NCBI GenBank assembly: GCA_028710485.1
Contig: JAQTTZ010000008.1
Coordinates: forward strand, 1-64,000
Reading direction: 5' to 3'
Source of the DNA: Bacteriovorax sp.
GTDB lineage: Bacteria; Bdellovibrionota; Bacteriovoracia; Bacteriovoracales; Bacteriovoracaceae
Length of the DNA: 64,000 nucleotides
The position numbers were made by a program, and so were the translations under genes. The notes under the pieces were generated by a model. It had not been told where the DNA came from. It searched no databases and saw only the letters and a program-made list of their open reading frames with translations. Below are positions 1 through 64,000 of the stretch, piece after piece. Position 1 is the first letter of the stretch; each line of letters opens with the position of its first letter.

Positions 1-81
1 TCCCGAACTCGGAAGTTAAGCTCTTCAGCGCCGAAGGTAGTGCCAGGGAAACTTGGTGTGAGAAAAGGTCGATGCACCCTC
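1..81 (+). rRNA. rrf: 5S ribosomal RNA, 3' part
   Basis: The window opens inside a 5S rRNA: the conserved CCCGAACTCGGAAGTTAAGC block is at positions 2-21, followed by the typical GCCGAAGGTAGTGC arm. The 5' part lies outside the window, so a rRNA operon presumably precedes it. The 3' end near 81 is an estimate because the pairing 5' strand is missing. Confidence 0.92.
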
Positions 82-88
82 TTAATTT

Positions 89-124
89 AAAAAAACCCCG
101 GCTTGTCTGGGGTTTTTTATTTTT
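89..124 (+). terminator. Intrinsic terminator after 5S rRNA
   Basis: A CCCCGG...CTGGGG-type stem flanked by A-runs on the left and T-runs on the right directly follows the 5S gene. This is the expected rho-independent end of the rRNA operon. Confidence 0.85.
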
Positions 125-166
125 AACGTCTTCTCTTTCATTTAACATCATGTAAAATATTTAAAT

Positions 167-2548
167 ATGAATGCAAAAATACTTAAATATGAACTTTTTT
201 CTCTATTCTTTTTAACCGTCATCACATTAGTGGTTTTTTATTATCGGGATACTTTGCCTGATAATTACTTATCCATATCCTCTGCGTCCTCACATGGGTT
301 CTTTGCTTACTACGGAACTAGTCTACTAAATTTTATCAATTATTATTCTGGTCCATGGGTTCTGATTCCCTGTGCATTTTTTACATCCTTTTATGTTTTT
401 GTTTTTTCAAAACGTGCTGATTGGATCGATGTTTTGAATATCCTCTCACTTGTTATTTTTTCTGTGTGGACTGCTTATTATCTTCAGCCAACACTTTTAG
501 GTGGTGGCTTGTTTCAAGTTTTATCATCTGCATTTTCTCCATTTGTTTCATTTCTCCTATGGAGCTGCTCGCTTGTAGCTTTTATTTGGGGAACTTTCCG
601 TGGTGATTTTACTGAAAAAGTAAAAATGATTGCCTGCGAAATTAAGAAAGTTGATATTAAAACACCTGCAAGTAAAGCATTCGCTTTTTCCGAAAAATAC
701 TTCACCATCCTTAAGGAGAAAATCTCTCCACAGTCCAAATTAATAGAAATTGATCACGAAGATGCACCAATTGATCATGAAGGCGTAGGGCAAAACTCTG
801 CGGTTATGAAAGATGAAAATAGAGTGATTCAAATTGCTCCAGAAAGGGTGCCTGTTAACGAGTTAATATTGGTGCAAAAAGTTGCGATTATCGATAACGA
901 ATTAGTCGTTGAACACGATGATTTTGCTGTTGTTATTACAACGGCCAATGAAAACAAGATTGAAGAATTCATTGATGATGATGGCGATGATGATTATGTC
1001 GATGAATCTGAAATTGGGCTATCTTTAAAGTCGAACAAGACGATTAGTAAATTTAACGATGATAAGTATTATGATTTAGTGAAAGTGGCTTCGCATAAAA
1101 AGGGCGATCAGAAGTTTTCGCAACCGGACGATAAATATTTTCACGATATTATTACGAAGATTCAGGACAAGCTCGGGGAATTCAAGATTTTAGGGCGCAT
1201 TATCAATGTTCTAAAAGGACCCGTTGTTGATACTTTTGAGTGGGAGCTTGGAGTCGGGGAAAAAGTTTCAAGGTTAACAAGTACATCTGAAGATTTATCG
1301 TTAGCTTTATCTGGATCGCCAATTCGTATGGTTTATCCGATGAAGGGAAGAACGACAGTTGGGATTGAAGTGCCAAGAAATCCTCGAGATTTTATTTTTC
1401 TTGATGAAATTATTAGTTCAAAAGATTTTGTGCACACTGTGCATCAGTTGCCTTTAGCAATGGGGAAGGATGCTCATGGCGAGGCAGTGGTAGTTGATTT
1501 AGCTTCTATGCCACATATGCTAGTTGCGGGTTCTACTGGAGCAGGGAAGTCGGTATTCATTAACTCGATTTTAGTTTCTTTGCTTATAAAAAAATCACCG
1601 AATCAAATGAAATTAATTCTGATTGATCCAAAACAACTTGAACTTGCACTGTATGCGCGTCTTCCGCATTTGCTTATGCCGGTAATTACCGAGGCAAAAA
1701 CCGCTGCGACTTCACTGCTTTGGGCCTGTCAGGAAATGGAGAGACGTTACTCAATAATGTCAGAATTTGGTGTGAGAAATATTGAAGGCTTTAACCATAA
1801 ATTAAAGCAAGCACCGAGAGAGTTGGTCGATAAAATTAGAAAATTCTATGAGTACTCAACTGAGGACACCTATGAACTTCCTTATATCGTCATCATTGTT
1901 GACGAGTTTGCAGACCTAATCTTGACTCAAAAAGGCAAGGATATTGAAACCCATATTTGTCGATTGGCCGGAAAAGCTCGAGCGGCCGGGGTTCACTTAA
2001 TCTTAGCGACACAAAGGCCTTCAGTAGATGTAATTACGGGATTGATTAAGTCAAATTTTCCGACACGAGTATCTTTCCGGGTAACGAGTGCTATTGACTC
2101 TCGCACAATTTTAAACGCAATGGGAGCAGAAAAACTTCTCGGAAAGGGGGATATGCTCTACAAGCAAGGGGTGGACACCACTCGTATTCACTCCGCTTAT
2201 ATCGAAGAAGATGAAATTGAATCCTTAACGGATAAATTAGCCGAAATGGCACCTTCCTTTAATCCAAATATTATGGAATTTTTGGAGAATGGTGGAGAAG
2301 AAGAGCCGGATGTTGGTTTAGTGACACATAGTGGTGATGTAGGCGAAAGAGATGACAAATATGACGAAGCCGTGCGAGTTGTTGTGGAGCATCGTTCGGC
2401 AAGTGCGTCATTGCTGCAAAGACGACTGGGTGTGGGGTATAATAGGGCCGCAAACCTGATTGAAGAAATGGAATCAAAAGGAGTTGTGGGACCAGCGCAA
2501 GGATCGAAGCCTAGAAAAGTTTTAATGGGTTCAGAAAGCCTGACTTAA
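167..2548 (+). CDS. ftsK: DNA translocase FtsK
   Basis: FtsK/SpoIIIE-type ATPase that pumps DNA through the closing division septum and helps resolve chromosome dimers. The 793-residue protein has about four N-terminal membrane segments within residues 1-145, then a charged linker with a very acidic stretch (about 267-283). The RecA-like motor follows, with Walker A AGSTGAGKS at 454-462 and Walker B IIVDEFAD around 576-583. It ends in a gamma winged-helix domain (VGYNRAANLIEEME), the part that reads polar KOPS-type sequences in known family members. The ATG at 167 has only a weak ribosome site. The gene stands alone between the 5S terminator and the rpsB promoter region. Confidence 0.95.
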   Translation: MNAKILKYELFSLFFLTVITLVVFYYRDTLPDNYLSISSASSHGFFAYYGTSLLNFINYYSGPWVLIPCAFFTSFYVFVFSKRADWIDVLNILSLVIFSVWTAYYLQPTLLGGGLFQVLSSAFSPFVSFLLWSCSLVAFIWGTFRGDFTEKVKMIACEIKKVDIKTPASKAFAFSEKYFTILKEKISPQSKLIEIDHEDAPIDHEGVGQNSAVMKDENRVIQIAPERVPVNELILVQKVAIIDNELVVEHDDFAVVITTANENKIEEFIDDDGDDDYVDESEIGLSLKSNKTISKFNDDKYYDLVKVASHKKGDQKFSQPDDKYFHDIITKIQDKLGEFKILGRIINVLKGPVVDTFEWELGVGEKVSRLTSTSEDLSLALSGSPIRMVYPMKGRTTVGIEVPRNPRDFIFLDEIISSKDFVHTVHQLPLAMGKDAHGEAVVVDLASMPHMLVAGSTGAGKSVFINSILVSLLIKKSPNQMKLILIDPKQLELALYARLPHLLMPVITEAKTAATSLLWACQEMERRYSIMSEFGVRNIEGFNHKLKQAPRELVDKIRKFYEYSTEDTYELPYIVIIVDEFADLILTQKGKDIETHICRLAGKARAAGVHLILATQRPSVDVITGLIKSNFPTRVSFRVTSAIDSRTILNAMGAEKLLGKGDMLYKQGVDTTRIHSAYIEEDEIESLTDKLAEMAPSFNPNIMEFLENGGEEEPDVGLVTHSGDVGERDDKYDEAVRVVVEHRSASASLLQRRLGVGYNRAANLIEEMESKGVVGPAQGSKPRKVLMGSESLT

Positions 2549-2605
2549 ATGTATTTTTCATTGAGAGTTTTCTAGTACTGGTTCGAGGGAAAATTCTCAT
2601 ACTTC

Positions 2606-2634
2606 TTGCCCAATTTATGGGCATATGCTATCAA
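2606..2634 (+). promoter_or_regulatory. Candidate sigma-70 promoter for rpsB-tsf
   Basis: TTGCCC at 2606-2611 and TATCAA at 2629-2634 are separated by 17 bases, each matching four of six consensus positions. This would give a leader of about 100 bases before rpsB. The -35 overlaps a perfect 6-bp inverted repeat (TGCCCA/TGGGCA, 2607-2623). The promoter is plausible but not strong. Confidence 0.35.
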
Positions 2635-2741
2635 TCTATCTCATTAATAATTTTCAGTTGTCTGAAAAGTTGGTCCGCTAAAGTTAATGTTTAATAACCA
2701 TATGCGGCTCACAGACAATTCGATCAACCAACGGAGTTACT

Positions 2742-3536
2742 ATGTCAGAAGAATTATCTCTTAAAAGCCTCTTAGAGGCCGGCGCTCACTTCGGTCACCA
2801 GACTGAAAAGTGGAATCCAAAAATGAAAAAATACGTTTACGGTGAGAAGAACGGTATTTACATTATCGATCTTGCTAAAACTATTCCTCTTGCAAAAAGT
2901 GCATACGACTTTCTTAAGAAAACTGCTGGAGAAGGTAAGCCAGTTCTTTTCGTAGGAACAAAAAGACAAGCAGCTGACGTTGTTACCAAAGCAGCTATCG
3001 ACTGTGGTGCTTACTACGTAACAAGCAGATGGTTAGGTGGGATGCTTACTAACTGGAAAACCGTTTCACTTTCAATTGATAAAATTCGCAAAGTAGAAAA
3101 AATGAAAGAAACAGGAGACTTTGGTCTTCTAACTAAAAAAGAAAGAATCAACATCGAAAAGGAAGTTGTGAAACTAGAAAAAACTCTTGGTGGGATTAAA
3201 GATATGAGAAAGCTTCCAGGAGCTATCTTTATCATCGATCCAAACAACGAAAGAATTGCAATCCTTGAAGCTAACAATCTTGGAATTCCAGTTGTTGCTA
3301 TCACGGATACAAACTGTGATCCAACAGGTGTTGATTATGTTGTTCCAGGAAATGACGATGCAATGAAATCTGTAAGTATGTTTACTGAATATTTTGCGAA
3401 CTCTGTATCTGAAGGTATGGCGCTTGCTAAGAAAAATAACAAACTTGCTAAAGATAAAGATTCTACTAGAGATGTAGCTCTTGAAAAAGAAATCATCACT
3501 AAGTACGAAAAAGATATCGATTTAGCTGACGAATAG
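2742..3536 (+). CDS. rpsB: 30S ribosomal protein S2
   Basis: Ribosomal protein S2 of the small subunit. The opening SLKSLLEAGAHFGHQTEKWN and the later FVGTKRQAAD and RWLGGMLTNWKT blocks are diagnostic. Length is 264 residues, normal for S2, with a lysine- and acid-rich C-terminal tail. It starts at an ATG behind AACGGAG and is followed after 40 bases by tsf, the usual rpsB-tsf pairing. A roughly 190-base leader precedes it; S2 is often autoregulated in bacteria, but I could not identify a leader structure here. Confidence 0.98.
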   Translation: MSEELSLKSLLEAGAHFGHQTEKWNPKMKKYVYGEKNGIYIIDLAKTIPLAKSAYDFLKKTAGEGKPVLFVGTKRQAADVVTKAAIDCGAYYVTSRWLGGMLTNWKTVSLSIDKIRKVEKMKETGDFGLLTKKERINIEKEVVKLEKTLGGIKDMRKLPGAIFIIDPNNERIAILEANNLGIPVVAITDTNCDPTGVDYVVPGNDDAMKSVSMFTEYFANSVSEGMALAKKNNKLAKDKDSTRDVALEKEIITKYEKDIDLADE

Positions 3537-3576
3537 TTAGGACGGAAATTTAATTTAAAGTTAAAAGGAATAGATA

Positions 3577-4236
3577 ATGACTACACAAATTACAGCTAAG
3601 CTCGTGTCTGAATTGAGAGAAAAAACTGGTGCCGGAATGATGGACTGTAAAAAAGCCCTTGGCGAAGTTAATGGTGATATTGAAAAAGCAATCGATTATC
3701 TGAGACAAAAAGGTCTTGCAGCTGCTCAAAAAAAGCAATCTCGTATTGCTGCTGAAGGAGCGGTTGGATCATACATTCACGGTGGTAAGCTAGGTGTTCT
3801 AGTTGAAATTAACTGTGAAACAGATTTCGTAGCTAAATCAGAAGATTTTCAAACTTTCGTTAAAGACGTGGCTATGCATATAGCAGCTGCTGATCCTAAA
3901 TTTGTACGCTCTTCAGAAATGGACCAAGCATTTGTAGATAGAGAAGTTGCGATCTACACTGCTCAGTTAAAAGAAGAAGGGAAGCCAGAAGCAATGATCC
4001 CGAAAATTGTTGAAGGAAAAGTTAAAAAACTTGCTTCAGAAGTTTGCTTACTAGATCAAAAATTCATTAAGAATCCAGATATTACAGTTCAGGATCTTAT
4101 CAATGAACTTACTGTTAAAGTTGGAGAAAAAATCGACGTAAGACGATTTGTAAAATTCACACTTGGAGAAGGCATTGAGAAGAAAGTAGATGACTTCGCA
4201 GCAGAAGTTGCTTCAATGACTGGTGGAAAACACTAA
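3577..4236 (+). CDS. tsf: Translation elongation factor Ts
   Basis: EF-Ts, the guanine-nucleotide exchange factor that recycles EF-Tu. The N-terminal UBA-like segment (VSELREKTGAGMMDCKKAL) and the core TDFVAKS exchange motif (about residues 82-88) are present. At 219 residues it is of the shorter EF-Ts class, lacking much of the second core subdomain of the E. coli protein. An AAGG ribosome site precedes the ATG. It is co-transcribed with rpsB and closed by a strong terminator at 4253-4280. Confidence 0.97.
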   Translation: MTTQITAKLVSELREKTGAGMMDCKKALGEVNGDIEKAIDYLRQKGLAAAQKKQSRIAAEGAVGSYIHGGKLGVLVEINCETDFVAKSEDFQTFVKDVAMHIAAADPKFVRSSEMDQAFVDREVAIYTAQLKEEGKPEAMIPKIVEGKVKKLASEVCLLDQKFIKNPDITVQDLINELTVKVGEKIDVRRFVKFTLGEGIEKKVDDFAAEVASMTGGKH

Positions 4237-4252
4237 GAATTATCAAAAAAAT

Positions 4253-4280
4253 AAAGGGGCTTTTTTTAAAGCCCCTTTTT
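4253..4280 (+). terminator. Intrinsic terminator after tsf
   Basis: AAAGGGGC, a T-rich loop, then GCCCC and a T-run: a strong GC stem with U-tail. It separates rpsB-tsf from the pyrH operon. Confidence 0.88.
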
Positions 4281-4313
4281 GTATGCTCAAAAACACAACA
4301 CTAAATGGTATAG

Positions 4314-5033
<720 letters not shown>

Positions 5034-5058
5034 GAGCCAAAAAATAAGGGGACTCATT

Positions 5059-5616
5059 ATGATGGATAAAACAAAAACTTCATTAAATGATTCAATGAAA
5101 AAAGCAATTGATTCATTAAAGCATCAGCTCACAAAGGTTCGTACGGGAAGAGCATCTGTAAATATTTTAGATGGTGTTCAGGTTGATTATTACGGTTCGC
5201 TGAGTCCATTGAGTCAGTTGGGACAAATCAGCACACCTGAAGCACGATTACTTCAAATTCAGCCTTTTGATAAATCAATGTTGGGTGCAATTGAAAAAGC
5301 TATTTTCGGAGCAAACTTAGGTGTGACTCCAACTAATGATGGGAATTTAATCCGTTTAAATTTTCCTTCATTGACTGAAGACAAACGTAAAGATTTAGCA
5401 AAAGAAATTAAAAAAATTGGTGAAGATACAAAAGTTATTCTCAGAAATCTTCGTCGTGATCAAAACGATGCTGTGAAGAAATCAGAAAAGGATAAAGCTG
5501 TTTCTGAGGATGATGCAAAAAAGATTCAGGCAGAAATTCAAACGATTACAGATAAATTCACGAAAGAAGTTGATATCATTATTGCTAATAAGGAAAAGGA
5601 AGTTCTTGCGATCTAA
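5059..5616 (+). CDS. frr: Ribosome recycling factor
   Basis: Ribosome recycling factor, which with EF-G splits post-termination ribosomes. The 185-residue protein has the typical triple-helix bundle and the KVRTGRAS and LRNLRRDQND motifs. Two consecutive ATGs (5059 and 5062) follow GGGGACTC; either may be used. It sits 25 bases after pyrH and 9 bases before uppS. Confidence 0.97.
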   Translation: MMDKTKTSLNDSMKKAIDSLKHQLTKVRTGRASVNILDGVQVDYYGSLSPLSQLGQISTPEARLLQIQPFDKSMLGAIEKAIFGANLGVTPTNDGNLIRLNFPSLTEDKRKDLAKEIKKIGEDTKVILRNLRRDQNDAVKKSEKDKAVSEDDAKKIQAEIQTITDKFTKEVDIIIANKEKEVLAI

Positions 5617-5625
5617 TTGTAAAAA

Positions 5626-6393
5626 ATGATTTTAGAAAAACCGAAACACCCTATTAAGCACGTGGCAATCATCATGGATGGAAATGGTCGTTGGGCCAAA
5701 ATGCGCTCACATCCTAGGGTGTGGGGACATGTTCGTGGTTCAGGCGTGGTTGCAGATATTGTAGAGGAAGCTGATAGCTGTGGAATAAGTGCACTTACCA
5801 TGTACGCTTTTTCGACAGAAAATTGGAGTCGTCCACAAACTGAAATTCGAGTGCTTTTTAACCTTCTCCATAAATTTTTAAAACGTGAACGCGATAGAAT
5901 TTTAAAAAATAATATTCGTTTTAAGATCATGGGAGATATAACTAATCTTCCTTCTCAAACAAAAAATCTTATTTCTCAGCTAGAAGCTGAGAGCATGTTC
6001 AATACTGGCTTAAAGCTTACGTTTGCTTTCGGTTATGGGGGGCGTGCGGAAATTACTCAGGCTTTAAATCGTTTTATTAAAGCGAATCCAGGTAAAGAAA
6101 TTACAGAAGAAGAATTGGCAAAAAATCTTTTGATCCCTGACTTAGGGGACGTGGATTTACTTATTCGTACCGGTGGGGATCACCGTGTTTCTAATTTTTT
6201 ATTATGGCAAATTGCTTATGCTGAATTTTATTTCACTGAAACAAAATGGCCAGATTTTAGCACTCATGAATTTAGAGAAATTTTAGAAAACGTTTCACAA
6301 AGAGAAAGACGTTTTGGCTCTACAACCTCAGCTTGTGATTTAAAGACAAATGTCGAACAAGCACGAGCTAATAAGATTTTATTAAGAGGCTAG
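5626..6393 (+). CDS. uppS: Isoprenyl transferase (undecaprenyl diphosphate synthase)
   Basis: cis-Prenyltransferase making the C55 undecaprenyl diphosphate carrier for peptidoglycan and O-antigen. The signature HVAIIMDGNGRWAK with its catalytic Asp lies near residues 14-27, and the C-terminal RTGG...SNFLLWQ...FYFTETKWPDF block is present. The usual RTSGEQR reads RTGGDHR, a tolerated-looking variation. Length of 255 is normal. No clear Shine-Dalgarno precedes the ATG, so expression may rely on coupling to frr 9 bases upstream. Only two bases separate it from cdsA. Confidence 0.95.
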   Translation: MILEKPKHPIKHVAIIMDGNGRWAKMRSHPRVWGHVRGSGVVADIVEEADSCGISALTMYAFSTENWSRPQTEIRVLFNLLHKFLKRERDRILKNNIRFKIMGDITNLPSQTKNLISQLEAESMFNTGLKLTFAFGYGGRAEITQALNRFIKANPGKEITEEELAKNLLIPDLGDVDLLIRTGGDHRVSNFLLWQIAYAEFYFTETKWPDFSTHEFREILENVSQRERRFGSTTSACDLKTNVEQARANKILLRG

Positions 6394-6395
6394 CG

Positions 6396-7229
6396 GTGTC
6401 TAATACGAAACAGCGAATTATTTCAGCTCTAATTATGGCAATCCTAGTGGTTCTCTGTGTTTTTTTTGGCAAAATGCCAACCTTAATTCTGGTTATGCTC
6501 GTTGGGATTTTATGTATTGACGAGTTGCTTGTTAATTTTGCAGAACTGACTCGTAAAAGTTTTTTTTATAAATATATTATTTTCTTTTTTACTCTTTTCT
6601 TCTTGTTTATTAATGTTTTTTTTGAAGCCAAACTATCACGCAGTTTTTTTACAATCTCTGCGCTCTTTTTAAATATTTTTTTAATATACTATCTTTTTAA
6701 AATTCCTCTTCAAGAAAATTTCATGAAGAAGAGCACTGAGAAGAATCCGGGACTTTTAAGCGTAATCGCTATTTTGCCAATTGTATCTTTTGGGATTCAT
6801 TTTGAAACTGATCACTGGCGCCATATTCTTGGTTTGTTATTAATTGTGACAATCAGTATGGATACTGGGGCTTGGTTTTTTGGCAAAAATTTTGGGAGAG
6901 TAAAGCTTTGGCCGGAAATAAGTCCTAAAAAAACAGTCGAAGGTTTTGTTGGAGGAATGTTTACGACAGCACTACTCGGAACGCTTGCTTGGCATTATTT
7001 GTTTAATGATTACCAATGGTATTACTCGGTTATTTTCGCTGCTTGTGGAGCCGTTTCTCAAGTCGGTGATTTAGTTCAATCTAAAATAAAAAGAGAGTTT
7101 GGAATCAAAGATAGCTCCAATCTCATACCAGGTCATGGTGGTATTTATGATCGCATCGACAGCCTCATCTTTCTGTCGCCTTTTTTCGTGTTTGTTGTAA
7201 AATATCTAGGACGACATCTTCCTCTCTAA
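6396..7229 (+). CDS. cdsA: Phosphatidate cytidylyltransferase
   Basis: CDP-diacylglycerol synthase, converting phosphatidic acid and CTP to CDP-diacylglycerol, the substrate of pssA a few genes downstream. It is a multi-spanning membrane protein (277 residues). The CdsA signature lies in MDTGAWFFGKNFGR followed by SPKKTVEG, and the C-terminal GDLVQSKIKREFGIKD...PGHGGIYDRID block is clear. The start is GTG, two bases after the uppS stop. Confidence 0.95.
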   Translation: MSNTKQRIISALIMAILVVLCVFFGKMPTLILVMLVGILCIDELLVNFAELTRKSFFYKYIIFFFTLFFLFINVFFEAKLSRSFFTISALFLNIFLIYYLFKIPLQENFMKKSTEKNPGLLSVIAILPIVSFGIHFETDHWRHILGLLLIVTISMDTGAWFFGKNFGRVKLWPEISPKKTVEGFVGGMFTTALLGTLAWHYLFNDYQWYYSVIFAACGAVSQVGDLVQSKIKREFGIKDSSNLIPGHGGIYDRIDSLIFLSPFFVFVVKYLGRHLPL

Positions 7230-7251
7230 ATTCGATTGCACGTGAGGCTTC

Positions 7252-8826
7252 ATGCTATTAGAAAAAATTGCTGTTTTTATATTATTTTTAGGACCTTTAG
7301 TTTTTTTCCACGAACTAGGGCACTTTTTATTTGCGAGACTCTTTGGCGTACGAGTTGAAGTTTTTTCAATTGGATTTGGGCCAAAGTTATTTAAGAAAAA
7401 ATTTGGTAATACGGAGTATGCTGTATCTGCTATTCCTCTTGGTGGATATGTAAAAATGTATGGTGATGATCCTTTTACTAAGGATGATGTTCCAGAATCA
7501 GAAAGACATCATAGTTTTACTCATCAGGGAAAGTTTGCACGCTTTTGCATCGTCTTGGGTGGACCTCTCGCAAATTTTATTTTAGCCTTTTTTATTTTTT
7601 TCTCGCTTTTAATTTCAGGTGAACGTATTCCAGAGATTAAGTTAGGAGCAATTCCTGTTGAGTCGTCTATTTATAAGGCAGGGCTTCGCACTGGAGATAT
7701 TCTTTTAAAAGTTAATGATACTGAAGTTTATAACCCGACTGATTTAATGGTTGAGGGGAAAGGCGAAATTAAAAGTATTACTGTTAAGCGAGCGGATCAA
7801 CCAGTTGTTCTGGCCGTAGACTTCAAAGGGGATAAATTCTTTGAAGACATTTTGAAATATCCTCCATTTTTAAGAAAGCCTTTTTTAATTGATTCTAATT
7901 CTCATCGCTATTTGATGAGTTTCGAAAAAGATAAAGTAAATCTTAAAGATTCGATTGAAGAAATGAGCATGAGAACTAGCACGAAATTTGCTTATCTCTA
8001 CCCAGTGCTTCCCGGTCAGGATATCTCGAGCGAAGAACTTAAAATTGATATGAAATCCGGTATAGAGGTTCCACTAAATTTTACAGATTTAAAATCGATG
8101 CTGATAGGCTTAGATTCAAAAGGATTTAAGACTATCGATCTTATGGTCCGCAGTGTGAACATGAATTCACCAGCGGATAAAGTTGGTATCCGGGAGAACG
8201 ATGTTTTTGTCAGTCTTGAAGGTGAAAAAGTTTATAGCTTTGAAGATTTAAGAACAAGACTTCAAACTATTGAGAAGAAGTCTGTAAATGTCGAAATTTG
8301 GAATAAAGGGCAAGTTAAGAAGTTAGTTGTCACTCCAGATGTGACAATACAAGAAGGAAAAACTCTTCGCTTGTTAGGTGTTTATAGTTATATCGAAATT
8401 CAGAAAATTAATTTTGTTCACACAAAGTCAAAGGGCTTATTTGGATCGATTAAGTATTCTGTGATCCGCACTTGGGATTCTGTTAAGAAAACCATCGATG
8501 GATTTGTAAAACTTTTAACTAATCAGATTTCATTAAAAACGATTGGTGGACCGCTTGCGATTGGTAAAGTGGCGCACGATTCCTTTAATACATCGTTGTC
8601 GTACTTCTTTCAGTTAATGGCCCTGATCTCTGTTAATTTGGGTGTTATCAATTTATTTCCCATTCCAGTTCTAGATGGTGGGCATATTCTCTTTATAGCT
8701 CTTGAGCTTATAAATGGAGGACCATTATCGCGCAGAAAAATGGAAATCGCACAGCAAGTCGGTTTATCAATTCTACTGATGTTGATGGTGGGAGCAATTT
8801 TTAATGATGTAAGCAGGTTTTTTTAG
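7252..8826 (+). CDS. rseP: RseP-type site-2 zinc metalloprotease
   Basis: Intramembrane zinc protease of the M50 family, which cleaves anti-sigma factors and leftover signal peptides. The zinc motif HELGH is at residues 20-24 in the first membrane segment, and the third ligand region NLFPIPVLDGGHI is near residue 470. Two PDZ-like regions lie between the membrane segments, roughly 115-190 and 290-370. At 524 residues it is longer than the E. coli protein (450) because of an enlarged periplasmic insert. Its stop overlaps the GTG start of tsaB by one base. Confidence 0.93.
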   Translation: MLLEKIAVFILFLGPLVFFHELGHFLFARLFGVRVEVFSIGFGPKLFKKKFGNTEYAVSAIPLGGYVKMYGDDPFTKDDVPESERHHSFTHQGKFARFCIVLGGPLANFILAFFIFFSLLISGERIPEIKLGAIPVESSIYKAGLRTGDILLKVNDTEVYNPTDLMVEGKGEIKSITVKRADQPVVLAVDFKGDKFFEDILKYPPFLRKPFLIDSNSHRYLMSFEKDKVNLKDSIEEMSMRTSTKFAYLYPVLPGQDISSEELKIDMKSGIEVPLNFTDLKSMLIGLDSKGFKTIDLMVRSVNMNSPADKVGIRENDVFVSLEGEKVYSFEDLRTRLQTIEKKSVNVEIWNKGQVKKLVVTPDVTIQEGKTLRLLGVYSYIEIQKINFVHTKSKGLFGSIKYSVIRTWDSVKKTIDGFVKLLTNQISLKTIGGPLAIGKVAHDSFNTSLSYFFQLMALISVNLGVINLFPIPVLDGGHILFIALELINGGPLSRRKMEIAQQVGLSILLMLMVGAIFNDVSRFF

Positions 8827-9410
8827 TGCACTCTTTGTTTGTAGACAGCACGTCGGGATTAGTTATTGGACTCCTTGATTCAAATTATTCTTGGGTCGAA
8901 TATATGAGTCTCGATGAAAAAAAACCTTCGGAAATTATTCATTTTGAAATCTTTAATCTCTTAAAAAAATACAGCCTTAATCTTGCAGATATGCAGTGTT
9001 TTGTTTCGAATGGGCCTGGCTCATATACTGGAATGAGATTGAGCGAAGGCCTGGCCCAAGTTTTCGAGCTTGTGCATATGCCAGTCTATTCATTTTATCA
9101 TTTTGATGTTCCAAGATTAAGTGGTGTTCCAAGAGGCTTTTGGGCCACTAATGCTTTTAAAGGTCAGGTTTTTGTTTATAATTGGAATGGAGATGAAGTA
9201 GAAAAGCATCTGCTTAATAAGGACGCTTTTTTTATCGAAGAGGAAAAATTGGGTTTTACTCTCGATACCAGTGATCCAATATTTTCAAATCTAGTATCGA
9301 CCAAAAGCTTGATTAAGAACAAGGCTCCTGAAATATTTTCAAAGGTCGAAGCACTTAAATTAAGGAAAGCGCCTTACTATTTTAGGTCACTTGATGAGGA
9401 ATTTCATTAG
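8826..9410 (+). CDS. tsaB: TsaB-like tRNA threonylcarbamoyladenosine biosynthesis protein
   Basis: Partner of TsaD and TsaE in making t6A37 in tRNAs that read ANN codons. The N-terminal FVDST and the SNGPGSYTGMRLS motif (about residues 62-74) match the TsaB family, an inactive ASKHA-fold homologue of TsaD. At 194 residues it is slightly short, and the C-terminal half is poorly conserved. Start is GTG overlapping the rseP stop. TsaD and TsaE are not in this window. Confidence 0.82.
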   Translation: MHSLFVDSTSGLVIGLLDSNYSWVEYMSLDEKKPSEIIHFEIFNLLKKYSLNLADMQCFVSNGPGSYTGMRLSEGLAQVFELVHMPVYSFYHFDVPRLSGVPRGFWATNAFKGQVFVYNWNGDEVEKHLLNKDAFFIEEEKLGFTLDTSDPIFSNLVSTKSLIKNKAPEIFSKVEALKLRKAPYYFRSLDEEFH

Positions 9411-9412
9411 TT

Positions 9413-10072
9413 ATGTTGAAATCTTATTTACCTGCTAAATTCAATACTTTTGCTGCAATTTTATTTGTTTTATTTTGGCTGCTCGGTTTTTATAAAATCT
9501 TATCCATCCTGATTGTTGCCTATATTGTTCTTTATGTAGTTTTGCGAAAAAGTAGAAATGACTTTCGCGATGACCCTATCAGTACCAGAGGAGTAATCTT
9601 TTCTCCGGCCAATGGTAAAGTAGTGCATATTGAGCATAATGTGTCTCATGGTTTTTATGGAGACCAATTAATTGAAATTCAAATTATGATTCCTTGGTGG
9701 AAAGAGATGGGAATATTTCTTCCACTATCGTGTGAGATAAAAAACCTCTTGGTTCTAAAAGGTCAGTCTTTTTTCAGATATCTTAAAGCAGTTGAGGTTC
9801 TCGGGAGTAAAGAGGGAAAAGGCGTTAGCTTGGCCCTTGATAACCGCGGGGAGAGTATTGGGCTCACTTTTTTTAAGTGTAAGCTTGGACTTTGGCCAGA
9901 ACTGATGGTTATGCCTGGAGATAGGGGAGGAAGAAGAGTCAATATTGGTTACTTTCCTTTTGGTGGAACGGTGATGCTTTATTTACCCAAAAAGTATGAG
10001 ATACTAGTTAAAACTAACGATGAAGTGAATGCTGGCGAAACAATTTTCGCAGTGGTTCCGGACAATATTTAA
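9413..10072 (+). CDS. Phosphatidylserine-decarboxylase-like protein lacking catalytic residues
   Basis: A 219-residue protein with the architecture of small class PSD proenzymes: two N-terminal membrane segments (about 10-45), FSPANGKV at 63-70 (family: SPADGKV) and a C-terminal FGGTVMLYLP...EVNAGETIF block (from 183). In active enzymes this last block contains a Gly-Ser (FGSR or GGST) at which the chain self-cleaves to form the pyruvoyl cofactor. Here FGGT has no serine, and the Asp/His motif is replaced by IFLPLSCEIK. I infer it cannot self-process. It lies 11 bases before pssA, exactly where an active psd usually sits; an intact psd is at 60612. It may bind lipid or regulate PssA. Confidence 0.78.
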   Translation: MLKSYLPAKFNTFAAILFVLFWLLGFYKILSILIVAYIVLYVVLRKSRNDFRDDPISTRGVIFSPANGKVVHIEHNVSHGFYGDQLIEIQIMIPWWKEMGIFLPLSCEIKNLLVLKGQSFFRYLKAVEVLGSKEGKGVSLALDNRGESIGLTFFKCKLGLWPELMVMPGDRGGRRVNIGYFPFGGTVMLYLPKKYEILVKTNDEVNAGETIFAVVPDNI

Positions 10073-10083
10073 AAGGCACTGTT

Positions 10084-10860
10084 ATGTTAAATACTCCAAG
10101 ACGATTAGCATTTTTTCTTCCCAATACATTTACTGCGCTAAATATGGCCTGTGGTTTTTTTTCAATTATTTTAGGTTGGAAAGGAGAGTTTTACCCTGCT
10201 TCAATGCTTTTGCTCCTGGGAGCTATTTTTGATTCAGTGGATGGCAGAGTTGCAAGAATGACTCATACTCAATCGGCTTTCGGCGAGCAATTTGATTCAA
10301 TTTCAGATGTTGTGACATTTGGGGTGGCTCCGGCCTTTTTAGTTTACAATAAGTTCTTTTTTGATTTGGGGAGAATTGGTCTCATCACTTCATTTGTGTT
10401 TTTATTGTGTGGAGCTTTAAGGCTCGCTCGCTTTAATGCCAATATCGACAAAGTAAGTTCAGATTTTTTTCAAGGTTTGCCCATTCCAAGTGGAGCTTTG
10501 GCCCTTGCAGGTCTAACTCTTTTCACTTTGGAGTACCCTGAAGTAATGGAAATTTCACCATTTGTTTTTGTCGCTTATGTTCTCTTTTTTGCTTTTTTGA
10601 TGATTTCCAATATTCCATTTAATTCGTTTAAAAAATCTGAGTGGGTTCGCTCACATAAAAAGCGTGTTCTCTTTATTATATTTCTGGTCATGATCCTCAC
10701 TTTTGTTAAAGAACAGATCATGATTGGTCTGATTATCAATACGTATGTTTTTGCTTCGTTACTTTATTTTGTTAAAAATAGAGGTGCTCTTCAGGATATG
10801 TTCCAGTGGAATAGTGAAGATGATGAAGAGAGCGGAGAAAGCCAGAATGACCAACATTAA
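10084..10860 (+). CDS. pssA: CDP-diacylglycerol--serine O-phosphatidyltransferase
   Basis: Membrane phosphatidylserine synthase of the CDP-alcohol phosphotransferase family, using CDP-diacylglycerol (from CdsA) and serine. The signature D-G-x2-A-R-x8-G-x3-D-x3-D reads DGRVAR, eight residues, G, EQFDSISD at about residues 52-73, with all key residues intact. About seven or eight membrane segments follow. The 258-residue length fits the Bacillus-type PssA rather than the E. coli soluble type. The C-terminus is acidic (SEDDEESGES). Confidence 0.94.
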   Translation: MLNTPRRLAFFLPNTFTALNMACGFFSIILGWKGEFYPASMLLLLGAIFDSVDGRVARMTHTQSAFGEQFDSISDVVTFGVAPAFLVYNKFFFDLGRIGLITSFVFLLCGALRLARFNANIDKVSSDFFQGLPIPSGALALAGLTLFTLEYPEVMEISPFVFVAYVLFFAFLMISNIPFNSFKKSEWVRSHKKRVLFIIFLVMILTFVKEQIMIGLIINTYVFASLLYFVKNRGALQDMFQWNSEDDEESGESQNDQH

Positions 10861-11824
10861 GAGTATTTTATCACTTTTATTGTTAACAGTTTTTTTTCAA
10901 CAAGCGAGTGCAACTGATTTAGATCAAGTTGTTTCTGGAGGCGATGTTGAGGACTCTTTAGCAACCAGCAAGGCAACAGAATCCAGCCCTTATATTATTC
11001 ACAATGCCGAAGGCGAAATTGATAATCAAAAGATAAAGGCTAATGCCCAGCCAGATTTCATGTTTAATGAGCACCCAAAAGAAGTTTCGGTAAAAGACGA
11101 TTCAAAAGCTAAATTCCAAGATGTAGGTTACACCCCTCCTGGAAGTTTTGAGTCCAAAGAAAATTATATCGAAATAGACAAGAAGGCGATGGTTGCTGAT
11201 TTTAGAAAGCAATCTAGCGGCGCTATCAATATTACATTCATTAAAAATGATTTTAATTATGAATCAGCTAATGATGTTATTAATAAAACTATTTCTGAGG
11301 GCTACAAACATGTGAAGGGAGGAGCTCTTTATATTCGTAGTGATCAATACTTCTCTCGCAAAGATTTTATAAATCCATTTTGGAGTCTAGGCGGCGGCTT
11401 AGGCTATAATAGTGGACGCGGCATCTTCGTCACTGGTGAACGCAGTGATACAACCTTTAAGTTATGGGAAATTCCTGTGGACTTAGGCTTGGGGGTAGAA
11501 ATTCCAATTTCTCATTGGTTTAAAGTTTCAGCGGCTGCTGGCCCGAGTGTGACTGCTCTATATCAGAATCGCAACGACCTTTTGGCGGGCGAGAAAGGAA
11601 GAAATAAAATGCAAGTGAGCTATGGTCAGTTTGCTAATGCTCAATTTAAAATTAACTTGAGTGGCTTTAGTGCAGATACTGCTTACACTCTTTTCACTGA
11701 GAGCAAAATCACGAATCTTTATATGAATCTTGAAGCTCGTTACCAGAACTATCGAAACTTTCAAGATGAGATAAAAATTTCTGGAACATCTATTGGGATT
11801 GGTTTCACCTTTGAATACTTATAA
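10847..11824 (+). CDS. Secreted protein with C-terminal beta-barrel-like region, unknown function
   Basis: Not recognised as a named family. I take the ATG at 10847, inside the pssA 3' end, because it gives a proper signal peptide (KSILSLLLLTVFFQQASA) and follows GGAG; an upstream in-frame start at 10745 would spoil it. The mature protein has a disordered N-terminal part to about residue 110. The C-terminal part has alternating Gly/aromatic strands (FWSLGGGLGYNSGRG, WFKVSAAAGPSV) ending in GIGFTFEYL. The final aromatic-hydrophobic strand suggests an outer-membrane barrel. The gene overlaps both neighbours, so it is translationally linked to pssA and truA. Confidence 0.7.
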   Translation: MTNIKSILSLLLLTVFFQQASATDLDQVVSGGDVEDSLATSKATESSPYIIHNAEGEIDNQKIKANAQPDFMFNEHPKEVSVKDDSKAKFQDVGYTPPGSFESKENYIEIDKKAMVADFRKQSSGAINITFIKNDFNYESANDVINKTISEGYKHVKGGALYIRSDQYFSRKDFINPFWSLGGGLGYNSGRGIFVTGERSDTTFKLWEIPVDLGLGVEIPISHWFKVSAAAGPSVTALYQNRNDLLAGEKGRNKMQVSYGQFANAQFKINLSGFSADTAYTLFTESKITNLYMNLEARYQNYRNFQDEIKISGTSIGIGFTFEYL

Positions 11825-12587
11825 GCTCACTCTTCAATATAAGGGAACGAGTTATCTTGGTTTTCAAGTTCAGTCAGTTGGACAGACGATTCAAGGTGAG
11901 CTCAATAAAGCTCTCAAAATTCTTTCTAAAACAGATAGTATTAAATCAATTGGCTCTGGTCGTACTGATTCAGGTGTTCATGCCTTTGCTCAAGTAGTTC
12001 GGATTGAAATTCCGGTTGATATTCCAGTGGGAAGTCTGGTTCGAGCTATTAATTCCCACTTACCTCATGATATTCGAGTTACTGCTGCTACTCGTTGCAC
12101 TAATGAGTTTCATCCCATTTTTAGCGCTCAATCGAAAGAATATAATTATGTTTTTTCCACCGAGCAGAATATTTCTCCTTTTGCTCATGATTTAGTGACC
12201 TTATTTCCCTTCGAGTTAGATATCGAAAGAATGAAAGAGGGGTGCAAGATTTTTTGTGGCGAACATAACTTTATCAATTTTCAATGCACGGGCACTGAAG
12301 TTGAAACCACTGTGCGGCAAATTTTTTCATGTGAGCTTGTTCACTATCAATCTGCAGGGCATTGGGGCCATATGCTTAGTGATTATTATGTTTTTCACGT
12401 CATTGGAAGTGGTTTTTTAAAGCAAATGGTGCGCCTCATGATGGGAGCTTTATGGAGCCTTGGACGTGGTAGAATTACCCTGGAAGATCTTGAGAAGGCA
12501 CTTAGAATTCCTCAGACCAAGCGCCTAGGAGCAACGGCCCCCCCTCAAGGACTTTATCTTAAAGAAGTGCACTATCCAGGCTTTTAA
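11793..12587 (+). CDS. truA: tRNA pseudouridine(38-40) synthase TruA
   Basis: Isomerises U38-U40 in the tRNA anticodon arm. The catalytic aspartate lies in GSGRTDSGVHAFAQ near residue 58, with YKLTLQYKGTSYLGFQ at the N-terminus and a C-terminal FHVIGSGFLKQMVRLMMGAL block, all typical. No ATG is available; TTG codons at 11793, 11799 and 11811 are possible, each overlapping the preceding gene. 11811 would give the more usual short N-terminus (NTYKLTL). Last gene of the pyrH run. Confidence 0.93.
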   Translation: MGLVSPLNTYKLTLQYKGTSYLGFQVQSVGQTIQGELNKALKILSKTDSIKSIGSGRTDSGVHAFAQVVRIEIPVDIPVGSLVRAINSHLPHDIRVTAATRCTNEFHPIFSAQSKEYNYVFSTEQNISPFAHDLVTLFPFELDIERMKEGCKIFCGEHNFINFQCTGTEVETTVRQIFSCELVHYQSAGHWGHMLSDYYVFHVIGSGFLKQMVRLMMGALWSLGRGRITLEDLEKALRIPQTKRLGATAPPQGLYLKEVHYPGF

Positions 12588-12600
12588 TCTGTCTCTTTCA

Positions 12601-12629
12601 TTGACAATTCTGACCCTGTTTAATACTTT
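12601..12629 (+). promoter_or_regulatory. Candidate sigma-70 promoter for tig
   Basis: A perfect TTGACA (12601-12606) is followed after 17 bases by TACTTT (12624-12629), a weak -10. It lies 30 bases before the trigger-factor ATG, which has GAGG as ribosome site. Confidence 0.5.
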
Positions 12630-12659
12630 GAGAGAACTAATTTTCAAAGAGGATTTCGT

Positions 12660-13943
12660 ATGTCTTACACAGTAAAAAGCGTTAATGGATGCACTAAAAA
12701 AATTGAATTTAACTTCGCAACTCTAGATCTTTCTAAAGAGATTAAAGCGGCAGTGGTTAAAAAACAAACAACAACAAATATTAAAGGTTTTAGAAAAGGG
12801 AAAGCACCATTGGCAATGGTTGAGCAAGTATACGGACCTCAAATCGAATCAGACGCTTTAAATACATTTGTTCAATCGCAACTTTTTGAAGCTGTTACAA
12901 AAGAAAAATTTAAAACTGTTGGGTACCCGGCATTTGAAAATGTAAAATATGAAACAGGCAAAAGCGTAAGCTTCGAAGCTGTGGTTGAAGTTTTTCCTGA
13001 AATTAAACTTGCCGATTATTCGACTTATACCTTTAAAAAAGAAAAAGCAGAAGTTACAAAAGATGACCTAGATAAAGTAACTAAAAATTACCTTGGTTCT
13101 AAAACTGAAATGACTGAAGTGACTGATCCAAACATTGGTTTGGCAAAAGGGCATTTCGCTGTTTTTAATTTCGAAGGCGTAAAAGAAAATGGAGAACGTC
13201 CAGAAAATATGAAAGGTTCGGAATACCTTCTTGAAATTGGATCAGGACAATTTATTCCAGGATTTGAAGATGGAATGATTGGCTTGAAAAAAGGTGAAAA
13301 GAAAAATATCGTTTTAACTTTTCCAGCTGATTACCACGCTGTTGAATTACAAAATGGTAAAGTAACTTTTGAAGTTGAACTGCTAGAAATTAAAGAAAAG
13401 AAATTCCCAGAATTAAATGATGAAATGGCAAAAGAATTTGGTTATGAATCAGTTGCTGATTTTAATGAAAAAAATAAAGTAAGCCTTCTTGCTCAAAAAG
13501 AAAGACAAGCTAGCGAAAAACTTCATCAAGAAATTCTTGAAAAACTAGTTAGTTTTAATAAATTTGATGTTCCAGCAACTCTTGTACAAAACCAAGTAAA
13601 ATATCTTCAAGAAGACCTGGCTAAAAACCTTAAGTCTCAAGGCTTCAATGAGGCAATGGTTGCTGAGTATTTCGAAAGATGGAAATCAGACATCACAACA
13701 AAGGCTGACTTCCAAGTTCGCTCAGGATTGATTCTAGATCATCTGGCCCAACAATTTAATATCGAAACAACGGACGCTGACTTCAATAAAAAGATTGAAG
13801 AAAGTGCCGCATCTGCTGGAATGGATGTTGAAACAGTAAAAAAATATTATTCAACAAACTCTCAAATTAAAAATAATTTGATGTACGCAATCCGTGAAGA
13901 AAAGACTTTTGAAGAAATTAAAAAGAAAATCAAGATTTCATAA
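12660..13943 (+). CDS. tig: Trigger factor
   Basis: Ribosome-bound chaperone with peptidyl-prolyl isomerase activity. The N-terminal ribosome-binding domain contains the signature GFRKGKAP (about residues 43-50; family GFRxGKxP). The FKBP-type PPIase domain spans about 150-245 (IGSGQFIPGFEDGMIGLKKGE). A helical C-terminal arm domain follows to residue 427. Length is normal. Its own promoter and terminator make it a single-gene unit; clpP/clpX, often next door in other bacteria, are not here. Confidence 0.96.
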   Translation: MSYTVKSVNGCTKKIEFNFATLDLSKEIKAAVVKKQTTTNIKGFRKGKAPLAMVEQVYGPQIESDALNTFVQSQLFEAVTKEKFKTVGYPAFENVKYETGKSVSFEAVVEVFPEIKLADYSTYTFKKEKAEVTKDDLDKVTKNYLGSKTEMTEVTDPNIGLAKGHFAVFNFEGVKENGERPENMKGSEYLLEIGSGQFIPGFEDGMIGLKKGEKKNIVLTFPADYHAVELQNGKVTFEVELLEIKEKKFPELNDEMAKEFGYESVADFNEKNKVSLLAQKERQASEKLHQEILEKLVSFNKFDVPATLVQNQVKYLQEDLAKNLKSQGFNEAMVAEYFERWKSDITTKADFQVRSGLILDHLAQQFNIETTDADFNKKIEESAASAGMDVETVKKYYSTNSQIKNNLMYAIREEKTFEEIKKKIKIS

Positions 13944-13956
13944 ATTACAAAATAGT

Positions 13957-13984
13957 AAAAGGCTCCGTAAGGAGCCTTTTTTTT
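13957..13984 (+). terminator. Intrinsic terminator after tig
   Basis: AAAAGGCTCC, loop GTAA, GGAGCC and a T8 tail: a compact stem with U-run 13 bases after the tig stop. Confidence 0.9.
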
Positions 13985-14056
13985 GCCTTACAGAGAGCTT
14001 GCCTCTCCAATAGCTTTGTGGTTTTATCTGGCCTCTTATTTTTTAGAGGTGAAACT

Positions 14057-14530
14057 ATGAAATTAACGGCACTTTTTTTACTCCTTACATCACTTAATTC
14101 GTGGGTTTGGGCCGACGACATGATTAGTAGCTTAGCTAACACTTATGAACACGCTTCGTTGCCAAACTTCTTGCCTCACGTTGGGAATGCATTGTCTGGG
14201 AGATGTTATCTGGCCACAGGCGCTAATAAAAAAATAGCTTCTGTCTTGATGGTTAGTTTCGAAGAAGAAGGTTTTGAAGTAGCTCCGTTTGATGAAAAAA
14301 ATAAGAGAGAAGATTTTTTTGATAAAATGAGTTACGAAGATATTCTAAAGCAATTTCCCTTGATAAAAAATATGTTCTTGGAAGTCAGTGAAACGGCAGA
14401 TGGTGCTGTTGTAGAAAAAGACAAAGGATCTGAAGAATATAAAGGAGAGCTAAGAGAAAATGAAAAATATATGATCATGAGAGTTTTTAGAAATGGTAAG
14501 ATTTTTAAATATTGTAATTATGTAAAATAA
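14057..14530 (+). CDS. Small secreted protein of unknown function
   Basis: Not recognised. The ATG at 14057 has a good ribosome site (GAGGTG) and starts a clear signal peptide (KLTALFLLLTSLNSWVWA, cut before DD); an upstream in-frame start at 14018 would add 13 residues before it. The mature protein is about 140 residues, acidic-basic mixed, with two cysteines (GRCYLATG and KYCNYVK near the C-terminus) that could pair. It lies between two terminators with the same stem sequence, so it is probably a single-gene unit. Confidence 0.72.
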   Translation: MKLTALFLLLTSLNSWVWADDMISSLANTYEHASLPNFLPHVGNALSGRCYLATGANKKIASVLMVSFEEEGFEVAPFDEKNKREDFFDKMSYEDILKQFPLIKNMFLEVSETADGAVVEKDKGSEEYKGELRENEKYMIMRVFRNGKIFKYCNYVK

Positions 14531-14577
14531 AAAAGGCTCCATTTTCTGGGGTACAGATCATTTTGGAGCCTTTTTTA
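14529..14577. terminator. Bidirectional terminator between the secreted protein gene and valS
   Basis: AAAAAAGGCTCC and GGAGCCTTTTTT arms with a loop of about 24 bases lie between convergent genes. A-runs and T-runs on opposite sides let the hairpin work in both directions. Confidence 0.75.
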
Positions 14578-14588
14578 TTTATAAGACG

Positions 14589-17255
14589 TTAACTTCTAAA
14601 TTGGTTTAAGTTTTCAGTTAAACTTTTTATTTTTTCAGTAAGTTCGATTTTAGTTTGTTTTGTTTCTTCACGAATATTCTCTGGCGCGTTCTTCATAAAG
14701 TTTTCATTATTTATTTTTGATTCGTTTTTATTATAATCTATAGTACTTTTTGCCAGTTCTTTTTCAAGTCTCGCAATCTGCTCTTTTAAGTCAATGACTC
14801 CTTCAAGTGGAACAAAAACTTCAGTGTGAGCAGTGATATTCATAACTGATTTACTGGGGCGATTTAAATCTTTGCTGCCAACTTTCAATCCTTTTACACG
14901 CGCGAGCTCTTGGAAATTTATTAGGTTAGCACGGAAATAAGTTACAAGATCCTGGCTGTCACAAAAGAGTTCTACGCTCACTTCGTCTTTAGGTTTGATA
15001 TTTACACTTGCTCTAAGGTTTCTAATTGAAGTTACGACTTCAACAAATTTATTCATTTGTTCCTGATCGTTTTTAAATTCAATGGCCGAATCATATTCAG
15101 GGTAGTCTTGGGTAATTAGTAGATCTTCATTGGCATCTTTTAAATGGGACCATAATTCTTCTGTTATAAAGGGAGTGATTGGATGAAGAAGTGCCAATAT
15201 CTTTTTGAAAACAAACTTGAGGACTGAATTTCTTTGGGCGCGAATTTCAACATTTTCACCTTTTAAAATATTTTTAGAAAGTTCGATGAACCAAGAACAA
15301 TATTTATCATAAACAAACGAATAAGCAGCGGCACTGGCATCGTCAAAACGATAAATTTCTAACGATTCGTTCATTATTTTAGTCGTTGAATTTAACTCAG
15401 AAAGAATCCATCTTTCATGATGATCTAGCTTGCTCATGTCTGCAATCTTGGCCGATCCAGCGTCCAGGTGAGGCTGAATAAAGCGGTAGGCATTCCAGAT
15501 TTTATTGATGAAATTTCGGTAACCACTAATACGTTCTGGATCGAGATTAATTCCTCGATTATAGCCGGCCCCACTAGCTAGAGAAAAACGGAAAGAGTCT
15601 GTTCCATATTGTTCGATCATTTCAAATGGATCAATTCCGTTTCCAAGAGACTTGCTCATTTTTCTGCCGAGCTTGTCGCGGACAATAGCGTGAATATAAA
15701 CATCTTTAAAAGGAACTTGATTTTGAGTTTTAAGAGACATCATCATCATGCGGGCAACCCAGAAGAAAATGATATCGAATCCAGTAATTAAAACTGAATT
15801 TGGAAAGAAAGTTTCAAATTTTTTTTCTTTCATGGCGTCTGCATTCGGCCAGCCTAATGTCGACATCGCCCAAAGGCCTGATGAAAACCAAGTATCGAGA
15901 ACATCTGGGTCTTGGTGAACAGTAAATGATTTACATGTTGGACATTGAATTTCATTATTTTCACTTGCCCATTGATGATTGTTGTCACAATAAAAAACAG
16001 GTATCTGATGTCCCCACCATAATTGGCGAGAAATACACCAGTCTTTTGGATCGCGAAGCCATGAAAAATAAGTATTCTCCCATTCTTTCGGATAAAATTT
16101 CGTTTCATCTTTTTCCACGGCTTCAACCGCGCGTTTGCTCATGTCTTTAACATCAACAAACCATTGTTTTGAAATCATCGGTTCTATAACTGCGCCTGAT
16201 CTCTCTCCGTGACCAACTGGATGCATATGAATCTTGGTGTCTAATAAGATTCCTAGTTCTTCTAATTTTTTAGAAACTTTTTTACGAGCTTCTTTGGCCG
16301 ACATCCCTTGAAATTCCATTCCGTGTTCATTTAAGGTTCCATCTTTATTTATAATATTGATGATTGGTAGGTTGTGGCGTTTTCCAATTTCAAAGTCATT
16401 AAAGTCATGTCCCGGAGTTACTTTTAAGCAGCCAGTTCCTTTTTCTAAATCTACGTGTTCGTCTCCGATGATAGGAACTTCGCGATTGCAAAGTGGGATG
16501 ATGGCGGTTTTACCAATAAGGTGTTTAAAGCGTTCGTCTTCTGGGTTAACGGCAACTGCGGTGTCACCGAAAAGAGTTTCAGGACGAGTTGTTGCTACCT
16601 CGAGAGTGTCTTCCGAATCTTTGATTCGGTATTTAAGATGATAAAAAGCACCTTGAACTTCTTTGTGCTCAACTTCTGCGTCGGATACTGCGGATTGGAG
16701 AGCTGGGTCCCAGTTAACAATATAGTCGCTTTGATAAATAAGTTTTTGATTATAGAGATCCACAAAGAATTTTTTTACCGCTTGATTTGGAATTGGATCA
16801 AGAGTGAAGGTTAAATAATCCCAGTCACAACTTGCTCCCATCGCCCTCTGTTGATCGAGAATCGCATTTCCGTATTCCTCTTTCCATGCCCATATTTTTT
16901 TTAAGAATTCTTCGCGAGTAAAATCGCGACGTGTTTTCTTTTCTTGTTCCCAAACCATTTTTTCAACTACCGACTGAGTTGCAATTCCAGCATGGTCAAG
17001 GCCCGGAAGGAAAAGAGTTTCATAACCTTTCATTCTTTTAAAACGTATAAGCGCGTCTTGAGTTGTAAGATCAAGAGCGTGACCCGCATGCAGCTTTCCT
17101 GTTACATTTGGCGGAGGAACGATTATGCAATAGGCTTTGTTGGCCTTGCCTTTTTTGGGCTTGAAATATTTTCCTGATTCCCAGGCTGCATACCATTTTG
17201 ATTCGCAGTCTTTTGGAGAGTAGGTGGTAGGAAGTTCGTTTGTTTCTGTGCTCAT
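14589..17255 (-). CDS. valS: Valyl-tRNA synthetase
   Basis: Class I aminoacyl-tRNA synthetase charging tRNA-Val. The HIGH-type motif PPPNVTGKLHAGHAL lies at about 47-61 with HAGH at 56-59, and KMSKSLGNG near residue 532. The CP1 editing domain lies between them (TTRPETLFGDTAV), and a C-terminal coiled-coil arm covers roughly the last 65 residues (LKEQIARLEKELAK). Length of 888 fits the bacterial enzyme. It follows hisS by two bases on the minus strand. Confidence 0.97.
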   Translation of the reverse strand: MSTETNELPTTYSPKDCESKWYAAWESGKYFKPKKGKANKAYCIIVPPPNVTGKLHAGHALDLTTQDALIRFKRMKGYETLFLPGLDHAGIATQSVVEKMVWEQEKKTRRDFTREEFLKKIWAWKEEYGNAILDQQRAMGASCDWDYLTFTLDPIPNQAVKKFFVDLYNQKLIYQSDYIVNWDPALQSAVSDAEVEHKEVQGAFYHLKYRIKDSEDTLEVATTRPETLFGDTAVAVNPEDERFKHLIGKTAIIPLCNREVPIIGDEHVDLEKGTGCLKVTPGHDFNDFEIGKRHNLPIINIINKDGTLNEHGMEFQGMSAKEARKKVSKKLEELGILLDTKIHMHPVGHGERSGAVIEPMISKQWFVDVKDMSKRAVEAVEKDETKFYPKEWENTYFSWLRDPKDWCISRQLWWGHQIPVFYCDNNHQWASENNEIQCPTCKSFTVHQDPDVLDTWFSSGLWAMSTLGWPNADAMKEKKFETFFPNSVLITGFDIIFFWVARMMMMSLKTQNQVPFKDVYIHAIVRDKLGRKMSKSLGNGIDPFEMIEQYGTDSFRFSLASGAGYNRGINLDPERISGYRNFINKIWNAYRFIQPHLDAGSAKIADMSKLDHHERWILSELNSTTKIMNESLEIYRFDDASAAAYSFVYDKYCSWFIELSKNILKGENVEIRAQRNSVLKFVFKKILALLHPITPFITEELWSHLKDANEDLLITQDYPEYDSAIEFKNDQEQMNKFVEVVTSIRNLRASVNIKPKDEVSVELFCDSQDLVTYFRANLINFQELARVKGLKVGSKDLNRPSKSVMNITAHTEVFVPLEGVIDLKEQIARLEKELAKSTIDYNKNESKINNENFMKNAPENIREETKQTKIELTEKIKSLTENLNQFRS

Positions 17256-17257
17256 AT

Positions 17258-18568
17258 TTATGCCTTAATTATTTTCAAGATTTCTTCTACATCACTCAAA
17301 TTAAGAGTGTGTTGTTCTTTACTTGCAAGATTTTTTAGTTGTATTTGATTTTTAGCTAGTTCATCGCTTCCCATCAAGGTTACAAATTTCACGCCTTTTT
17401 TCTCAGCGGTTGGAAATACTTTTTTAAATTTTAATGGTTCCAAGCTCGTCACAATTTTTAAATTATTTTTGCGAAGGAGTTGAGCTAACTTTAAAGCTGC
17501 ATCTAAGCAATCATCTTCCTGAAACGTTACGAAGACGTCATTGACTGGTATGTCTAAGTTGGGAAGTAGTTTGTGGACTTCAAGGAAGTCTCTTAAAGTT
17601 ACATCGCCCAAACCAAATCCCACTCCCGGAAGAGGCTCTTCATTAAAAATTTGCAAGAGGTTAGCGTACGCTCCACCTCCGCATAAAGCTCGTCGGTTAT
17701 CGGGGTGTTTATCGAATATTTCGAAAACAATTCCAGTGTAATAATCTAAACCTCGTACGATTGTAGGATCATATTTTAAGTATTCTGAAAGTCCTGCTTT
17801 TTTAGTGAACTCGACAAAAATAGAAAACAGCTCTGCTATTTCATTCTGCTCATTTTTTTCGAGGAAGATTTTAACTTCATCAAAAGTTTTTAATTGTAGA
17901 TAACTGTAAAAAATATTTTCCGCAACAGAATCAAGGCCTACTTCACCAAACATTTTCTGAAGCGCTTCATGAGTAATCTTTTTAGCTTTATCTACGATTT
18001 TATAAAGCCTATGTGTTTGCTCGGAAGTAGCTTTCATCATCGTTTTAAAAACGGCATCAGCGATTGCTCTGTCATTTAATAAAATTTCAAAGTGGGTGCT
18101 GTTGGCCCCATAACTTTGAAAAAGCTCAACTGCCACCTGCAGTATTTCGACTTCACCCAGACGACCTGGACATCCGAAAACATCACAATTTAATTGCCAG
18201 TGCTCGCGAACTCTTCCGCGCTGAGGTTTTTCATATCTCATTAAATTTGGAATCGAAAACCAGCGCAAAGGTTTACTGGACTCGCGGTGAATCTGGGCTA
18301 CCATACGAGCTAAGGTGGGAGTCATTTCCGGTCGAATCGCCACAAAGCGCTCACCTCTATCAGTGAACGAATAAATTTGTTCGTTAATTAGTTCTTCGCC
18401 TGATTTGGCCTTATAAAGTTCAACTTCTTCCAAAAGAGGTCCATCGTAAGATTCATAACCAAAACTTTCTGCAGTTTTTGTCATCACTGCGAAAAGATAA
18501 TCGCGCACTCTTTTATCTTTTGGAAAAAAGTCACGAGTTCCGCGATACGGCTGTTTATTTAGTGCCAT
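17258..18568 (-). CDS. hisS: Histidyl-tRNA synthetase
   Basis: Class II synthetase charging tRNA-His. Motif 1/2 elements (RGTRDFFP at the N-terminus, FVAIRPEMTPTLARMV, MRYEKPQRGRVREHWQLNCDVFG) and the histidine-specific RGLDYYTGIVFEI are all clear. Motif 3 is GVGFGLGDVTLRDFL. Length is 436, with an anticodon-binding domain from about 345. First gene of the hisS-valS pair. Confidence 0.97.
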   Translation of the reverse strand: MALNKQPYRGTRDFFPKDKRVRDYLFAVMTKTAESFGYESYDGPLLEEVELYKAKSGEELINEQIYSFTDRGERFVAIRPEMTPTLARMVAQIHRESSKPLRWFSIPNLMRYEKPQRGRVREHWQLNCDVFGCPGRLGEVEILQVAVELFQSYGANSTHFEILLNDRAIADAVFKTMMKATSEQTHRLYKIVDKAKKITHEALQKMFGEVGLDSVAENIFYSYLQLKTFDEVKIFLEKNEQNEIAELFSIFVEFTKKAGLSEYLKYDPTIVRGLDYYTGIVFEIFDKHPDNRRALCGGGAYANLLQIFNEEPLPGVGFGLGDVTLRDFLEVHKLLPNLDIPVNDVFVTFQEDDCLDAALKLAQLLRKNNLKIVTSLEPLKFKKVFPTAEKKGVKFVTLMGSDELAKNQIQLKNLASKEQHTLNLSDVEEILKIIKA

Positions 18569-18623
18569 TAGGTATCCTTGCGAGAAAGGGTAATTTCAGA
18601 GGAAAAACTTATCATAAAAAGGG

Positions 18624-19520
18624 TTAAAAGTCTTGTAGCCAGTCAGCGTCATTACTGGGTTTTGGCAGATTTTTAAGATTGAGAGGAGCATTGTCCCGAT
18701 TGAGCCAATCGTCCTTACTCGGCTCAGGTAAAATAGCCTCTGGCGCCTGAGTCTCGTCTATGATTGGAGCAAGGATGTCTTCGACTGTTTTTTTACTGAC
18801 GACTGCTTTCTTAGGAGCTTTCACTTCCTTTAAAGTGAAAAACTTAAGCTCACCTGGCGACGTAATTAATTTGGGAGTTGGTTCAATCATAGTGCTCGTC
18901 GCCATCAGAAAAAAACTCTCTTCAATATTGTTTAGCGCATCCATTAGTACGGGAACAAGATCAGCTTTAAGTAAATCTTGAAAGTCAGGGGAGTCTGGAT
19001 TTATTTTAGAAATCCATCGGTGGAGGAGTTGAACTTTTTTATCCATTTTTTTAAGTTCAAGGCGCTCTAATCGACCATTATTTTTTTGCAATAAATAATC
19101 TTTATAATTTGTACTTCCAAGTAATGACTCACAGTCTTGAAGTAGTGCCTGGAGAAACCATTTTACAAAAGGATCACGGGCTTTTTTAATAGCATCCTTG
19201 AGTGTCTTCGTTGAGTTTCCATCTACGATTGCCTTTGGAAATCTCTCATTACTTTTTAAAAGTGTTTTATAGATCTCAATTTTACCAATGAGAAAAATAT
19301 CTTCTTTGCTTAAAACGCGAGCATAAGAATCAATGCCCATAACTAAGGGAAGAACTTTCTCAAGTCCGATGGAATTTTCAAGACTTTCAATCAGAAGGTT
19401 GAGCTCTAGAGGCATCTCTTTAGATCCCTGAATCTTGGTAACAACGGTCTCTCTTTTCTCTTGAGAGAAAACGATCACTGAGTGCATAAAAATTAAAAGA
19501 ATTATAAAAATTTTATTCAT
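18624..19520 (-). CDS. Secreted protein of unknown function, last of a three-gene secreted set
   Basis: Not recognised. The 298-residue product has a signal peptide (FIILLIFMHSVIVFS, cut before QEKRE), a helical middle with many charged residues, and a Pro/Ala-rich, probably disordered C-terminal tail (from about 235) rich in acidic residues with a final WLNRDNAPLNLKNLPKPSND segment. It has only one clear Cys. Its start overlaps the 3' end of the upstream gene by eight bases, so the two are translationally coupled. Confidence 0.7.
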   Translation of the reverse strand: MNKIFIILLIFMHSVIVFSQEKRETVVTKIQGSKEMPLELNLLIESLENSIGLEKVLPLVMGIDSYARVLSKEDIFLIGKIEIYKTLLKSNERFPKAIVDGNSTKTLKDAIKKARDPFVKWFLQALLQDCESLLGSTNYKDYLLQKNNGRLERLELKKMDKKVQLLHRWISKINPDSPDFQDLLKADLVPVLMDALNNIEESFFLMATSTMIEPTPKLITSPGELKFFTLKEVKAPKKAVVSKKTVEDILAPIIDETQAPEAILPEPSKDDWLNRDNAPLNLKNLPKPSNDADWLQDF

Positions 19521-20619
19521 CTTCTAGATCTTTTTCCTCTTCCTTAGATCCAGGAGCTAAATCGGGTTTGGCTTTCAAGGTATCAATGTTTTTGTAATCT
19601 ACATCACCTTTTACAATATAGTATTTACCTTTTTCCTGGGTGAGAAGCGTCCCATCCATATTGATAATATTGCTTATTGTTTTCTTTTCGGAAAGAGCCG
19701 AGATTTTTTTGTCGTTACTATTCAAGTTGGCAATATCAAAGCTTGGTGAATTTATATTTCCAGTATTTTTAATAAATGCAATATTGTCTTTGTCGAAATC
19801 GCAAACCAGGTGGCCTAAATCGTTTAGTTCGGAAGTATAGAGGTTTTCACGTTTTGAAAAATCTTTAAGTGGTAAAGGTGATCTGCTAATTGAACTTCCT
19901 ATTGTGGAAAAATGAATTCCAAATGCTCCTAAAACCAGGTGATCTTGATTTAGACAAATTTCAACTTTCATCATTGAACTTGGTGCTTTAAAGATAATCT
20001 CACTTTTTGAAATGTTGCGTTTAAATTCTAAAACGCCATAAATTCCAACTTCACTCAGATCTGTATAGTAAACAGTATTATCATCGCTCATGACAACTTC
20101 TGGAATAAAATAAGGATTGAGTCGATTGTTAAGCTTAATTGAAAATTTCAAAGCAGAATTTGAAGTATTTTCGAAATTCAAAATTTTGGTATAAGGATCA
20201 TAGTAGGAAAGCCAAGTATCGTTGAGAAGAAGATTCGGACTGATTCCTGTCCCGACTTCTCGCAGTGAAGTTTCGCCATAATTAACTAAGAAAATTTTTT
20301 CTTTAGCACGAAGAGAGTAAAAATTATGAAAGTTAGTATTTTGGAGAACGATCATTTTCTTTCGAGCCGAACTAGCAAAAATAGTATATGCAGTTCCAAT
20401 ATCACCCTTGATCATTTCTTGAACTTTATAATTAGTAGAGAAAAGTAAACTACCAGATCGTTTTTGATAATAAGTAAACTTACCATCTTTGGTTAGAAAG
20501 CGGATATTGTTTGCAGCTTGTTTGGTTAGAAGCTCAGGTAAAACGATTCGTGCTTCAACACCAAAGATTGAAAAGATATTAAATAATAGCAATGTCAGAG
20601 CACTATTTTTTAATGCCAT
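19513..20619 (-). CDS. Secreted beta-rich protein of unknown function
   Basis: Not recognised. The 368-residue product begins with a signal peptide (LTLLLFNIFSIFGVEA, cut before RIVLP). The mature part has repeated short strand-turn-strand units (TYYQKRSGSLLF, TWLSYYDPYTKILNFE, TVYYTDLSEVGIYGVLEF) that look like beta-propeller blades; this is inference from pattern only. The C-terminal tail is strongly acidic (GSKEEEKDLEDE). It overlaps the gene upstream by 17 bases and the one downstream by 8. Confidence 0.7.
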   Translation of the reverse strand: MALKNSALTLLLFNIFSIFGVEARIVLPELLTKQAANNIRFLTKDGKFTYYQKRSGSLLFSTNYKVQEMIKGDIGTAYTIFASSARKKMIVLQNTNFHNFYSLRAKEKIFLVNYGETSLREVGTGISPNLLLNDTWLSYYDPYTKILNFENTSNSALKFSIKLNNRLNPYFIPEVVMSDDNTVYYTDLSEVGIYGVLEFKRNISKSEIIFKAPSSMMKVEICLNQDHLVLGAFGIHFSTIGSSISRSPLPLKDFSKRENLYTSELNDLGHLVCDFDKDNIAFIKNTGNINSPSFDIANLNSNDKKISALSEKKTISNIINMDGTLLTQEKGKYYIVKGDVDYKNIDTLKAKPDLAPGSKEEEKDLEDE

Positions 20620-22501
20620 AAAGTGTCCAGGTATTTAAAGGGTGAAGTTCGCTATGGGCGCTTACTGAATTAAAAATATTTTGCCACAAAACTAAACGAG
20701 GAGTGAAGATATCATCAATAGCTGCACGCAGAACAAGCCAGGTTTCACCATACTTGACTAGGTATCCATCAATTATAAAAGGCATAGGATGACATTGATT
20801 CATAACCGTTCTTTGAAATTCTTCAGGAATGAGATCTTCAACGCAACCAACTCCATGAACCAATCCATTTGAAATTTTATCTAGATAAAATTTTAAATCA
20901 GTTAAGTTTTTTACCGTGCGCCCCTGAGTTCCTTTGACTTCGTTGATCATGTTTACAAATGAATAACGTTCATTTACGAAAGCTGTTGGGAAATAGTCAA
21001 AAATTGGTCTGCCAATAAACTTAATATCGGCTAATGGTTTTTCTTCCCAGATAACTTTTTTATTACATGAAAGAGTTGTACACGTTTCAAAATCATAAAC
21101 AATAAAGCATCCAAATTTAAATTCTGAACGAAGTGGACTATAGGTTTTAGAATCCACTATACGGCATTTAGTTTTAGCCGGTGCACCTTTTTGCTGATAA
21201 AGAATTTTTGCAATTACCTGATCTTCACTTAGCGGTTCATCATTTCTTGACCCAGGAATATAGGCTACGCACTCTTCTTTTTCTTTTATGCGATCCATGT
21301 AACAAACTTTTAATGGCCAGCCTTCTTCATGTTTAATATCAAAATTTAATCGGGCAAAAGTGTAATTGGCCTCACCGCCGCATGTTTCTTTGTTTGTAGT
21401 AATTTTACGTGGAGAAAAATGATTTACTAGACGATGGATATTTGTAATGGCTTCATTGTCGACACTTCCAGGACAATCGTGATAATTGGTTATCAGTTTT
21501 GATTTATTTAAAGCATTAGATATATTGTCACAGTTTTGTAATGGGTAATCAGAAAGGAAGTTTTTGTTTCCTTTTGTTTCACAAATACTCGGCTCATTGA
21601 TTAATTTTGCTGCGCAATTTTTTAAATCTATAGGAGTGAGCTCTTCAGTTTTACCAAGAAGATTTTGGCATTTATAGCTTAACTTATAAAGAGGAGCTTC
21701 ACCGTTAACGACCTTACTCCATACATCACTTTTTAAATAATTCTCACAAAAATGTACGGGGGAAGTGATGTTATTGCAAAGGTTGTCGATATAGGTTTTT
21801 TCGAGTGTTGGCATTTTTTGTTTATAAAGCTCAACTTGTTTTTGATTTTTAGATTTTTTAAGTATTTGCTGTATACGACATAAGTAGGGAGTGTAGGAAT
21901 TATCCAACCAATCTTTATGAATGGCTTCACAGTCGGTACTATTTTTAGGAACCGGAAATTTAATTCCTTCTATTGTCTTTTGGAAATTAGTTTCATTAAA
22001 AAGAGTCGCAAATTCTCGATTGTTTAAACATTTCTTTTTGTAAACTTGATCAAAGAAATCATTTTTGGGAATGGATGCACTTTCCGTTATGTTTTCTTTG
22101 TTTTTAAAAGTGACAAGAATGTTTACGGTATCACCCTCGGCTGTTTTTAGAAGATTGCTTTCCAGAGCTGAAAGAAATTTGCATTCATCTTTTTGTGCCA
22201 ATCTTAAGAATTTATCATCAGAGTGAAAAATAATTGAACGCATGAACTGTGGATCGATTTTTACATCTTTTAAATCAGAGATATCTAAAAGCGCTTTGAA
22301 GTTGGATTGAATTTTACTTTTATTTTGATCATATTGCTTGCGATGAACATCGAGCAAACGTTCAAGACTTTCAACAATGCCGGGGTTTTCTTGTGCCAAA
22401 GCCTTGGTCGATTGACTACCAAGGCTTATAACAAGAACTATAAATCCTATGATCTTATAAAACTGATTTTGCAAGAATAGAGGCGATGTCTTCAACTTCA
22501 A
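20603..22501 (-). CDS. Large cysteine-rich secreted protein of unknown function
   Basis: Not recognised. The 632-residue product has an N-terminal hydrophobic segment (IIGFIVLVISLGSQSTKALA) consistent with a signal peptide ending near residue 37. The mature part contains about twenty cysteines spread along the chain (for example TCTTLSC and CENYLK), suggesting a disulfide-rich extracytoplasmic protein. The start at 22501 overlaps the end of the oxidoreductase gene by 47 bases; no better ATG exists downstream before the signal. Its position with two further secreted proteins suggests a shared envelope or extracellular role. Confidence 0.7.
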   Translation of the reverse strand: MKLKTSPLFLQNQFYKIIGFIVLVISLGSQSTKALAQENPGIVESLERLLDVHRKQYDQNKSKIQSNFKALLDISDLKDVKIDPQFMRSIIFHSDDKFLRLAQKDECKFLSALESNLLKTAEGDTVNILVTFKNKENITESASIPKNDFFDQVYKKKCLNNREFATLFNETNFQKTIEGIKFPVPKNSTDCEAIHKDWLDNSYTPYLCRIQQILKKSKNQKQVELYKQKMPTLEKTYIDNLCNNITSPVHFCENYLKSDVWSKVVNGEAPLYKLSYKCQNLLGKTEELTPIDLKNCAAKLINEPSICETKGNKNFLSDYPLQNCDNISNALNKSKLITNYHDCPGSVDNEAITNIHRLVNHFSPRKITTNKETCGGEANYTFARLNFDIKHEEGWPLKVCYMDRIKEKEECVAYIPGSRNDEPLSEDQVIAKILYQQKGAPAKTKCRIVDSKTYSPLRSEFKFGCFIVYDFETCTTLSCNKKVIWEEKPLADIKFIGRPIFDYFPTAFVNERYSFVNMINEVKGTQGRTVKNLTDLKFYLDKISNGLVHGVGCVEDLIPEEFQRTVMNQCHPMPFIIDGYLVKYGETWLVLRAAIDDIFTPRLVLWQNIFNSVSAHSELHPLNTWTLYGIKK

Positions 22502-24482
22502 GATTTTCTGTTTCCTTAACTCCGGCCTTAGACGAATTAAAGTTAATCATACAATAAGAACACGCAGTGGCCAACTTGTTAACTTCTTTCTCACCGATAT
22601 CTCTTAAGCGATTATTGGCAACATGTTCTCCCTCAGGAAGTTCGTACCACATGTTTCCTCCACCCATTCCACAGCAAAGTGCTTTGTCTTTACTTCTTAC
22701 CATCTCTTTTATTTTAATTCCTTGAATAGAATTCAAGATGGCACGAGGAGCATTGTACTGGCCATGATGGCGACCAAGATAACATGGGTCATGGAAAGTA
22801 AGGGTTTCGTCTATTCTCTTTTCGGGAACCAGCTTTCCTTTATCAATTAAGTCGGCAAGAAGTTCGGTATGGTGAAGAGTTTCAAAAACTCCCTCCTCAA
22901 ACTTAGCATACTCTTTGCCAATGGTATGGAGACAATGTGGACAGTGGGTAACAACTTTTCCGAAATCGTATTGGTTCATGTTGGCAATATTTTCAATAGC
23001 AATTTCATTAAAAGAATATTCGTCACCGAAGCGTCTTACGGGATCTCCATTGCATTTTTCAGTTTTTCCCATCACCGCAAAACTCACACCTGCTTTTTTC
23101 ATCAAAGCAATTGTGTCTTTAACAACTTTTTGATTAGAGCCATCATAAGAACCAGCACATCCAACATAGTAAAGATAGTCAACTTTTTTACCCACCTCTA
23201 TTACTGGAATATTCAAACCATCGGCCCATTTGAAGCGATCATGTTGGGCAATTCCCCAAGGGTTTCCTTGATTTTTTATTTTATTAATGGCATCAGCGGC
23301 AGCAGGAGGGATGTCTCCTAAGGTTAAAGCTTTATAGCGTTTAGCTTCCATGATAAGATTAACATGCTCAATATTAGCAGGACATTCTTCCATGCATGCA
23401 CCACAAGTAGTGCACGCATCTAGTTCATTTGCTGTGAAAAGAGGGGTTTCACCCCAAATGTCAGCATCTTTTTCACCTTTAGCTGCTGTTGCAGAAGCGA
23501 GGTCGCGAGTTTTAGTAATGATCAGTTTAGGGTCAAGAGGTTTTCCCGCTAAGTTTGCCGGACATACCTGCGTGCAGCGTCCACACTCCACACAAGATAA
23601 TAAATCTAAATTATGTTTCATCGTAAGTTCTGAAAGTTTACCTAGCCCAAAAGTTTCGGCATTTTCGTTTTCAAAGTTCATTGGTTCCAGTACAGCTCCA
23701 CGTCGTGCGGGAGTAACTAGAGCGGCAAATGGCAACGTGAGGATATGGGAAAATTTTGAGTAACCAAGGCTTGCGATGAAAACCATGGTATTAACCATAT
23801 GAAGAAACCAAAGGGTGCGGTGAGTATAAGCGACGCTGGTATCACTAAGACCGATTTTGGAAAGAACGACTGCGACTGACCAACCCACAGGTGACCAGTG
23901 TGCTTCATTGATAGGGAAATTATTTCCAACGATTCGAAGACCTTCGATTAAGTACCCAAGCACAACCAAGGCTACGAGCATGGAATACATATAAAGTTCT
24001 TGTTTTGGTTTAGTCGCAGAAAGATAAACTGGGCGATCAACATAGCGACGTTTATAGGCAAGTGCCAGGCCAAGTAAGACCATAATTCCGGCAATGTCCG
24101 ATAGGAAAGACAAAACGATATAAGTCGTCCCTTGGAATGGGCGAAGAGGCGTATCGGCGTGAATGGCAACTACATCTGTAGTTATCCATAAAATAAGAAA
24201 ACCGTAAAAAATTAACCCATGAAAGATCGCGACGTTTTTAAAACGTGGAACTTTTCCTGTAAAAAAAACTGTATGCAAAAATTTAAAAATATTTGGTTCT
24301 TTGGGAATAAGTTTTGCTAGTCCCTTAATTCCTTCACCTTTGGTGATGAAAAGAATCTTGCCATAAATTCCCTTGAGCATAATGGCCAGGCTGGTAAAGA
24401 AAAGCAGATACATTAATATTTTAAATATATGCGGAATATTCCACAAAATTTCTCTGGTGGCGAGTGTAGTAACATCTCCCAT
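22455..24482 (-). CDS. Membrane Fe-S oxidoreductase, EtfD/HdrD-like
   Basis: A 675-residue fusion. The N-terminal nitrate-reductase-gamma-like membrane domain has about six helices (residues 15-270). Two 4Fe-4S clusters follow (CVECGRCTQVCP near 296-307 and CTTCGACMEECP near 354-366), then two CCG domains (YVGC...HCPHC, about 440-520, and DPCYLGRHHG...LCCGMGGG, about 562-610). This is the layout of EtfD-type proteins, which pass electrons from electron-transfer flavoprotein to the quinone pool during fatty-acid oxidation. The etfAB genes are not in the window. A dedicated HdrD- or GlpC-like role is the alternative. Confidence 0.82.
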   Translation of the reverse strand: MGDVTTLATREILWNIPHIFKILMYLLFFTSLAIMLKGIYGKILFITKGEGIKGLAKLIPKEPNIFKFLHTVFFTGKVPRFKNVAIFHGLIFYGFLILWITTDVVAIHADTPLRPFQGTTYIVLSFLSDIAGIMVLLGLALAYKRRYVDRPVYLSATKPKQELYMYSMLVALVVLGYLIEGLRIVGNNFPINEAHWSPVGWSVAVVLSKIGLSDTSVAYTHRTLWFLHMVNTMVFIASLGYSKFSHILTLPFAALVTPARRGAVLEPMNFENENAETFGLGKLSELTMKHNLDLLSCVECGRCTQVCPANLAGKPLDPKLIITKTRDLASATAAKGEKDADIWGETPLFTANELDACTTCGACMEECPANIEHVNLIMEAKRYKALTLGDIPPAAADAINKIKNQGNPWGIAQHDRFKWADGLNIPVIEVGKKVDYLYYVGCAGSYDGSNQKVVKDTIALMKKAGVSFAVMGKTEKCNGDPVRRFGDEYSFNEIAIENIANMNQYDFGKVVTHCPHCLHTIGKEYAKFEEGVFETLHHTELLADLIDKGKLVPEKRIDETLTFHDPCYLGRHHGQYNAPRAILNSIQGIKIKEMVRSKDKALCCGMGGGNMWYELPEGEHVANNRLRDIGEKEVNKLATACSYCMINFNSSKAGVKETENLEVEDIASILAKSVL

Positions 24483-24647
24483 AAGTTCTCCTGCAGTTAG
24501 TTGCCTTTAAAGTCGAGTGTTTTGGTCAGGTATGCAATTCTATTTTTCTACGAATAGGATAATGGAGATTGCCAAAGAATTAAATGAGAAATTTGGTTAT
24601 TTAAGGCATAATAAAAAAAAGCATATTCACTTTTGCTAGAGATAAGA

Positions 24648-25700
24648 ATGATCAAGAGACTACTAATCCTCCTTCTTGTATTGGTACTTGCAAGTTGTGC
24701 AAGAGTACAGACACTCAATTTACAAAAGCATGACTATGCTGAACGTCCTCACCATATCATTTGGTTTCAAATCGCTGGTTTTTCCGAAGAACATATTCCG
24801 CTTTTACGTTTTAATGTTCCTGAAGCAAACTATCGAACAAGTCTAGAGAAGATAGATTGCTTGGGCAAAATGTGGAGTTTTAACCTCTATGAATTGAGAC
24901 CGGACTCAACTAAAAGTTTTCTTTCTCAATTAAATGGGTCAAAAAATATCAAAGGACAATGCGAAGATTTCGGGACACGCCCAGTTTGGGATTATTTGTC
25001 TGAATTAGGCTACGCTTCTAGTATTTTTGAAAGCGGAGCAAGTGAAGATCAAAGTTTAGAAAAGGCCTTAAAGTGCCCTCAGAACAATACGCTCAATACA
25101 ACCAAATTGCGTTATTATCGTATGGGACCTGATGTTTTGGAAGGAATGAGTGGCAAGAAGTCATTTCATTACCAGGATTCAGCGACTGCCATTAAAGAAG
25201 CCATGAACCCAGGTATTTATTACGATAAATCTTGTCAGAAAAACATTTGTTACTCGAGTATCTCAAATAATTTAAAAACTCTTTGGGCACAACTTGTTAA
25301 AGAGCAGCCACAAACTTTTTTTCTCGTAAGAGATTTTAATTTTATAAAAGGTCTAAAGACAAAAGATATAGGATACGCCAAAGAATCTTTGCAAGAAATA
25401 GAAAGAATTGTTGGTTGGGTTAATGCCCAGAAGCGCGATGATATTTTAATCTTAATAACAGGTGCAGAATCGCTGAATATCGAATTTCCTAAAGAGGGGA
25501 AAGAGTGGGCGGAATTTGAACGTTCAGGAAAAAATATTGTTTATAGAAATTCTTCTCTCATGTCGCCAGTTATGGCCTCAGGTCCAATGGCGGAAAATTT
25601 TTGTGGGCTTTTTGATGAATCCGAATTGTTGAAAAGAATAATATACCGTCCAGAGAATAAGCAGTTTAGTTGGGATCTCTTAAATCCGTTCACTAACTAG
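24648..25700 (+). CDS. Lipoprotein with a degenerate alkaline-phosphatase-like fold
   Basis: Starts at ATG 24648, giving a lipoprotein signal with lipobox LASC (KRLLILLLVLVLASC). An upstream TTG at 24633 adds five residues and is less likely. The order of elements recalls the alkaline phosphatase/sulfatase superfamily: an opening HHIIWFQIAGF strand, a DDILILITGAES strand and a closing SGPMAENFCGLFDESEL (family: GPGAENF.G..D). The metal-binding Asp/His residues expected in the first and penultimate strands are absent, so it is probably not an active phosphatase. The fold assignment is inference. It is tail-to-tail with hslO, overlapping by eight bases. Confidence 0.6.
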   Translation: MIKRLLILLLVLVLASCARVQTLNLQKHDYAERPHHIIWFQIAGFSEEHIPLLRFNVPEANYRTSLEKIDCLGKMWSFNLYELRPDSTKSFLSQLNGSKNIKGQCEDFGTRPVWDYLSELGYASSIFESGASEDQSLEKALKCPQNNTLNTTKLRYYRMGPDVLEGMSGKKSFHYQDSATAIKEAMNPGIYYDKSCQKNICYSSISNNLKTLWAQLVKEQPQTFFLVRDFNFIKGLKTKDIGYAKESLQEIERIVGWVNAQKRDDILILITGAESLNIEFPKEGKEWAEFERSGKNIVYRNSSLMSPVMASGPMAENFCGLFDESELLKRIIYRPENKQFSWDLLNPFTN

Positions 25701-26529
25701 TGAACTCTTCCTTTAAAATAAGATAGCTCGTTTTACAATAATCACATTTTGTCTCGATTTCTGTTTCGCCGGGAAGAAATATTTGATCAAGGCCGCTGGT
25801 TTTAGCAATCGACCATAAACCTTGAACCATGCGCTCGCGTGAACAATTACACTTAAATTTAATCTCTCTAGATCCTAAATAAAGCAGCCCAAGTTTTTCT
25901 AAATGAGATTGGATAATGTCATATTCACTGGTGTGTTGCTTGAAAAGCTCGCTAATATATTCTTTATGTTTTTGCCAATAATCTAAAACACTCAAGTTAT
26001 AATCAGTTTTAATTTTGTTAATATTAATATCGGGTAATTTCATGATCATTACACTTTGATCACTTTCCTCGCTTAAAAATATTTCACTATTAAATTGATA
26101 AGATTCTCGCAAAATTGAATTAACAACTTCATGAGAATTAACATCCTTTAATTCGATAATTGAAGTGTAGGGATGGGCTTCATTTGGCATTGTTTTCACA
26201 ATTCTACAGCGGCCCGAAATGCTTTTTGGAAACTCGTTAAAATTTTCAGGCAGAAGAAGAGTTCGCATTTGTCCCTGTTCACTCATTTCGACTTTTAAAC
26301 GAAAATAAGGTTCTTCGGAATCAATATAAATCCCTAATCCTTCACCTGGTTTTAAATAAGAAATCATGAGTTGGATAGAAAGAATGGTATCTCTAAAATA
26401 ATGAAATCCACCACCACGACTTGAGTGGATAATGGCAAGATCGTTGATTAACTTTTGCCCTTCTAGGAAGTGCAATGTGAACCCGTCTTTTTGATCAATA
26501 AAACTATACAATCGACTTTCTGGAAGCAT
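25693..26529 (-). CDS. hslO: Hsp33-like redox-regulated chaperone
   Basis: Holdase chaperone activated by oxidation and unfolding. The C-terminal zinc-binding redox switch is present as KCNC (about 225-228) and KCDYC (about 260-264), the CxC...CxxC pattern of Hsp33 with a gap in the normal range. The N-terminal domain is divergent but includes the IHSSRGGGFHYF stretch and normal overall length (278). It is transcribed away from the addB-like gene with about 49 bases between the starts. Confidence 0.85.
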   Translation of the reverse strand: MLPESRLYSFIDQKDGFTLHFLEGQKLINDLAIIHSSRGGGFHYFRDTILSIQLMISYLKPGEGLGIYIDSEEPYFRLKVEMSEQGQMRTLLLPENFNEFPKSISGRCRIVKTMPNEAHPYTSIIELKDVNSHEVVNSILRESYQFNSEIFLSEESDQSVMIMKLPDININKIKTDYNLSVLDYWQKHKEYISELFKQHTSEYDIIQSHLEKLGLLYLGSREIKFKCNCSRERMVQGLWSIAKTSGLDQIFLPGETEIETKCDYCKTSYLILKEEFTS

Positions 26530-26578
26530 AAAATGAAAAATATCAAAAAAATCTCATTTTGTCTTGGAGAAAAGCGTT

Positions 26579-28861
26579 GTGCTAGAGGTGATCTTTTATC
26601 AATCTACTGAAGATCTAGTCGCAGCAGACCTTTCTATTGAAAGCCCATTAATTATATGTCCGAGTCCGATTGTTGCAGATGGTTTAAGGCGTCTAATGCC
26701 GGACAATCTAGAAATCATAACGATCTCAAAATGGGTGACCGATTATTTAAAGAGCAAAAACCTTAAAAGATCCAATAAAGCAGAGTTGATGCTTAGGCTA
26801 TCCTCCGTATGGCGTCACTATTTTCCAAAAGAAGAGGCACATCTTTTTTTTAAATCTTTTGAAATGTTCACTGATTTGCGCTCTTTTTCTCTGAACCTTG
26901 AACTTCTATCAGAGTTTTTAAAAGAACTAGACGAAGTCACAACTAAATCAATTTTACTTTTTTGGACCTTTCTTCAAAATGAACAAATTATTGATGAGCA
27001 TTTAAGTTATCAGGTTGTTTCGGAATTGGAGATTGAACGACCAATCTGGATCATGGGCTTTAAGCATTTAAGTGGAATTCAAATCGACATGCTCAAAGTA
27101 ATTAGTGAAAAAACAGACGTGAATGTTTTTTTTCCAAAAGATGTCTATACCGAAAGTTTAAATACGGATTGGATTCGTTGGCTCGTACCTGAAGAAAAAA
27201 TAGAAATTACCAACGAAGTGAAGAAGTTAAAAGTAATCCACTTTCCTAAAAATAAACTTAACATCGTTTTGGATTCAATCCAAAAAATGATACCTAGTTT
27301 TGACCTGGCATTGGCCAGCTCGAACTTGACACTCAATGCTCGTCAAGAAGTCTCACTTGAAAATTTATTCTTTAAATCTCCGGAAGACCTATTCAAAGTT
27401 CGCAGGGAAGAATTACTTGAAGCTTTAAGTGAAGAGCTTCTCGTAGGACCTATGAGTTTGGAGGATTTTTCAAAAAAGATAGAAGAAAGAAAAATAAAGG
27501 CATTGGAGTCAGAGGATTTTATTTACTATAAAGTTCTTTTGCTTTTAGCTGAATCCTTAGAGTTATATGGAGAGTTTCAGACAAGTGTTGATACCTTCAC
27601 TTTAAAGATTTTAAAAATGATTTTAGAACTGAATTCGCCAAGAGTTTCTCTGGCAACTATCACCAGTAATCCAAGTACCAGGTTATTAGAGTTAAATGAA
27701 CTACCATACAAAGACAGTGAGCATCCGTTAGTGATGGTTGCAACGTCAAACTATGGGACCTTAAAATCGCAGGAAGGAAAATATAGCGAAAAAATGATAG
27801 AGGCCTTAAGAGTTATCGCACCTATTAAAAGATCGGGACTTGATTTTTCGTATCTTAAAAGTGAGCTTATTCAAACATTATCCGATAATAAAAATATTTT
27901 ATTAATGGAAGAAGGTTTAGATGTTATAGACCTTTCGTGGAGAGAAATACTCAAAGGTTTCGAGCTCGAAGTTATAAATCCGAATGCCAACTATCAGTTA
28001 AAGATTAAGAAAGATCATCTTTTTTCTCTTATAAAACCTGGACCCTATGTTCCCAAAAATATTTCAGCCTCCAGGTTGCAAATTTTTATGGATTGCCCAC
28101 GGAAATATTATTTTTCATATATTGAAAAAATTGATCATCGTCCAATCGAGCGCTTAAAGATTGCAGCTGATGAAATGGGAACAATTGAACATGAAATTAT
28201 TGAAAAATACTTTATAGGCAGAAAAATTGATTCAAGTTTGATCTTTGAACCAATAATCCATGAAGAGTTTTGTCGATTGGCCCTTGAGGAGTTTATTTCC
28301 AGTCATAAGATTATTCTAAATGAAAAAACTAAACTCACTACGTTTTATGAATTACTTCATTTTTCTCAAAATGGGATCGAGTTTTTAGTAAATTTCTGTC
28401 ACAAAAATCAAGCGTTAGGAATTGAGTTTGAAAGCAGCCTCGGTGAAAATCCTTGGGGCCTTGTCGGATCCATTGATTGCTTGGTTTATCTTGCTGATAA
28501 TAAAATAGCCCTTTTTGACTTTAAACGTTCTGGGGCAGCTATTGGTTCAAAACGCGATACATTGGCGTTTGATAAAATTCAAATCTGGGCATACTTAATA
28601 GTCATGCAACGCTTTCAGGAAAAATCAATACACACATGGGGCTATCTTAATCTTTCTGAAATCGAAGCGTCACAAATTTATAATGAAGCAGAAGCACGCG
28701 TTTTAGATGAAGCCAAAATGGATGATTTTCAAATTTGCCTTGAGAAAGTTATCGAAGAGATGAAAAGAGAAGTCCATTTTCAAGCAACTCCAAGAACCAA
28801 TAAGGTTTGTGATTTTTGTGAAGTTCAACTTTTCTGCTCTAAGGGGAGTTGCCTCGTATGA
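26579..28861 (+). CDS. AddB-like subunit of a helicase-nuclease, Fe-S PD-(D/E)XK nuclease
   Basis: The GTG at 26579 follows GGAG by nine bases; a TTG at 26564 would itself lie in that ribosome site. The 760-residue protein has a UvrD-like N-terminal region without a Walker A motif, as an inactive-helicase subunit would. The C-terminal nuclease has DCPRKYYF near 503, GTIEHEIIEKYF, GSIDCLVY, LFDFKRSG near 646 and CDFCEVQLFC near 743. The single Cys plus C-x2-C-x5-C is the iron-sulfur staple of AddB. Role: double-strand-break end resection before recombination, with the next gene as partner (ATGA overlap). Confidence 0.85.
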   Translation: MLEVIFYQSTEDLVAADLSIESPLIICPSPIVADGLRRLMPDNLEIITISKWVTDYLKSKNLKRSNKAELMLRLSSVWRHYFPKEEAHLFFKSFEMFTDLRSFSLNLELLSEFLKELDEVTTKSILLFWTFLQNEQIIDEHLSYQVVSELEIERPIWIMGFKHLSGIQIDMLKVISEKTDVNVFFPKDVYTESLNTDWIRWLVPEEKIEITNEVKKLKVIHFPKNKLNIVLDSIQKMIPSFDLALASSNLTLNARQEVSLENLFFKSPEDLFKVRREELLEALSEELLVGPMSLEDFSKKIEERKIKALESEDFIYYKVLLLLAESLELYGEFQTSVDTFTLKILKMILELNSPRVSLATITSNPSTRLLELNELPYKDSEHPLVMVATSNYGTLKSQEGKYSEKMIEALRVIAPIKRSGLDFSYLKSELIQTLSDNKNILLMEEGLDVIDLSWREILKGFELEVINPNANYQLKIKKDHLFSLIKPGPYVPKNISASRLQIFMDCPRKYYFSYIEKIDHRPIERLKIAADEMGTIEHEIIEKYFIGRKIDSSLIFEPIIHEEFCRLALEEFISSHKIILNEKTKLTTFYELLHFSQNGIEFLVNFCHKNQALGIEFESSLGENPWGLVGSIDCLVYLADNKIALFDFKRSGAAIGSKRDTLAFDKIQIWAYLIVMQRFQEKSIHTWGYLNLSEIEASQIYNEAEARVLDEAKMDDFQICLEKVIEEMKREVHFQATPRTNKVCDFCEVQLFCSKGSCLV

Positions 28862-31800
28862 TTTCAACTTCAACCAAAAGAACTCCAAATGAAGAACAGC
28901 AAAAGGCTATCTATCATGGTGGTGGGAAACTTCTCTCTGCAGGCGCAGGCTCTGGAAAAACCTTTGTTCTTATCGAGCATTTGATTTATCTACTAAGCGA
29001 AGTTCAGAAAAAATCCGCGAGTAGTAGTGAATGGAATAAACAGATTTCATCAGAACTTTCAAAAATAGTTTTAATGACTTTTACCAAAAAAGCAGCAGGC
29101 GAGATGTCAGTCCGTATGATGAAGCGGATAGAGGAAATGATTGAGGAATTTCAATCAAATGAAAGTGAATCGGATTTAGCCTACTGGCGTTTAGTTCGAC
29201 AAAACTTGTCTTCATTAAATATCACAACAATCCATGGCTTTTGTCATCGTCTACTTCGTTTGGGATTTTGGAGTGATTTTCCTCAAGAGATAAATTTAGT
29301 TTCTGCGATTGAACACAAAGATAAAATTCAAAAAATATTTGATAAATGGTTTACCGAAAATCAAAAGTCTCTTGATCCCATTTTCCTGGCCAGTTCCCAT
29401 TCATTGTTAGCCGCAATGATTGAAATCTTTTCTTCGCCTGAGTTGAGAGTCCTTTGGAGTAATCCCAAATTATCTGCCAGCGCTGAAGTCGAAATAGATC
29501 AGTTCTTTTTACAATTAGTTGATGTCAAAGGATACGGCTCTCTTTTTGAAGACAGTATGGATCTATCTGCTCCAGAAAAAGAAAAATCAAAAAAATGGTA
29601 TGAACTACTTATTCAGTTCAATGAAGTTTTGATTAATCATGGATTGATCAGTTCTTCAAATTACCAGGCCTATAATGATTTTTTTAAAACAATTTCCAGG
29701 TTCCCGGTCACTAATTCCAAAGAAATTTCATCACATCAGAAAGTTACACTCAATGCGATTAGAGAATTTAAAAATGATCTCAAAGAGCTGTCTGAGGATC
29801 TAAAAGCTCTAAGTGAAAATTTTGAAATCTATAAAAAATGGGTTGCAACCATTTCGCATTTATTTAAATATATCGATTCTCATTATTTCGAGATTGATGG
29901 CTTTTCATTCTCAGATCTAGAATATTATGTCTTAGAAGGTCTTAAAAAGCTGGAAGTCTTGGCAAAAGTCCAAGAGAGTTTTTCTTATTTTATTGTAGAT
30001 GAATTTCAAGACACCTCTTTTATTCAGTTTGAAATATTAAAAAATCTAATTGGTTCAAAATCAGAAAAAATATTCTGCGTCGGGGATAGAAAACAGGCCA
30101 TTTACGGCTTCAGAGGAGGAGAGTTACAAGTCTTCGCGGACTGTGCTCAGCTCTTAGGTGATGAAAATAATTATTTTTTAAAAAATAACTTTAGATCTTT
30201 TAGTTCTATTATTGAATTTAACAACCAGTTGTTCGAGCAAGTATTCCCTTTGGGACTAAAATTCGAAGGAGTAGACCCGCATAGTGTTGAGATGGAAATG
30301 CAAGTGATTCCAGATAAGGCTTCGGCTCATCTTGGTGAAGTTGTAGCACTTAAAACAGAAATTACGGGAAACAACAGCGATATTGACCTCGATCAAAATG
30401 AGTCTACGGTCTTGAGTGAACATATTAAAATTTTATTGGCCCGTACGGACCTGCAAACCATTTGTATCCTTTATCGCAAACTTAAACCCAGCAGTCTCTT
30501 GCTAGAGCATCTACTAAATAACGATATTGCCTTTGCTGCTCAAATTAAAATTAAGTTTACAGATGATCCTTTAATTAATATTTTTTTGTATTTAATTGAA
30601 CTTCACTTAAATAAAAATGATCTTAATAAAAAAGCCTCGACACTAACCTTGCTGCAAACCCTTTTGACCATTTTAGATGTTAACTCATTTGATAACTCTT
30701 TAATTGATCAATTTTATGAAGATTTAAAAATTCTTGGACTGCGTTTATCTTTCCATAAATTTGTTTTTGCGATTGGACTGTCTAATTCTTTTCATGCTCA
30801 AAACGCCGAATTAATTGATGCAATCTGCAGGCTTACCAAAGAAGACATTGTGAGAGTTTATCATTTACTTAAAAATGATGAAGGCGAAGACTACGCTTGT
30901 GAAATGATGAGTGGAGAAGCTGGCATTAATGGAAAAAAGAGAATCATTATTATGTCAGCGCATGCTTCCAAGGGATTGGAGTTTGATGCTGTCTTGCTTG
31001 GTGGTGTTCACACCAATGGTCGCTATAATGGAATGAAAGATCATGTGGGTAAATTTCCACATAGCTTCAAATGGAAAAAAACCTTTGACCAAAAAAGATT
31101 TTTTAAATCTCCCTTCTATCATTTAGAATCAGAAATTCTTACGCTTAAAGATTTCTCTGAAAGTAAAAGATTGCTCTACGTTGCTTGTACTCGAGCTGTG
31201 AAACATTTAGCTTATGCTGATTTATGGAGCGTGGTAAAAGACTCACCAAAAGATTTGCACACTTATGATAATAGTTGGATTCAAGCTTTACGCCTAAACA
31301 ATACTCCCCGGATTGAAAGCACCATTTTGAATCTTGCCCAAGAAAGGGTAGATATATCACTTCTCCAGCGTGATCCTCTCGGAATGCTGGCCAGTGAAAG
31401 TAAATCTTCACTCGGGCTTATTTCTGAACTCTCTGTTACAAGACTGGCCACCATTGCGGATTGTCCTTTTAAGTTTTATTTACAAAATATCTGCAAAATT
31501 GATTCAGAAAAAAAAGCACCAAACATAAAATTTGATGAAGAAGAAAGTGAAGGCGAAGTTGAAATTTTTTATTCGTCAAAAAAACGTGGGACGGAAGTCC
31601 ATAGTCTTTTATCCAAACTTTTTTTAAAAGAGATTGATTTAAATAGAGTACCGGCTAAGGAAAAAGAAAAAATATCGTGGGCCCATAATCTTGCCGATAG
31701 ATTTCAAAATAAGTATGAGGTAATTAGCGAGAGAATGATTAAGTTTTCTTTTTTTGGTCAAATGATAAGTGGAACTCCTGATTTAGTTTTTATCGATAAG

Positions 31801-32130
31801 GACGCGGAAATAGTTGTTTGGGATTTTAAAACGGGAATCCGAAATCCAGAAGGTGAGGCGAGTTATTGGTTCCAGTTAATGAGCTATGCTTATGCCTACG
31901 CAAGTCTTAAGCAATTTACACCAGATAAAAAAATTGAATTATCACTTCTCTACTTAGACCAAACGGAAGTGGCGACAAAGAATCTTTCATTAAACGAAAT
32001 CACTCAAATACTTTTCTCTTACTGGATAAAAACAGAGTCTCTCAATCAAGTTAATTCTAACCATTGTTCACACTGTGAATACTCCTCTATTTGCCGAAAA
32101 GGCGAAAAAAATACACATTTGTCGAAGTAG
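28858..32130 (+). CDS. AddA-like UvrD helicase/nuclease subunit with an Fe-S nuclease domain
   Basis: The ATG at 28858 overlaps the preceding TGA (ATGA) and has GGGGAG upstream. The 1090-residue protein starts with the superfamily 1 helicase core: Q-motif NEEQQKAI, Walker A SAGAGSGKT (about 27-35), Ia MTFTKKAAGEM, DEFQDTSF near 381, RKQAIYGFRGG and HASKGLEF. The C-terminal PD-(D/E)XK nuclease has GTPDLVFI and VWDFKTG near 990. It also carries DCPFKFYL and CSHCEYSSIC, an Fe-S staple that canonical AddA lacks. With the upstream gene it forms a RecBCD-like recombination engine. Confidence 0.88.
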   Translation: MISTSTKRTPNEEQQKAIYHGGGKLLSAGAGSGKTFVLIEHLIYLLSEVQKKSASSSEWNKQISSELSKIVLMTFTKKAAGEMSVRMMKRIEEMIEEFQSNESESDLAYWRLVRQNLSSLNITTIHGFCHRLLRLGFWSDFPQEINLVSAIEHKDKIQKIFDKWFTENQKSLDPIFLASSHSLLAAMIEIFSSPELRVLWSNPKLSASAEVEIDQFFLQLVDVKGYGSLFEDSMDLSAPEKEKSKKWYELLIQFNEVLINHGLISSSNYQAYNDFFKTISRFPVTNSKEISSHQKVTLNAIREFKNDLKELSEDLKALSENFEIYKKWVATISHLFKYIDSHYFEIDGFSFSDLEYYVLEGLKKLEVLAKVQESFSYFIVDEFQDTSFIQFEILKNLIGSKSEKIFCVGDRKQAIYGFRGGELQVFADCAQLLGDENNYFLKNNFRSFSSIIEFNNQLFEQVFPLGLKFEGVDPHSVEMEMQVIPDKASAHLGEVVALKTEITGNNSDIDLDQNESTVLSEHIKILLARTDLQTICILYRKLKPSSLLLEHLLNNDIAFAAQIKIKFTDDPLINIFLYLIELHLNKNDLNKKASTLTLLQTLLTILDVNSFDNSLIDQFYEDLKILGLRLSFHKFVFAIGLSNSFHAQNAELIDAICRLTKEDIVRVYHLLKNDEGEDYACEMMSGEAGINGKKRIIIMSAHASKGLEFDAVLLGGVHTNGRYNGMKDHVGKFPHSFKWKKTFDQKRFFKSPFYHLESEILTLKDFSESKRLLYVACTRAVKHLAYADLWSVVKDSPKDLHTYDNSWIQALRLNNTPRIESTILNLAQERVDISLLQRDPLGMLASESKSSLGLISELSVTRLATIADCPFKFYLQNICKIDSEKKAPNIKFDEEESEGEVEIFYSSKKRGTEVHSLLSKLFLKEIDLNRVPAKEKEKISWAHNLADRFQNKYEVISERMIKFSFFGQMISGTPDLVFIDKDAEIVVWDFKTGIRNPEGEASYWFQLMSYAYAYASLKQFTPDKKIELSLLYLDQTEVATKNLSLNEITQILFSYWIKTESLNQVNSNHCSHCEYSSICRKGEKNTHLSK

Positions 32131-32158
32131 TTGCGAGCACTAAAGCCTGTGTTAAAAT
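32131..32158 (+). promoter_or_regulatory. Candidate sigma-70 promoter of the envelope cluster
   Basis: TTGCGA at 32131-32136 and TAAAAT at 32153-32158, 16 bases apart, match four and five of six consensus positions. The leader to the ATG at 32213 would be about 48 bases. Confidence 0.45.
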
Positions 32159-32212
32159 AATACTTATATTCTATTATCTTAATGGATTGGCGACATTTAA
32201 AGCAGGATGCGT

Positions 32213-32920
32213 ATGAAATCAAAAATTTTAGCCTTGTTTCTATTATTATCTTTGACCCTTTCTTCACAAGCATTTGCCAGTGAAAAGGACATATATGAAT
32301 TCTCTTGGCTTGATCCAGATAAGGAAGTTTATGTTCTCCAAAATAGAAAGTTTAGAAAAGCCGGACATGTGCATGTGAATGCTGGGGGCGGGATCACGAC
32401 TTCTGGAGCTTTTGTTAATTCAACTGCGATTCAAGGACGAGTCGGATATTTTATTTCAGAAGATTTTGGTCTTGAAGGTATTTATTCAAAAAATACAGGT
32501 AAGGAAAACGATACTGCGAAAGGAGTTCAAACTTCTGGTCCTCAAGGAACTGGGACAACTCCATTTAGAAGAATTGTTGATAGTTATATGGGGGCAATGT
32601 TTTTATGGTCACCCTTTTACAGCAAAATTAATACCTTTAATAAAATAGTTTACATGGATTGGATTTTTGGAGTGGGTTACGCTCAACTTAAAGAACACAA
32701 TAATAAATTGAAAATTCAAACGGGCGTTGACATAACAGAAACCACTGAAACTCATAGCGGAATTATGTGGGAAGCGGGTTTAAAGTTTTATCTGGACCAA
32801 TCATTTAGTATTCGCACTGATTTAACAGCTGTTCATTATAGTGCCAATAATATTTCAATTCCAGGCAGCTCATTTAAGTCCAATTACGATGCCACAGTTT
32901 CATTAGGTTACTCATTTTAA
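32213..32920 (+). CDS. Outer membrane beta-barrel protein of a Glt-like envelope cluster
   Basis: The ATG at 32213 is preferred over 32207 because AGCAGG sits six bases before it. The signal peptide is LALFLLLSLTLSSQAFA. The mature part is short (about 215 residues) with the FSWLDPDKEVYVLQNRKF opening and VGYFISEDFGLEGIYSK strand typical of the myxobacterial-plus outer-membrane barrel family that accompanies gliding TPR proteins. It ends in VSLGYSF, with a terminal Phe as expected for BAM-inserted barrels. First of five co-directional genes. Confidence 0.78.
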   Translation: MKSKILALFLLLSLTLSSQAFASEKDIYEFSWLDPDKEVYVLQNRKFRKAGHVHVNAGGGITTSGAFVNSTAIQGRVGYFISEDFGLEGIYSKNTGKENDTAKGVQTSGPQGTGTTPFRRIVDSYMGAMFLWSPFYSKINTFNKIVYMDWIFGVGYAQLKEHNNKLKIQTGVDITETTETHSGIMWEAGLKFYLDQSFSIRTDLTAVHYSANNISIPGSSFKSNYDATVSLGYSF

Positions 32921-32933
32921 TTAGGGAGAGAGT

Positions 32934-34355
32934 ATGAAGAAGTCATTCTTATCGATTATTCTTCTCACTTTTGGAATGAACGCACATGCCTCATTTCAAG
33001 GTGCTTGGAAAATATACCAAGGCGGAGACAAAAGCCATTATCCACAACTTGTATCAGAACTTTTACAAGAGAAAATGTATTTCAGTGCGGTTCCATTTCT
33101 TAAAGAATATCTTGCGACAACTAATAGGGTTAACGATGCAGCCGTTGATAAAATTGTTGATCAACTCATAAGCGAAGTCGGAGTTAAGCAATTTGAAGTC
33201 TTACCTTCAAATCTTTTAGAAAAATCCAATGCACCAACAATTCGCTATATCCTTGCGAGAAAAGCTTTTCGCCAGGGGAAATACGATCAAGCATTAAAAT
33301 ATCTGGATAAAAATATTGAAGACTGGAATCCTGTGAAACCTTTTGCATTATTGCTGGAAGGAAGTATTTATTCTGTAAGTAAGCGCGAAGAACAAGCCAC
33401 TCGTGTTTTTAAAGAGTGTGTTGATGTAGCTGAAACACATATTAAGAAAGAAAAAGACAAGGACCGCTTAAGACAATTAAAAATCAGCAGAGATTATTGT
33501 GTCGTGGGTATTCCGAGGGCCCAGTTCGCTCTTCAGAAATTCGATGCTGCCTATTCAAGTTATCTTGATTTAGAAAAATCATCTTATATATGGCCAGAAA
33601 TTTTATTTGAAGAAGCTTGGAATAGTTTTTACTTAAAAGACTACAACCGCACGTTGGGGAAGCTGGTTACTTATAAAGCTCCTGTTTTCACTTATATCTT
33701 CAATCCAGAAATTGAAGTATTAAAAGCGTTGTCTTATATGGAACTTTGTCTCTGGGGAGATTCAAAAAAGACTGTCGAAGATTTTTATACAAAATATGAA
33801 AAAGACAACGAAGCTTATAAAAAATTTATCGACTCAATGGGGAAAGATTACAAGCAGTACTACTCACTTGTAAAAGATCACTCGGAAGGGAAAACTAAAA
33901 AAAACGCTATTTTAAATACTGCACTAGCATCGATTGCCAGAGATCCGGCCTATCTTGAACTTTATAGTTCATTCAATGCTGGTCGCGATGAAATAGAGCG
34001 TATGAAATCAGTGAGCAATGATAGATTGAGAGCTGTTTTAAATGAAAATTTAAAAGATTCACTCAATATGCAACGCAATCTAATTGGTAGCTATATTCGC
34101 GGACAACTTCAACTCTATGCTGCTCAAATTGTGAAAGCGTTTGAAGATATGAGTTATATAAATTTAGAAGTTCTTTCAAAAAGAAAAACAGAACTTTATG
34201 ACAACGTTTCAATGCGTACAGAAGATAGTCGCGCACGTGGCGATATTGCACATTTAAGAAGATCAGATAAACAGTATTTTTGGACCTTTAACGGAGAATT
34301 TTGGGCAGACGAATTAGGTGACTATGTCTTCTCGCTCAAATCTGAATGTAAATAA
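32934..34355 (+). CDS. Periplasmic repeat protein of the Glt-like cluster
   Basis: A 473-residue product with a signal peptide (FLSIILLTFGMNAHA, cut before SFQGA) and a strong ribosome site (GGGAGAG). The mature chain is mostly helical with TPR-like pairs (APTIRYILARKAFRQGKYDQALKYL; ILFEEAWNSFYLKDYNRTLGKL), so a protein-interaction scaffold is likely. I do not recognise a named family. It sits between the barrel and the large TPR protein with gaps of 13 and 3 bases. Confidence 0.72.
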   Translation: MKKSFLSIILLTFGMNAHASFQGAWKIYQGGDKSHYPQLVSELLQEKMYFSAVPFLKEYLATTNRVNDAAVDKIVDQLISEVGVKQFEVLPSNLLEKSNAPTIRYILARKAFRQGKYDQALKYLDKNIEDWNPVKPFALLLEGSIYSVSKREEQATRVFKECVDVAETHIKKEKDKDRLRQLKISRDYCVVGIPRAQFALQKFDAAYSSYLDLEKSSYIWPEILFEEAWNSFYLKDYNRTLGKLVTYKAPVFTYIFNPEIEVLKALSYMELCLWGDSKKTVEDFYTKYEKDNEAYKKFIDSMGKDYKQYYSLVKDHSEGKTKKNAILNTALASIARDPAYLELYSSFNAGRDEIERMKSVSNDRLRAVLNENLKDSLNMQRNLIGSYIRGQLQLYAAQIVKAFEDMSYINLEVLSKRKTELYDNVSMRTEDSRARGDIAHLRRSDKQYFWTFNGEFWADELGDYVFSLKSECK

Positions 34356-34358
34356 TTT

Positions 34359-37244
34359 ATGAAAAGAAAATTAATCTTTATTTTATGCTTAGGATTTATC
34401 TTCACTTCAGTGGTAAATACAGCTCATGCTGATGTTGAACAAAGAAGAACAGAGCTTTTAAAAGTTCTGGACGAAGAATTGCGAGAAGTCACAAGACTTA
34501 ATAAACAGATTGGGTCTCAAAGACCAGACCTTATGCTTAGAATGGCACAAGTTCTTTTAGAGAAAGGACGATTGCTTAAAGATTTAGAAAATCAAAAATA
34601 CTTAGAGATATCTTCGAAAGATAGAGAAAAAACAAATAAAGAAGAGGCATTTAAAGAATCGCGTCGTTATTTTGATCAGGCCCAAAAAACCGTTCTGGTT
34701 CTCTTGAAGAAGTTTCCTAAGTTTGACGAGAAAGCAGATGCTTATTATATCCTGGCCTATAACGCCAAAGAAATTAAGCAAGAAGAGCAATCAAAGAAAT
34801 TTTTTCAAAAGGCCTTAGATGAGTCTCGTAGCGGATCGGTAGTTGCGGACAAATCTCGAATTGCACTCGCTGAAATTTATTTTAACAAAGGCTCTTTTGA
34901 TAAATCAATGAGCCTTTACGAAGCGGCCTTAAAATCTAAACGAGATAAATGGTGGACTAAGGATGCCTTCAATCTCGGCTGGAGTTATTTCAAGATGGGG
35001 AAATACGACAAGGCCATTGGAATAATGACAGAGTCGTATGACCTTTCAAAAAACAGTAAATTTATAGATATGTCTAAAAGTATCGAACGCGATCTAGCTT
35101 TTTTCTATACAGAGGCAGGGCGTTCAGATGAGGCAATAGCCTTCTATAAAAAGAACGGTAAAAGTGTTAGCGAGGTCATGTTTAAAGTTGGGCGCTATTT
35201 AAAGACCCAAGGGAAATATGCTGCTGCTGAAAAAACATTAAGCGATGGAGCCCAGTTCAAACAAAATGAAAAAGAAGAGATTGATTTTAATATTGAACTT
35301 CTGAGTCTTTATGAAAAATTTGGTCGTGATCAAAAACATTTAGAAGCTTGTAAGGCGTTGGCCCTTCAGTTTTCAAAAGGTACATTGAATGCAGATCAAG
35401 TTGAGATTTTGAAATTTAATGTCCAAAAAATGTCGGCTTTGATCCAACGACAGCTGGTGGACAAGATTTACGATCACCAAGGCGATATTCGCGATAAAAA
35501 AGCTGATGCTTCTAATGAATATTTCATGATCAATGCATTATTAAATCCAACGAAGTCTCAAGAAGATTATTTCCATGCGGGGGAAACTTATTTTGCTATC
35601 GGTAAATATGATAAGGCCGTACCTCTTTATGCTGAATCAATCAAAAGAGCTCAAAAAAATACCGACAAAAAAATAGAAGGTTTAGCTAGCAATGCCTTAA
35701 TGGTTTCTTTAGGGAAAGGGGTTAAAAAAACAACTTCGGAAGAATTCTTAGTTCCTGCTTATGAAAGCTTTCTTTCTGCTAACCCGAAAGGTGAAAAATC
35801 CAGTGTTGTGTATCAGCGCTTGTTTTCTGCTCATATGGAAAAGAAAAACGTCTCTGCTGCTTCAAGCGTTCTTATGAATTACAAGTCCGCTCTGCCAGCA
35901 GAAAACGAGACTCAAGAAAAAATGCTGGCCCAGGTTATGGACTTTTATAAAGACAAAGGTGACAAAGCCTCTCTTGCAAATTGGGTGAAAAAAATTGATT
36001 CAAACGAATTTAAGGTGAGCCCTGAATACGCTAAGAAAGTAAAAACATTAGTGCTCGGAATGCAGTTTGAAAAAGTGGAACTTGCAAGTACTAAGGGTGA
36101 CAAAAAAGGGGCTCTTCGTGGTTACTTACAAATTTACAAATCCCCTGAAAGTGATTTTGAAGCCAAAAAGACAGCGGCTTACAATATCGCAGTACTGTTT
36201 TATGAGACAGGCGATTACAAGCAAATGTTCTCTTGGGCAGACCGTTCCGCGAGCATGATGGGCGTTCCAGAGTTAATTAAATTTGAAAAAGATTATATCT
36301 TATTCTCAACAGATCTATTTCAACGCCGTCAGTTCACAGAGTCGGCTAATTTAAGTGAAAAAATCTTTGATAAGCTCTGCACAGGTGACTCAAAAAACAA
36401 ACGCGTTTTCTTTAAAAACGCCAATGTTATTTACCTCGCTGAAAGACAGTTCGATAAGAGTAAAAATCTTCTAGCGAAAGCTCCCAAATGTGGAATCGCA
36501 AACGATATTATTCTTCAAGGGTATCTGGATCATTTAAATGAACTTGCTTCGGCAAGCAAGTGGAGTTCGTTCAACGATATTATTCACATGCTGGAAGTAT
36601 CAAAAGAAATGTGGCCTCAGTTAATTTATCCGTCTTCGTTACTGGCGATTGAGTTAGAAAATATAGGAAGAGTGGATGATGCTAAGAAAGTCCGCAGTCG
36701 CATGATGTTCTATTTTGATAATTCAAAAAAACAAAAATTTGACATTCCTCTTGATGCCCTAGACGCGATCTCGTTGATTCGCTTAACCTCACTTGAAGCT
36801 CAGTTAAAAAAATTAAATGAATCAAAGTTTTCTTTTCCTGAGGCTGAGTATAATAAAACTTTAAAAAATAAATTTGCCCAATTGGACCGCATTACAACAG
36901 AAGCAGTTTCAATTGCAGAGATGGGATCGGGTATTGGAATTGTAAAAGCTTATCGCTATCTAGTAAGTGGACACGAATCACTAAGAGATGAAGTCATTAG
37001 CTTTACCCCCGAAGGTAAGTCACCTGAGTATATTGCCTCGTTTAAAAAAAGTATGACGAAATTAGTCGAACCTCTTTCTAAACAAGCCAGAGATTTTAGA
37101 GAAACGGCGATTAACAAAATTGAAAAAGAAAATATTCTCTCTGCAGATAACGGATGGTTTTTAATTAAAAATGAATACTCATTTATTCCAGAGTTCTATA
37201 GCGAGTCCGGATCAGCGTTAATGGATAAGGCAGGAGCGAAATGA
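34359..37244 (+). CDS. Large periplasmic TPR protein, Glt-like
   Basis: A 961-residue product with a signal peptide (FILCLGFIFTSVVNTAHA) and an N-terminal coiled-coil-like helix pair (ELLKVLDEELREVTRLNK). Many TPR units follow (ADAYYILAYNAKEIKQEEQSKKFFQKAL; KDAFNLGWSYFKMGKYDKAIGIM). This layout resembles the large TPR proteins of the myxobacterial adventurous-gliding (Glt) apparatus; the exact orthologue cannot be assigned by eye. Its stop overlaps the start of the lipoprotein gene (ATGA), so the two are coupled. Confidence 0.75.
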   Translation: MKRKLIFILCLGFIFTSVVNTAHADVEQRRTELLKVLDEELREVTRLNKQIGSQRPDLMLRMAQVLLEKGRLLKDLENQKYLEISSKDREKTNKEEAFKESRRYFDQAQKTVLVLLKKFPKFDEKADAYYILAYNAKEIKQEEQSKKFFQKALDESRSGSVVADKSRIALAEIYFNKGSFDKSMSLYEAALKSKRDKWWTKDAFNLGWSYFKMGKYDKAIGIMTESYDLSKNSKFIDMSKSIERDLAFFYTEAGRSDEAIAFYKKNGKSVSEVMFKVGRYLKTQGKYAAAEKTLSDGAQFKQNEKEEIDFNIELLSLYEKFGRDQKHLEACKALALQFSKGTLNADQVEILKFNVQKMSALIQRQLVDKIYDHQGDIRDKKADASNEYFMINALLNPTKSQEDYFHAGETYFAIGKYDKAVPLYAESIKRAQKNTDKKIEGLASNALMVSLGKGVKKTTSEEFLVPAYESFLSANPKGEKSSVVYQRLFSAHMEKKNVSAASSVLMNYKSALPAENETQEKMLAQVMDFYKDKGDKASLANWVKKIDSNEFKVSPEYAKKVKTLVLGMQFEKVELASTKGDKKGALRGYLQIYKSPESDFEAKKTAAYNIAVLFYETGDYKQMFSWADRSASMMGVPELIKFEKDYILFSTDLFQRRQFTESANLSEKIFDKLCTGDSKNKRVFFKNANVIYLAERQFDKSKNLLAKAPKCGIANDIILQGYLDHLNELASASKWSSFNDIIHMLEVSKEMWPQLIYPSSLLAIELENIGRVDDAKKVRSRMMFYFDNSKKQKFDIPLDALDAISLIRLTSLEAQLKKLNESKFSFPEAEYNKTLKNKFAQLDRITTEAVSIAEMGSGIGIVKAYRYLVSGHESLRDEVISFTPEGKSPEYIASFKKSMTKLVEPLSKQARDFRETAINKIEKENILSADNGWFLIKNEYSFIPEFYSESGSALMDKAGAK

Positions 37245-38173
37245 AAATATTATTACCTTTAATACTTCTCCTTTCGGCTTGCGCGAGCTCTCCTGATAAT
37301 AAAAATGTTTATCGTAAAGGAGCCGCTGATGAAAATGCCAAACCGGAAGAAGATTATGCTTGGGTTGATCAATTAAATTTTGATAAAAAAACTGAAACAA
37401 AATACCAGTCGGATAAAGATGAATTTGATATTTCATCTGAAGAATCCAGCCATGCGCTAGTGAAAGAGTCCCTTGCCAATTTATCTGCTGTACGGTTAGA
37501 AGAAACTCTCACCAGAAATGATGATGTTTTAACTAAGATGAATATTGAATGTTATCAAAATAAGTTTGATGAAGCTTTAAAGATTGCGGACGATGTTTAT
37601 AGCCAGTACAAAAACAATACGAGCTATTGGAATCAGTTAGGAACTTGTTATTACCTAAAAGCTGATTACGCCAAAGCGATTCTTTTTTATAATAAATCAC
37701 GCGATCTCGATTCGAAATTTGTTCCTCCAGTAAATAACTTAGGTGTTGTTTATAGCAAGCTTGGTAAATTTCAAAAGGCACTTGCGGCTTTTAAGAAAGC
37801 AGCGGACATGAGCACTTTTAGCGTGACTCCAACTTATAACTTGGCCCAACTCTATTTGCGCTTTGGAACTGTTGGTAAAGCGCTTCCTATTTTTCAAGGA
37901 CTTCAAAAGAAAAGTCCAAAAGATATTGAAGTGAATTCAGCTCTTGCATCTGCCAATTTATTAAAAGGTGAACTTGCTACGGCAATTCAAATTTATGGTG
38001 GAATGGATAAGGACACTCTCGCTAAGCCAAGCATTGGCTTGAATTATGCTGTCGCTTTAAAATTATCGAATCGTCCAGTTGATGCTCTGACTATTTTTGG
38101 TAACGTCACAGCGGCCAGTAGTGCCGATATTAAAGAATATGCCCAACGAGTAGAAAAATTTATTAGGAATTAA
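37241..38173 (+). CDS. TPR lipoprotein, Glt-like
   Basis: A 310-residue lipoprotein with signal and lipobox LSAC (KILLPLILLLSAC). At least three TPR units are visible in the second half (SYWNQLGTCYYLKADYAKAI; PPVNNLGVVYSKLGKFQKAL; PTYNLAQLYLRFGTVGKAL). The N-terminal 80 residues are acidic and probably unstructured. The context (barrel, TPR, TPR, lipoprotein TPR) matches outer-membrane complex parts such as GltE of myxobacteria, by analogy only. Confidence 0.78.
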   Translation: MKILLPLILLLSACASSPDNKNVYRKGAADENAKPEEDYAWVDQLNFDKKTETKYQSDKDEFDISSEESSHALVKESLANLSAVRLEETLTRNDDVLTKMNIECYQNKFDEALKIADDVYSQYKNNTSYWNQLGTCYYLKADYAKAILFYNKSRDLDSKFVPPVNNLGVVYSKLGKFQKALAAFKKAADMSTFSVTPTYNLAQLYLRFGTVGKALPIFQGLQKKSPKDIEVNSALASANLLKGELATAIQIYGGMDKDTLAKPSIGLNYAVALKLSNRPVDALTIFGNVTAASSADIKEYAQRVEKFIRN

Positions 38174-38177
38174 TTTT

Positions 38178-38477
38178 ATGAAAAAGTTTTTAATCCTCTC
38201 AATGATCTGTTTATCTTTTACCACTTCTGTTTCAGCTGAAGATAACGAAGCGGTATTGGTTAACGGTAAAGAGACTACAGTGGGAAATAGAAAAGTCGTT
38301 TATACTTATAAACAATTTGAAAAATTCGATTTTGATGATTTGAATATTGAAGGGGGAACTGGTGCCCCTGGCGATCTCTCTGTTTCGCCGGTCCATGAAA
38401 AACGCTTTACGAACAGACTCCCATATAGAAAATCATTTACTGTTGAAATCAAAAAGGGGATTGAGCGGGTTCGCTAG
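38178..38477 (+). CDS. Small secreted protein of the Glt-like cluster
   Basis: A 99-residue product with a clean signal peptide (FLILSMICLSFTTSVSA, cut before EDNEA). The mature 78 residues contain a KQFEKFDFDDLNIEGG segment and a glycine/proline turn, ending in a basic tail. No family recognised. It starts four bases after the lipoprotein stop and closes the five-gene set, so a structural role in the same complex is the simplest inference. Confidence 0.7.
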   Translation: MKKFLILSMICLSFTTSVSAEDNEAVLVNGKETTVGNRKVVYTYKQFEKFDFDDLNIEGGTGAPGDLSVSPVHEKRFTNRLPYRKSFTVEIKKGIERVR

Positions 38478-38594
38478 TAAATATATCTGAACGACTCTCT
38501 TTTGAGGCAGCTTTTCGTTCCTCTCTTTCGTCGCTGTCTCGTATAATCAAAAGCTTAAAGTACTCCTTCACCATTTCGACTAACATCGCTTATA

Positions 38595-39065
38595 ATGTTT
38601 AATATGAGCGTTTTAAGGGCATTTAATGACATTCATTTTATTCGCAATATGACGAGATTGAAGCTGGTTTTATTGGTGAGCTTTAGTGTCTTGATGCTAT
38701 TTCAATTTATGATTGGTTTTAGAGATTTTGAAGATTACTTAGTCGTCTTCATATTCGTTTTATTTTTGAACGATCTTTATTTTAAAATCAAGCGACCACA
38801 GACCGTTATTTTTCAAGAAGAGCGAATAAAGCGACTAGCAATGTCGACGGTATTTCTGGGATTGTTCTTACTGCCTTTTATCTTTGATTCAGTAAATGTT
38901 TCAAACACAACAAGGCTCACTCTTTATAAACTTGGTTTTGTTTTGTGGGCACAGGTCCTTTTGATTGATTCATTTCTTCACTATAAACAAACTCACTCCA
39001 AGCAATGGCTGGTTTTTGCAAATCTTGCAATGCTGATGATTATTGTAGGGGCATTTGTCGGATAG
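38595..39065 (+). CDS. Small integral membrane protein of unknown function
   Basis: Up to 156 residues with four predicted membrane segments (LVLLVSFSVLMLFQFMI; LVVFIFVLFLNDLYF; VFLGLFLLPFIFDSV; NLAMLMIIVGAFVG) and short basic loops. The start is uncertain: ATGs at 38595, 38604 and 38649 are all in frame and none has a clear ribosome site. A TATAAT at 38591-38596 overlaps the first ATG, with TTCACC 18 bases upstream, which would make 38604 a near-leaderless start. No family recognised. Confidence 0.6.
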   Translation: MFNMSVLRAFNDIHFIRNMTRLKLVLLVSFSVLMLFQFMIGFRDFEDYLVVFIFVLFLNDLYFKIKRPQTVIFQEERIKRLAMSTVFLGLFLLPFIFDSVNVSNTTRLTLYKLGFVLWAQVLLIDSFLHYKQTHSKQWLVFANLAMLMIIVGAFVG

Positions 39066-39074
39066 GTTTTAGAC

Positions 39075-39650
39075 TTAGTAATTTTCAGGAAAAAGATTTC
39101 TCTCAATTCCTTCAATGAAAATATGTATACATTTAATATGAACTTCTTGAATGCGGTCACTGACTGCAGAATCGACGATTAGGGCAACATCAACCATATC
39201 TTTAAGAGCTCCGCCGCCTTTACCAAGTAGACCAACAACTTTCATTCCTTTTTTCTTTGCGGCTTCCACAGCGAGGATGATATTTTTAGAATTTCCAGAA
39301 GTGGAGATTGCCAAAAGAACGTCGCCTTTGTTACCCCAAGCTTCTATATAGCGAGAGAAAATAAATTCGTAACCATAGTCATTTGAAACGCAGGTGAGGT
39401 GAGAAGCGTCGTTAATGGCCATTGCTGGAAGAGGTGCGCGCTCTTTTCTAAAACGTCCAGTGAGTTCTTCTGCAAAGTGCATGGCATCGCACATAGAACC
39501 ACCGTTACCAGCGCTAAAAATTCTACCATTATTTTTATAAGACTCAACCATCATAGAGATGGCCGAGTTTATATTTTCAAGATTGGTTTGATCGCTTACA
39601 AACTTATTCAAAACTTTTTGTGCTTCTTGAAGAGATTCAGCGATAAACAT
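39075..39650 (-). CDS. gmhA: Phosphoheptose isomerase (GmhA-like SIS protein)
   Basis: Converts sedoheptulose 7-phosphate to D-glycero-D-manno-heptose 7-phosphate for lipopolysaccharide core. The SIS domain motifs SAGNGGSMCDAMHFAEELTG and STSGNSKN are characteristic of GmhA, including the zinc/catalytic region near the C-terminus (EVHIKCIHIFIEGIE). Length of 191 is normal. It follows trxA by two bases on the minus strand. A related DnaA-interacting SIS protein (DiaA) is the alternative, but the sequence looks GmhA-like. Confidence 0.88.
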   Translation of the reverse strand: MFIAESLQEAQKVLNKFVSDQTNLENINSAISMMVESYKNNGRIFSAGNGGSMCDAMHFAEELTGRFRKERAPLPAMAINDASHLTCVSNDYGYEFIFSRYIEAWGNKGDVLLAISTSGNSKNIILAVEAAKKKGMKVVGLLGKGGGALKDMVDVALIVDSAVSDRIQEVHIKCIHIFIEGIERNLFPENY

Positions 39651-39652
39651 GT

Positions 39653-39976
39653 TTATGCCAACTCTTCTAGAGATTTTTTAATTTCTTCTTTAGCCTGAAC
39701 TCCAACGAGAGTTTTTGAAGCTTGACCATTTTTAAAGAAAATCATTGTAGGGATCCCACGAACTCCATATTTTTGAGCAAGTTCTGGATTATCATCTACA
39801 TTAACTTTTAAAATATCTGCTTTTTCGCCTAATTCTCTAGCTACTTCGTCAAGTATTGGCCCTAATACTCGGCATGGGCCACACCATTCTGCCCAAAAAT
39901 CTACTAATACTGGCTTGTTTGCTTTTAAAACGTCATTTTCAAAATGTGCTACATCTGTTTTATTTACTAATCCCAT
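39653..39976 (-). CDS. trxA: Thioredoxin
   Basis: Cytoplasmic thiol-disulfide reductant with the WCGPC active site near residue 33 and the cis-proline segment RGIPTMIFF. I choose the ATG at 39976 because GAAGGAG lies six bases before it; the further upstream ATG at 40003 gives an unneeded nine-residue extension. Length of 107 matches the family exactly. Co-transcribed with gmhA. Confidence 0.95.
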   Translation of the reverse strand: MGLVNKTDVAHFENDVLKANKPVLVDFWAEWCGPCRVLGPILDEVARELGEKADILKVNVDDNPELAQKYGVRGIPTMIFFKNGQASKTLVGVQAKEEIKKSLEELA

Positions 39977-40084
39977 AACGGACTCCTTCTTAATGTTGAC
40001 CATATATTACCTAAGTCCAATAGCGGTGAAAAGCCTTTAAATTTTCCGCTTTGCATTTCAGTATGGTGTCACTAAGATTGATTT

Positions 40085-40585
40085 ATGGATAGAAAGTATC
40101 TTCTGGAAAAAGCCATTCGTGTCGCTAAGTTAACTCGTTTAATCGCCAAAGGGATTGACCTGTTTATCGTGCTCTGTTTTTCCATTTGGCTTTATCCGTT
40201 GGGACTTATTCTAGGCATTATCTATATCTCTCTTTCTGATGGATTGGGTAATGGGCAGTCTGCAGGGAAGAAGTTTATGGGATTTGCGGTGAAATCTCTT
40301 GAAGATGGCTCGCCTTGTTCTTACAAACAATCTGTTATTAGAAATCTTCCTTTTATACTCCCACTTATTCTAGCGATCGTTCCTTTTTGGGGATGGATTC
40401 TCGGTGGAATTTTAGCAGTTGCGCTTATCGGACTAGAGCTCTACTTGCTCTACAATTTAGACTCGGGTCACAGGTTAGGTGATGTAATGGCCGACACTTC
40501 TGTCATGGCAAACGATGATAATTTTGTTGGCGTTAAAAATAGAAAGACCAGTTGGTTTGCAACGAAAACAACTACCACAATCTAA
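40085..40585 (+). CDS. RDD family membrane protein
   Basis: A 166-residue membrane protein with the RDD signature: a first helix entered by IAKGIDLFIVLCFS, the GQSAGKKFMGFAVKSLEDG loop and ending in the GHRLGDVMADTSVM segment. RDD proteins are of diverse or unknown transport-related function. A weak ribosome site precedes the ATG. It lies 46 bases before polA. Confidence 0.8.
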   Translation: MDRKYLLEKAIRVAKLTRLIAKGIDLFIVLCFSIWLYPLGLILGIIYISLSDGLGNGQSAGKKFMGFAVKSLEDGSPCSYKQSVIRNLPFILPLILAIVPFWGWILGGILAVALIGLELYLLYNLDSGHRLGDVMADTSVMANDDNFVGVKNRKTSWFATKTTTTI

Positions 40586-40631
40586 ACTTTTTTGTTACTT
40601 TCTAGCCTAATATCTAGAAGGAAATAACTCA

Positions 40632-43295
40632 ATGTCTAAAACACGTTTGATAATCGTCGACGTCTCTAATTTTATATTCCGCGCTTATTTTGCCATTCAA
40701 CGTCCAATGACTTCTCCAACAGGTGTGCCCACTAAAGCAGTCTATGGCGTGCAGAGCATGATGCTAAAAATGCTTTCTGAACATAAGCCAACGCATATTT
40801 TCCTGGCCCGAGATACAAAGGGCGGTACATTTAGAAATAAAATTTATCCGCAGTACAAAGCGAATCGTTCAGCACCACCAGAAGATTTGGTTCCCCAATT
40901 TCCATTGATTGATAGATTGATTAATTTAATGAATCTTCCGACTTTTTCTCACGATGAGTACGAAGCTGACGATATTATCGGAAGTGCATGTGTTCAGTGG
41001 AAAGATAAATTTGATGAAATTTATATTGCCTCTGGCGATAAGGACTTAATGCAATTTGTAGGCGGCAATATAAGAATGCTCGATACAATGAAGGATAAGC
41101 TTTATACCCCGGCCGATGTTGAAGAAAAAATGGGTGTTCGTCCGGAACAAATAGTGGATTATTTATCGATTGTAGGGGACGCCTCTGATAATATTCCCGG
41201 GATGAAAGGTATCGGTGCCGTTGGTGCAACCAAGCTTTTAAAAGAGTACGGGACACTCGAAAATATTATCGCTCATACAGATCAGCTCAAAGGTAAAAAA
41301 GTTATCGAGGCCTTCACCGATCATTTGGAGCTTGGACTGTTATCAAAAAAATTAGTCCAGATCATTACTGATCTTGATTTAGGGCATACTCCGGAAGAAA
41401 CAGTTATTCATTTTTATCCTACCGATGAACTCTTGGAATTTATGAAAGAGTTGGGATTTACTAGTGCTATTGCCAAGTATAAAGAAATGCGTTTTCAATA
41501 TCATATCGCACGTGAATCCGACAAAAGAGTAGGAAGTGTTCATGTTGATGAAAAACTCGACAGCGATTTGTTTAAACCTTCAACTGCAACAACTGTAAAA
41601 TTAGTTGATGTGGACCAAAATAATTTTGATGAAATTGTTAATCTTATCCTGGAAGCCAAGACCTTTGCTCAGCATATTCTCTACGATAGTGAAGATATCT
41701 ACGCTCGCCAAATTCACCGGGTGTATTTTGCTTTTGACGATACAACGGCTTATGCGATTGATCGAAACTTGGTGAGTCAATTGATTCCAAAAATTTGGTC
41801 AAATCCCGAAATTGAAGTTATTGGTGAAAACTTAAAACGCGATTTCGTTTATTCATTAATTAATAAAATTGAATTTAAGGCAGCTAGATTTGACATCAGT
41901 CTTGCTCATTTTAATATCAATACCAATACTCGTCATGATGTTGATTTGCTGGCGAAAGAATATTTGCAGATAGAAATGGGAGCCGATGAACATTTGGCCT
42001 GCGGTCAGAGGGCCCAAGCTCTCGTACTCCTTTCCAAAATATTTAAAACTCGCTTAAGTGAACTCAACCTTCTTGATATTTACAACTCGATTGATTTAAA
42101 AATTCTTCCCGTATTGGCAAAAATGGAGAAAGAAGGAATTTCTCTCAATGCCAATTACCTTCGTGAATTTGAAGTTGAACTTGCAAAAGAAATAAAAAGA
42201 GTTGAAACAAAAATCTTTGAAGTTTCAGGTGGAGAAATTAATCTTAATTCACCAAAACAAGTTGGCGCTTTATTATTTGATAAACTGCAGTTGCCAGTCC
42301 TTAGAAAAACCAAAACTGGTTATTCAACCGATGCAGATGTTTTAGAAGAACTCGATGGAATGAATATCAGTGAAATTCCTGGACTGCTGCTCACTCATCG
42401 CGAATACGGAAAAATTCTTTCGACTTATGTAAAAGCACTTCCAGACTTAGTGAATCCGACAACTAAACGGATTCATACAAATTACAATTTAACGGTGGCA
42501 CAGACCGGAAGACTTTCATCGACCAATCCTAATTTACAAAATATTCCGGTAAGAAGTCCAATGGGCGAAAAGGTGAGAAAGGCCTTCATTGCAAAACCAG
42601 GTAGGATTTTGTTAGCGGCCGATTACTCGCAAGTCGAACTTCGTTTATTGGCCCATTTTTCTGAAGATCCGACGATGCTTAAATCTTTTCAAGAAGATTT
42701 GGATATTCACACTCAAACCGCATCTGAAGTAATGGATATTCCTTTATCGCAAGTCACCTCAAAGGACCGCTCGATGGCAAAAACGGTCAATTTCGGGTTG
42801 ATGTATGGTCAATCGTCATTTGGGCTAGCGTCTACTTTAAAGATCTCCAGAACCGCTGCCAAGGCCTATATCGATAAATATTTTGCACGCTTTAGTTCCA
42901 TTAAAACATTTCTAGATACACTCAAAGATAAAGCAGAGCAAACAGGTTATGCCGAAACTTATCACGGGAGAAAAAGATTCCTTCCGGATATTCATTCTCA
43001 AAACAGAACGATCAAGGCCCAAGCAGAGCGCATGGCAATTAATAGTCCGATTCAGGGGACTGCTGCTGATATCATAAAAATTGCGATGATTAATATCGAC
43101 GCCGAAATAGAAAAGCGCCAGCTAAAGTCTAAAATGCTTCTTCAGGTGCACGATGAGTTAATTTTTGAAGTCGAAGAAGAAGAAATCGACATAATGAAAG
43201 AATTAGTAAAGCGTGGAATGGAAACGGTTGTCGACCTCAAAGTCCCATTGAAAGTGGAAATGGGTTTTGGAGTAAACTGGTATGATCTCAAGTAA
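40632..43295 (+). CDS. polA: DNA polymerase I
   Basis: Repair and Okazaki-fragment polymerase. The N-terminal 5'-3' exonuclease (DVSNFIFRAYFAI, YKANRSAPPEDL, GDASDNIPGMKGIGAVGA) and the C-terminal polymerase are intact: motif A AADYSQVELRLLAHFSEDP (about 661-680), motif B RSMAKTVNFGLMYGQS (about 713), motif C QVHDELIFEVE (about 838). The middle 3'-5' proofreading domain keeps possible motif I and II acids (YDSED, NLKRD) but the motif III Tyr-x3-Asp is not visible, so proofreading may be weak or lost. Length is 887; ribosome site AAGGAAAT. Confidence 0.95.
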   Translation: MSKTRLIIVDVSNFIFRAYFAIQRPMTSPTGVPTKAVYGVQSMMLKMLSEHKPTHIFLARDTKGGTFRNKIYPQYKANRSAPPEDLVPQFPLIDRLINLMNLPTFSHDEYEADDIIGSACVQWKDKFDEIYIASGDKDLMQFVGGNIRMLDTMKDKLYTPADVEEKMGVRPEQIVDYLSIVGDASDNIPGMKGIGAVGATKLLKEYGTLENIIAHTDQLKGKKVIEAFTDHLELGLLSKKLVQIITDLDLGHTPEETVIHFYPTDELLEFMKELGFTSAIAKYKEMRFQYHIARESDKRVGSVHVDEKLDSDLFKPSTATTVKLVDVDQNNFDEIVNLILEAKTFAQHILYDSEDIYARQIHRVYFAFDDTTAYAIDRNLVSQLIPKIWSNPEIEVIGENLKRDFVYSLINKIEFKAARFDISLAHFNINTNTRHDVDLLAKEYLQIEMGADEHLACGQRAQALVLLSKIFKTRLSELNLLDIYNSIDLKILPVLAKMEKEGISLNANYLREFEVELAKEIKRVETKIFEVSGGEINLNSPKQVGALLFDKLQLPVLRKTKTGYSTDADVLEELDGMNISEIPGLLLTHREYGKILSTYVKALPDLVNPTTKRIHTNYNLTVAQTGRLSSTNPNLQNIPVRSPMGEKVRKAFIAKPGRILLAADYSQVELRLLAHFSEDPTMLKSFQEDLDIHTQTASEVMDIPLSQVTSKDRSMAKTVNFGLMYGQSSFGLASTLKISRTAAKAYIDKYFARFSSIKTFLDTLKDKAEQTGYAETYHGRKRFLPDIHSQNRTIKAQAERMAINSPIQGTAADIIKIAMINIDAEIEKRQLKSKMLLQVHDELIFEVEEEEIDIMKELVKRGMETVVDLKVPLKVEMGFGVNWYDLK

Positions 43296-43441
43296 TTTTA
43301 AAGTGTTTTATAATGAAAATTACCATAAGATCCTTCTCTTAATTCAATCCGGATCTTGATTTTAATACCTTTTAAATAAAAAGAAAAAAAATGACAAGCC
43401 GGGCTATCGTAAATTGTTACAAAAAAATTAAGCCTTCCCCC

Positions 43442-43470
43442 TTGACACTACTCCAGTCGCTATCACATTG
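43442..43470 (+). promoter_or_regulatory. Candidate promoter of groESL
   Basis: CTTGACA at 43441-43447 preceded by CCCC and followed about 16 bases later by CACATTG. The arrangement fits either a sigma-70 -35 with a poor -10 or a sigma-32-like heat-shock promoter. No CIRCE repeat (TTAGCACTC...GAGTGCTAA) is present, so HrcA control is not indicated. Confidence 0.45.
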
Positions 43471-43498
43471 TTGTTGTAATTTTTATTAGGAGGAAATC

Positions 43499-43786
43499 AT
43501 GCAGTTAAGACCATTACAAGACCGAGTTGTAGTTCAACGTTTAGATGAAGAAACTAAAACAGCTGGCGGAATTATCATTCCAGACAGTCACACCGAAAAA
43601 CCATCGCAAGGAAAAATCGTTGCGGTTGGAACTGGATACAGAAATACTGACGGATCAATCAGAAACCTAGACGTTAAAGTTGGGGACACTGTTCTTTTCG
43701 GAAAATATTCTGGAACTCCAGTAAAAGTAGAAGGAAAAGAAGTTCTTGTTATGAAAGAAGACGAGATTCTTGGAATTCTTGCATAA
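43499..43786 (+). CDS. groES: Co-chaperonin GroES
   Basis: GroES lid of the chaperonin, 95 residues. [15 protein letters not shown], the GGIIIPD mobile loop and the C-terminal EILGILA are diagnostic. A perfect AGGAGG ribosome site precedes the ATG. First gene of groESL. Confidence 0.98.
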
Positions 43787-43790
43787 TTAA

Positions 43791-45464
<1,674 letters not shown>

Positions 45465-45495
45465 ATCGGCCTTTTCTCAAATTGAATTACATTCT

Positions 45496-45520
45496 AAAAG
45501 GGAGCTTCGGCTCCCTTTTT
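45496..45520 (+). terminator. Intrinsic terminator after groEL
   Basis: AAAAGGGAGC, a TTCG tetraloop, GCTCCC and a T-run. UUCG loops are unusually stable, so this should be efficient. Confidence 0.92.
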
Positions 45521-45689
45521 AATTTTTACAATCCAAATTGATTTGTCAAACTTAAGCGTTAAGCTTCTAAAAAAACTTATGCTGGTCAAAATTTTGGAAT
45601 CCATCAATTTTTCTCATTCATTTCTTTACAGCTTAAAACAAATCAAAGGTTTAGCCTTAGGTAATTAAGATCTGATTTTGCATAAGCCA

Positions 45690-45698
45690 TGTTATAAT
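45690..45698 (+). promoter_or_regulatory. Extended -10 promoter
   Basis: TGTTATAAT at 45690-45698 is a perfect extended -10 (TGnTATAAT). It has no good -35, which extended -10 promoters do not need. Transcription would start near 45705 and give a very short leader with a GGGAGG ribosome site. The remaining roughly 170 bases between the groEL terminator and this site show nothing I can interpret. Confidence 0.6.
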
Positions 45699-45719
45699 GC
45701 CTCAGTAGGGAGGCTCATA

Positions 45720-46268
45720 ATGGGAGCTGTTGTGTTTAACAATGAAATTTTTGATTCTTGGCTTAACAAGAAAGCTGAGCAAATTCTCGGAAAAGTAGAT
45801 CGAGAAGCAATTTCCACGGAAGAGATGATCGTATTAATTTTGAAAGCGCAGACTAATCATTTTTATCATATGGATTTAGATTTAAAAACTGGACTGCAAG
45901 AAGTGCGAGATGAAATTCGGCAAGATCGAGAAAGTAATAAATTAGAGTTTCAGAAAATAAGACATGATTCAGCAGTTGATATGGATAAATTTAAAGTAGA
46001 AATGAAGACGGAGATGACTGGATTGCGAAGTGAAATCAAGTCGGAAATGAATGATTTACGAACTGAAATCAAGTCGGAAATGAACGATCTTCGAGCTGAG
46101 TTTAAGGCAGATGTGGGAATTTTGAAAACAGAGTTACGCTCAGAAATGGACTACCGCTTTGGCCAAGTTGATAAGCGTTTCGATCGAATTAATCAATATT
46201 TTATTTGGCTTGCCGGACTGATCGTCGCCTCGTCTGGCGGATTATATTTAAAATTATTTTTTAATTAA
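45720..46268 (+). CDS. Coiled-coil protein with C-terminal membrane anchor
   Basis: The ATG at 45720 follows GGGAGG and gives 182 residues; the longer TTG-started frame from 45678 covers the promoter and is rejected. The N-terminal 60 residues may form a small helical domain. The middle is a long coiled coil with an 11-residue period (SEIKSEMNDLR, TEIKSEMNDLR, AEFKADVGILK, TELRSEMDYRF). A C-terminal membrane helix (FIWLAGLIVASSGGLYLKLFF) follows. It resembles the DUF1640/CCDC90-like layout of bacterial tail-anchored coiled coils; the assignment is by architecture only. Confidence 0.7.
   Translation: MGAVVFNNEIFDSWLNKKAEQILGKVDREAISTEEMIVLILKAQTNHFYHMDLDLKTGLQEVRDEIRQDRESNKLEFQKIRHDSAVDMDKFKVEMKTEMTGLRSEIKSEMNDLRTEIKSEMNDLRAEFKADVGILKTELRSEMDYRFGQVDKRFDRINQYFIWLAGLIVASSGGLYLKLFFN
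46032..46097 (+). repeat. Two tandem 33-bp repeats encoding hendecads
   Basis: Two adjoining 33-bp units begin at 46032 and 46065, each starting GAAATCAAGTCGGAAATGAA and differing only at a few third positions near their ends. They code for the 11-residue coiled-coil unit EIKSEMNDLRT/A and imply recent duplication inside the gene. Confidence 0.8.
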
Positions 46269-46309
46269 TGGTGAAGGAGACTAAGGCTTCCTATTTTAGT
46301 TAGAGCTCC

Positions 46310-47221
46310 TTAATTATCTTTTACATAATAAATATTATTATCAACTTTCACATTCACCTTTAATGAATTTTTTTCAGTTGCATTTAATTCAAATCTTTCG
46401 CCATTAGAAAGTTTGAAGAAAATATTCTGCATCACTGGAGTTTTTGGCAAAAAATATCCATGCTGTGATTCAAGCACACCTGAGAGATCAATATAGGTAA
46501 CGTCATTAACAAGTTTTCCCTTAATCTGATCTTTTTTTCCAGGATAATTATCAAAGCCCAAGCCTAGTCGATACTGAAATGGATTTCTATCTTTTAAATC
46601 TAGTGAATATGAAAGTAGTAAAACGATATCGCGATTATTCATGATGATGTGCTTATTGCGTGCAAGGTTGAAGCGAGAAAGCCAATAGCGATGATCTATC
46701 AAGGGGACATCAGCGCTTACCCCCAAATAATTTTCAAAAAGAGGTGAGTCGATATTGTATTGATCGCGATCCAAGTATTTCTCGGTAAAATTTTTCAGAA
46801 CCAAATTCCCCATACTATGACAGAGTAAGCTAATTTTATGATTGATAAAAAATTCACGGTGTGATTCTTTGAAGTCCCGAATTTCCCTGAAAGCTTCGCT
46901 CAGTGGTTCCGCTGTCACTTCAGCATTTGCAACGGCCCTGGATAAAAATGAAGACCAAGCATCCCAATGAAGCATAACCACTTTAACATTGTAAGAATTT
47001 TCAAGAACTGAAAGTTTGTCCCATTCTTTTTCCATGTGATGATTGCGGCCGTGAACGTAGAACAGTATATTTTTTTCAGGATTCTCACTTGCGAACTTTT
47101 CTAAAATACCCGCCATCTCGGATACCGAATGGGGAGATTTTGAATCAGCAGTATAAAGAGCGATTTCCGCCGAAGCTAATTGAATAAATAAAACGAGAAC
47201 AATAAAAATTAATTTCTTCAT
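46310..47221 (-). CDS. Secreted alpha/beta hydrolase of unknown substrate
   Basis: A 303-residue product with a signal peptide (LIFIVLVLFIQLASA). The fold is suggested by ILFYVHGRNHH (oxyanion region, about residues 51-61) and the nucleophile elbow LLCHSMGNLV near residue 133, where the first Gly of GxSxG is Cys. The pattern recalls the DUF900-type hydrolases. Asp/His partners cannot be placed with certainty. It stands alone on the minus strand. Confidence 0.7.
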   Translation of the reverse strand: MKKLIFIVLVLFIQLASAEIALYTADSKSPHSVSEMAGILEKFASENPEKNILFYVHGRNHHMEKEWDKLSVLENSYNVKVVMLHWDAWSSFLSRAVANAEVTAEPLSEAFREIRDFKESHREFFINHKISLLCHSMGNLVLKNFTEKYLDRDQYNIDSPLFENYLGVSADVPLIDHRYWLSRFNLARNKHIIMNNRDIVLLLSYSLDLKDRNPFQYRLGLGFDNYPGKKDQIKGKLVNDVTYIDLSGVLESQHGYFLPKTPVMQNIFFKLSNGERFELNATEKNSLKVNVKVDNNIYYVKDN

Positions 47222-47347
47222 AGTACTTTGGTCGGATATCTAATAGAAAACTTAAATAATCTTCTATCGGGGTCAAAGTTTTGAAGGCCAACATTTTCTT
47301 TTGACACCTAAAAGACGAATTGGGTGCCCTTTCGTCACTAGGATTTA

Positions 47348-47428
47348 AGGCCAATCAAGAGCTTAGGATCTATTCAGACTTGGCATAGACTCTGCAATTA
47401 TAAGTTATAGGAGATCAAGGATTGGCCT
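47348..47428. repeat. 9-bp inverted repeat flanking a sigma-54-type promoter
   Basis: AGGCCAATC at 47348-47356 and GATTGGCCT at 47420-47428 are perfect reverse complements, 63 bases apart, with the candidate -24/-12 promoter between them. They could be binding sites of a regulator or arms of a long-range structure. Confidence 0.45.
47381..47396 (+). promoter_or_regulatory. Candidate sigma-54 (-24/-12) promoter
   Basis: TGGCATAGACTCTGCA has GG at 47382-47383 and GC at 47394-47395 with exactly ten bases between, the hallmark of RpoN promoters. It is close to the consensus TGGCAC-N5-TTGCA. It would drive the gene at 47488 with a leader of about 80 bases. Confidence 0.5.
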
Positions 47429-47487
47429 CCATGGAAGTTCAGGGATGATAACTAAAAAGATACTTAAATAAATTTAGGAGCTTTAGG

Positions 47488-47832
47488 ATGAAGCAAACGA
47501 AAAGACTAGGAATGGTCGCTCTCAGGAAGGCATTATTAGCAATGACAATTCTAGGAGCATCGGTGTCGGCCTTCGGCACCACTCAGGTTGGATTAGCTTG
47601 CCCTCAAAAATTTATCGCTACTGTCATCAATATTGAAGATGTTCAAGCAGGTGCGTTTCCTAAAGTCGAAGTTGATTTCCAAGTTATTCAAACTCTTAAA
47701 GGTGATCAAATCTTATCTAAGAAAATTCAGATTGTTAAAGACGGGCCAGTGCAATTTAAAAGCGGTGAAATCTACACAGTAGAGTCCCGTGAGAATTGGC
47801 TTTGTTCGGCAACTTTGTTTTCTAAAATTTAG
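47488..47832 (+). CDS. Small secreted protein, possibly NTR/TIMP-like
   Basis: A 114-residue product with a signal peptide (ALLAMTILGASVSAFG). The mature part has two cysteines (ACPQKF near 38 and WLCSATLF near 105). Its beta pattern, with VEVDFQVIQTLKGD then SGEIYTVESRENWLC, recalls the OB-like netrin/TIMP fold (V.F.V...KG...F..GE.Y.V). TIMPs inhibit matrix metalloproteases, and the next gene encodes a matrixin-like protease. The family link is my inference from pattern and context, not a proven match. AGGAG lies upstream. Confidence 0.6.
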   Translation: MKQTKRLGMVALRKALLAMTILGASVSAFGTTQVGLACPQKFIATVINIEDVQAGAFPKVEVDFQVIQTLKGDQILSKKIQIVKDGPVQFKSGEIYTVESRENWLCSATLFSKI

Positions 47833-47914
47833 CATATTGTAGTTTTTCAAAACTCTTCCATGGATGGAAATGGGTTTTTTTCTTAGTGACAATTTTTTAC
47901 AAGGAAGTAAAAAA

Positions 47915-48718
47915 ATGACCCACACAAAAAAATTGGCCGTAAGTATTATCCCCCTCTTACTTATGGCCATTTTATTGTCTTCAGAAGTTCAGGCCTACAC
48001 ACTCACTTCAGACTTTACCAAAGGTTTTTATTGGCAAAGTTTTCCAATACAAATGAATAAATTTGTTACAGATCCAAACGATGGAGCAATGCTGGAGCAA
48101 CTCACTAATCAAGCTGTTCAGGATTGGGAAGGAGCTTCGGGAAAAAATCTTTGGAATTTCACTGCAGTTCAAACCTCTTCAGCATATTCTGGAAATTATA
48201 TTCGTTGGTCAGACAATTTTGGAGCTGAGACTGGATACGATCCAACTAAAACCTTGGCAATTACCATTCGTTATAATCAAGGCACATACTTTCAACAAAC
48301 AGTTATTATTTTAAATGGAAGCTTAAGTTACCTGAGACAAAATTGGGGTAACACTCTAAAGACAACCATTCTCCACGAAATAGGTCATACGTTAGGTCTT
48401 GACCATAGTAGTGCAAACGCTATTATGGCCGCCAATTTGAGCTCCCTTACGACTTTGCAGCAAGATGATATCCAAGGTGTAAATGCAGTTGTAGATGAAA
48501 CGATTAAAAGACAATCCACTGGTTATGTTTCACCTTATTCAGTAACCACAACTGAAAAAAATGGACTGCTACCGGCCTGCGGGACGGTCGAAGATATTGG
48601 AAATGGAAAAGGCCCAAAAAATGGAGCGAGTAATTTTATCGGATCACTACTTATCGGAATTCTTGCCATTGGTATTGCAAATAAAAGAAAAAGACAGAGT
48701 GTTTTTGTCAAATATTAA
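47915..48718 (+). CDS. Matrixin-like zinc metalloprotease with C-terminal membrane tail
   Basis: Starts at ATG 47915 behind AAGGAAG, giving a good signal peptide (LAVSIIPLLLMAILLSSEVQA). The catalytic zinc motif HEIGHTLGLDH (HExxHxxGxxH) and a downstream Met-turn candidate AIMAAN are those of M10 matrixins; there is no obvious propeptide. The C-terminus holds ACGTVED, a Gly/Asn-rich spacer, a hydrophobic segment (FIGSLLIGILAIGIA) and NKRKRQ. That three-part tail resembles bacterial C-terminal sorting signals. It follows the TIMP-like gene by 82 bases. Confidence 0.82.
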   Translation: MTHTKKLAVSIIPLLLMAILLSSEVQAYTLTSDFTKGFYWQSFPIQMNKFVTDPNDGAMLEQLTNQAVQDWEGASGKNLWNFTAVQTSSAYSGNYIRWSDNFGAETGYDPTKTLAITIRYNQGTYFQQTVIILNGSLSYLRQNWGNTLKTTILHEIGHTLGLDHSSANAIMAANLSSLTTLQQDDIQGVNAVVDETIKRQSTGYVSPYSVTTTEKNGLLPACGTVEDIGNGKGPKNGASNFIGSLLIGILAIGIANKRKRQSVFVKY

Positions 48719-48768
48719 AATGTAATCTTAATTCTTCTGTTTTATTTTATTCATCCGATAAGGTAGGC

Positions 48769-49239
48769 ATGAATGAAGAAAACACACCGGTCATAAATTA
48801 CATTTTCTACTTACAAATGAAGAATGAGCTCGATAACAGCTATTATCTTCTTACAGATGTACTTAGTAAGATTAATATAACTTTGTTGCCTATTTCTGCA
48901 GATGATTTAAAAGTCATTGATCGAAATAAAAAACATTATTTGATTTCGATTAGAAATGATTTTTCTTCAGCTTTTAATTTCAATCATATGAGAAAATCTT
49001 TCTTAGATGTAGCGATGGCTTCGGGTAAGATTGCCCTTTTTGATATCAGTTCTTTTTCAGAAATTGAAACTGCAGCAAAATACCAAAACAAAAATCTGTA
49101 TCGTTATTTTCAATTGCCACAAAATTTAAAACAAGTAGCAATGACAATAGCGGTAGATTATTTTCGAGATCGCAACACTCAGGCAGAATGGCCAGGTGGA
49201 CGAAGAGCAAAATTGCCTTCGATGATTAATCAAGCTTAG
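48769..49239 (+). CDS. Cytoplasmic protein of unknown function
   Basis: Not recognised. 156 residues with no signal peptide and an alternating helix-strand pattern (INYIFYLQMKNEL, KKHYLISIRNDF, GKIALFDISSF). It has a basic C-terminal tail (PGGRRAKLPSMINQA). Ribosome site AAGGTAGG. First of four same-strand genes ending at 50919. Confidence 0.6.
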   Translation: MNEENTPVINYIFYLQMKNELDNSYYLLTDVLSKINITLLPISADDLKVIDRNKKHYLISIRNDFSSAFNFNHMRKSFLDVAMASGKIALFDISSFSEIETAAKYQNKNLYRYFQLPQNLKQVAMTIAVDYFRDRNTQAEWPGGRRAKLPSMINQA

Positions 49240-49259
49240 AAATTATAACTTTTAAAAAT

Positions 49260-49676
49260 ATGAAAATAAAAATAAGTGAAGACACTCAACGGATGCTGAT
49301 GCTACTCAAGCTTGATGCCAGAAGATTATTCGAAAGAATAAAATATCGAGCGCCTGAGTATATGTACGACTTTTCTTTGAAGAGATCTAGAGATCATTTT
49401 CCAGAAATTTTCACAAACCGCTACGACACTGTGTCTATCAAAGATTTAATGCTTTGTGGGCAAGAAGTAATCGTGGGCCTCGATCAGTACTATTCAAAGA
49501 TCGATGAAATGAGATGGTATCTCAATCACACTCAGGATATGCCCAATAGGGTGGAAGATAAGATTCATGGGCATATCAGAGAACTTGAAAGATTTTACGA
49601 GACATTAAATTTGTATATTGATGTCGAAATGGGCCTAATTACCGAGCAGCAGACTAACCATGAAACAGATAACTAA
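49260..49676 (+). CDS. Cytoplasmic helical protein of unknown function
   Basis: Not recognised. 138 residues, entirely helical in appearance, rich in Arg/Lys and acidic residues, no signal or membrane segment. It starts 20 bases after the preceding stop and its 3' end overlaps the next gene by 17 bases. Confidence 0.6.
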   Translation: MKIKISEDTQRMLMLLKLDARRLFERIKYRAPEYMYDFSLKRSRDHFPEIFTNRYDTVSIKDLMLCGQEVIVGLDQYYSKIDEMRWYLNHTQDMPNRVEDKIHGHIRELERFYETLNLYIDVEMGLITEQQTNHETDN

Positions 49677-50163
49677 TATAACTCTACTTGTGTTGGTACT
49701 TTCAATTCCGTTTGCATTATCGCAAACCAGAAAGGCCATTCCTGCCGGCCGCTACGAAGCTCTTTCGGGAGTGAAGATTTCTCATAGTCAAAAGAGTATT
49801 GATAGCTCAGTTTCCAAAGATTCACTTAGCCTGTTTTGGTCGGAAGTTGCAAAGCATATTCCTCAAGGCCGAAATGAAAATTCTTATTTCAATTCAGGGG
49901 TATTTGATCCCAATTTTAAGAACTTTCTTTCTTCGAAAGGAGTTCTCGAAGCAAAAAGTCTCGATAGTAGAGTCAATATTCTTTTAAGTGATAACCTTAG
50001 TCGCGATATTGATATTTACAAAAAAATTAAAACCAAGGGAAGCCTTGTTATTCTTAGAGATAAGCATTCTCTGAAAGATGTGATGTCCGCTTTGGACCAA
50101 TATGAAGTGGTCGTTTATCAAGCGGAATCTGATAATAATTACTATCTTCTCAAGCGTAAATAG
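49660..50163 (+). CDS. Secreted protein of unknown function
   Basis: Not recognised. 167 residues with a signal peptide (ITLLVLVLSIPFALS, cut before QTRKA). No cysteines in the mature part. The C-terminal half alternates strands and helices (GSLVILRDKHSLKDVM, YEVVVYQAESDNNYYLL). Overlap with the preceding gene indicates coupled translation. Confidence 0.62.
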   Translation: MKQITNITLLVLVLSIPFALSQTRKAIPAGRYEALSGVKISHSQKSIDSSVSKDSLSLFWSEVAKHIPQGRNENSYFNSGVFDPNFKNFLSSKGVLEAKSLDSRVNILLSDNLSRDIDIYKKIKTKGSLVILRDKHSLKDVMSALDQYEVVVYQAESDNNYYLLKRK

Positions 50164-50232
50164 CCGCCAAAAAAGCTCAAGTATAATCTACCTACTACTA
50201 GACGAATTTCAAGACATTGAGATAATAGCCTA

Positions 50233-50919
50233 ATGAAAAAGATCTCTCTGCTAATTTTTTGGCTTTTAGCAACTATGCCTTTTGGTGTTAAGGCCGAACT
50301 TTCTGAAGAAGGTTTTTTTTCAGGAAGAATCTCCCGCATTAATCGCGCCATTAATGTGGTGAGAGTAAAAGTTGATTTCGACAATATTAAATACCTAAAT
50401 CCAAAAGATAAGATCGAATTTTGGGATGAAAAAAATAATACTCAAAAATGTAAGTCTTATATCGTTGGAAGAACCAGTGACTATCTCCTCTTAAAAGTTC
50501 CAGAGCTATCTGCGTGCGAAAAATACTTATATTTTGTCAGTGGCTCTTACTTTAAGTTTTACAGTGAAGATCTCCATAACAATGTATTGATGGGTAAGGA
50601 AGTTGTAACGATTCTTTTAAAGAAGCGCATGGCTGTACAAGGTCAATTGGCCGGAAGAAATAAGGAAATTACCGCTCACGTCGAGCGAGTGAACGCAATA
50701 AATGCGCGATATCAAACCCTTCGCGAAAAATTAGATCAAGAATGGCAAAAAGAACTTCACGCGCTGGATGAAGATAAGACTTATGCAGTAAGATCTTTTA
50801 AAGATTTAGAAAGAAGACGCGATGAAATTGATCAAAAATTAGAACAATATAAAATCAAAGACGAGAACCTTACACTCGATCGCTGGTCGCTTGACTCTCA
50901 CCTCTATTACAAAAAATAA
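50233..50919 (+). CDS. Secreted beta-domain plus coiled-coil protein
   Basis: Not recognised. 228 residues: signal peptide (SLLIFWLLATMPFGVKA), then a beta-rich domain of about 100 residues (GRISRINRAINVVRVKVDF; IVGRTSDYLLLKVPEL) with two cysteines (KCKSY and SACEKY), then a long charged coiled coil from about 140 to 215 (VERVNAINARYQTLREKLDQ). This layout suits a periplasmic linker or an envelope complex part. It is last in a run of four unknown genes and has a weak ribosome site. Confidence 0.63.
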   Translation: MKKISLLIFWLLATMPFGVKAELSEEGFFSGRISRINRAINVVRVKVDFDNIKYLNPKDKIEFWDEKNNTQKCKSYIVGRTSDYLLLKVPELSACEKYLYFVSGSYFKFYSEDLHNNVLMGKEVVTILLKKRMAVQGQLAGRNKEITAHVERVNAINARYQTLREKLDQEWQKELHALDEDKTYAVRSFKDLERRRDEIDQKLEQYKIKDENLTLDRWSLDSHLYYKK

Positions 50920-50979
50920 TTGAACTCTCAAACCTTCTATTCTAGACTTACAACATCAAATTTAAAGGTGGAAATATTT

Positions 50980-52602
50980 ATGAAACTTTATGCATTAGTT
51001 CTGTCTATTTTATTGAGTTCTCAAGTCTTCGCGATAGGAAATCCTAATGCTCCAATTGGCGGCGAATACAAAATGAATTTGGGGACCGCGCCTACAACTT
51101 TGAACGCGCTTTCTTCAACTGATTTCAATGCAACTCAAGTTCAGTCAATGATCCTCGAAGGGCTATTAACGAGAAATCTTGATACCCGCGAATGGGAACC
51201 GGCACTCGCTTCTTCTTATCAAATTGCAAAAGATGGTAGATCTTTTGAATTCACTCTTCGCGATGGAGTTAAGTGGCAAGACGGAAAACCTCTTACCATT
51301 GAAGACGTAAAATTTAGTTTTGATGCCATTATGGATCCAACCAATAAATATAAAACTGCTGATAAAAAACCATATTATGAAAATATAAAGTCAGCCGATA
51401 TCGTAGGCCCTAATAAAATTAGATTTACAGTTGGAAAGCCTTATTTTGACAACTTCTCAGTTGTGGCCACTCTGACTGTTGTTCCAATGCATTTATACAA
51501 AAATCCTTCTAAAGAACAAGAGAAAGTTCTTAACAAAACTCTTATCGGAACAGGTCCTTATATTCTTCAAGATTTCGATAGGGCCAAAGGAATCACTCTT
51601 AAGTTAAATCCAGAATGGTGGGGAAGAAAAGACCCAAGCAAAAAAGGGATTTATAATTTCCAAACAATTTCTATGAGATTTATTCAAGATACGACAATCG
51701 CCATCCAAAGAATCGAAAAGGGCGATATTGATTATATCGACCTTGGTGCTGAAGATTATATGAAAAAAACTTCTGGTCCTAAATGGGGTAAAGAAGTCAT
51801 TAAAGTTAAAACTCAAAACAAAGGTGTGCGCGGTTATGCATTTGTTGGTTTTAATTTAACAAACCCAATATTTGCTTCTAAAAAAACTAGAGAGGCGATG
51901 GTTCATCTTTTCAATAGAAGAGGGATGATTAAAAAGTTTCTTTTTGATCTTTCCTTGCCAGCAACTGGTCCACTATATCTACAAAGTGAATACGCTGATC
52001 CAAACGTAAAACCTTTTGAGTATGATCCTAAAATTGCACTTAAGCTTCTTAAAGAAGACGGCTGGAAAGTTGAGGCCGGAGACAAATTTCTTTCTAAAAT
52101 GGTTGGCGGTAAAAAAATCAACCTAAGCTTCACAATCATTGAACCAGATGCTGAATTTGTAAAATACCTAACGATCTTTAAAGAAGATGCTAAGCAGGCC
52201 GGTGTTGACGTCAATGTAAAAGTTGTTGAGTGGAACTCATTCATTAAACTTCTTGATGAAAGAAAATTCGAAGCTGTGCGCCTTTCTTGGGGGGGCGGAG
52301 ACTTAGATTGGGATCCAAAACAAGTTTGGCATTCAGAATCAATTGCTAATGCAGGATCGAATTTCGTTAGTTACAATAACCCAAAAGTTGATAAGTTGAT
52401 TGATGAATCTCGCGTGCTTATGGATAAAGCAGAAAGAGTGAAAAAACTTCGCGAAGTTTATAGAACAATCGCTGAAGACGTTCCTTATATTTTCTTATTT
52501 AATGGCAAGTTTAGTTACTATGCTCATACAAAACATATTGCCAAAGAAAAAGACACTTATGTTTATGGTATCGGTACAGACTACTGGTGGATGAGCAAGT
52601 AA
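50980..52602 (+). CDS. Oligopeptide-type ABC transporter substrate-binding protein
   Basis: Family 5 periplasmic binding protein (SBP_bac_5), presumably for peptides. The ATG at 50980 follows GGTGG and opens a signal peptide (LYALVLSILLSSQVFA); a start at 50920 would put 20 extra residues before it. The family region EWEPALASSYQIAKDGRSFEFTLRDGVKWQDGKPLT is clear. Length about 540. Followed by two permease genes. Confidence 0.9.
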   Translation: MKLYALVLSILLSSQVFAIGNPNAPIGGEYKMNLGTAPTTLNALSSTDFNATQVQSMILEGLLTRNLDTREWEPALASSYQIAKDGRSFEFTLRDGVKWQDGKPLTIEDVKFSFDAIMDPTNKYKTADKKPYYENIKSADIVGPNKIRFTVGKPYFDNFSVVATLTVVPMHLYKNPSKEQEKVLNKTLIGTGPYILQDFDRAKGITLKLNPEWWGRKDPSKKGIYNFQTISMRFIQDTTIAIQRIEKGDIDYIDLGAEDYMKKTSGPKWGKEVIKVKTQNKGVRGYAFVGFNLTNPIFASKKTREAMVHLFNRRGMIKKFLFDLSLPATGPLYLQSEYADPNVKPFEYDPKIALKLLKEDGWKVEAGDKFLSKMVGGKKINLSFTIIEPDAEFVKYLTIFKEDAKQAGVDVNVKVVEWNSFIKLLDERKFEAVRLSWGGGDLDWDPKQVWHSESIANAGSNFVSYNNPKVDKLIDESRVLMDKAERVKKLREVYRTIAEDVPYIFLFNGKFSYYAHTKHIAKEKDTYVYGIGTDYWWMSK

Positions 52603-52617
52603 GCAGGGAGCTGGTAA

Positions 52618-53652
52618 TTGTTTACTTATATTCTTAGAAGATTATTGATCATGATCCCGACTCTCATCGGGGTCACAATTGTTACATTTGCTATTATTAA
52701 CCTCGCTCCGGGAAGCCCGATCGAGCAAAAGATTCAGCAAATAAAATTTGGTGGTATGGGTCGAGAGTCCAATACCTCGAACGCGAGTGGTGCTAAGAGC
52801 AGTGGAGTTTCTGAAGAAGTTATTTTAGCTTTAAAGAAACAATACGGCTTTGATAAGCCCATTCACGTTCGTTACTGGATTTGGCTTAAGAATATTGCCC
52901 ACCTCGATTTTGGTGAGAGTTTTACCTACGAAGAGCCAGTGTTGAATGTCATCACCAGCAAGTTTCCAGTTTCTTTGCAGTTTGGGGTAATTTCGCTGCT
53001 CTTGTCTTATGTCGTGTGTATTATTTTCGGAGTGCTAAAGGCCGTAAAGAATGGATCAACTTTTGATTTTATTTCTAGCTTTTTTCTTATAGCTCTTTAT
53101 TCCATTCCTGGCTTTATGCTCGCCATTCTTCTCATTGTCTATTTCGCAGGAGGAAGCTTTTTCAGTTGGTTTCCAATTGGAGAGTTATACTCAGATAATT
53201 ATTACGATCTTAGCCTGTGGGGAAAAATTATCGATCGCGTCCACCATTTCATCTTACCCCTTATCTGTTATATGATCGGATCGTTTACTGTTTTAACGAT
53301 GTTGATGAAAAACTCGTTATTAGACGAAATAAAAAAAGATTATATTAGAACCGCGAGAGCAAAAGGTATTTCTGAGAAATCCGTCTATTTAAAACATGCT
53401 TTGAGAAATGCCCTTATTCCCATCGTTACTGGGATTGGTGGTTTTTTAGCCGTCTTTTTTGCAGGCTCTCTTCTTCTAGAAAGTATTTTTCAATTGGATG
53501 GAATCGGTCTTCTAAGTTTCAAATCTATTTTGCAAAGAGATTATAATGTCATCATGGGATTGCTATTTATAGAAAGTATCCTTTTATTAATTGGAAACTT
53601 ATTAAGTGACATTGCTTATATCCTCGTTGACCCAAGGATTAATTTCGAATGA
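52618..53652 (+). CDS. ABC transporter permease, OppB/DppB-type
   Basis: Inner-membrane permease of the peptide/nickel class. N-terminal YILRRLLIMIPTLIGVTIVTF is the family hallmark, and the EAA loop is DYIRTARAKGISEKSVYLKHALRNALIP. Six membrane segments. Start is TTG with GGGAG upstream; no ATG fits. Stop overlaps the next gene (ATGA). Confidence 0.92.
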   Translation: MFTYILRRLLIMIPTLIGVTIVTFAIINLAPGSPIEQKIQQIKFGGMGRESNTSNASGAKSSGVSEEVILALKKQYGFDKPIHVRYWIWLKNIAHLDFGESFTYEEPVLNVITSKFPVSLQFGVISLLLSYVVCIIFGVLKAVKNGSTFDFISSFFLIALYSIPGFMLAILLIVYFAGGSFFSWFPIGELYSDNYYDLSLWGKIIDRVHHFILPLICYMIGSFTVLTMLMKNSLLDEIKKDYIRTARAKGISEKSVYLKHALRNALIPIVTGIGGFLAVFFAGSLLLESIFQLDGIGLLSFKSILQRDYNVIMGLLFIESILLLIGNLLSDIAYILVDPRINFE

Positions 53653-54671
53653 TTGAAAAATATTTAATTAAAAATGAGTTAAGTCGTAAGCGTTGGAAGA
53701 TTTTTAAATCGAGAAAGTCTACAATCTTTGCTTCAATTTTATTGCTCTTTTTAGTGATAATGACTTTTTGTTCACCTTTGATTGCTAACAGCAGACCGAT
53801 GATTTTAAAATATAGTGATCATTATTATTTTCCGATAATAAAAGATTACGATGCTTCTACCTTTGGAATTACAGAGAGCTTGGATGTTAACTACCGCAAG
53901 CTTCAACTATCATCCAAAGATTTTGCTATATGGCCTATCATTCAATGGGATCCGTTTGAAAGCAATTCAATTGTTGATTCTTACCCATCAATGCCAACCC
54001 ATTCTAATTTTATGGGAACTGATGATAGAGGCCGAGATGTTTTCACGCGCCTTCTTTATGGTTTTAAATATAGTATCACTTACGCCGTTGCCGTTTGGTT
54101 TATCAGTCTTTCCATTGGGACCATTCTTGGTGGGACCATGGGGTTTTTCGGCGGCAAAATAGACTTTATAGGCCAGCGATTCGTTGAAATTTTAAGTACA
54201 GTCCCAAGTTTCTTTCTCTTAATTATTTTAATTTCTATTTTTGCACCGTCTTTATGGATGTTAATCATTATTTCATGCGTTTTCTCATGGATTAATATTT
54301 CTTATTACGTGCGTGGTGAATTTCTAAAAAATAGAAATAGAGAATTTGTTGAGGCTGCTCGTGCCTTAGGTGCTTCAAATAGAAGTATTATTTTTAAACA
54401 TATTTTACCCAACTCACTTACTCCCATTATCACTTTTGCACCATTTACCATTGCAGGAGAGATCGTTGGATTAGCGGCCTTGGATTACCTTGGTTTCGGA
54501 TTACAAGTTCCCACTCCGAGCTGGGGAGAGCTTTTATCTCAAGCTCAAAAAAACTATACCATTGCTTGGTGGCTAGCGCTGTATCCTTCGCTGGCGCTCT
54601 TTATCGTTTTGACTCTTCTCAATTTGATTGGTCAAGGTGTGAGAGATGCCATGGATCCAAACATGATCTAG
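53649..54671 (+). CDS. ABC transporter permease, OppC/DppC-type
   Basis: Second permease, 340 residues, with a longer periplasmic region after the first helix (about residues 45-115), the HSNFMGTDDRGRDVFTRLLYG family motif and the EAA loop EFVEAARALGASNRSIIFKHILPN. It ends the operon. No OppD/OppF ATPase genes follow; the ATPase must be encoded elsewhere. Confidence 0.92.
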   Translation: MIEKYLIKNELSRKRWKIFKSRKSTIFASILLLFLVIMTFCSPLIANSRPMILKYSDHYYFPIIKDYDASTFGITESLDVNYRKLQLSSKDFAIWPIIQWDPFESNSIVDSYPSMPTHSNFMGTDDRGRDVFTRLLYGFKYSITYAVAVWFISLSIGTILGGTMGFFGGKIDFIGQRFVEILSTVPSFFLLIILISIFAPSLWMLIIISCVFSWINISYYVRGEFLKNRNREFVEAARALGASNRSIIFKHILPNSLTPIITFAPFTIAGEIVGLAALDYLGFGLQVPTPSWGELLSQAQKNYTIAWWLALYPSLALFIVLTLLNLIGQGVRDAMDPNMI

Positions 54672-54711
54672 TAGGGGATTTCATTGCTAATAATTGTAAT
54701 GGGCCCCTACT
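54670..54711. terminator. Hairpin at the convergent permease/btuB-like end
   Basis: AGTAGGGG and CCCCTACT are perfect 8-bp arms with a further CATT/AATG pair inside. It lies between convergent genes and covers the last codons of the receptor gene. There is no T-run, so its termination role is uncertain. Confidence 0.45.
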
Positions 54712-56549
54712 GTAATTGCTCTTCCACCTGTACCAAAGCCATAGATTTCTTCATAGTCAATATCTGCAAGATTCTTGATCTTCAGGTAAAACTCATTTTG
54801 GTTATTAACAAGGTATCGATAATTTAAATTAGATAGCAGGTAAGAATCCATTTTCACCGCCAGGCCCTGATTGTCTACATCATTTCTTTTTCCAGTATAA
54901 GAGAGCTCATAGCTAAAATAATGGGAATTACCTATGAGATAACTAAAAATGTTTTTAATATTTAAATCAGGTCTCCTTGCGAGCTTTTGGCCAAGATTTA
55001 AGTCGCGGGTTTTAAGTAAGGTAAAAGATAGCGACTGATTAAAGTTGGTCAACCAGTCAGCGCTTAGTTTATTTTCTGATCCCATCATTTCAGCTTTTCC
55101 CGAATTAATATTAACAAATGTATTCGGATTATAACTTAAGCGATTATTTATTTTGGTATAAAACAAAGTTGAAACAGTTTTAAATGCCCCAGACCATTTT
55201 TTCTCAAAACTCAATTCGGGGCTCTGGCTTGTTTCAGGGTGAAGACTCTTGTTGCCATAACTAGGATCATAAAGTTGATTTAAGGATGGTGCTCTAAAAC
55301 CAGTTGAATAGGAAAGTTTTAACAGAGCAGATTCAAATTTATAACCAGCGGCTGCTTTATAAGTGAAATGATCATCAAAGAATTTATTATGATCAAGGCG
55401 CAGCCCAAAATTAAAAATTTTATCGGCCAACTCGTATTGATGATAAAGGAAACCACTTAAGTTTTGATTGTAATGCCCTGATTGATCATTCTCGCCTTGA
55501 AAATCAACGTTCACGTTTTGCGTAAGATTTTCAGTCATATAATAAGTATGATTGGCACTTACTATTTTAATTTCACCGGTGCTTTTGGTGGTGCTCGATT
55601 GTGGATGTTTTGCATCGTAGAGAACTTCCAGCAAGCGGTAATGCTTTGAAAAATTATAGGCTAATTTGGTTTGAGCATTTCCAGCTTCCCAGTTTTTAGT
55701 GAGCTGAACTTTTGAATAAATTTCTTCTTCAGTTTGTTGATCGTTAGGATCATCACTTCCGGCCCCACCGCCTTTATCCAGGTCAGCAGAGTTGTGAGAA
55801 TAACGAATATTGGCATCAAGTGAATATTGTTCGGAGAGATCGAGAACAGCACCTAAGTCAAAACTTTCTCGTTGATCACCATCTTTTTCAGCATTGGGAT
55901 TGAATTTTTCATCGGCAGCAGAGAATCCACGGGTTCTCATTATATCAGCTCCAAAAGATAATCCTAGATTATCGAGAATCTTTTTCTGGAAATTAGCCCC
56001 CGCATTGACGGTTCTAAATGTTCCGGTATCAATATAGCTTTCCCCACTTAATTTTTTTGATTTAGCCTTTTTGGTAGTTATAACGATGACCCCGCCAATT
56101 GCATTTGATCCGTAGGCAAGTCCTTGAGACCCTTTCAAAATTTCAATTCGCTCAATATTATTTAAGCTCAATCTGCCGATATCAAATTGCCGGTTGGGGT
56201 TGCTGGGATCATTCATTATGACTCCGTCTATTACGACTAAAGTATGCGATGAATCTGTTCCGCGCAGAAAGAGACTGGTGTTAGAGCCATTGGGGCCAGA
56301 GCTCACAACACTCAAGTCACTTTCACGCGAGAGAAGTTCAGGAAGAGTGTGACTTGAAGTCGCGCCTATTTCCTCAGAGGTAATAATTCTTACGTCGCTA
56401 GTAGATTTATCAGAGTAAGACTTGATTCGATCCGCAGTGATAACCGTTATATCTTCAGCAGCATATAAAGCAGAACTAAGTAATAAACCGGGCAATATAG
56501 AGAGACTGATAATTTTTGGGATGAGTTTAGCCGATACATCAAATGACAT
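54687..56549 (-). CDS. TonB-dependent receptor, BtuB-like
   Basis: Outer-membrane receptor, 620 residues. Signal peptide, then a TonB box candidate (EDITVITADRIKS), a plug domain (RIITSEEIGA...LPELLSRES...LFLRGTDSSHTLVVIDGV...IERIEILKGSQGLAYGSNAIGGVI), a 22-strand-type barrel and a terminal aromatic strand (GAHYNY). The cobalamin riboswitch in its leader and the adjacent BtuF/C/D-like genes argue for vitamin B12 as substrate. The leader has its own promoter at 56656-56684. Confidence 0.88.
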   Translation of the reverse strand: MSFDVSAKLIPKIISLSILPGLLLSSALYAAEDITVITADRIKSYSDKSTSDVRIITSEEIGATSSHTLPELLSRESDLSVVSSGPNGSNTSLFLRGTDSSHTLVVIDGVIMNDPSNPNRQFDIGRLSLNNIERIEILKGSQGLAYGSNAIGGVIVITTKKAKSKKLSGESYIDTGTFRTVNAGANFQKKILDNLGLSFGADIMRTRGFSAADEKFNPNAEKDGDQRESFDLGAVLDLSEQYSLDANIRYSHNSADLDKGGGAGSDDPNDQQTEEEIYSKVQLTKNWEAGNAQTKLAYNFSKHYRLLEVLYDAKHPQSSTTKSTGEIKIVSANHTYYMTENLTQNVNVDFQGENDQSGHYNQNLSGFLYHQYELADKIFNFGLRLDHNKFFDDHFTYKAAAGYKFESALLKLSYSTGFRAPSLNQLYDPSYGNKSLHPETSQSPELSFEKKWSGAFKTVSTLFYTKINNRLSYNPNTFVNINSGKAEMMGSENKLSADWLTNFNQSLSFTLLKTRDLNLGQKLARRPDLNIKNIFSYLIGNSHYFSYELSYTGKRNDVDNQGLAVKMDSYLLSNLNYRYLVNNQNEFYLKIKNLADIDYEEIYGFGTGGRAITVGAHYNY

Positions 56550-56559
56550 AGATTCCTTT

Positions 56560-56650
56560 CCGCGGGATGAATGGACTTTAAAGAAGGATCTGGCTTTACA
56601 GTTGCGGGACAGCGAAGGAATTCATACCTTACTTCACCTCTTAAAGGTTG
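56560..56650 (-). ncRNA. Cobalamin riboswitch in the leader of the TonB receptor gene
   Basis: On the minus strand the conserved core GCTGTCCCGCAACTGTAA (56596-56613) is an essentially perfect B12 box, preceded by AAGGTATGAATTCC (family GGTGxGAATCC) and followed by AGCCAGA. The receptor start codon is at 56547-56549 with AAAGGA just upstream. The 5' boundary is uncertain. Cobalamin binding is expected to lower receptor expression, as in the btuB class. Confidence 0.85.
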
Positions 56651-56655
56651 ATTAA

Positions 56656-56684
56656 ACTATACTTGGCAGGATGATTCTTTACAA
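56656..56684 (-). promoter_or_regulatory. Sigma-70 promoter of the riboswitch/receptor gene
   Basis: Minus-strand TTGTAA (56679-56684) and TATAGT (56656-56661) with a 17-base spacer. Transcription would start near 56649, immediately before the riboswitch core. Confidence 0.6.
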
Positions 56685-56712
56685 GAAAATCTTTCACTCC
56701 TACAATCTTCAA

Positions 56713-57798
56713 ATGAAGGCCCTTTATTTTTCGATCATATTTATTTTTATCATAACTCTTTCTTGCTCTCTCTCTGCAGCTGAGTGTGACCTTACATCGC
56801 CTCTGAAAACTTTTCATCCTCAATACGCGACACATTTTTCAATCGATTACTTTAAGAATTTTAAAATCATTCACGTTGATAAAGATCAATATTTATTAAG
56901 CAATAATCTTGATCTAGGGTGTGAAATTTCAATGCTGAAAATTTTGACTCCGGTAAAAAAAGTAGTGATGATGTCGACAACTTATTTACCAGCGCTTGAA
57001 TTATTACAACAAGAGAAATCTCTAATTGGTTTCCAAGGTAAGCATTATATCGTTTCACCGTCCTTTAGATTAGATCAAATAAAAGAAGTGCCCTTTAAAT
57101 TCAATCCCGAATATCTTCTTGGATTAAAGGCAGACTTAGTCATGGGATATGATTCAAACCTTTCAACCACTAAACAGCGCCAGATATTGCGCTCTCTCAA
57201 AATTCCGGTTGTCATCAATAAAGACTTTGAAGAGAAAACACCCTTAGGGAGAGCTGAGTGGTTAATTTTTATTTCTAGCTTTTATGATCAAGATACCAAG
57301 GCGATGAATATTTTTAACTCTATTCAAGAAAGCTATTTAGCTCTAAAAGCTAAAAATTTAAAATTAACCCCAAAAGCGAAGGTTATTGTAGGTGAAATTC
57401 AAAACGGCTATTGGGTGACCTGCGGTGCTGCAAGTGATTTGGGACAAATGATTAAGGATGCAGGAGGAGAGTTGGTCCCTAAGCATCCAAGTGCACTAAC
57501 TCAAAAAATAAGCCTAGAAGAATTAAGCCAAATAAAAATTATTTTTGATGTTTGGCTAACTCACAATATGTGGGCTTCTAAAAAAGAATTAAATGAAGCA
57601 ATGAAAAAAGATAAACGTTACACCTTGATAAGTGCCAAAAATATTTTTAATAATAATTTAATCATGAATATTAATAAATCCAACGATTACTGGGAAAGTG
57701 GATTACAGAGACCAGACCTTTTGCTTCTTGATCTCTCTGCTATTTTTCATCCGGAAGATTATAAAGTTCACAAGAGTCATTGGTATCGTAAATTATGA
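56713..57798 (+). CDS. Periplasmic cobalamin/metal-chelate binding protein, BtuF-like
   Basis: Helical-backbone binding protein of the BtuF/FhuD class (Peripla_BP_2). The start could be 56671 or 56713; the latter directly precedes the signal peptide (LYFSIIFIFIITLSCSLSA). Neither has a strong ribosome site. The family pattern shows as VVMMSTTYLPALELLQQ, NPEYLLGLKADLVMGYD and GEIQNGYWVTCGAASDLGQM. Divergent from the receptor and coupled to the permease by ATGA. Confidence 0.82.
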   Translation: MKALYFSIIFIFIITLSCSLSAAECDLTSPLKTFHPQYATHFSIDYFKNFKIIHVDKDQYLLSNNLDLGCEISMLKILTPVKKVVMMSTTYLPALELLQQEKSLIGFQGKHYIVSPSFRLDQIKEVPFKFNPEYLLGLKADLVMGYDSNLSTTKQRQILRSLKIPVVINKDFEEKTPLGRAEWLIFISSFYDQDTKAMNIFNSIQESYLALKAKNLKLTPKAKVIVGEIQNGYWVTCGAASDLGQMIKDAGGELVPKHPSALTQKISLEELSQIKIIFDVWLTHNMWASKKELNEAMKKDKRYTLISAKNIFNNNLIMNINKSNDYWESGLQRPDLLLLDLSAIFHPEDYKVHKSHWYRKL

Positions 57799-58742
57799 AT
57801 TCAAAAAATATTTTCTTGGTCACACTAGTTGCATTCTTTGCTATTTTCTTATTAGTCTATGGAGAGACTGGTTTTAATTTAGACCTAAACTTAATTTGGC
57901 AATTGCGATTACCTAAAGTCACAGTTTGTTTTTTTGCAGGCGGAATGCTGGCGATTGCGGGCTTGCTCATGCAGATATTCTTTCAAAATCCCTTGGCCGG
58001 CCCGGATATATTGGGAGTGAGTTCAGGTTCATCACTATTTGTTGCTTTTTGGATGATGGCCTCGGTTGGTTTTTCCCAATCCATAATGGACTGGGGAATG
58101 AGTGCGATGTCTTTTCTTGGGGCGCTCACCGTATTTTTTATTCTAGTCTTTTTTGTAAATAAAAACATGTCTCGAGTCAGTTTGATTATCACGGGCCTTC
58201 TCATTTCCTCTTTTGCTTCTAGTGGAATTTCTATCTTAGTCAGCATGAGCCAAGCTTTGCAGCTCAAAAACTACCTAGTGTGGAGTATGGGAAGTTTTAG
58301 AAACGTGACGGGCCCAGAGCTTCCAAGGTTTATATTTCTCTCCCTCATCTCCACGTTGCCGGTTTTATTTTTTATAAAATCTCTCAATCAATTTTTATTA
58401 TCTGAAAATTACGCCAAAAGTATGGGCGTTAATGTTAAAAGAATGAGGCTTGTTTTTGTAAGTGTAGCCGCTCTCCAGATATCGGTTGTGACTCTTTTTT
58501 GCGGACCAATCGGTTTCATTGGAATAATCTCGCCTCATTTGGCCAGACAATTTTTAAAACGATCGCAACTGAGTGTTCTTTTACCTGCTGTTTTTTTTAT
58601 TGGTGTAATTTTATCCTTTGTAGCCGAGACCATAATTGTTCTAACTCCTTCATGGTCTATTTCAGTTAATGCTATATTGGGATTAATTGGTGCTCCGGTT
58701 ATTGTTCTCTATTTGTATCGACAAAGAGAGTGGAGTTTATGA
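57795..58742 (+). CDS. Vitamin B12/iron-chelate ABC permease, BtuC/FecCD-like
   Basis: Permease of the FecCD family, 315 residues, about ten membrane helices. Signature WQLRLPKVTVCFFAGGMLAIAG (family LRLPR...G..LA.AG), the NPLAGPDILGVSSGSS motif and GFIGIISPHLARQFL. Its start overlaps the binding-protein stop (ATGA) and its stop overlaps the ATPase start (ATGA). Confidence 0.92.
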   Translation: MNSKNIFLVTLVAFFAIFLLVYGETGFNLDLNLIWQLRLPKVTVCFFAGGMLAIAGLLMQIFFQNPLAGPDILGVSSGSSLFVAFWMMASVGFSQSIMDWGMSAMSFLGALTVFFILVFFVNKNMSRVSLIITGLLISSFASSGISILVSMSQALQLKNYLVWSMGSFRNVTGPELPRFIFLSLISTLPVLFFIKSLNQFLLSENYAKSMGVNVKRMRLVFVSVAALQISVVTLFCGPIGFIGIISPHLARQFLKRSQLSVLLPAVFFIGVILSFVAETIIVLTPSWSISVNAILGLIGAPVIVLYLYRQREWSL

Positions 58743-59467
58743 AAACTATTTTAGAATTGGAAAATGTTTCTATTGGTTTTAAGCGAACCATTTTTGAAAA
58801 GATAAATGCCAAAGCTTCAGCTGGGACCATCACGGCGCTAATGGGTGTCAACGGAGTGGGGAAAAGCTGTTTATTAAAAACCATCGGGCATTTAATTTCT
58901 GCACGCCAGGGCCTTGTTAGGCTTCATGGAAAGGAATTAGGAGAGTATTCGGCATTGGATTTTGCTAAAGTTGCTTCTTTAGTTTTAACTGAAAAATTTC
59001 AAGTTGATTTTCTTAGAGTAGATGAACTGCTCTATTTAGGAAGGTCTCCTTATACCAATTGGATGGGAGAAATTGAAAAGAGCGATCGCGAAGTCGTTAA
59101 TCAGGTAATGGAGCAGATTGGGCTTTTGGATTTGGCGAACCGTTTTTTTGCTGAGTTAAGTGATGGGCAAAAACAAAAAGTCTTAATCGCTAGAGCTCTT
59201 GCCCAAAAACCGACCCTCTTGATATTAGATGAGCCAACAACCTATCTCGATATTCCTTCGAAAATAGAGTTGATTAAATTGCTAAAAAAGATTGCAACAG
59301 AAAATAATGTGGCGATCATCATGAGCACTCACGATTTGGAATTGATAGAGTCAAAAGTGGATCAGATTTGGTTAATGGGAAAAGATGGAAGTTTTAATGA
59401 AGGAAGCCCAGCTCACTTTCGTTCGACCGGGCTTTTTGAAAGACATTTTTATTCTAGTTTAAATTAA
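58739..59467 (+). CDS. Vitamin B12/iron-chelate ABC ATPase, BtuD/FecE-like
   Basis: ATPase of the importer. The ATG at 58739 overlaps the permease stop and has GGAG upstream; a GTG at 58730 is less likely. Walker A GVNGVGKS, signature LSDGQKQK, Walker B LLILDEPTT and H-loop STHD are present. Completes a BtuFCD-type importer opposite the riboswitch-controlled receptor. Its 3' end overlaps the htrA-like gene by four bases. Confidence 0.92.
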   Translation: MKTILELENVSIGFKRTIFEKINAKASAGTITALMGVNGVGKSCLLKTIGHLISARQGLVRLHGKELGEYSALDFAKVASLVLTEKFQVDFLRVDELLYLGRSPYTNWMGEIEKSDREVVNQVMEQIGLLDLANRFFAELSDGQKQKVLIARALAQKPTLLILDEPTTYLDIPSKIELIKLLKKIATENNVAIIMSTHDLELIESKVDQIWLMGKDGSFNEGSPAHFRSTGLFERHFYSSLN

Positions 59468-60537
59468 ATCTGCACTAATTTTATGCTGGTTGTTTTCTCT
59501 TTATTCTCTCTGATATATTTAATTTTCACAGTATCGCCAATTTTGTATTTATCGATAATCGAGAATAAATCATCGTAACTTTTTATTGAATTACTATCAA
59601 CACCAGTAATAATATCGCCTAAAAAATATTCTCCAAAACGATTGCGGGTGATCCCACGCATTCCGACTTTTGCAGCAGGCCCTTTGGGATCAACATATTT
59701 AAGCATTACACCTTCTCTGAGTCCAAAACGAGCAGCATAATAGTCTTCAAGCACTACGATACCTAAACCTGGACGGATAACTTTTCCATATTGAATTAAT
59801 TGGGGGACAACACTTTTAACCGTATCTACCGGAATGGCAAAGCCAAGACCAGCACTGGAACTTGCGCCAGCACCATTAAAAATAATGGTGTTGATTCCAA
59901 TTAACTTTCCTTGTGAATCGAGGAGCGCTCCTCCTGAGTTTCCAGGATTGATTGAAGCATCAGTTTGAATCATGCCGTTAATGGAGACACCTCCATAACC
60001 TTTGATACTGCGGTCAAGTGCCGAGACAGAACCAGTGGTTAACGAATGATCAAAGCCTAATGGATTTCCTATCGCCAGAGCTTTTTGGCCAACTTGTAAA
60101 GACTTTGAGTCACCAGGAATAATAGGTCTTAGATCTTGCGGAATTTCATCTAATTTTAAAACCGCAATATCTTTTTTAGGATCGGCTCCTATCAGCTTTG
60201 CTCTGAACTGTTTTTTATTATCTTTAAAGGTAATTAAAAATGAATCCCCTCCATCTACCACGTGAAAATTAGTAACGATGTATCCGGACTTATCCCAAAC
60301 AAAACCTGAGCCCATGCCTGATTCAACTTCTGTCCCACTCATATCGATAAGGCTTTTGGCCTTTCTCATATTGGAAACGTTTACTACTGAATCGGCGACA
60401 TTTTGAAAAACACTTATTGAATTGCGTTCATTTTCTATCATTACACCAGCTTCTTTTTTTAGAATTGATTCCGCTGAGTAAAGATTCCCACAAATAAGTC
60501 CTATAAATAAAACTCCGAAACTAAGGCGTCGGGCCAT
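59464..60537 (-). CDS. HtrA/DegP-family serine protease
   Basis: Periplasmic trypsin-like protease, 357 residues: signal peptide (LSFGVLFIGLICGNLYSA), catalytic His in TNFHVVDGG, Asp in KKDIAVLK and Ser in GNSGGALL, then a single PDZ domain (from about 265: GLREGVMLKYVDPKGPAAKVG...GDIITGV). The one-PDZ form resembles DegS or short HtrAs. It may act in envelope stress together with RseP (7252), though the two are unlinked. Confidence 0.92.
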   Translation of the reverse strand: MARRLSFGVLFIGLICGNLYSAESILKKEAGVMIENERNSISVFQNVADSVVNVSNMRKAKSLIDMSGTEVESGMGSGFVWDKSGYIVTNFHVVDGGDSFLITFKDNKKQFRAKLIGADPKKDIAVLKLDEIPQDLRPIIPGDSKSLQVGQKALAIGNPLGFDHSLTTGSVSALDRSIKGYGGVSINGMIQTDASINPGNSGGALLDSQGKLIGINTIIFNGAGASSSAGLGFAIPVDTVKSVVPQLIQYGKVIRPGLGIVVLEDYYAARFGLREGVMLKYVDPKGPAAKVGMRGITRNRFGEYFLGDIITGVDSNSIKSYDDLFSIIDKYKIGDTVKIKYIRENKEKTTSIKLVQI

Positions 60538-60611
60538 TTAACTCCTCCTTGCTACTAATGTTCTCTATAGATATAATCCTGTTACAAAATTTCTTCAAGA
60601 GGGTAGATGGC

Positions 60612-61520
60612 ATGGATATCAATTTTTATAATCGTTTAACTAATTCATTAGAAAAAGAAAAAGTTTACGGCGATAAATTTGTGGAGTGGCTATACCTTAC
60701 TGAATCGGGCAAGGCTTTTTCGCATATTGTTTGCAAGGCTCCAATCAGTAAACTTTACGGTGCATTACAAGATTCCTTTATCAGCAAAAATAAAATCGCG
60801 CCCTTTATCGAAAATTTTAAGATTCCGATGGAAGATTACTTGCCGCAAGATGGCCGTAATAGTGAAGCGCCTTACTCAAGTTTTAATCAATTTTTTATTC
60901 GCAAATTTAAGGCCGGAAAACGCCCCTTTGTCGAAGGTCCAAATGAGTTGGCGGCCTTCAGTGAAGCTCGCTATTACGGGTATAGCTCGATTGGCGATGA
61001 TGAAAAAGTTCCAGTCAAAGGCTCGTTCTTGAAACCTCGTGAACTTCTTAGCAATCCAGCTTGGGAAAATACTTTTCATGATGGCCCACTTTTATTGGCG
61101 AGACTTTGTCCTGTTGATTATCACCGCTTTCACTATCCAGACGACGGTATAATTCTCGATGACTACCGCATCTCTGGGTTACTCCATTCTGTAAATCCCT
61201 TGGCCCTAAAGGCTAAACAAGACATTCTGATAACCAATGAAAGACATGTCACCATCTTAGAAACGAAAAATTTTGGTAAACTTGCCTATATAGAAGTCGG
61301 GGCCATTTGTGTTGGCAAAATTGTTCAATCAAAACCATTATTCAAAGGTCAAACATTTTCGCGCGGCGAAGAGAAAGGATATTTTCTTTTTGGTGGATCA
61401 ACAGTCATTGTGATTGGAGAAAAAGGAAAGTGGACTCCAAGCCAAGATATTCTTGATTACACCAAAAAAGGAATTGAGACTTATCTTCATCTGGGAATGA
61501 CCGTGGCCAAAAGAGGATAA
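60612..61520 (+). CDS. psd: Phosphatidylserine decarboxylase, intact proenzyme
   Basis: Makes phosphatidylethanolamine from phosphatidylserine. The ATG at 60612 follows GAGGGTAG; an earlier frame start adds residues without family match. The 302-residue proenzyme has FNQFFIRKFKAGKRP, RLCPVDYHRFHYPDDG (catalytic Asp/His), GLLHSVNPLAL and, near the C-terminus, FGGSTV with the self-cleavage Gly-Ser. It contrasts with the serine-lacking paralogue at 9413. Convergent with the EEP gene, overlapping by 34 bases. Confidence 0.93.
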   Translation: MDINFYNRLTNSLEKEKVYGDKFVEWLYLTESGKAFSHIVCKAPISKLYGALQDSFISKNKIAPFIENFKIPMEDYLPQDGRNSEAPYSSFNQFFIRKFKAGKRPFVEGPNELAAFSEARYYGYSSIGDDEKVPVKGSFLKPRELLSNPAWENTFHDGPLLLARLCPVDYHRFHYPDDGIILDDYRISGLLHSVNPLALKAKQDILITNERHVTILETKNFGKLAYIEVGAICVGKIVQSKPLFKGQTFSRGEEKGYFLFGGSTVIVIGEKGKWTPSQDILDYTKKGIETYLHLGMTVAKRG

Positions 61521-62251
61521 TGATCGGAAGGAAAAATTCCGTTAAACGATTTTTTTTCTAAGTGAATTCCTGACACTGCAAAAGCTTGCGGAATGAGAAT
61601 CCAGTCGATTCGATCACCTGGGCCTTGCTTAAATCCATGGTGAGAAGTCTCTTCGGAAAAACCAGCTTCTATCCAAGGATCTTTTAGATTTAGCGAATTT
61701 AAAATAAACTCTCTAACTTTACTCATCGGAGAAGCGTTGAAATCTCCCATCAAAATAAGAGGGAGCTTCTCTGTGTTTAATTTTTCTACTTCACGAATTA
61801 AAACTTTTATCTGCTCCAGACGAGTTTCTTCCAACACATGATCGAGGTGTGTATTCACTATAAAATAATCCTGATTGTTCACCAGATGAGTCACTTGTAT
61901 CCAAGTAAAAAGTCTCGGAAAAGAACTCTTAAAAGAAAACGATCCAGGAGTTAGCGGCGTTTCTGAAAGCCAGATATCACCACTGCTTTTAACTTTCATT
62001 TGCTCTTCATTTACATAGAGACACGGATACATGCGATCTTCTATCCACTCCCGATGAGATTCAATTAATTTCAATGGCAGGAGTTTGCCCAAACTTTTAA
62101 TTTGGTGCTCCCGACCTTCTTGAGTGGCCAGAATATCAGGATGAAAGTCAGTGATAATTTTTTGCAGCAGAGGACGGCGATTCTCCCAAGAGTGAATTCC
62201 ATCATGGACATTTTCGTAGCGTATATTTGAAGAGATAAGTTTTAACTGCAT
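61487..62251 (-). CDS. Endonuclease/exonuclease/phosphatase-family protein
   Basis: EEP-fold metal-dependent hydrolase, 254 residues. Core motifs: ISSNIRY (Asn ligand), LATQEG (Glu ligand), NTHLDH, LMGDFNASP and the closing DRIDWILIP...PSDHYPLLATV. These families hydrolyse phosphodiester or phosphoester bonds in lipids, nucleic acids or sugar phosphates; the substrate is not evident. No signal peptide. Confidence 0.86.
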   Translation of the reverse strand: MQLKLISSNIRYENVHDGIHSWENRRPLLQKIITDFHPDILATQEGREHQIKSLGKLLPLKLIESHREWIEDRMYPCLYVNEEQMKVKSSGDIWLSETPLTPGSFSFKSSFPRLFTWIQVTHLVNNQDYFIVNTHLDHVLEETRLEQIKVLIREVEKLNTEKLPLILMGDFNASPMSKVREFILNSLNLKDPWIEAGFSEETSHHGFKQGPGDRIDWILIPQAFAVSGIHLEKKSFNGIFPSDHYPLLATVIPR

Positions 62252-62252
62252 A

Positions 62253-62293
62253 GTGTTCTCATTCTAAAACACTTTATTCTCAAATGAGAACAC
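62253..62293. repeat. 11-bp inverted repeat with an internal TTCTCA palindrome
   Basis: GTGTTCTCATT (62253-62263) and AATGAGAACAC (62283-62293) are perfect reverse complements around 19 bases. A further TTCTCA copy at 62277-62282 forms TTCTCA-AA-TGAGAA with the right arm. It directly abuts the start codon of the EEP gene, so it looks like an operator. Confidence 0.6.
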
Positions 62294-62363
62294 CATTCTT
62301 TAAAAGACCTGTTAATCCAACCAGAATTCTCCAACTTAGTTCATTTTTAACCCCGGAAATCTT

Positions 62364-62379
62364 GGCATGACTTCTGCTT
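62364..62379 (+). promoter_or_regulatory. Candidate sigma-54 (-24/-12) promoter
   Basis: TGGCATGACTTCTGCT has GG (62365-62366) and GC (62377-62378) with ten bases between and matches TGGCAYGRNNNTTGCW at all but one position. Start would be near 62390, with AAGGAGG at 62401 and GTG at 62416. This is one of the better promoter matches in the window. Confidence 0.62.
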
Positions 62380-62415
62380 TAGAGAAAGCATGAACTTATA
62401 AAGGAGGGATCGTAA

Positions 62416-62757
62416 GTGAAGCTACAAAAAACGATATTGGGCCAGTACATGCTTTTGAATCAAGAACCGACACTAAAAAAAATTGCGGCCGATACCGGCA
62501 TTCAAATTACTCGAGTATTCCGTCTGGTTAATGGCAGCACGATGAAACTCTCGGAATACCAAATCTTTCAGCACAAGGTGAAAGAGAAAATGGGATTGAC
62601 CGACACGCTGGAAGAAATGGCGTTTGATTGTTCATTAAAACTGAGTCCGGAAGCAATCAAAGACATCGAAATTTTCTTGAGACGAAAAATGGAAATTTGG
62701 AAAATTAAACATGCCACAACTCAGAAAAATAAAACGGCAAACCAATTATCAGCTTAA
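62416..62757 (+). CDS. Small helix-turn-helix protein
   Basis: 113 residues from a GTG start behind a perfect AAGGAGG. The segment EPTLKKIAADTGIQITRVFRL (about 17-37) followed by NGSTMKLSEYQIF is a LacI/Cro-like helix-turn-helix. The C-terminus is basic. It may control itself, the partner gene downstream or the neighbouring EEP gene. The candidate sigma-54 promoter upstream implies activation by an enhancer-binding protein. Family not recognised. Confidence 0.65.
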   Translation: MKLQKTILGQYMLLNQEPTLKKIAADTGIQITRVFRLVNGSTMKLSEYQIFQHKVKEKMGLTDTLEEMAFDCSLKLSPEAIKDIEIFLRRKMEIWKIKHATTQKNKTANQLSA

Positions 62758-62774
62758 TTAAAAAAGGAATATAT

Positions 62775-63296
62775 ATGAAAGACGGACTACTTATTATCGA
62801 AAGAATTATTATTGAATCATTGTCAAAAAAAGATAGAAACTTGCAGGAGATTATCCACGATACAAACTTGGAGCACTCATTGCTTTTAAATATCCTACCA
62901 AATCTTCTAATGAAAAATATGATTCGCTACACTCGTGGAACCTATTCGCTTGAAAAAGAAAATTGCTTTCAATGGCTCAGTGAAATTAATAAAAGCGATA
63001 ATGTTAAAGAAGAGGCAAAAGAGCTTTTTATTTCATTGGTAAATCAGTATTTCAAAAAAGATTGTATCAAATTGCGGGCAGTAGAACCCCACTTGAAAAT
63101 TCAAAAAGTTTGGCTTACTCGAGATGAAGAATTAGTTTTGCGCTCTCATATGGCCAGTCTGGATGGCTTTTTCACTGGAGTAAAAGCTTCTCGTCGGGTT
63201 AAACCCGAGAGAGAAAAGACCTGTGAGCAACGAGTGGTTATCTGGGGACTTTCCCAGTATTCTGATTTAGTGGACGGAGTTCTCGAAGCAGTTTAG
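62775..63296 (+). CDS. Winged-helix-like protein of unknown function
   Basis: 173 residues, no signal or membrane segment. The N-terminal 65 residues look like a winged helix (LQEIIHDTNLEHSLLLNILPNLLMKNMIRYTRGTYSL, quoted as pieces: LQEIIHDT, LLNILPNLL, MIRYTRGTYSL). The C-terminal part is helical with a basic KASRRVKPEREK segment. It starts 17 bases after the HTH gene, so the two probably act together. No named family recognised. Confidence 0.62.
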   Translation: MKDGLLIIERIIIESLSKKDRNLQEIIHDTNLEHSLLLNILPNLLMKNMIRYTRGTYSLEKENCFQWLSEINKSDNVKEEAKELFISLVNQYFKKDCIKLRAVEPHLKIQKVWLTRDEELVLRSHMASLDGFFTGVKASRRVKPEREKTCEQRVVIWGLSQYSDLVDGVLEAV

Positions 63297-63321
63297 TTTT
63301 CTTTCACTAAAAAGACGCGAT

Positions 63322-63380
63322 GCATAGGTTGATTTTTTTTATGGAAAGAGTTGACTTAAATACCCTATGCGTAGTAAAAA
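63322..63380 (+). promoter_or_regulatory. Promoter of the repeat lipoprotein with a flanking inverted repeat
   Basis: TTGACT (63351-63356) and TAAAAA (63375-63380) with an 18-base spacer form a plausible sigma-70 promoter. GCATAGG (63322-63328) and CCTATGC (63364-63370) are perfect 7-bp inverted arms, one upstream of the -35 and one in the spacer, which could be an operator. Confidence 0.4.
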
Positions 63381-63442
63381 TTTAGAGACTATCCATTGTG
63401 TGCGTAAACTCGTCATCTTAACGAAATTTAAGGAGAATAAAG

Positions 63443-63682
63443 ATGAAAACATTATTAGCTCTAGTATTGATCGTATCTGCTGTTTCTTTTGGCTGTTCAA
63501 AAAAAGAAGAAGCTACAACTGAAGCTGCACCTGCTGCTGCAACAACTGAAACAACTACAACTACTACAACTACTGAAGCTGCACCTGCTGCTGCTCCAGC
63601 TGCTGGTACTGAAGCTGCTCCAGCTGCTCCTGCTGCTAACACTGAAGCTGCTCCTGCTGCTCCAGCTCCAGCTGCACACTAA
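63443..63682 (+). CDS. Small Ala/Thr/Pro-rich repeat lipoprotein
   Basis: A 79-residue lipoprotein: signal with lipobox SFGC (LLALVLIVSAVSFGC), then SKKEE and a low-complexity tail with repeated TEAAPAA units and a run of eight Thr. The tail is probably extended and may span the periplasm or peptidoglycan. Strong AAGGAG ribosome site, own promoter and terminator suggest high, independent expression. The GCT-rich coding run is unlike its AT-rich surroundings. Confidence 0.85.
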   Translation: MKTLLALVLIVSAVSFGCSKKEEATTEAAPAAATTETTTTTTTTEAAPAAAPAAGTEAAPAAPAANTEAAPAAPAPAAH

Positions 63683-63722
63683 TTATTTAAATCGCTCTTA
63701 TAGAGTGTTTGGTAATATAATG

Positions 63723-63746
63723 AAGGCCTCGAAAGAGGCCTTTATT
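63723..63746 (+). terminator. Intrinsic terminator after the repeat lipoprotein
   Basis: AAGGCCTC, loop GAAA, GAGGCCTT then TTATT: a stable GNRA-looped stem with a short T-rich tail. It can also serve the convergent gene on the minus strand. Confidence 0.82.
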
Positions 63747-63769
63747 ATTTCTAGGGTCCAAGTTTTTTC

Positions 63770-64000
63770 TTAGCCGATAAATCCATGCTGATCTAGCATC
63801 TCTTGTATAAGCTCAATAAATTTTCTATTAATGTCTTTATTTTCTGGTGAATCTTCACAGCACTGGAGATAGCCCAGCATTTTGGGGAATGGCGTTTTTC
63901 GCTGATTTTCAAAAAGCCAGTTTTGAAATAAAGTAATAGCTTCAAGCCAATCAAATAAATTAAAGTCAGATCGGTCTACTACATAAAAGAATTGTTCAAT
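63770..64000 (-). CDS. Partial gene, C-terminal 76 residues of an unidentified protein
   Basis: An open frame runs from the window edge to a TAA at 63770-63772 on the minus strand. The visible part is helical (FDWLEAITLFQNWLFE, NRKFIELIQEMLDQHGF) with two adjacent Cys. The W/L spacing faintly recalls the N-terminal helices of the SpecificRecomb (Gcr) family, but that part would not be expected next to a stop, so I leave it unnamed. The 5' part is outside the window. Confidence 0.5.
   Translation of the reverse strand: MEQFFYVVDRSDFNLFDWLEAITLFQNWLFENQRKTPFPKMLGYLQCCEDSPENKDINRKFIELIQEMLDQHGFIG

Follow-up and report, generated by a model that had tools for sequence, protein, structure and literature searches.

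Why should a bacterial lineage keep, directly in front of its phosphatidylserine synthase gene, a relative of phosphatidylserine decarboxylase (PSD) that has no serine from which to form the pyruvoyl group? This question is raised by psdL, a frame of 219 amino acids with an ATG start (positions 9413..10072, + strand) in the window, i.e., the 64,000 nucleotides of Bacteriovorax sp. DNA that were analysed. An 11-bp gap separates psdL from pssA (10084..10860, + strand), which encodes a 258-residue CDP-diacylglycerol-serine O-phosphatidyltransferase passing the TIGR00473 cut-off (136.2 bits versus 107). The first-pass annotation had called the two genes fused, but they are merely adjacent. On the other side, and on the same strand, psdL follows after 2 bp a tsaB-like gene (8826..9410), assigned by a weak TIGR03725 match and by synteny in relatives. 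The same tightly packed run contains, also on the + strand, a cdsA-like gene for CDP-diacylglycerol synthase (6396-7229), whose product would supply the substrate of PssA, and an rseP-like gene (7252-8826). Both of these open reading frames were identified by inspection, and BLAST retrieved rseP from relatives as well. Assigned by inspection with some help from profiles, the whole run reads uppS, cdsA, rseP, tsaB, psdL, pssA, a gene for an outer-membrane barrel, truA and tig. Promoter and terminator scans gave signals no better than those in shuffled sequence. The open reading frame that follows pssA (10745-11824) is related, though below cut-off, to outer-membrane beta-barrels of the Bd0486 family. 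As annotated, it overlaps the 3' end of pssA, and frames resembling it also follow pssA in several other genomes of the family. A low-complexity frame rich in Leu, Lys and Gln at 63489-63773 is probably a mechanical reading frame in repeat-rich DNA.

The psdL protein is homologous over nearly its full length to the small-class PSDs (PRK05305/NF003678, TIGR00164-type; phosphatidylserine or archaetidylserine decarboxylases), which are of similar size. Residues 14-214 match NF003678 with an E-value of 7.5e-15 and 54.8 bits, the best score obtained, although it amounts to about a quarter of the cut-off of 225 and lies below every NCBIfam equivalog cut-off. PF02666 is matched by the C-terminus only (34.4 bits; Pfam cut-off 22), and profile-profile comparison with hhalign aligns psdL with intact small-class PSDs over 210 columns at 99.7% probability. 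Common to both are a hydrophobic, membrane-hairpin-like N-terminal segment (residues ~10-44 in psdL), the SPxxGxV motif (SPANGKV, residues 64-70), a C-terminal block of the form FG.....LP...V..G..V..GeT.A and the position directly 5' of pssA. The earlier description of psdL as retaining a membrane anchor, SPA(N)GKV and the C-terminal beta block is borne out by these comparisons. A sequence search of the PDB with the psdL protein of the window gave no match, and a deep psdL profile gave weak matches only, including EIIA-Glc and biotinyl/lipoyl-carrier domains, which hint at a resemblance of fold and not at homology. An AlphaFold2 model built on a shallow alignment of 12 sequences was unusable (pLDDT 36).

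In the E. coli PSD, Ser254 is both the nucleophile and the pyruvoyl precursor, and the S254A variant stays uncleaved; His144 is required for decarboxylation, while Asp90 and Asp142 can replace one another in maturation (PMC7952604). The cleavage motif of psdL reads YFPFGGTVMLYLP, and alignment with intact small-class PSDs (IRFGSR..DIYLP) places Gly185 of the FGGT motif (residues 183-186) in the column of the pyruvoyl-forming serine. Its codon (9965-9967) lies in a degenerate self-cleavage site at 9962..9973 on the + strand, where codons 184-187 encode Gly-Gly-Thr-Val. The His column of the HVNR motif is occupied by Met99 and the Asp column of SPADG by Asn67. The first-pass annotation had noted both FGGT in place of Gly-Ser and the missing Asp/His motif, and the alignment agrees on each point. 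The same holds across the family: among 98 full-length sequences, Gly occupies the serine column in 97 and Ala in the remaining one, compared with Ser in each of the 26 relatives that belong to other families of the phylum. The next residue is Arg in 26/26 intact proteins and, in the family, mainly Thr (60), Lys (14), Ser (7) or Ile (7). SPADG retains its Asp in 3/98 sequences, the His column is His in 6/98, each time without the following Asn-Arg, and the HVNR Asn is found in none; the Arg of this motif persists in five and is lost in 93. Conservation has likewise disappeared from the Arg-Arg and Asn-Glu pairs and from the Arg after the serine. A frame or alignment artefact was rejected, as the reading frame is open and the cleavage site can be placed without ambiguity in nearly all sequences. 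Judged from these alignments, the catalytic activity of psdL is almost certainly lost.

Relatives of psdL were searched for in 369 genomes of the Bdellovibrionota, 129 of which belong to the Bacteriovoracaceae, the family of the window (G000-G128). They were detected in 142 genomes, 115 of them in this family, and another five (G017, G019, G072, G110 and G111) were recovered by a profile search and by inspecting the surroundings of pssA, bringing the family total to 120/129. Of the nine without a detected psdL, four have an unreadable pssA locus (G098, G108, G109 and G112), and in five the gene is cleanly gone, with the tsaB-like gene leading straight into pssA (G058, G064, G059, G060 and G128; loci L229, L231, L232, L233 and L227). 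The five clean absences amount to loss from at most three lineages, and some genera carry very divergent forms; the psdL frames are open in nearly all matches. Wherever the flank could be read in the Bacteriovoracaceae (99/99 loci), psdL immediately precedes pssA on the same strand, and all 26 relatives from other families carry an intact small-class PSD in exactly this position. The order rseP-tsaB-psdL-pssA-truA is conserved as a whole. The proposal that a serine-less PSD relative occupies the slot of an active psd beside pssA, and is conserved there, is strongly supported. By synteny, psdL is the ortholog of the small-class PSD that precedes pssA elsewhere in the phylum. Its initial description as a dead paralogue is apt as to "dead" but calls for caution as to "paralogue", the second PSD of the genome being a homolog of another class.

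Two observations would have contradicted the first-pass annotation, a conserved Ser at the cleavage site and relatives in the family that still encode the intact motif, and neither was made. In a tree calculated without the catalytic columns, the family separates from the intact proteins on one branch with a support of 100, so that a single change suffices to explain the loss of the serine; the branching order inside the family is unsure because of long branches. Intact motifs occur only outside the family, and the cleavage site has Gly, so that psdL is not the product of a recent decay. On the evidence of alignment and tree, the loss is a single ancient event that became fixed across the Bacteriovoracaceae. 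Among twelve members of the window's genus, Nei-Gojobori dN/dS values relative to the three closest relatives are 0.03-0.05 for psdL and 0.03-0.08 for pssA. Taken over all pairs, the median is 0.07 for psdL, 0.06 for pssA and 0.14 for tsaB, with synonymous sites partly saturated. Low dN/dS and fixation across the family rule out a recent pseudogene. psdL also bears constraints of its own that are absent from the active enzymes: Gly169-Asp170, part of a PGDRG motif (residues 168-172), is present in 98/98 family sequences, while only 6/26 intact relatives have Asp at position 170, and Pro182 is conserved at 85% by weight. Over the whole family, the divergence of psdL is much more rapid than that of pssA, and in a mirror-tree comparison of distances, psdL was no more tightly coupled to pssA than to tsaB (partial r 0.34 versus 0.44). 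Taken as a whole, the missing catalytic residues, the homology retained at the level of the fold and the long purifying selection strongly support the classification of psdL as a pseudoenzyme.

The source genome has two PF02666 matches above cut-off, psdL and a large-class, PRK00723-like psd at 60612..61520 on the + strand, whereas most genomes outside the family show a single match among the matches listed. The large-class PSDs, with the E. coli enzyme (PDB 6L06/7CNW) as reference, belong to the same superfamily as psdL, which carries PF02666 at its C-terminus, but they form another class and retain the Ser, the His and the DYHR motif that psdL lacks. The gene at 60612 had been described as a complete psd. 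This is correct for its FGGSTV and DYHRFH motifs and less so for the SPADG position, where it has Glu instead of Asp (FSEAR); the rest of its active site is intact. It is expected to be active by analogy with the E. coli enzyme, of which the D90A and D90N variants stay active (PMC7952604). The same Glu is common to the large-class PSDs of the family (loci L175-L204), whereas other PSDs have SPADG, among them the Fusobacteriota and Bacteroidota relatives that were looked at, such as those of Ilyobacter and Aureibacter. Genes like the one at 60612 were found in 120/125 family genomes, including the five without psdL. They were not found in G024, G069, G074, G106 and G121, where psdL is equally serine-less, and these absences are uncertain because the genomes are drafts. 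In all 26 hand-tabulated pairs located on one contig, the large psd lies on the same strand as psdL-pssA and 47-142 kb downstream, suggesting that both genes are vertically inherited. A second, more divergent large-class gene occurs in G028, G048, G050, G051, G052, G109, G120 and G122. The decarboxylation of phosphatidylserine is probably carried out by the large-class enzyme encoded elsewhere in the genome.

The history that we favour would start from a small-class PSD encoded directly 5' of pssA, as in the other families of the phylum. In an ancestor of the Bacteriovoracaceae, another PSD, of the large class and of separate origin, would have taken over decarboxylation and made the small enzyme redundant, which would then have lost catalysis once; gain of the large-class gene before loss of the small-class activity is the simplest order of events. 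The pyruvoyl-forming Ser, the catalytic His region and the Asp disappeared, while the membrane-anchored core stayed. Today psdL would be a single-chain, membrane-anchored accessory protein that is presumably not self-cleaved and is made together with PssA. Most likely it would bind phosphatidylserine and/or PssA at the membrane and thereby scaffold or regulate the synthesis of phosphatidylserine, or serve as its hand-over factor. A non-catalytic role is favoured by the nature of what was kept, a folded membrane-anchored core, and of what was lost, self-cleavage and chemistry. That psdL is a non-catalytic, membrane-anchored accessory of phospholipid synthesis near PssA strikes us as an evenly balanced proposition. 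The narrower idea that it acts on PssA as a lipid-sensing regulator or as a scaffold, and thereby sets the flux of phosphatidylserine and phosphatidylethanolamine, is tentative and more doubtful than probable. The roles suggested in the first-pass annotation, a lipid-flux sensor, a PssA chaperone or a lipid-transfer factor, are hypothetical. Two results speak against an obligate PssA chaperone: five genomes keep pssA without psdL, so that PssA is not strictly in need of it, and psdL and pssA show no specific covariation of rates.

The partner of psdL could instead be the large-class PSD, for which it would serve as an activator or substrate-delivery factor. Nearly every genome of the family has the two genes, in a conserved arrangement, and the trypanosomal S-adenosylmethionine decarboxylase, also a pyruvoyl enzyme, is activated by a dead paralogue (PMC5201418, PMC6221367). 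As with psdL, this prozyme is a dead relative of a pyruvoyl decarboxylase, retained in a genome that also encodes an active enzyme; it belongs to an unrelated family, however, and heterodimerises with its own paralogue, while for psdL such a partnership is hypothetical. Inherited heterodimerisation is less expected between PSDs of different classes, the large enzyme persists in the five genomes that lack psdL, and the linkage of the two genes may reflect slow change of gene order, all of which make this an unlikely role. A function in the membrane or envelope unrelated to PssA has a similarly low probability in our view. The rapid family-wide divergence of psdL and the missing psdL-pssA-specific covariation would agree with it, and conservation of the entire rseP-tsaB-psdL-pssA-truA order means that adjacency to pssA, which would then be inherited from an ancestral psd-pssA operon, is not a specific signal. 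Against this, no locus with readable flanks has psdL anywhere but between tsaB and pssA, and nothing points independently to another function.

The remaining explanations concern the protein itself. New catalysis in the old pocket, or non-canonical processing at the Thr or Ser that follows Gly-Gly, would draw on the presence of these residues in 60 and 7 of the 98 sequences, on the FGG-Ser register of the large class and on the new invariant Asp170. About one third of the family, however, has Lys, Ile, Glu, Tyr, Phe, Leu, Met, Gln or Val after Gly-Gly, and no nucleophile is therefore conserved at this position. The rarity of His in its column, and its occurrence there without Asn-Arg, also speaks against chemistry, and Gly169-Asp170 resembles a turn (GD...G) that belongs to the structure of the retained fold, which renders this explanation quite improbable. 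Even less credit is due to the view that psdL is a decaying relic, held in place by operon context through translational coupling and encoding a functionless protein. Clean loss of the gene from as many as three lineages, and its strong divergence in some genera, are what such a relic would produce, but a dN/dS within the genus of 0.03-0.07, as low as that of pssA and half that of tsaB, is not, nor are the open frames, the near-invariant Gly in the serine column and the invariant Gly169-Asp170. The accessory function near PssA accordingly remains our preferred reading.

Compared with the small-class enzymes from which it would derive, psdL has exchanged the cleavage Ser for Gly, replaced the catalytic residues of HVNR and SPADG, dropped the Arg-Arg, Asn-Glu and post-Ser Arg motifs and acquired new constraints. 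Searches of open-access literature found no earlier report of a PSD pseudoenzyme and nothing relevant on PSD in Bdellovibrio or the Bacteriovoracales; our comparison of small-class PSDs covers the Bdellovibrionota, and serine-less forms may exist in other phyla. The best-known examples of pseudoenzymes with control over metabolism are eukaryotic. In the bacterial family studied here, one class of PSD appears to have been replaced by another while the old one was kept, dead, in its original slot before pssA, where it has been under strong selection throughout the history of the family. Genome annotation may call these proteins decarboxylases and thereby assign an activity that is almost certainly lost. 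psdL represents a clean natural experiment on the non-catalytic roles of a PSD, such as binding phosphatidylserine or its synthase, and points to an unstudied, non-enzymatic role in the membrane-lipid synthesis of predatory bacteria. If psdL does regulate or scaffold PssA in a lipid-sensing manner, a dead decarboxylase would now control the step before its own in the pathway that it once served.
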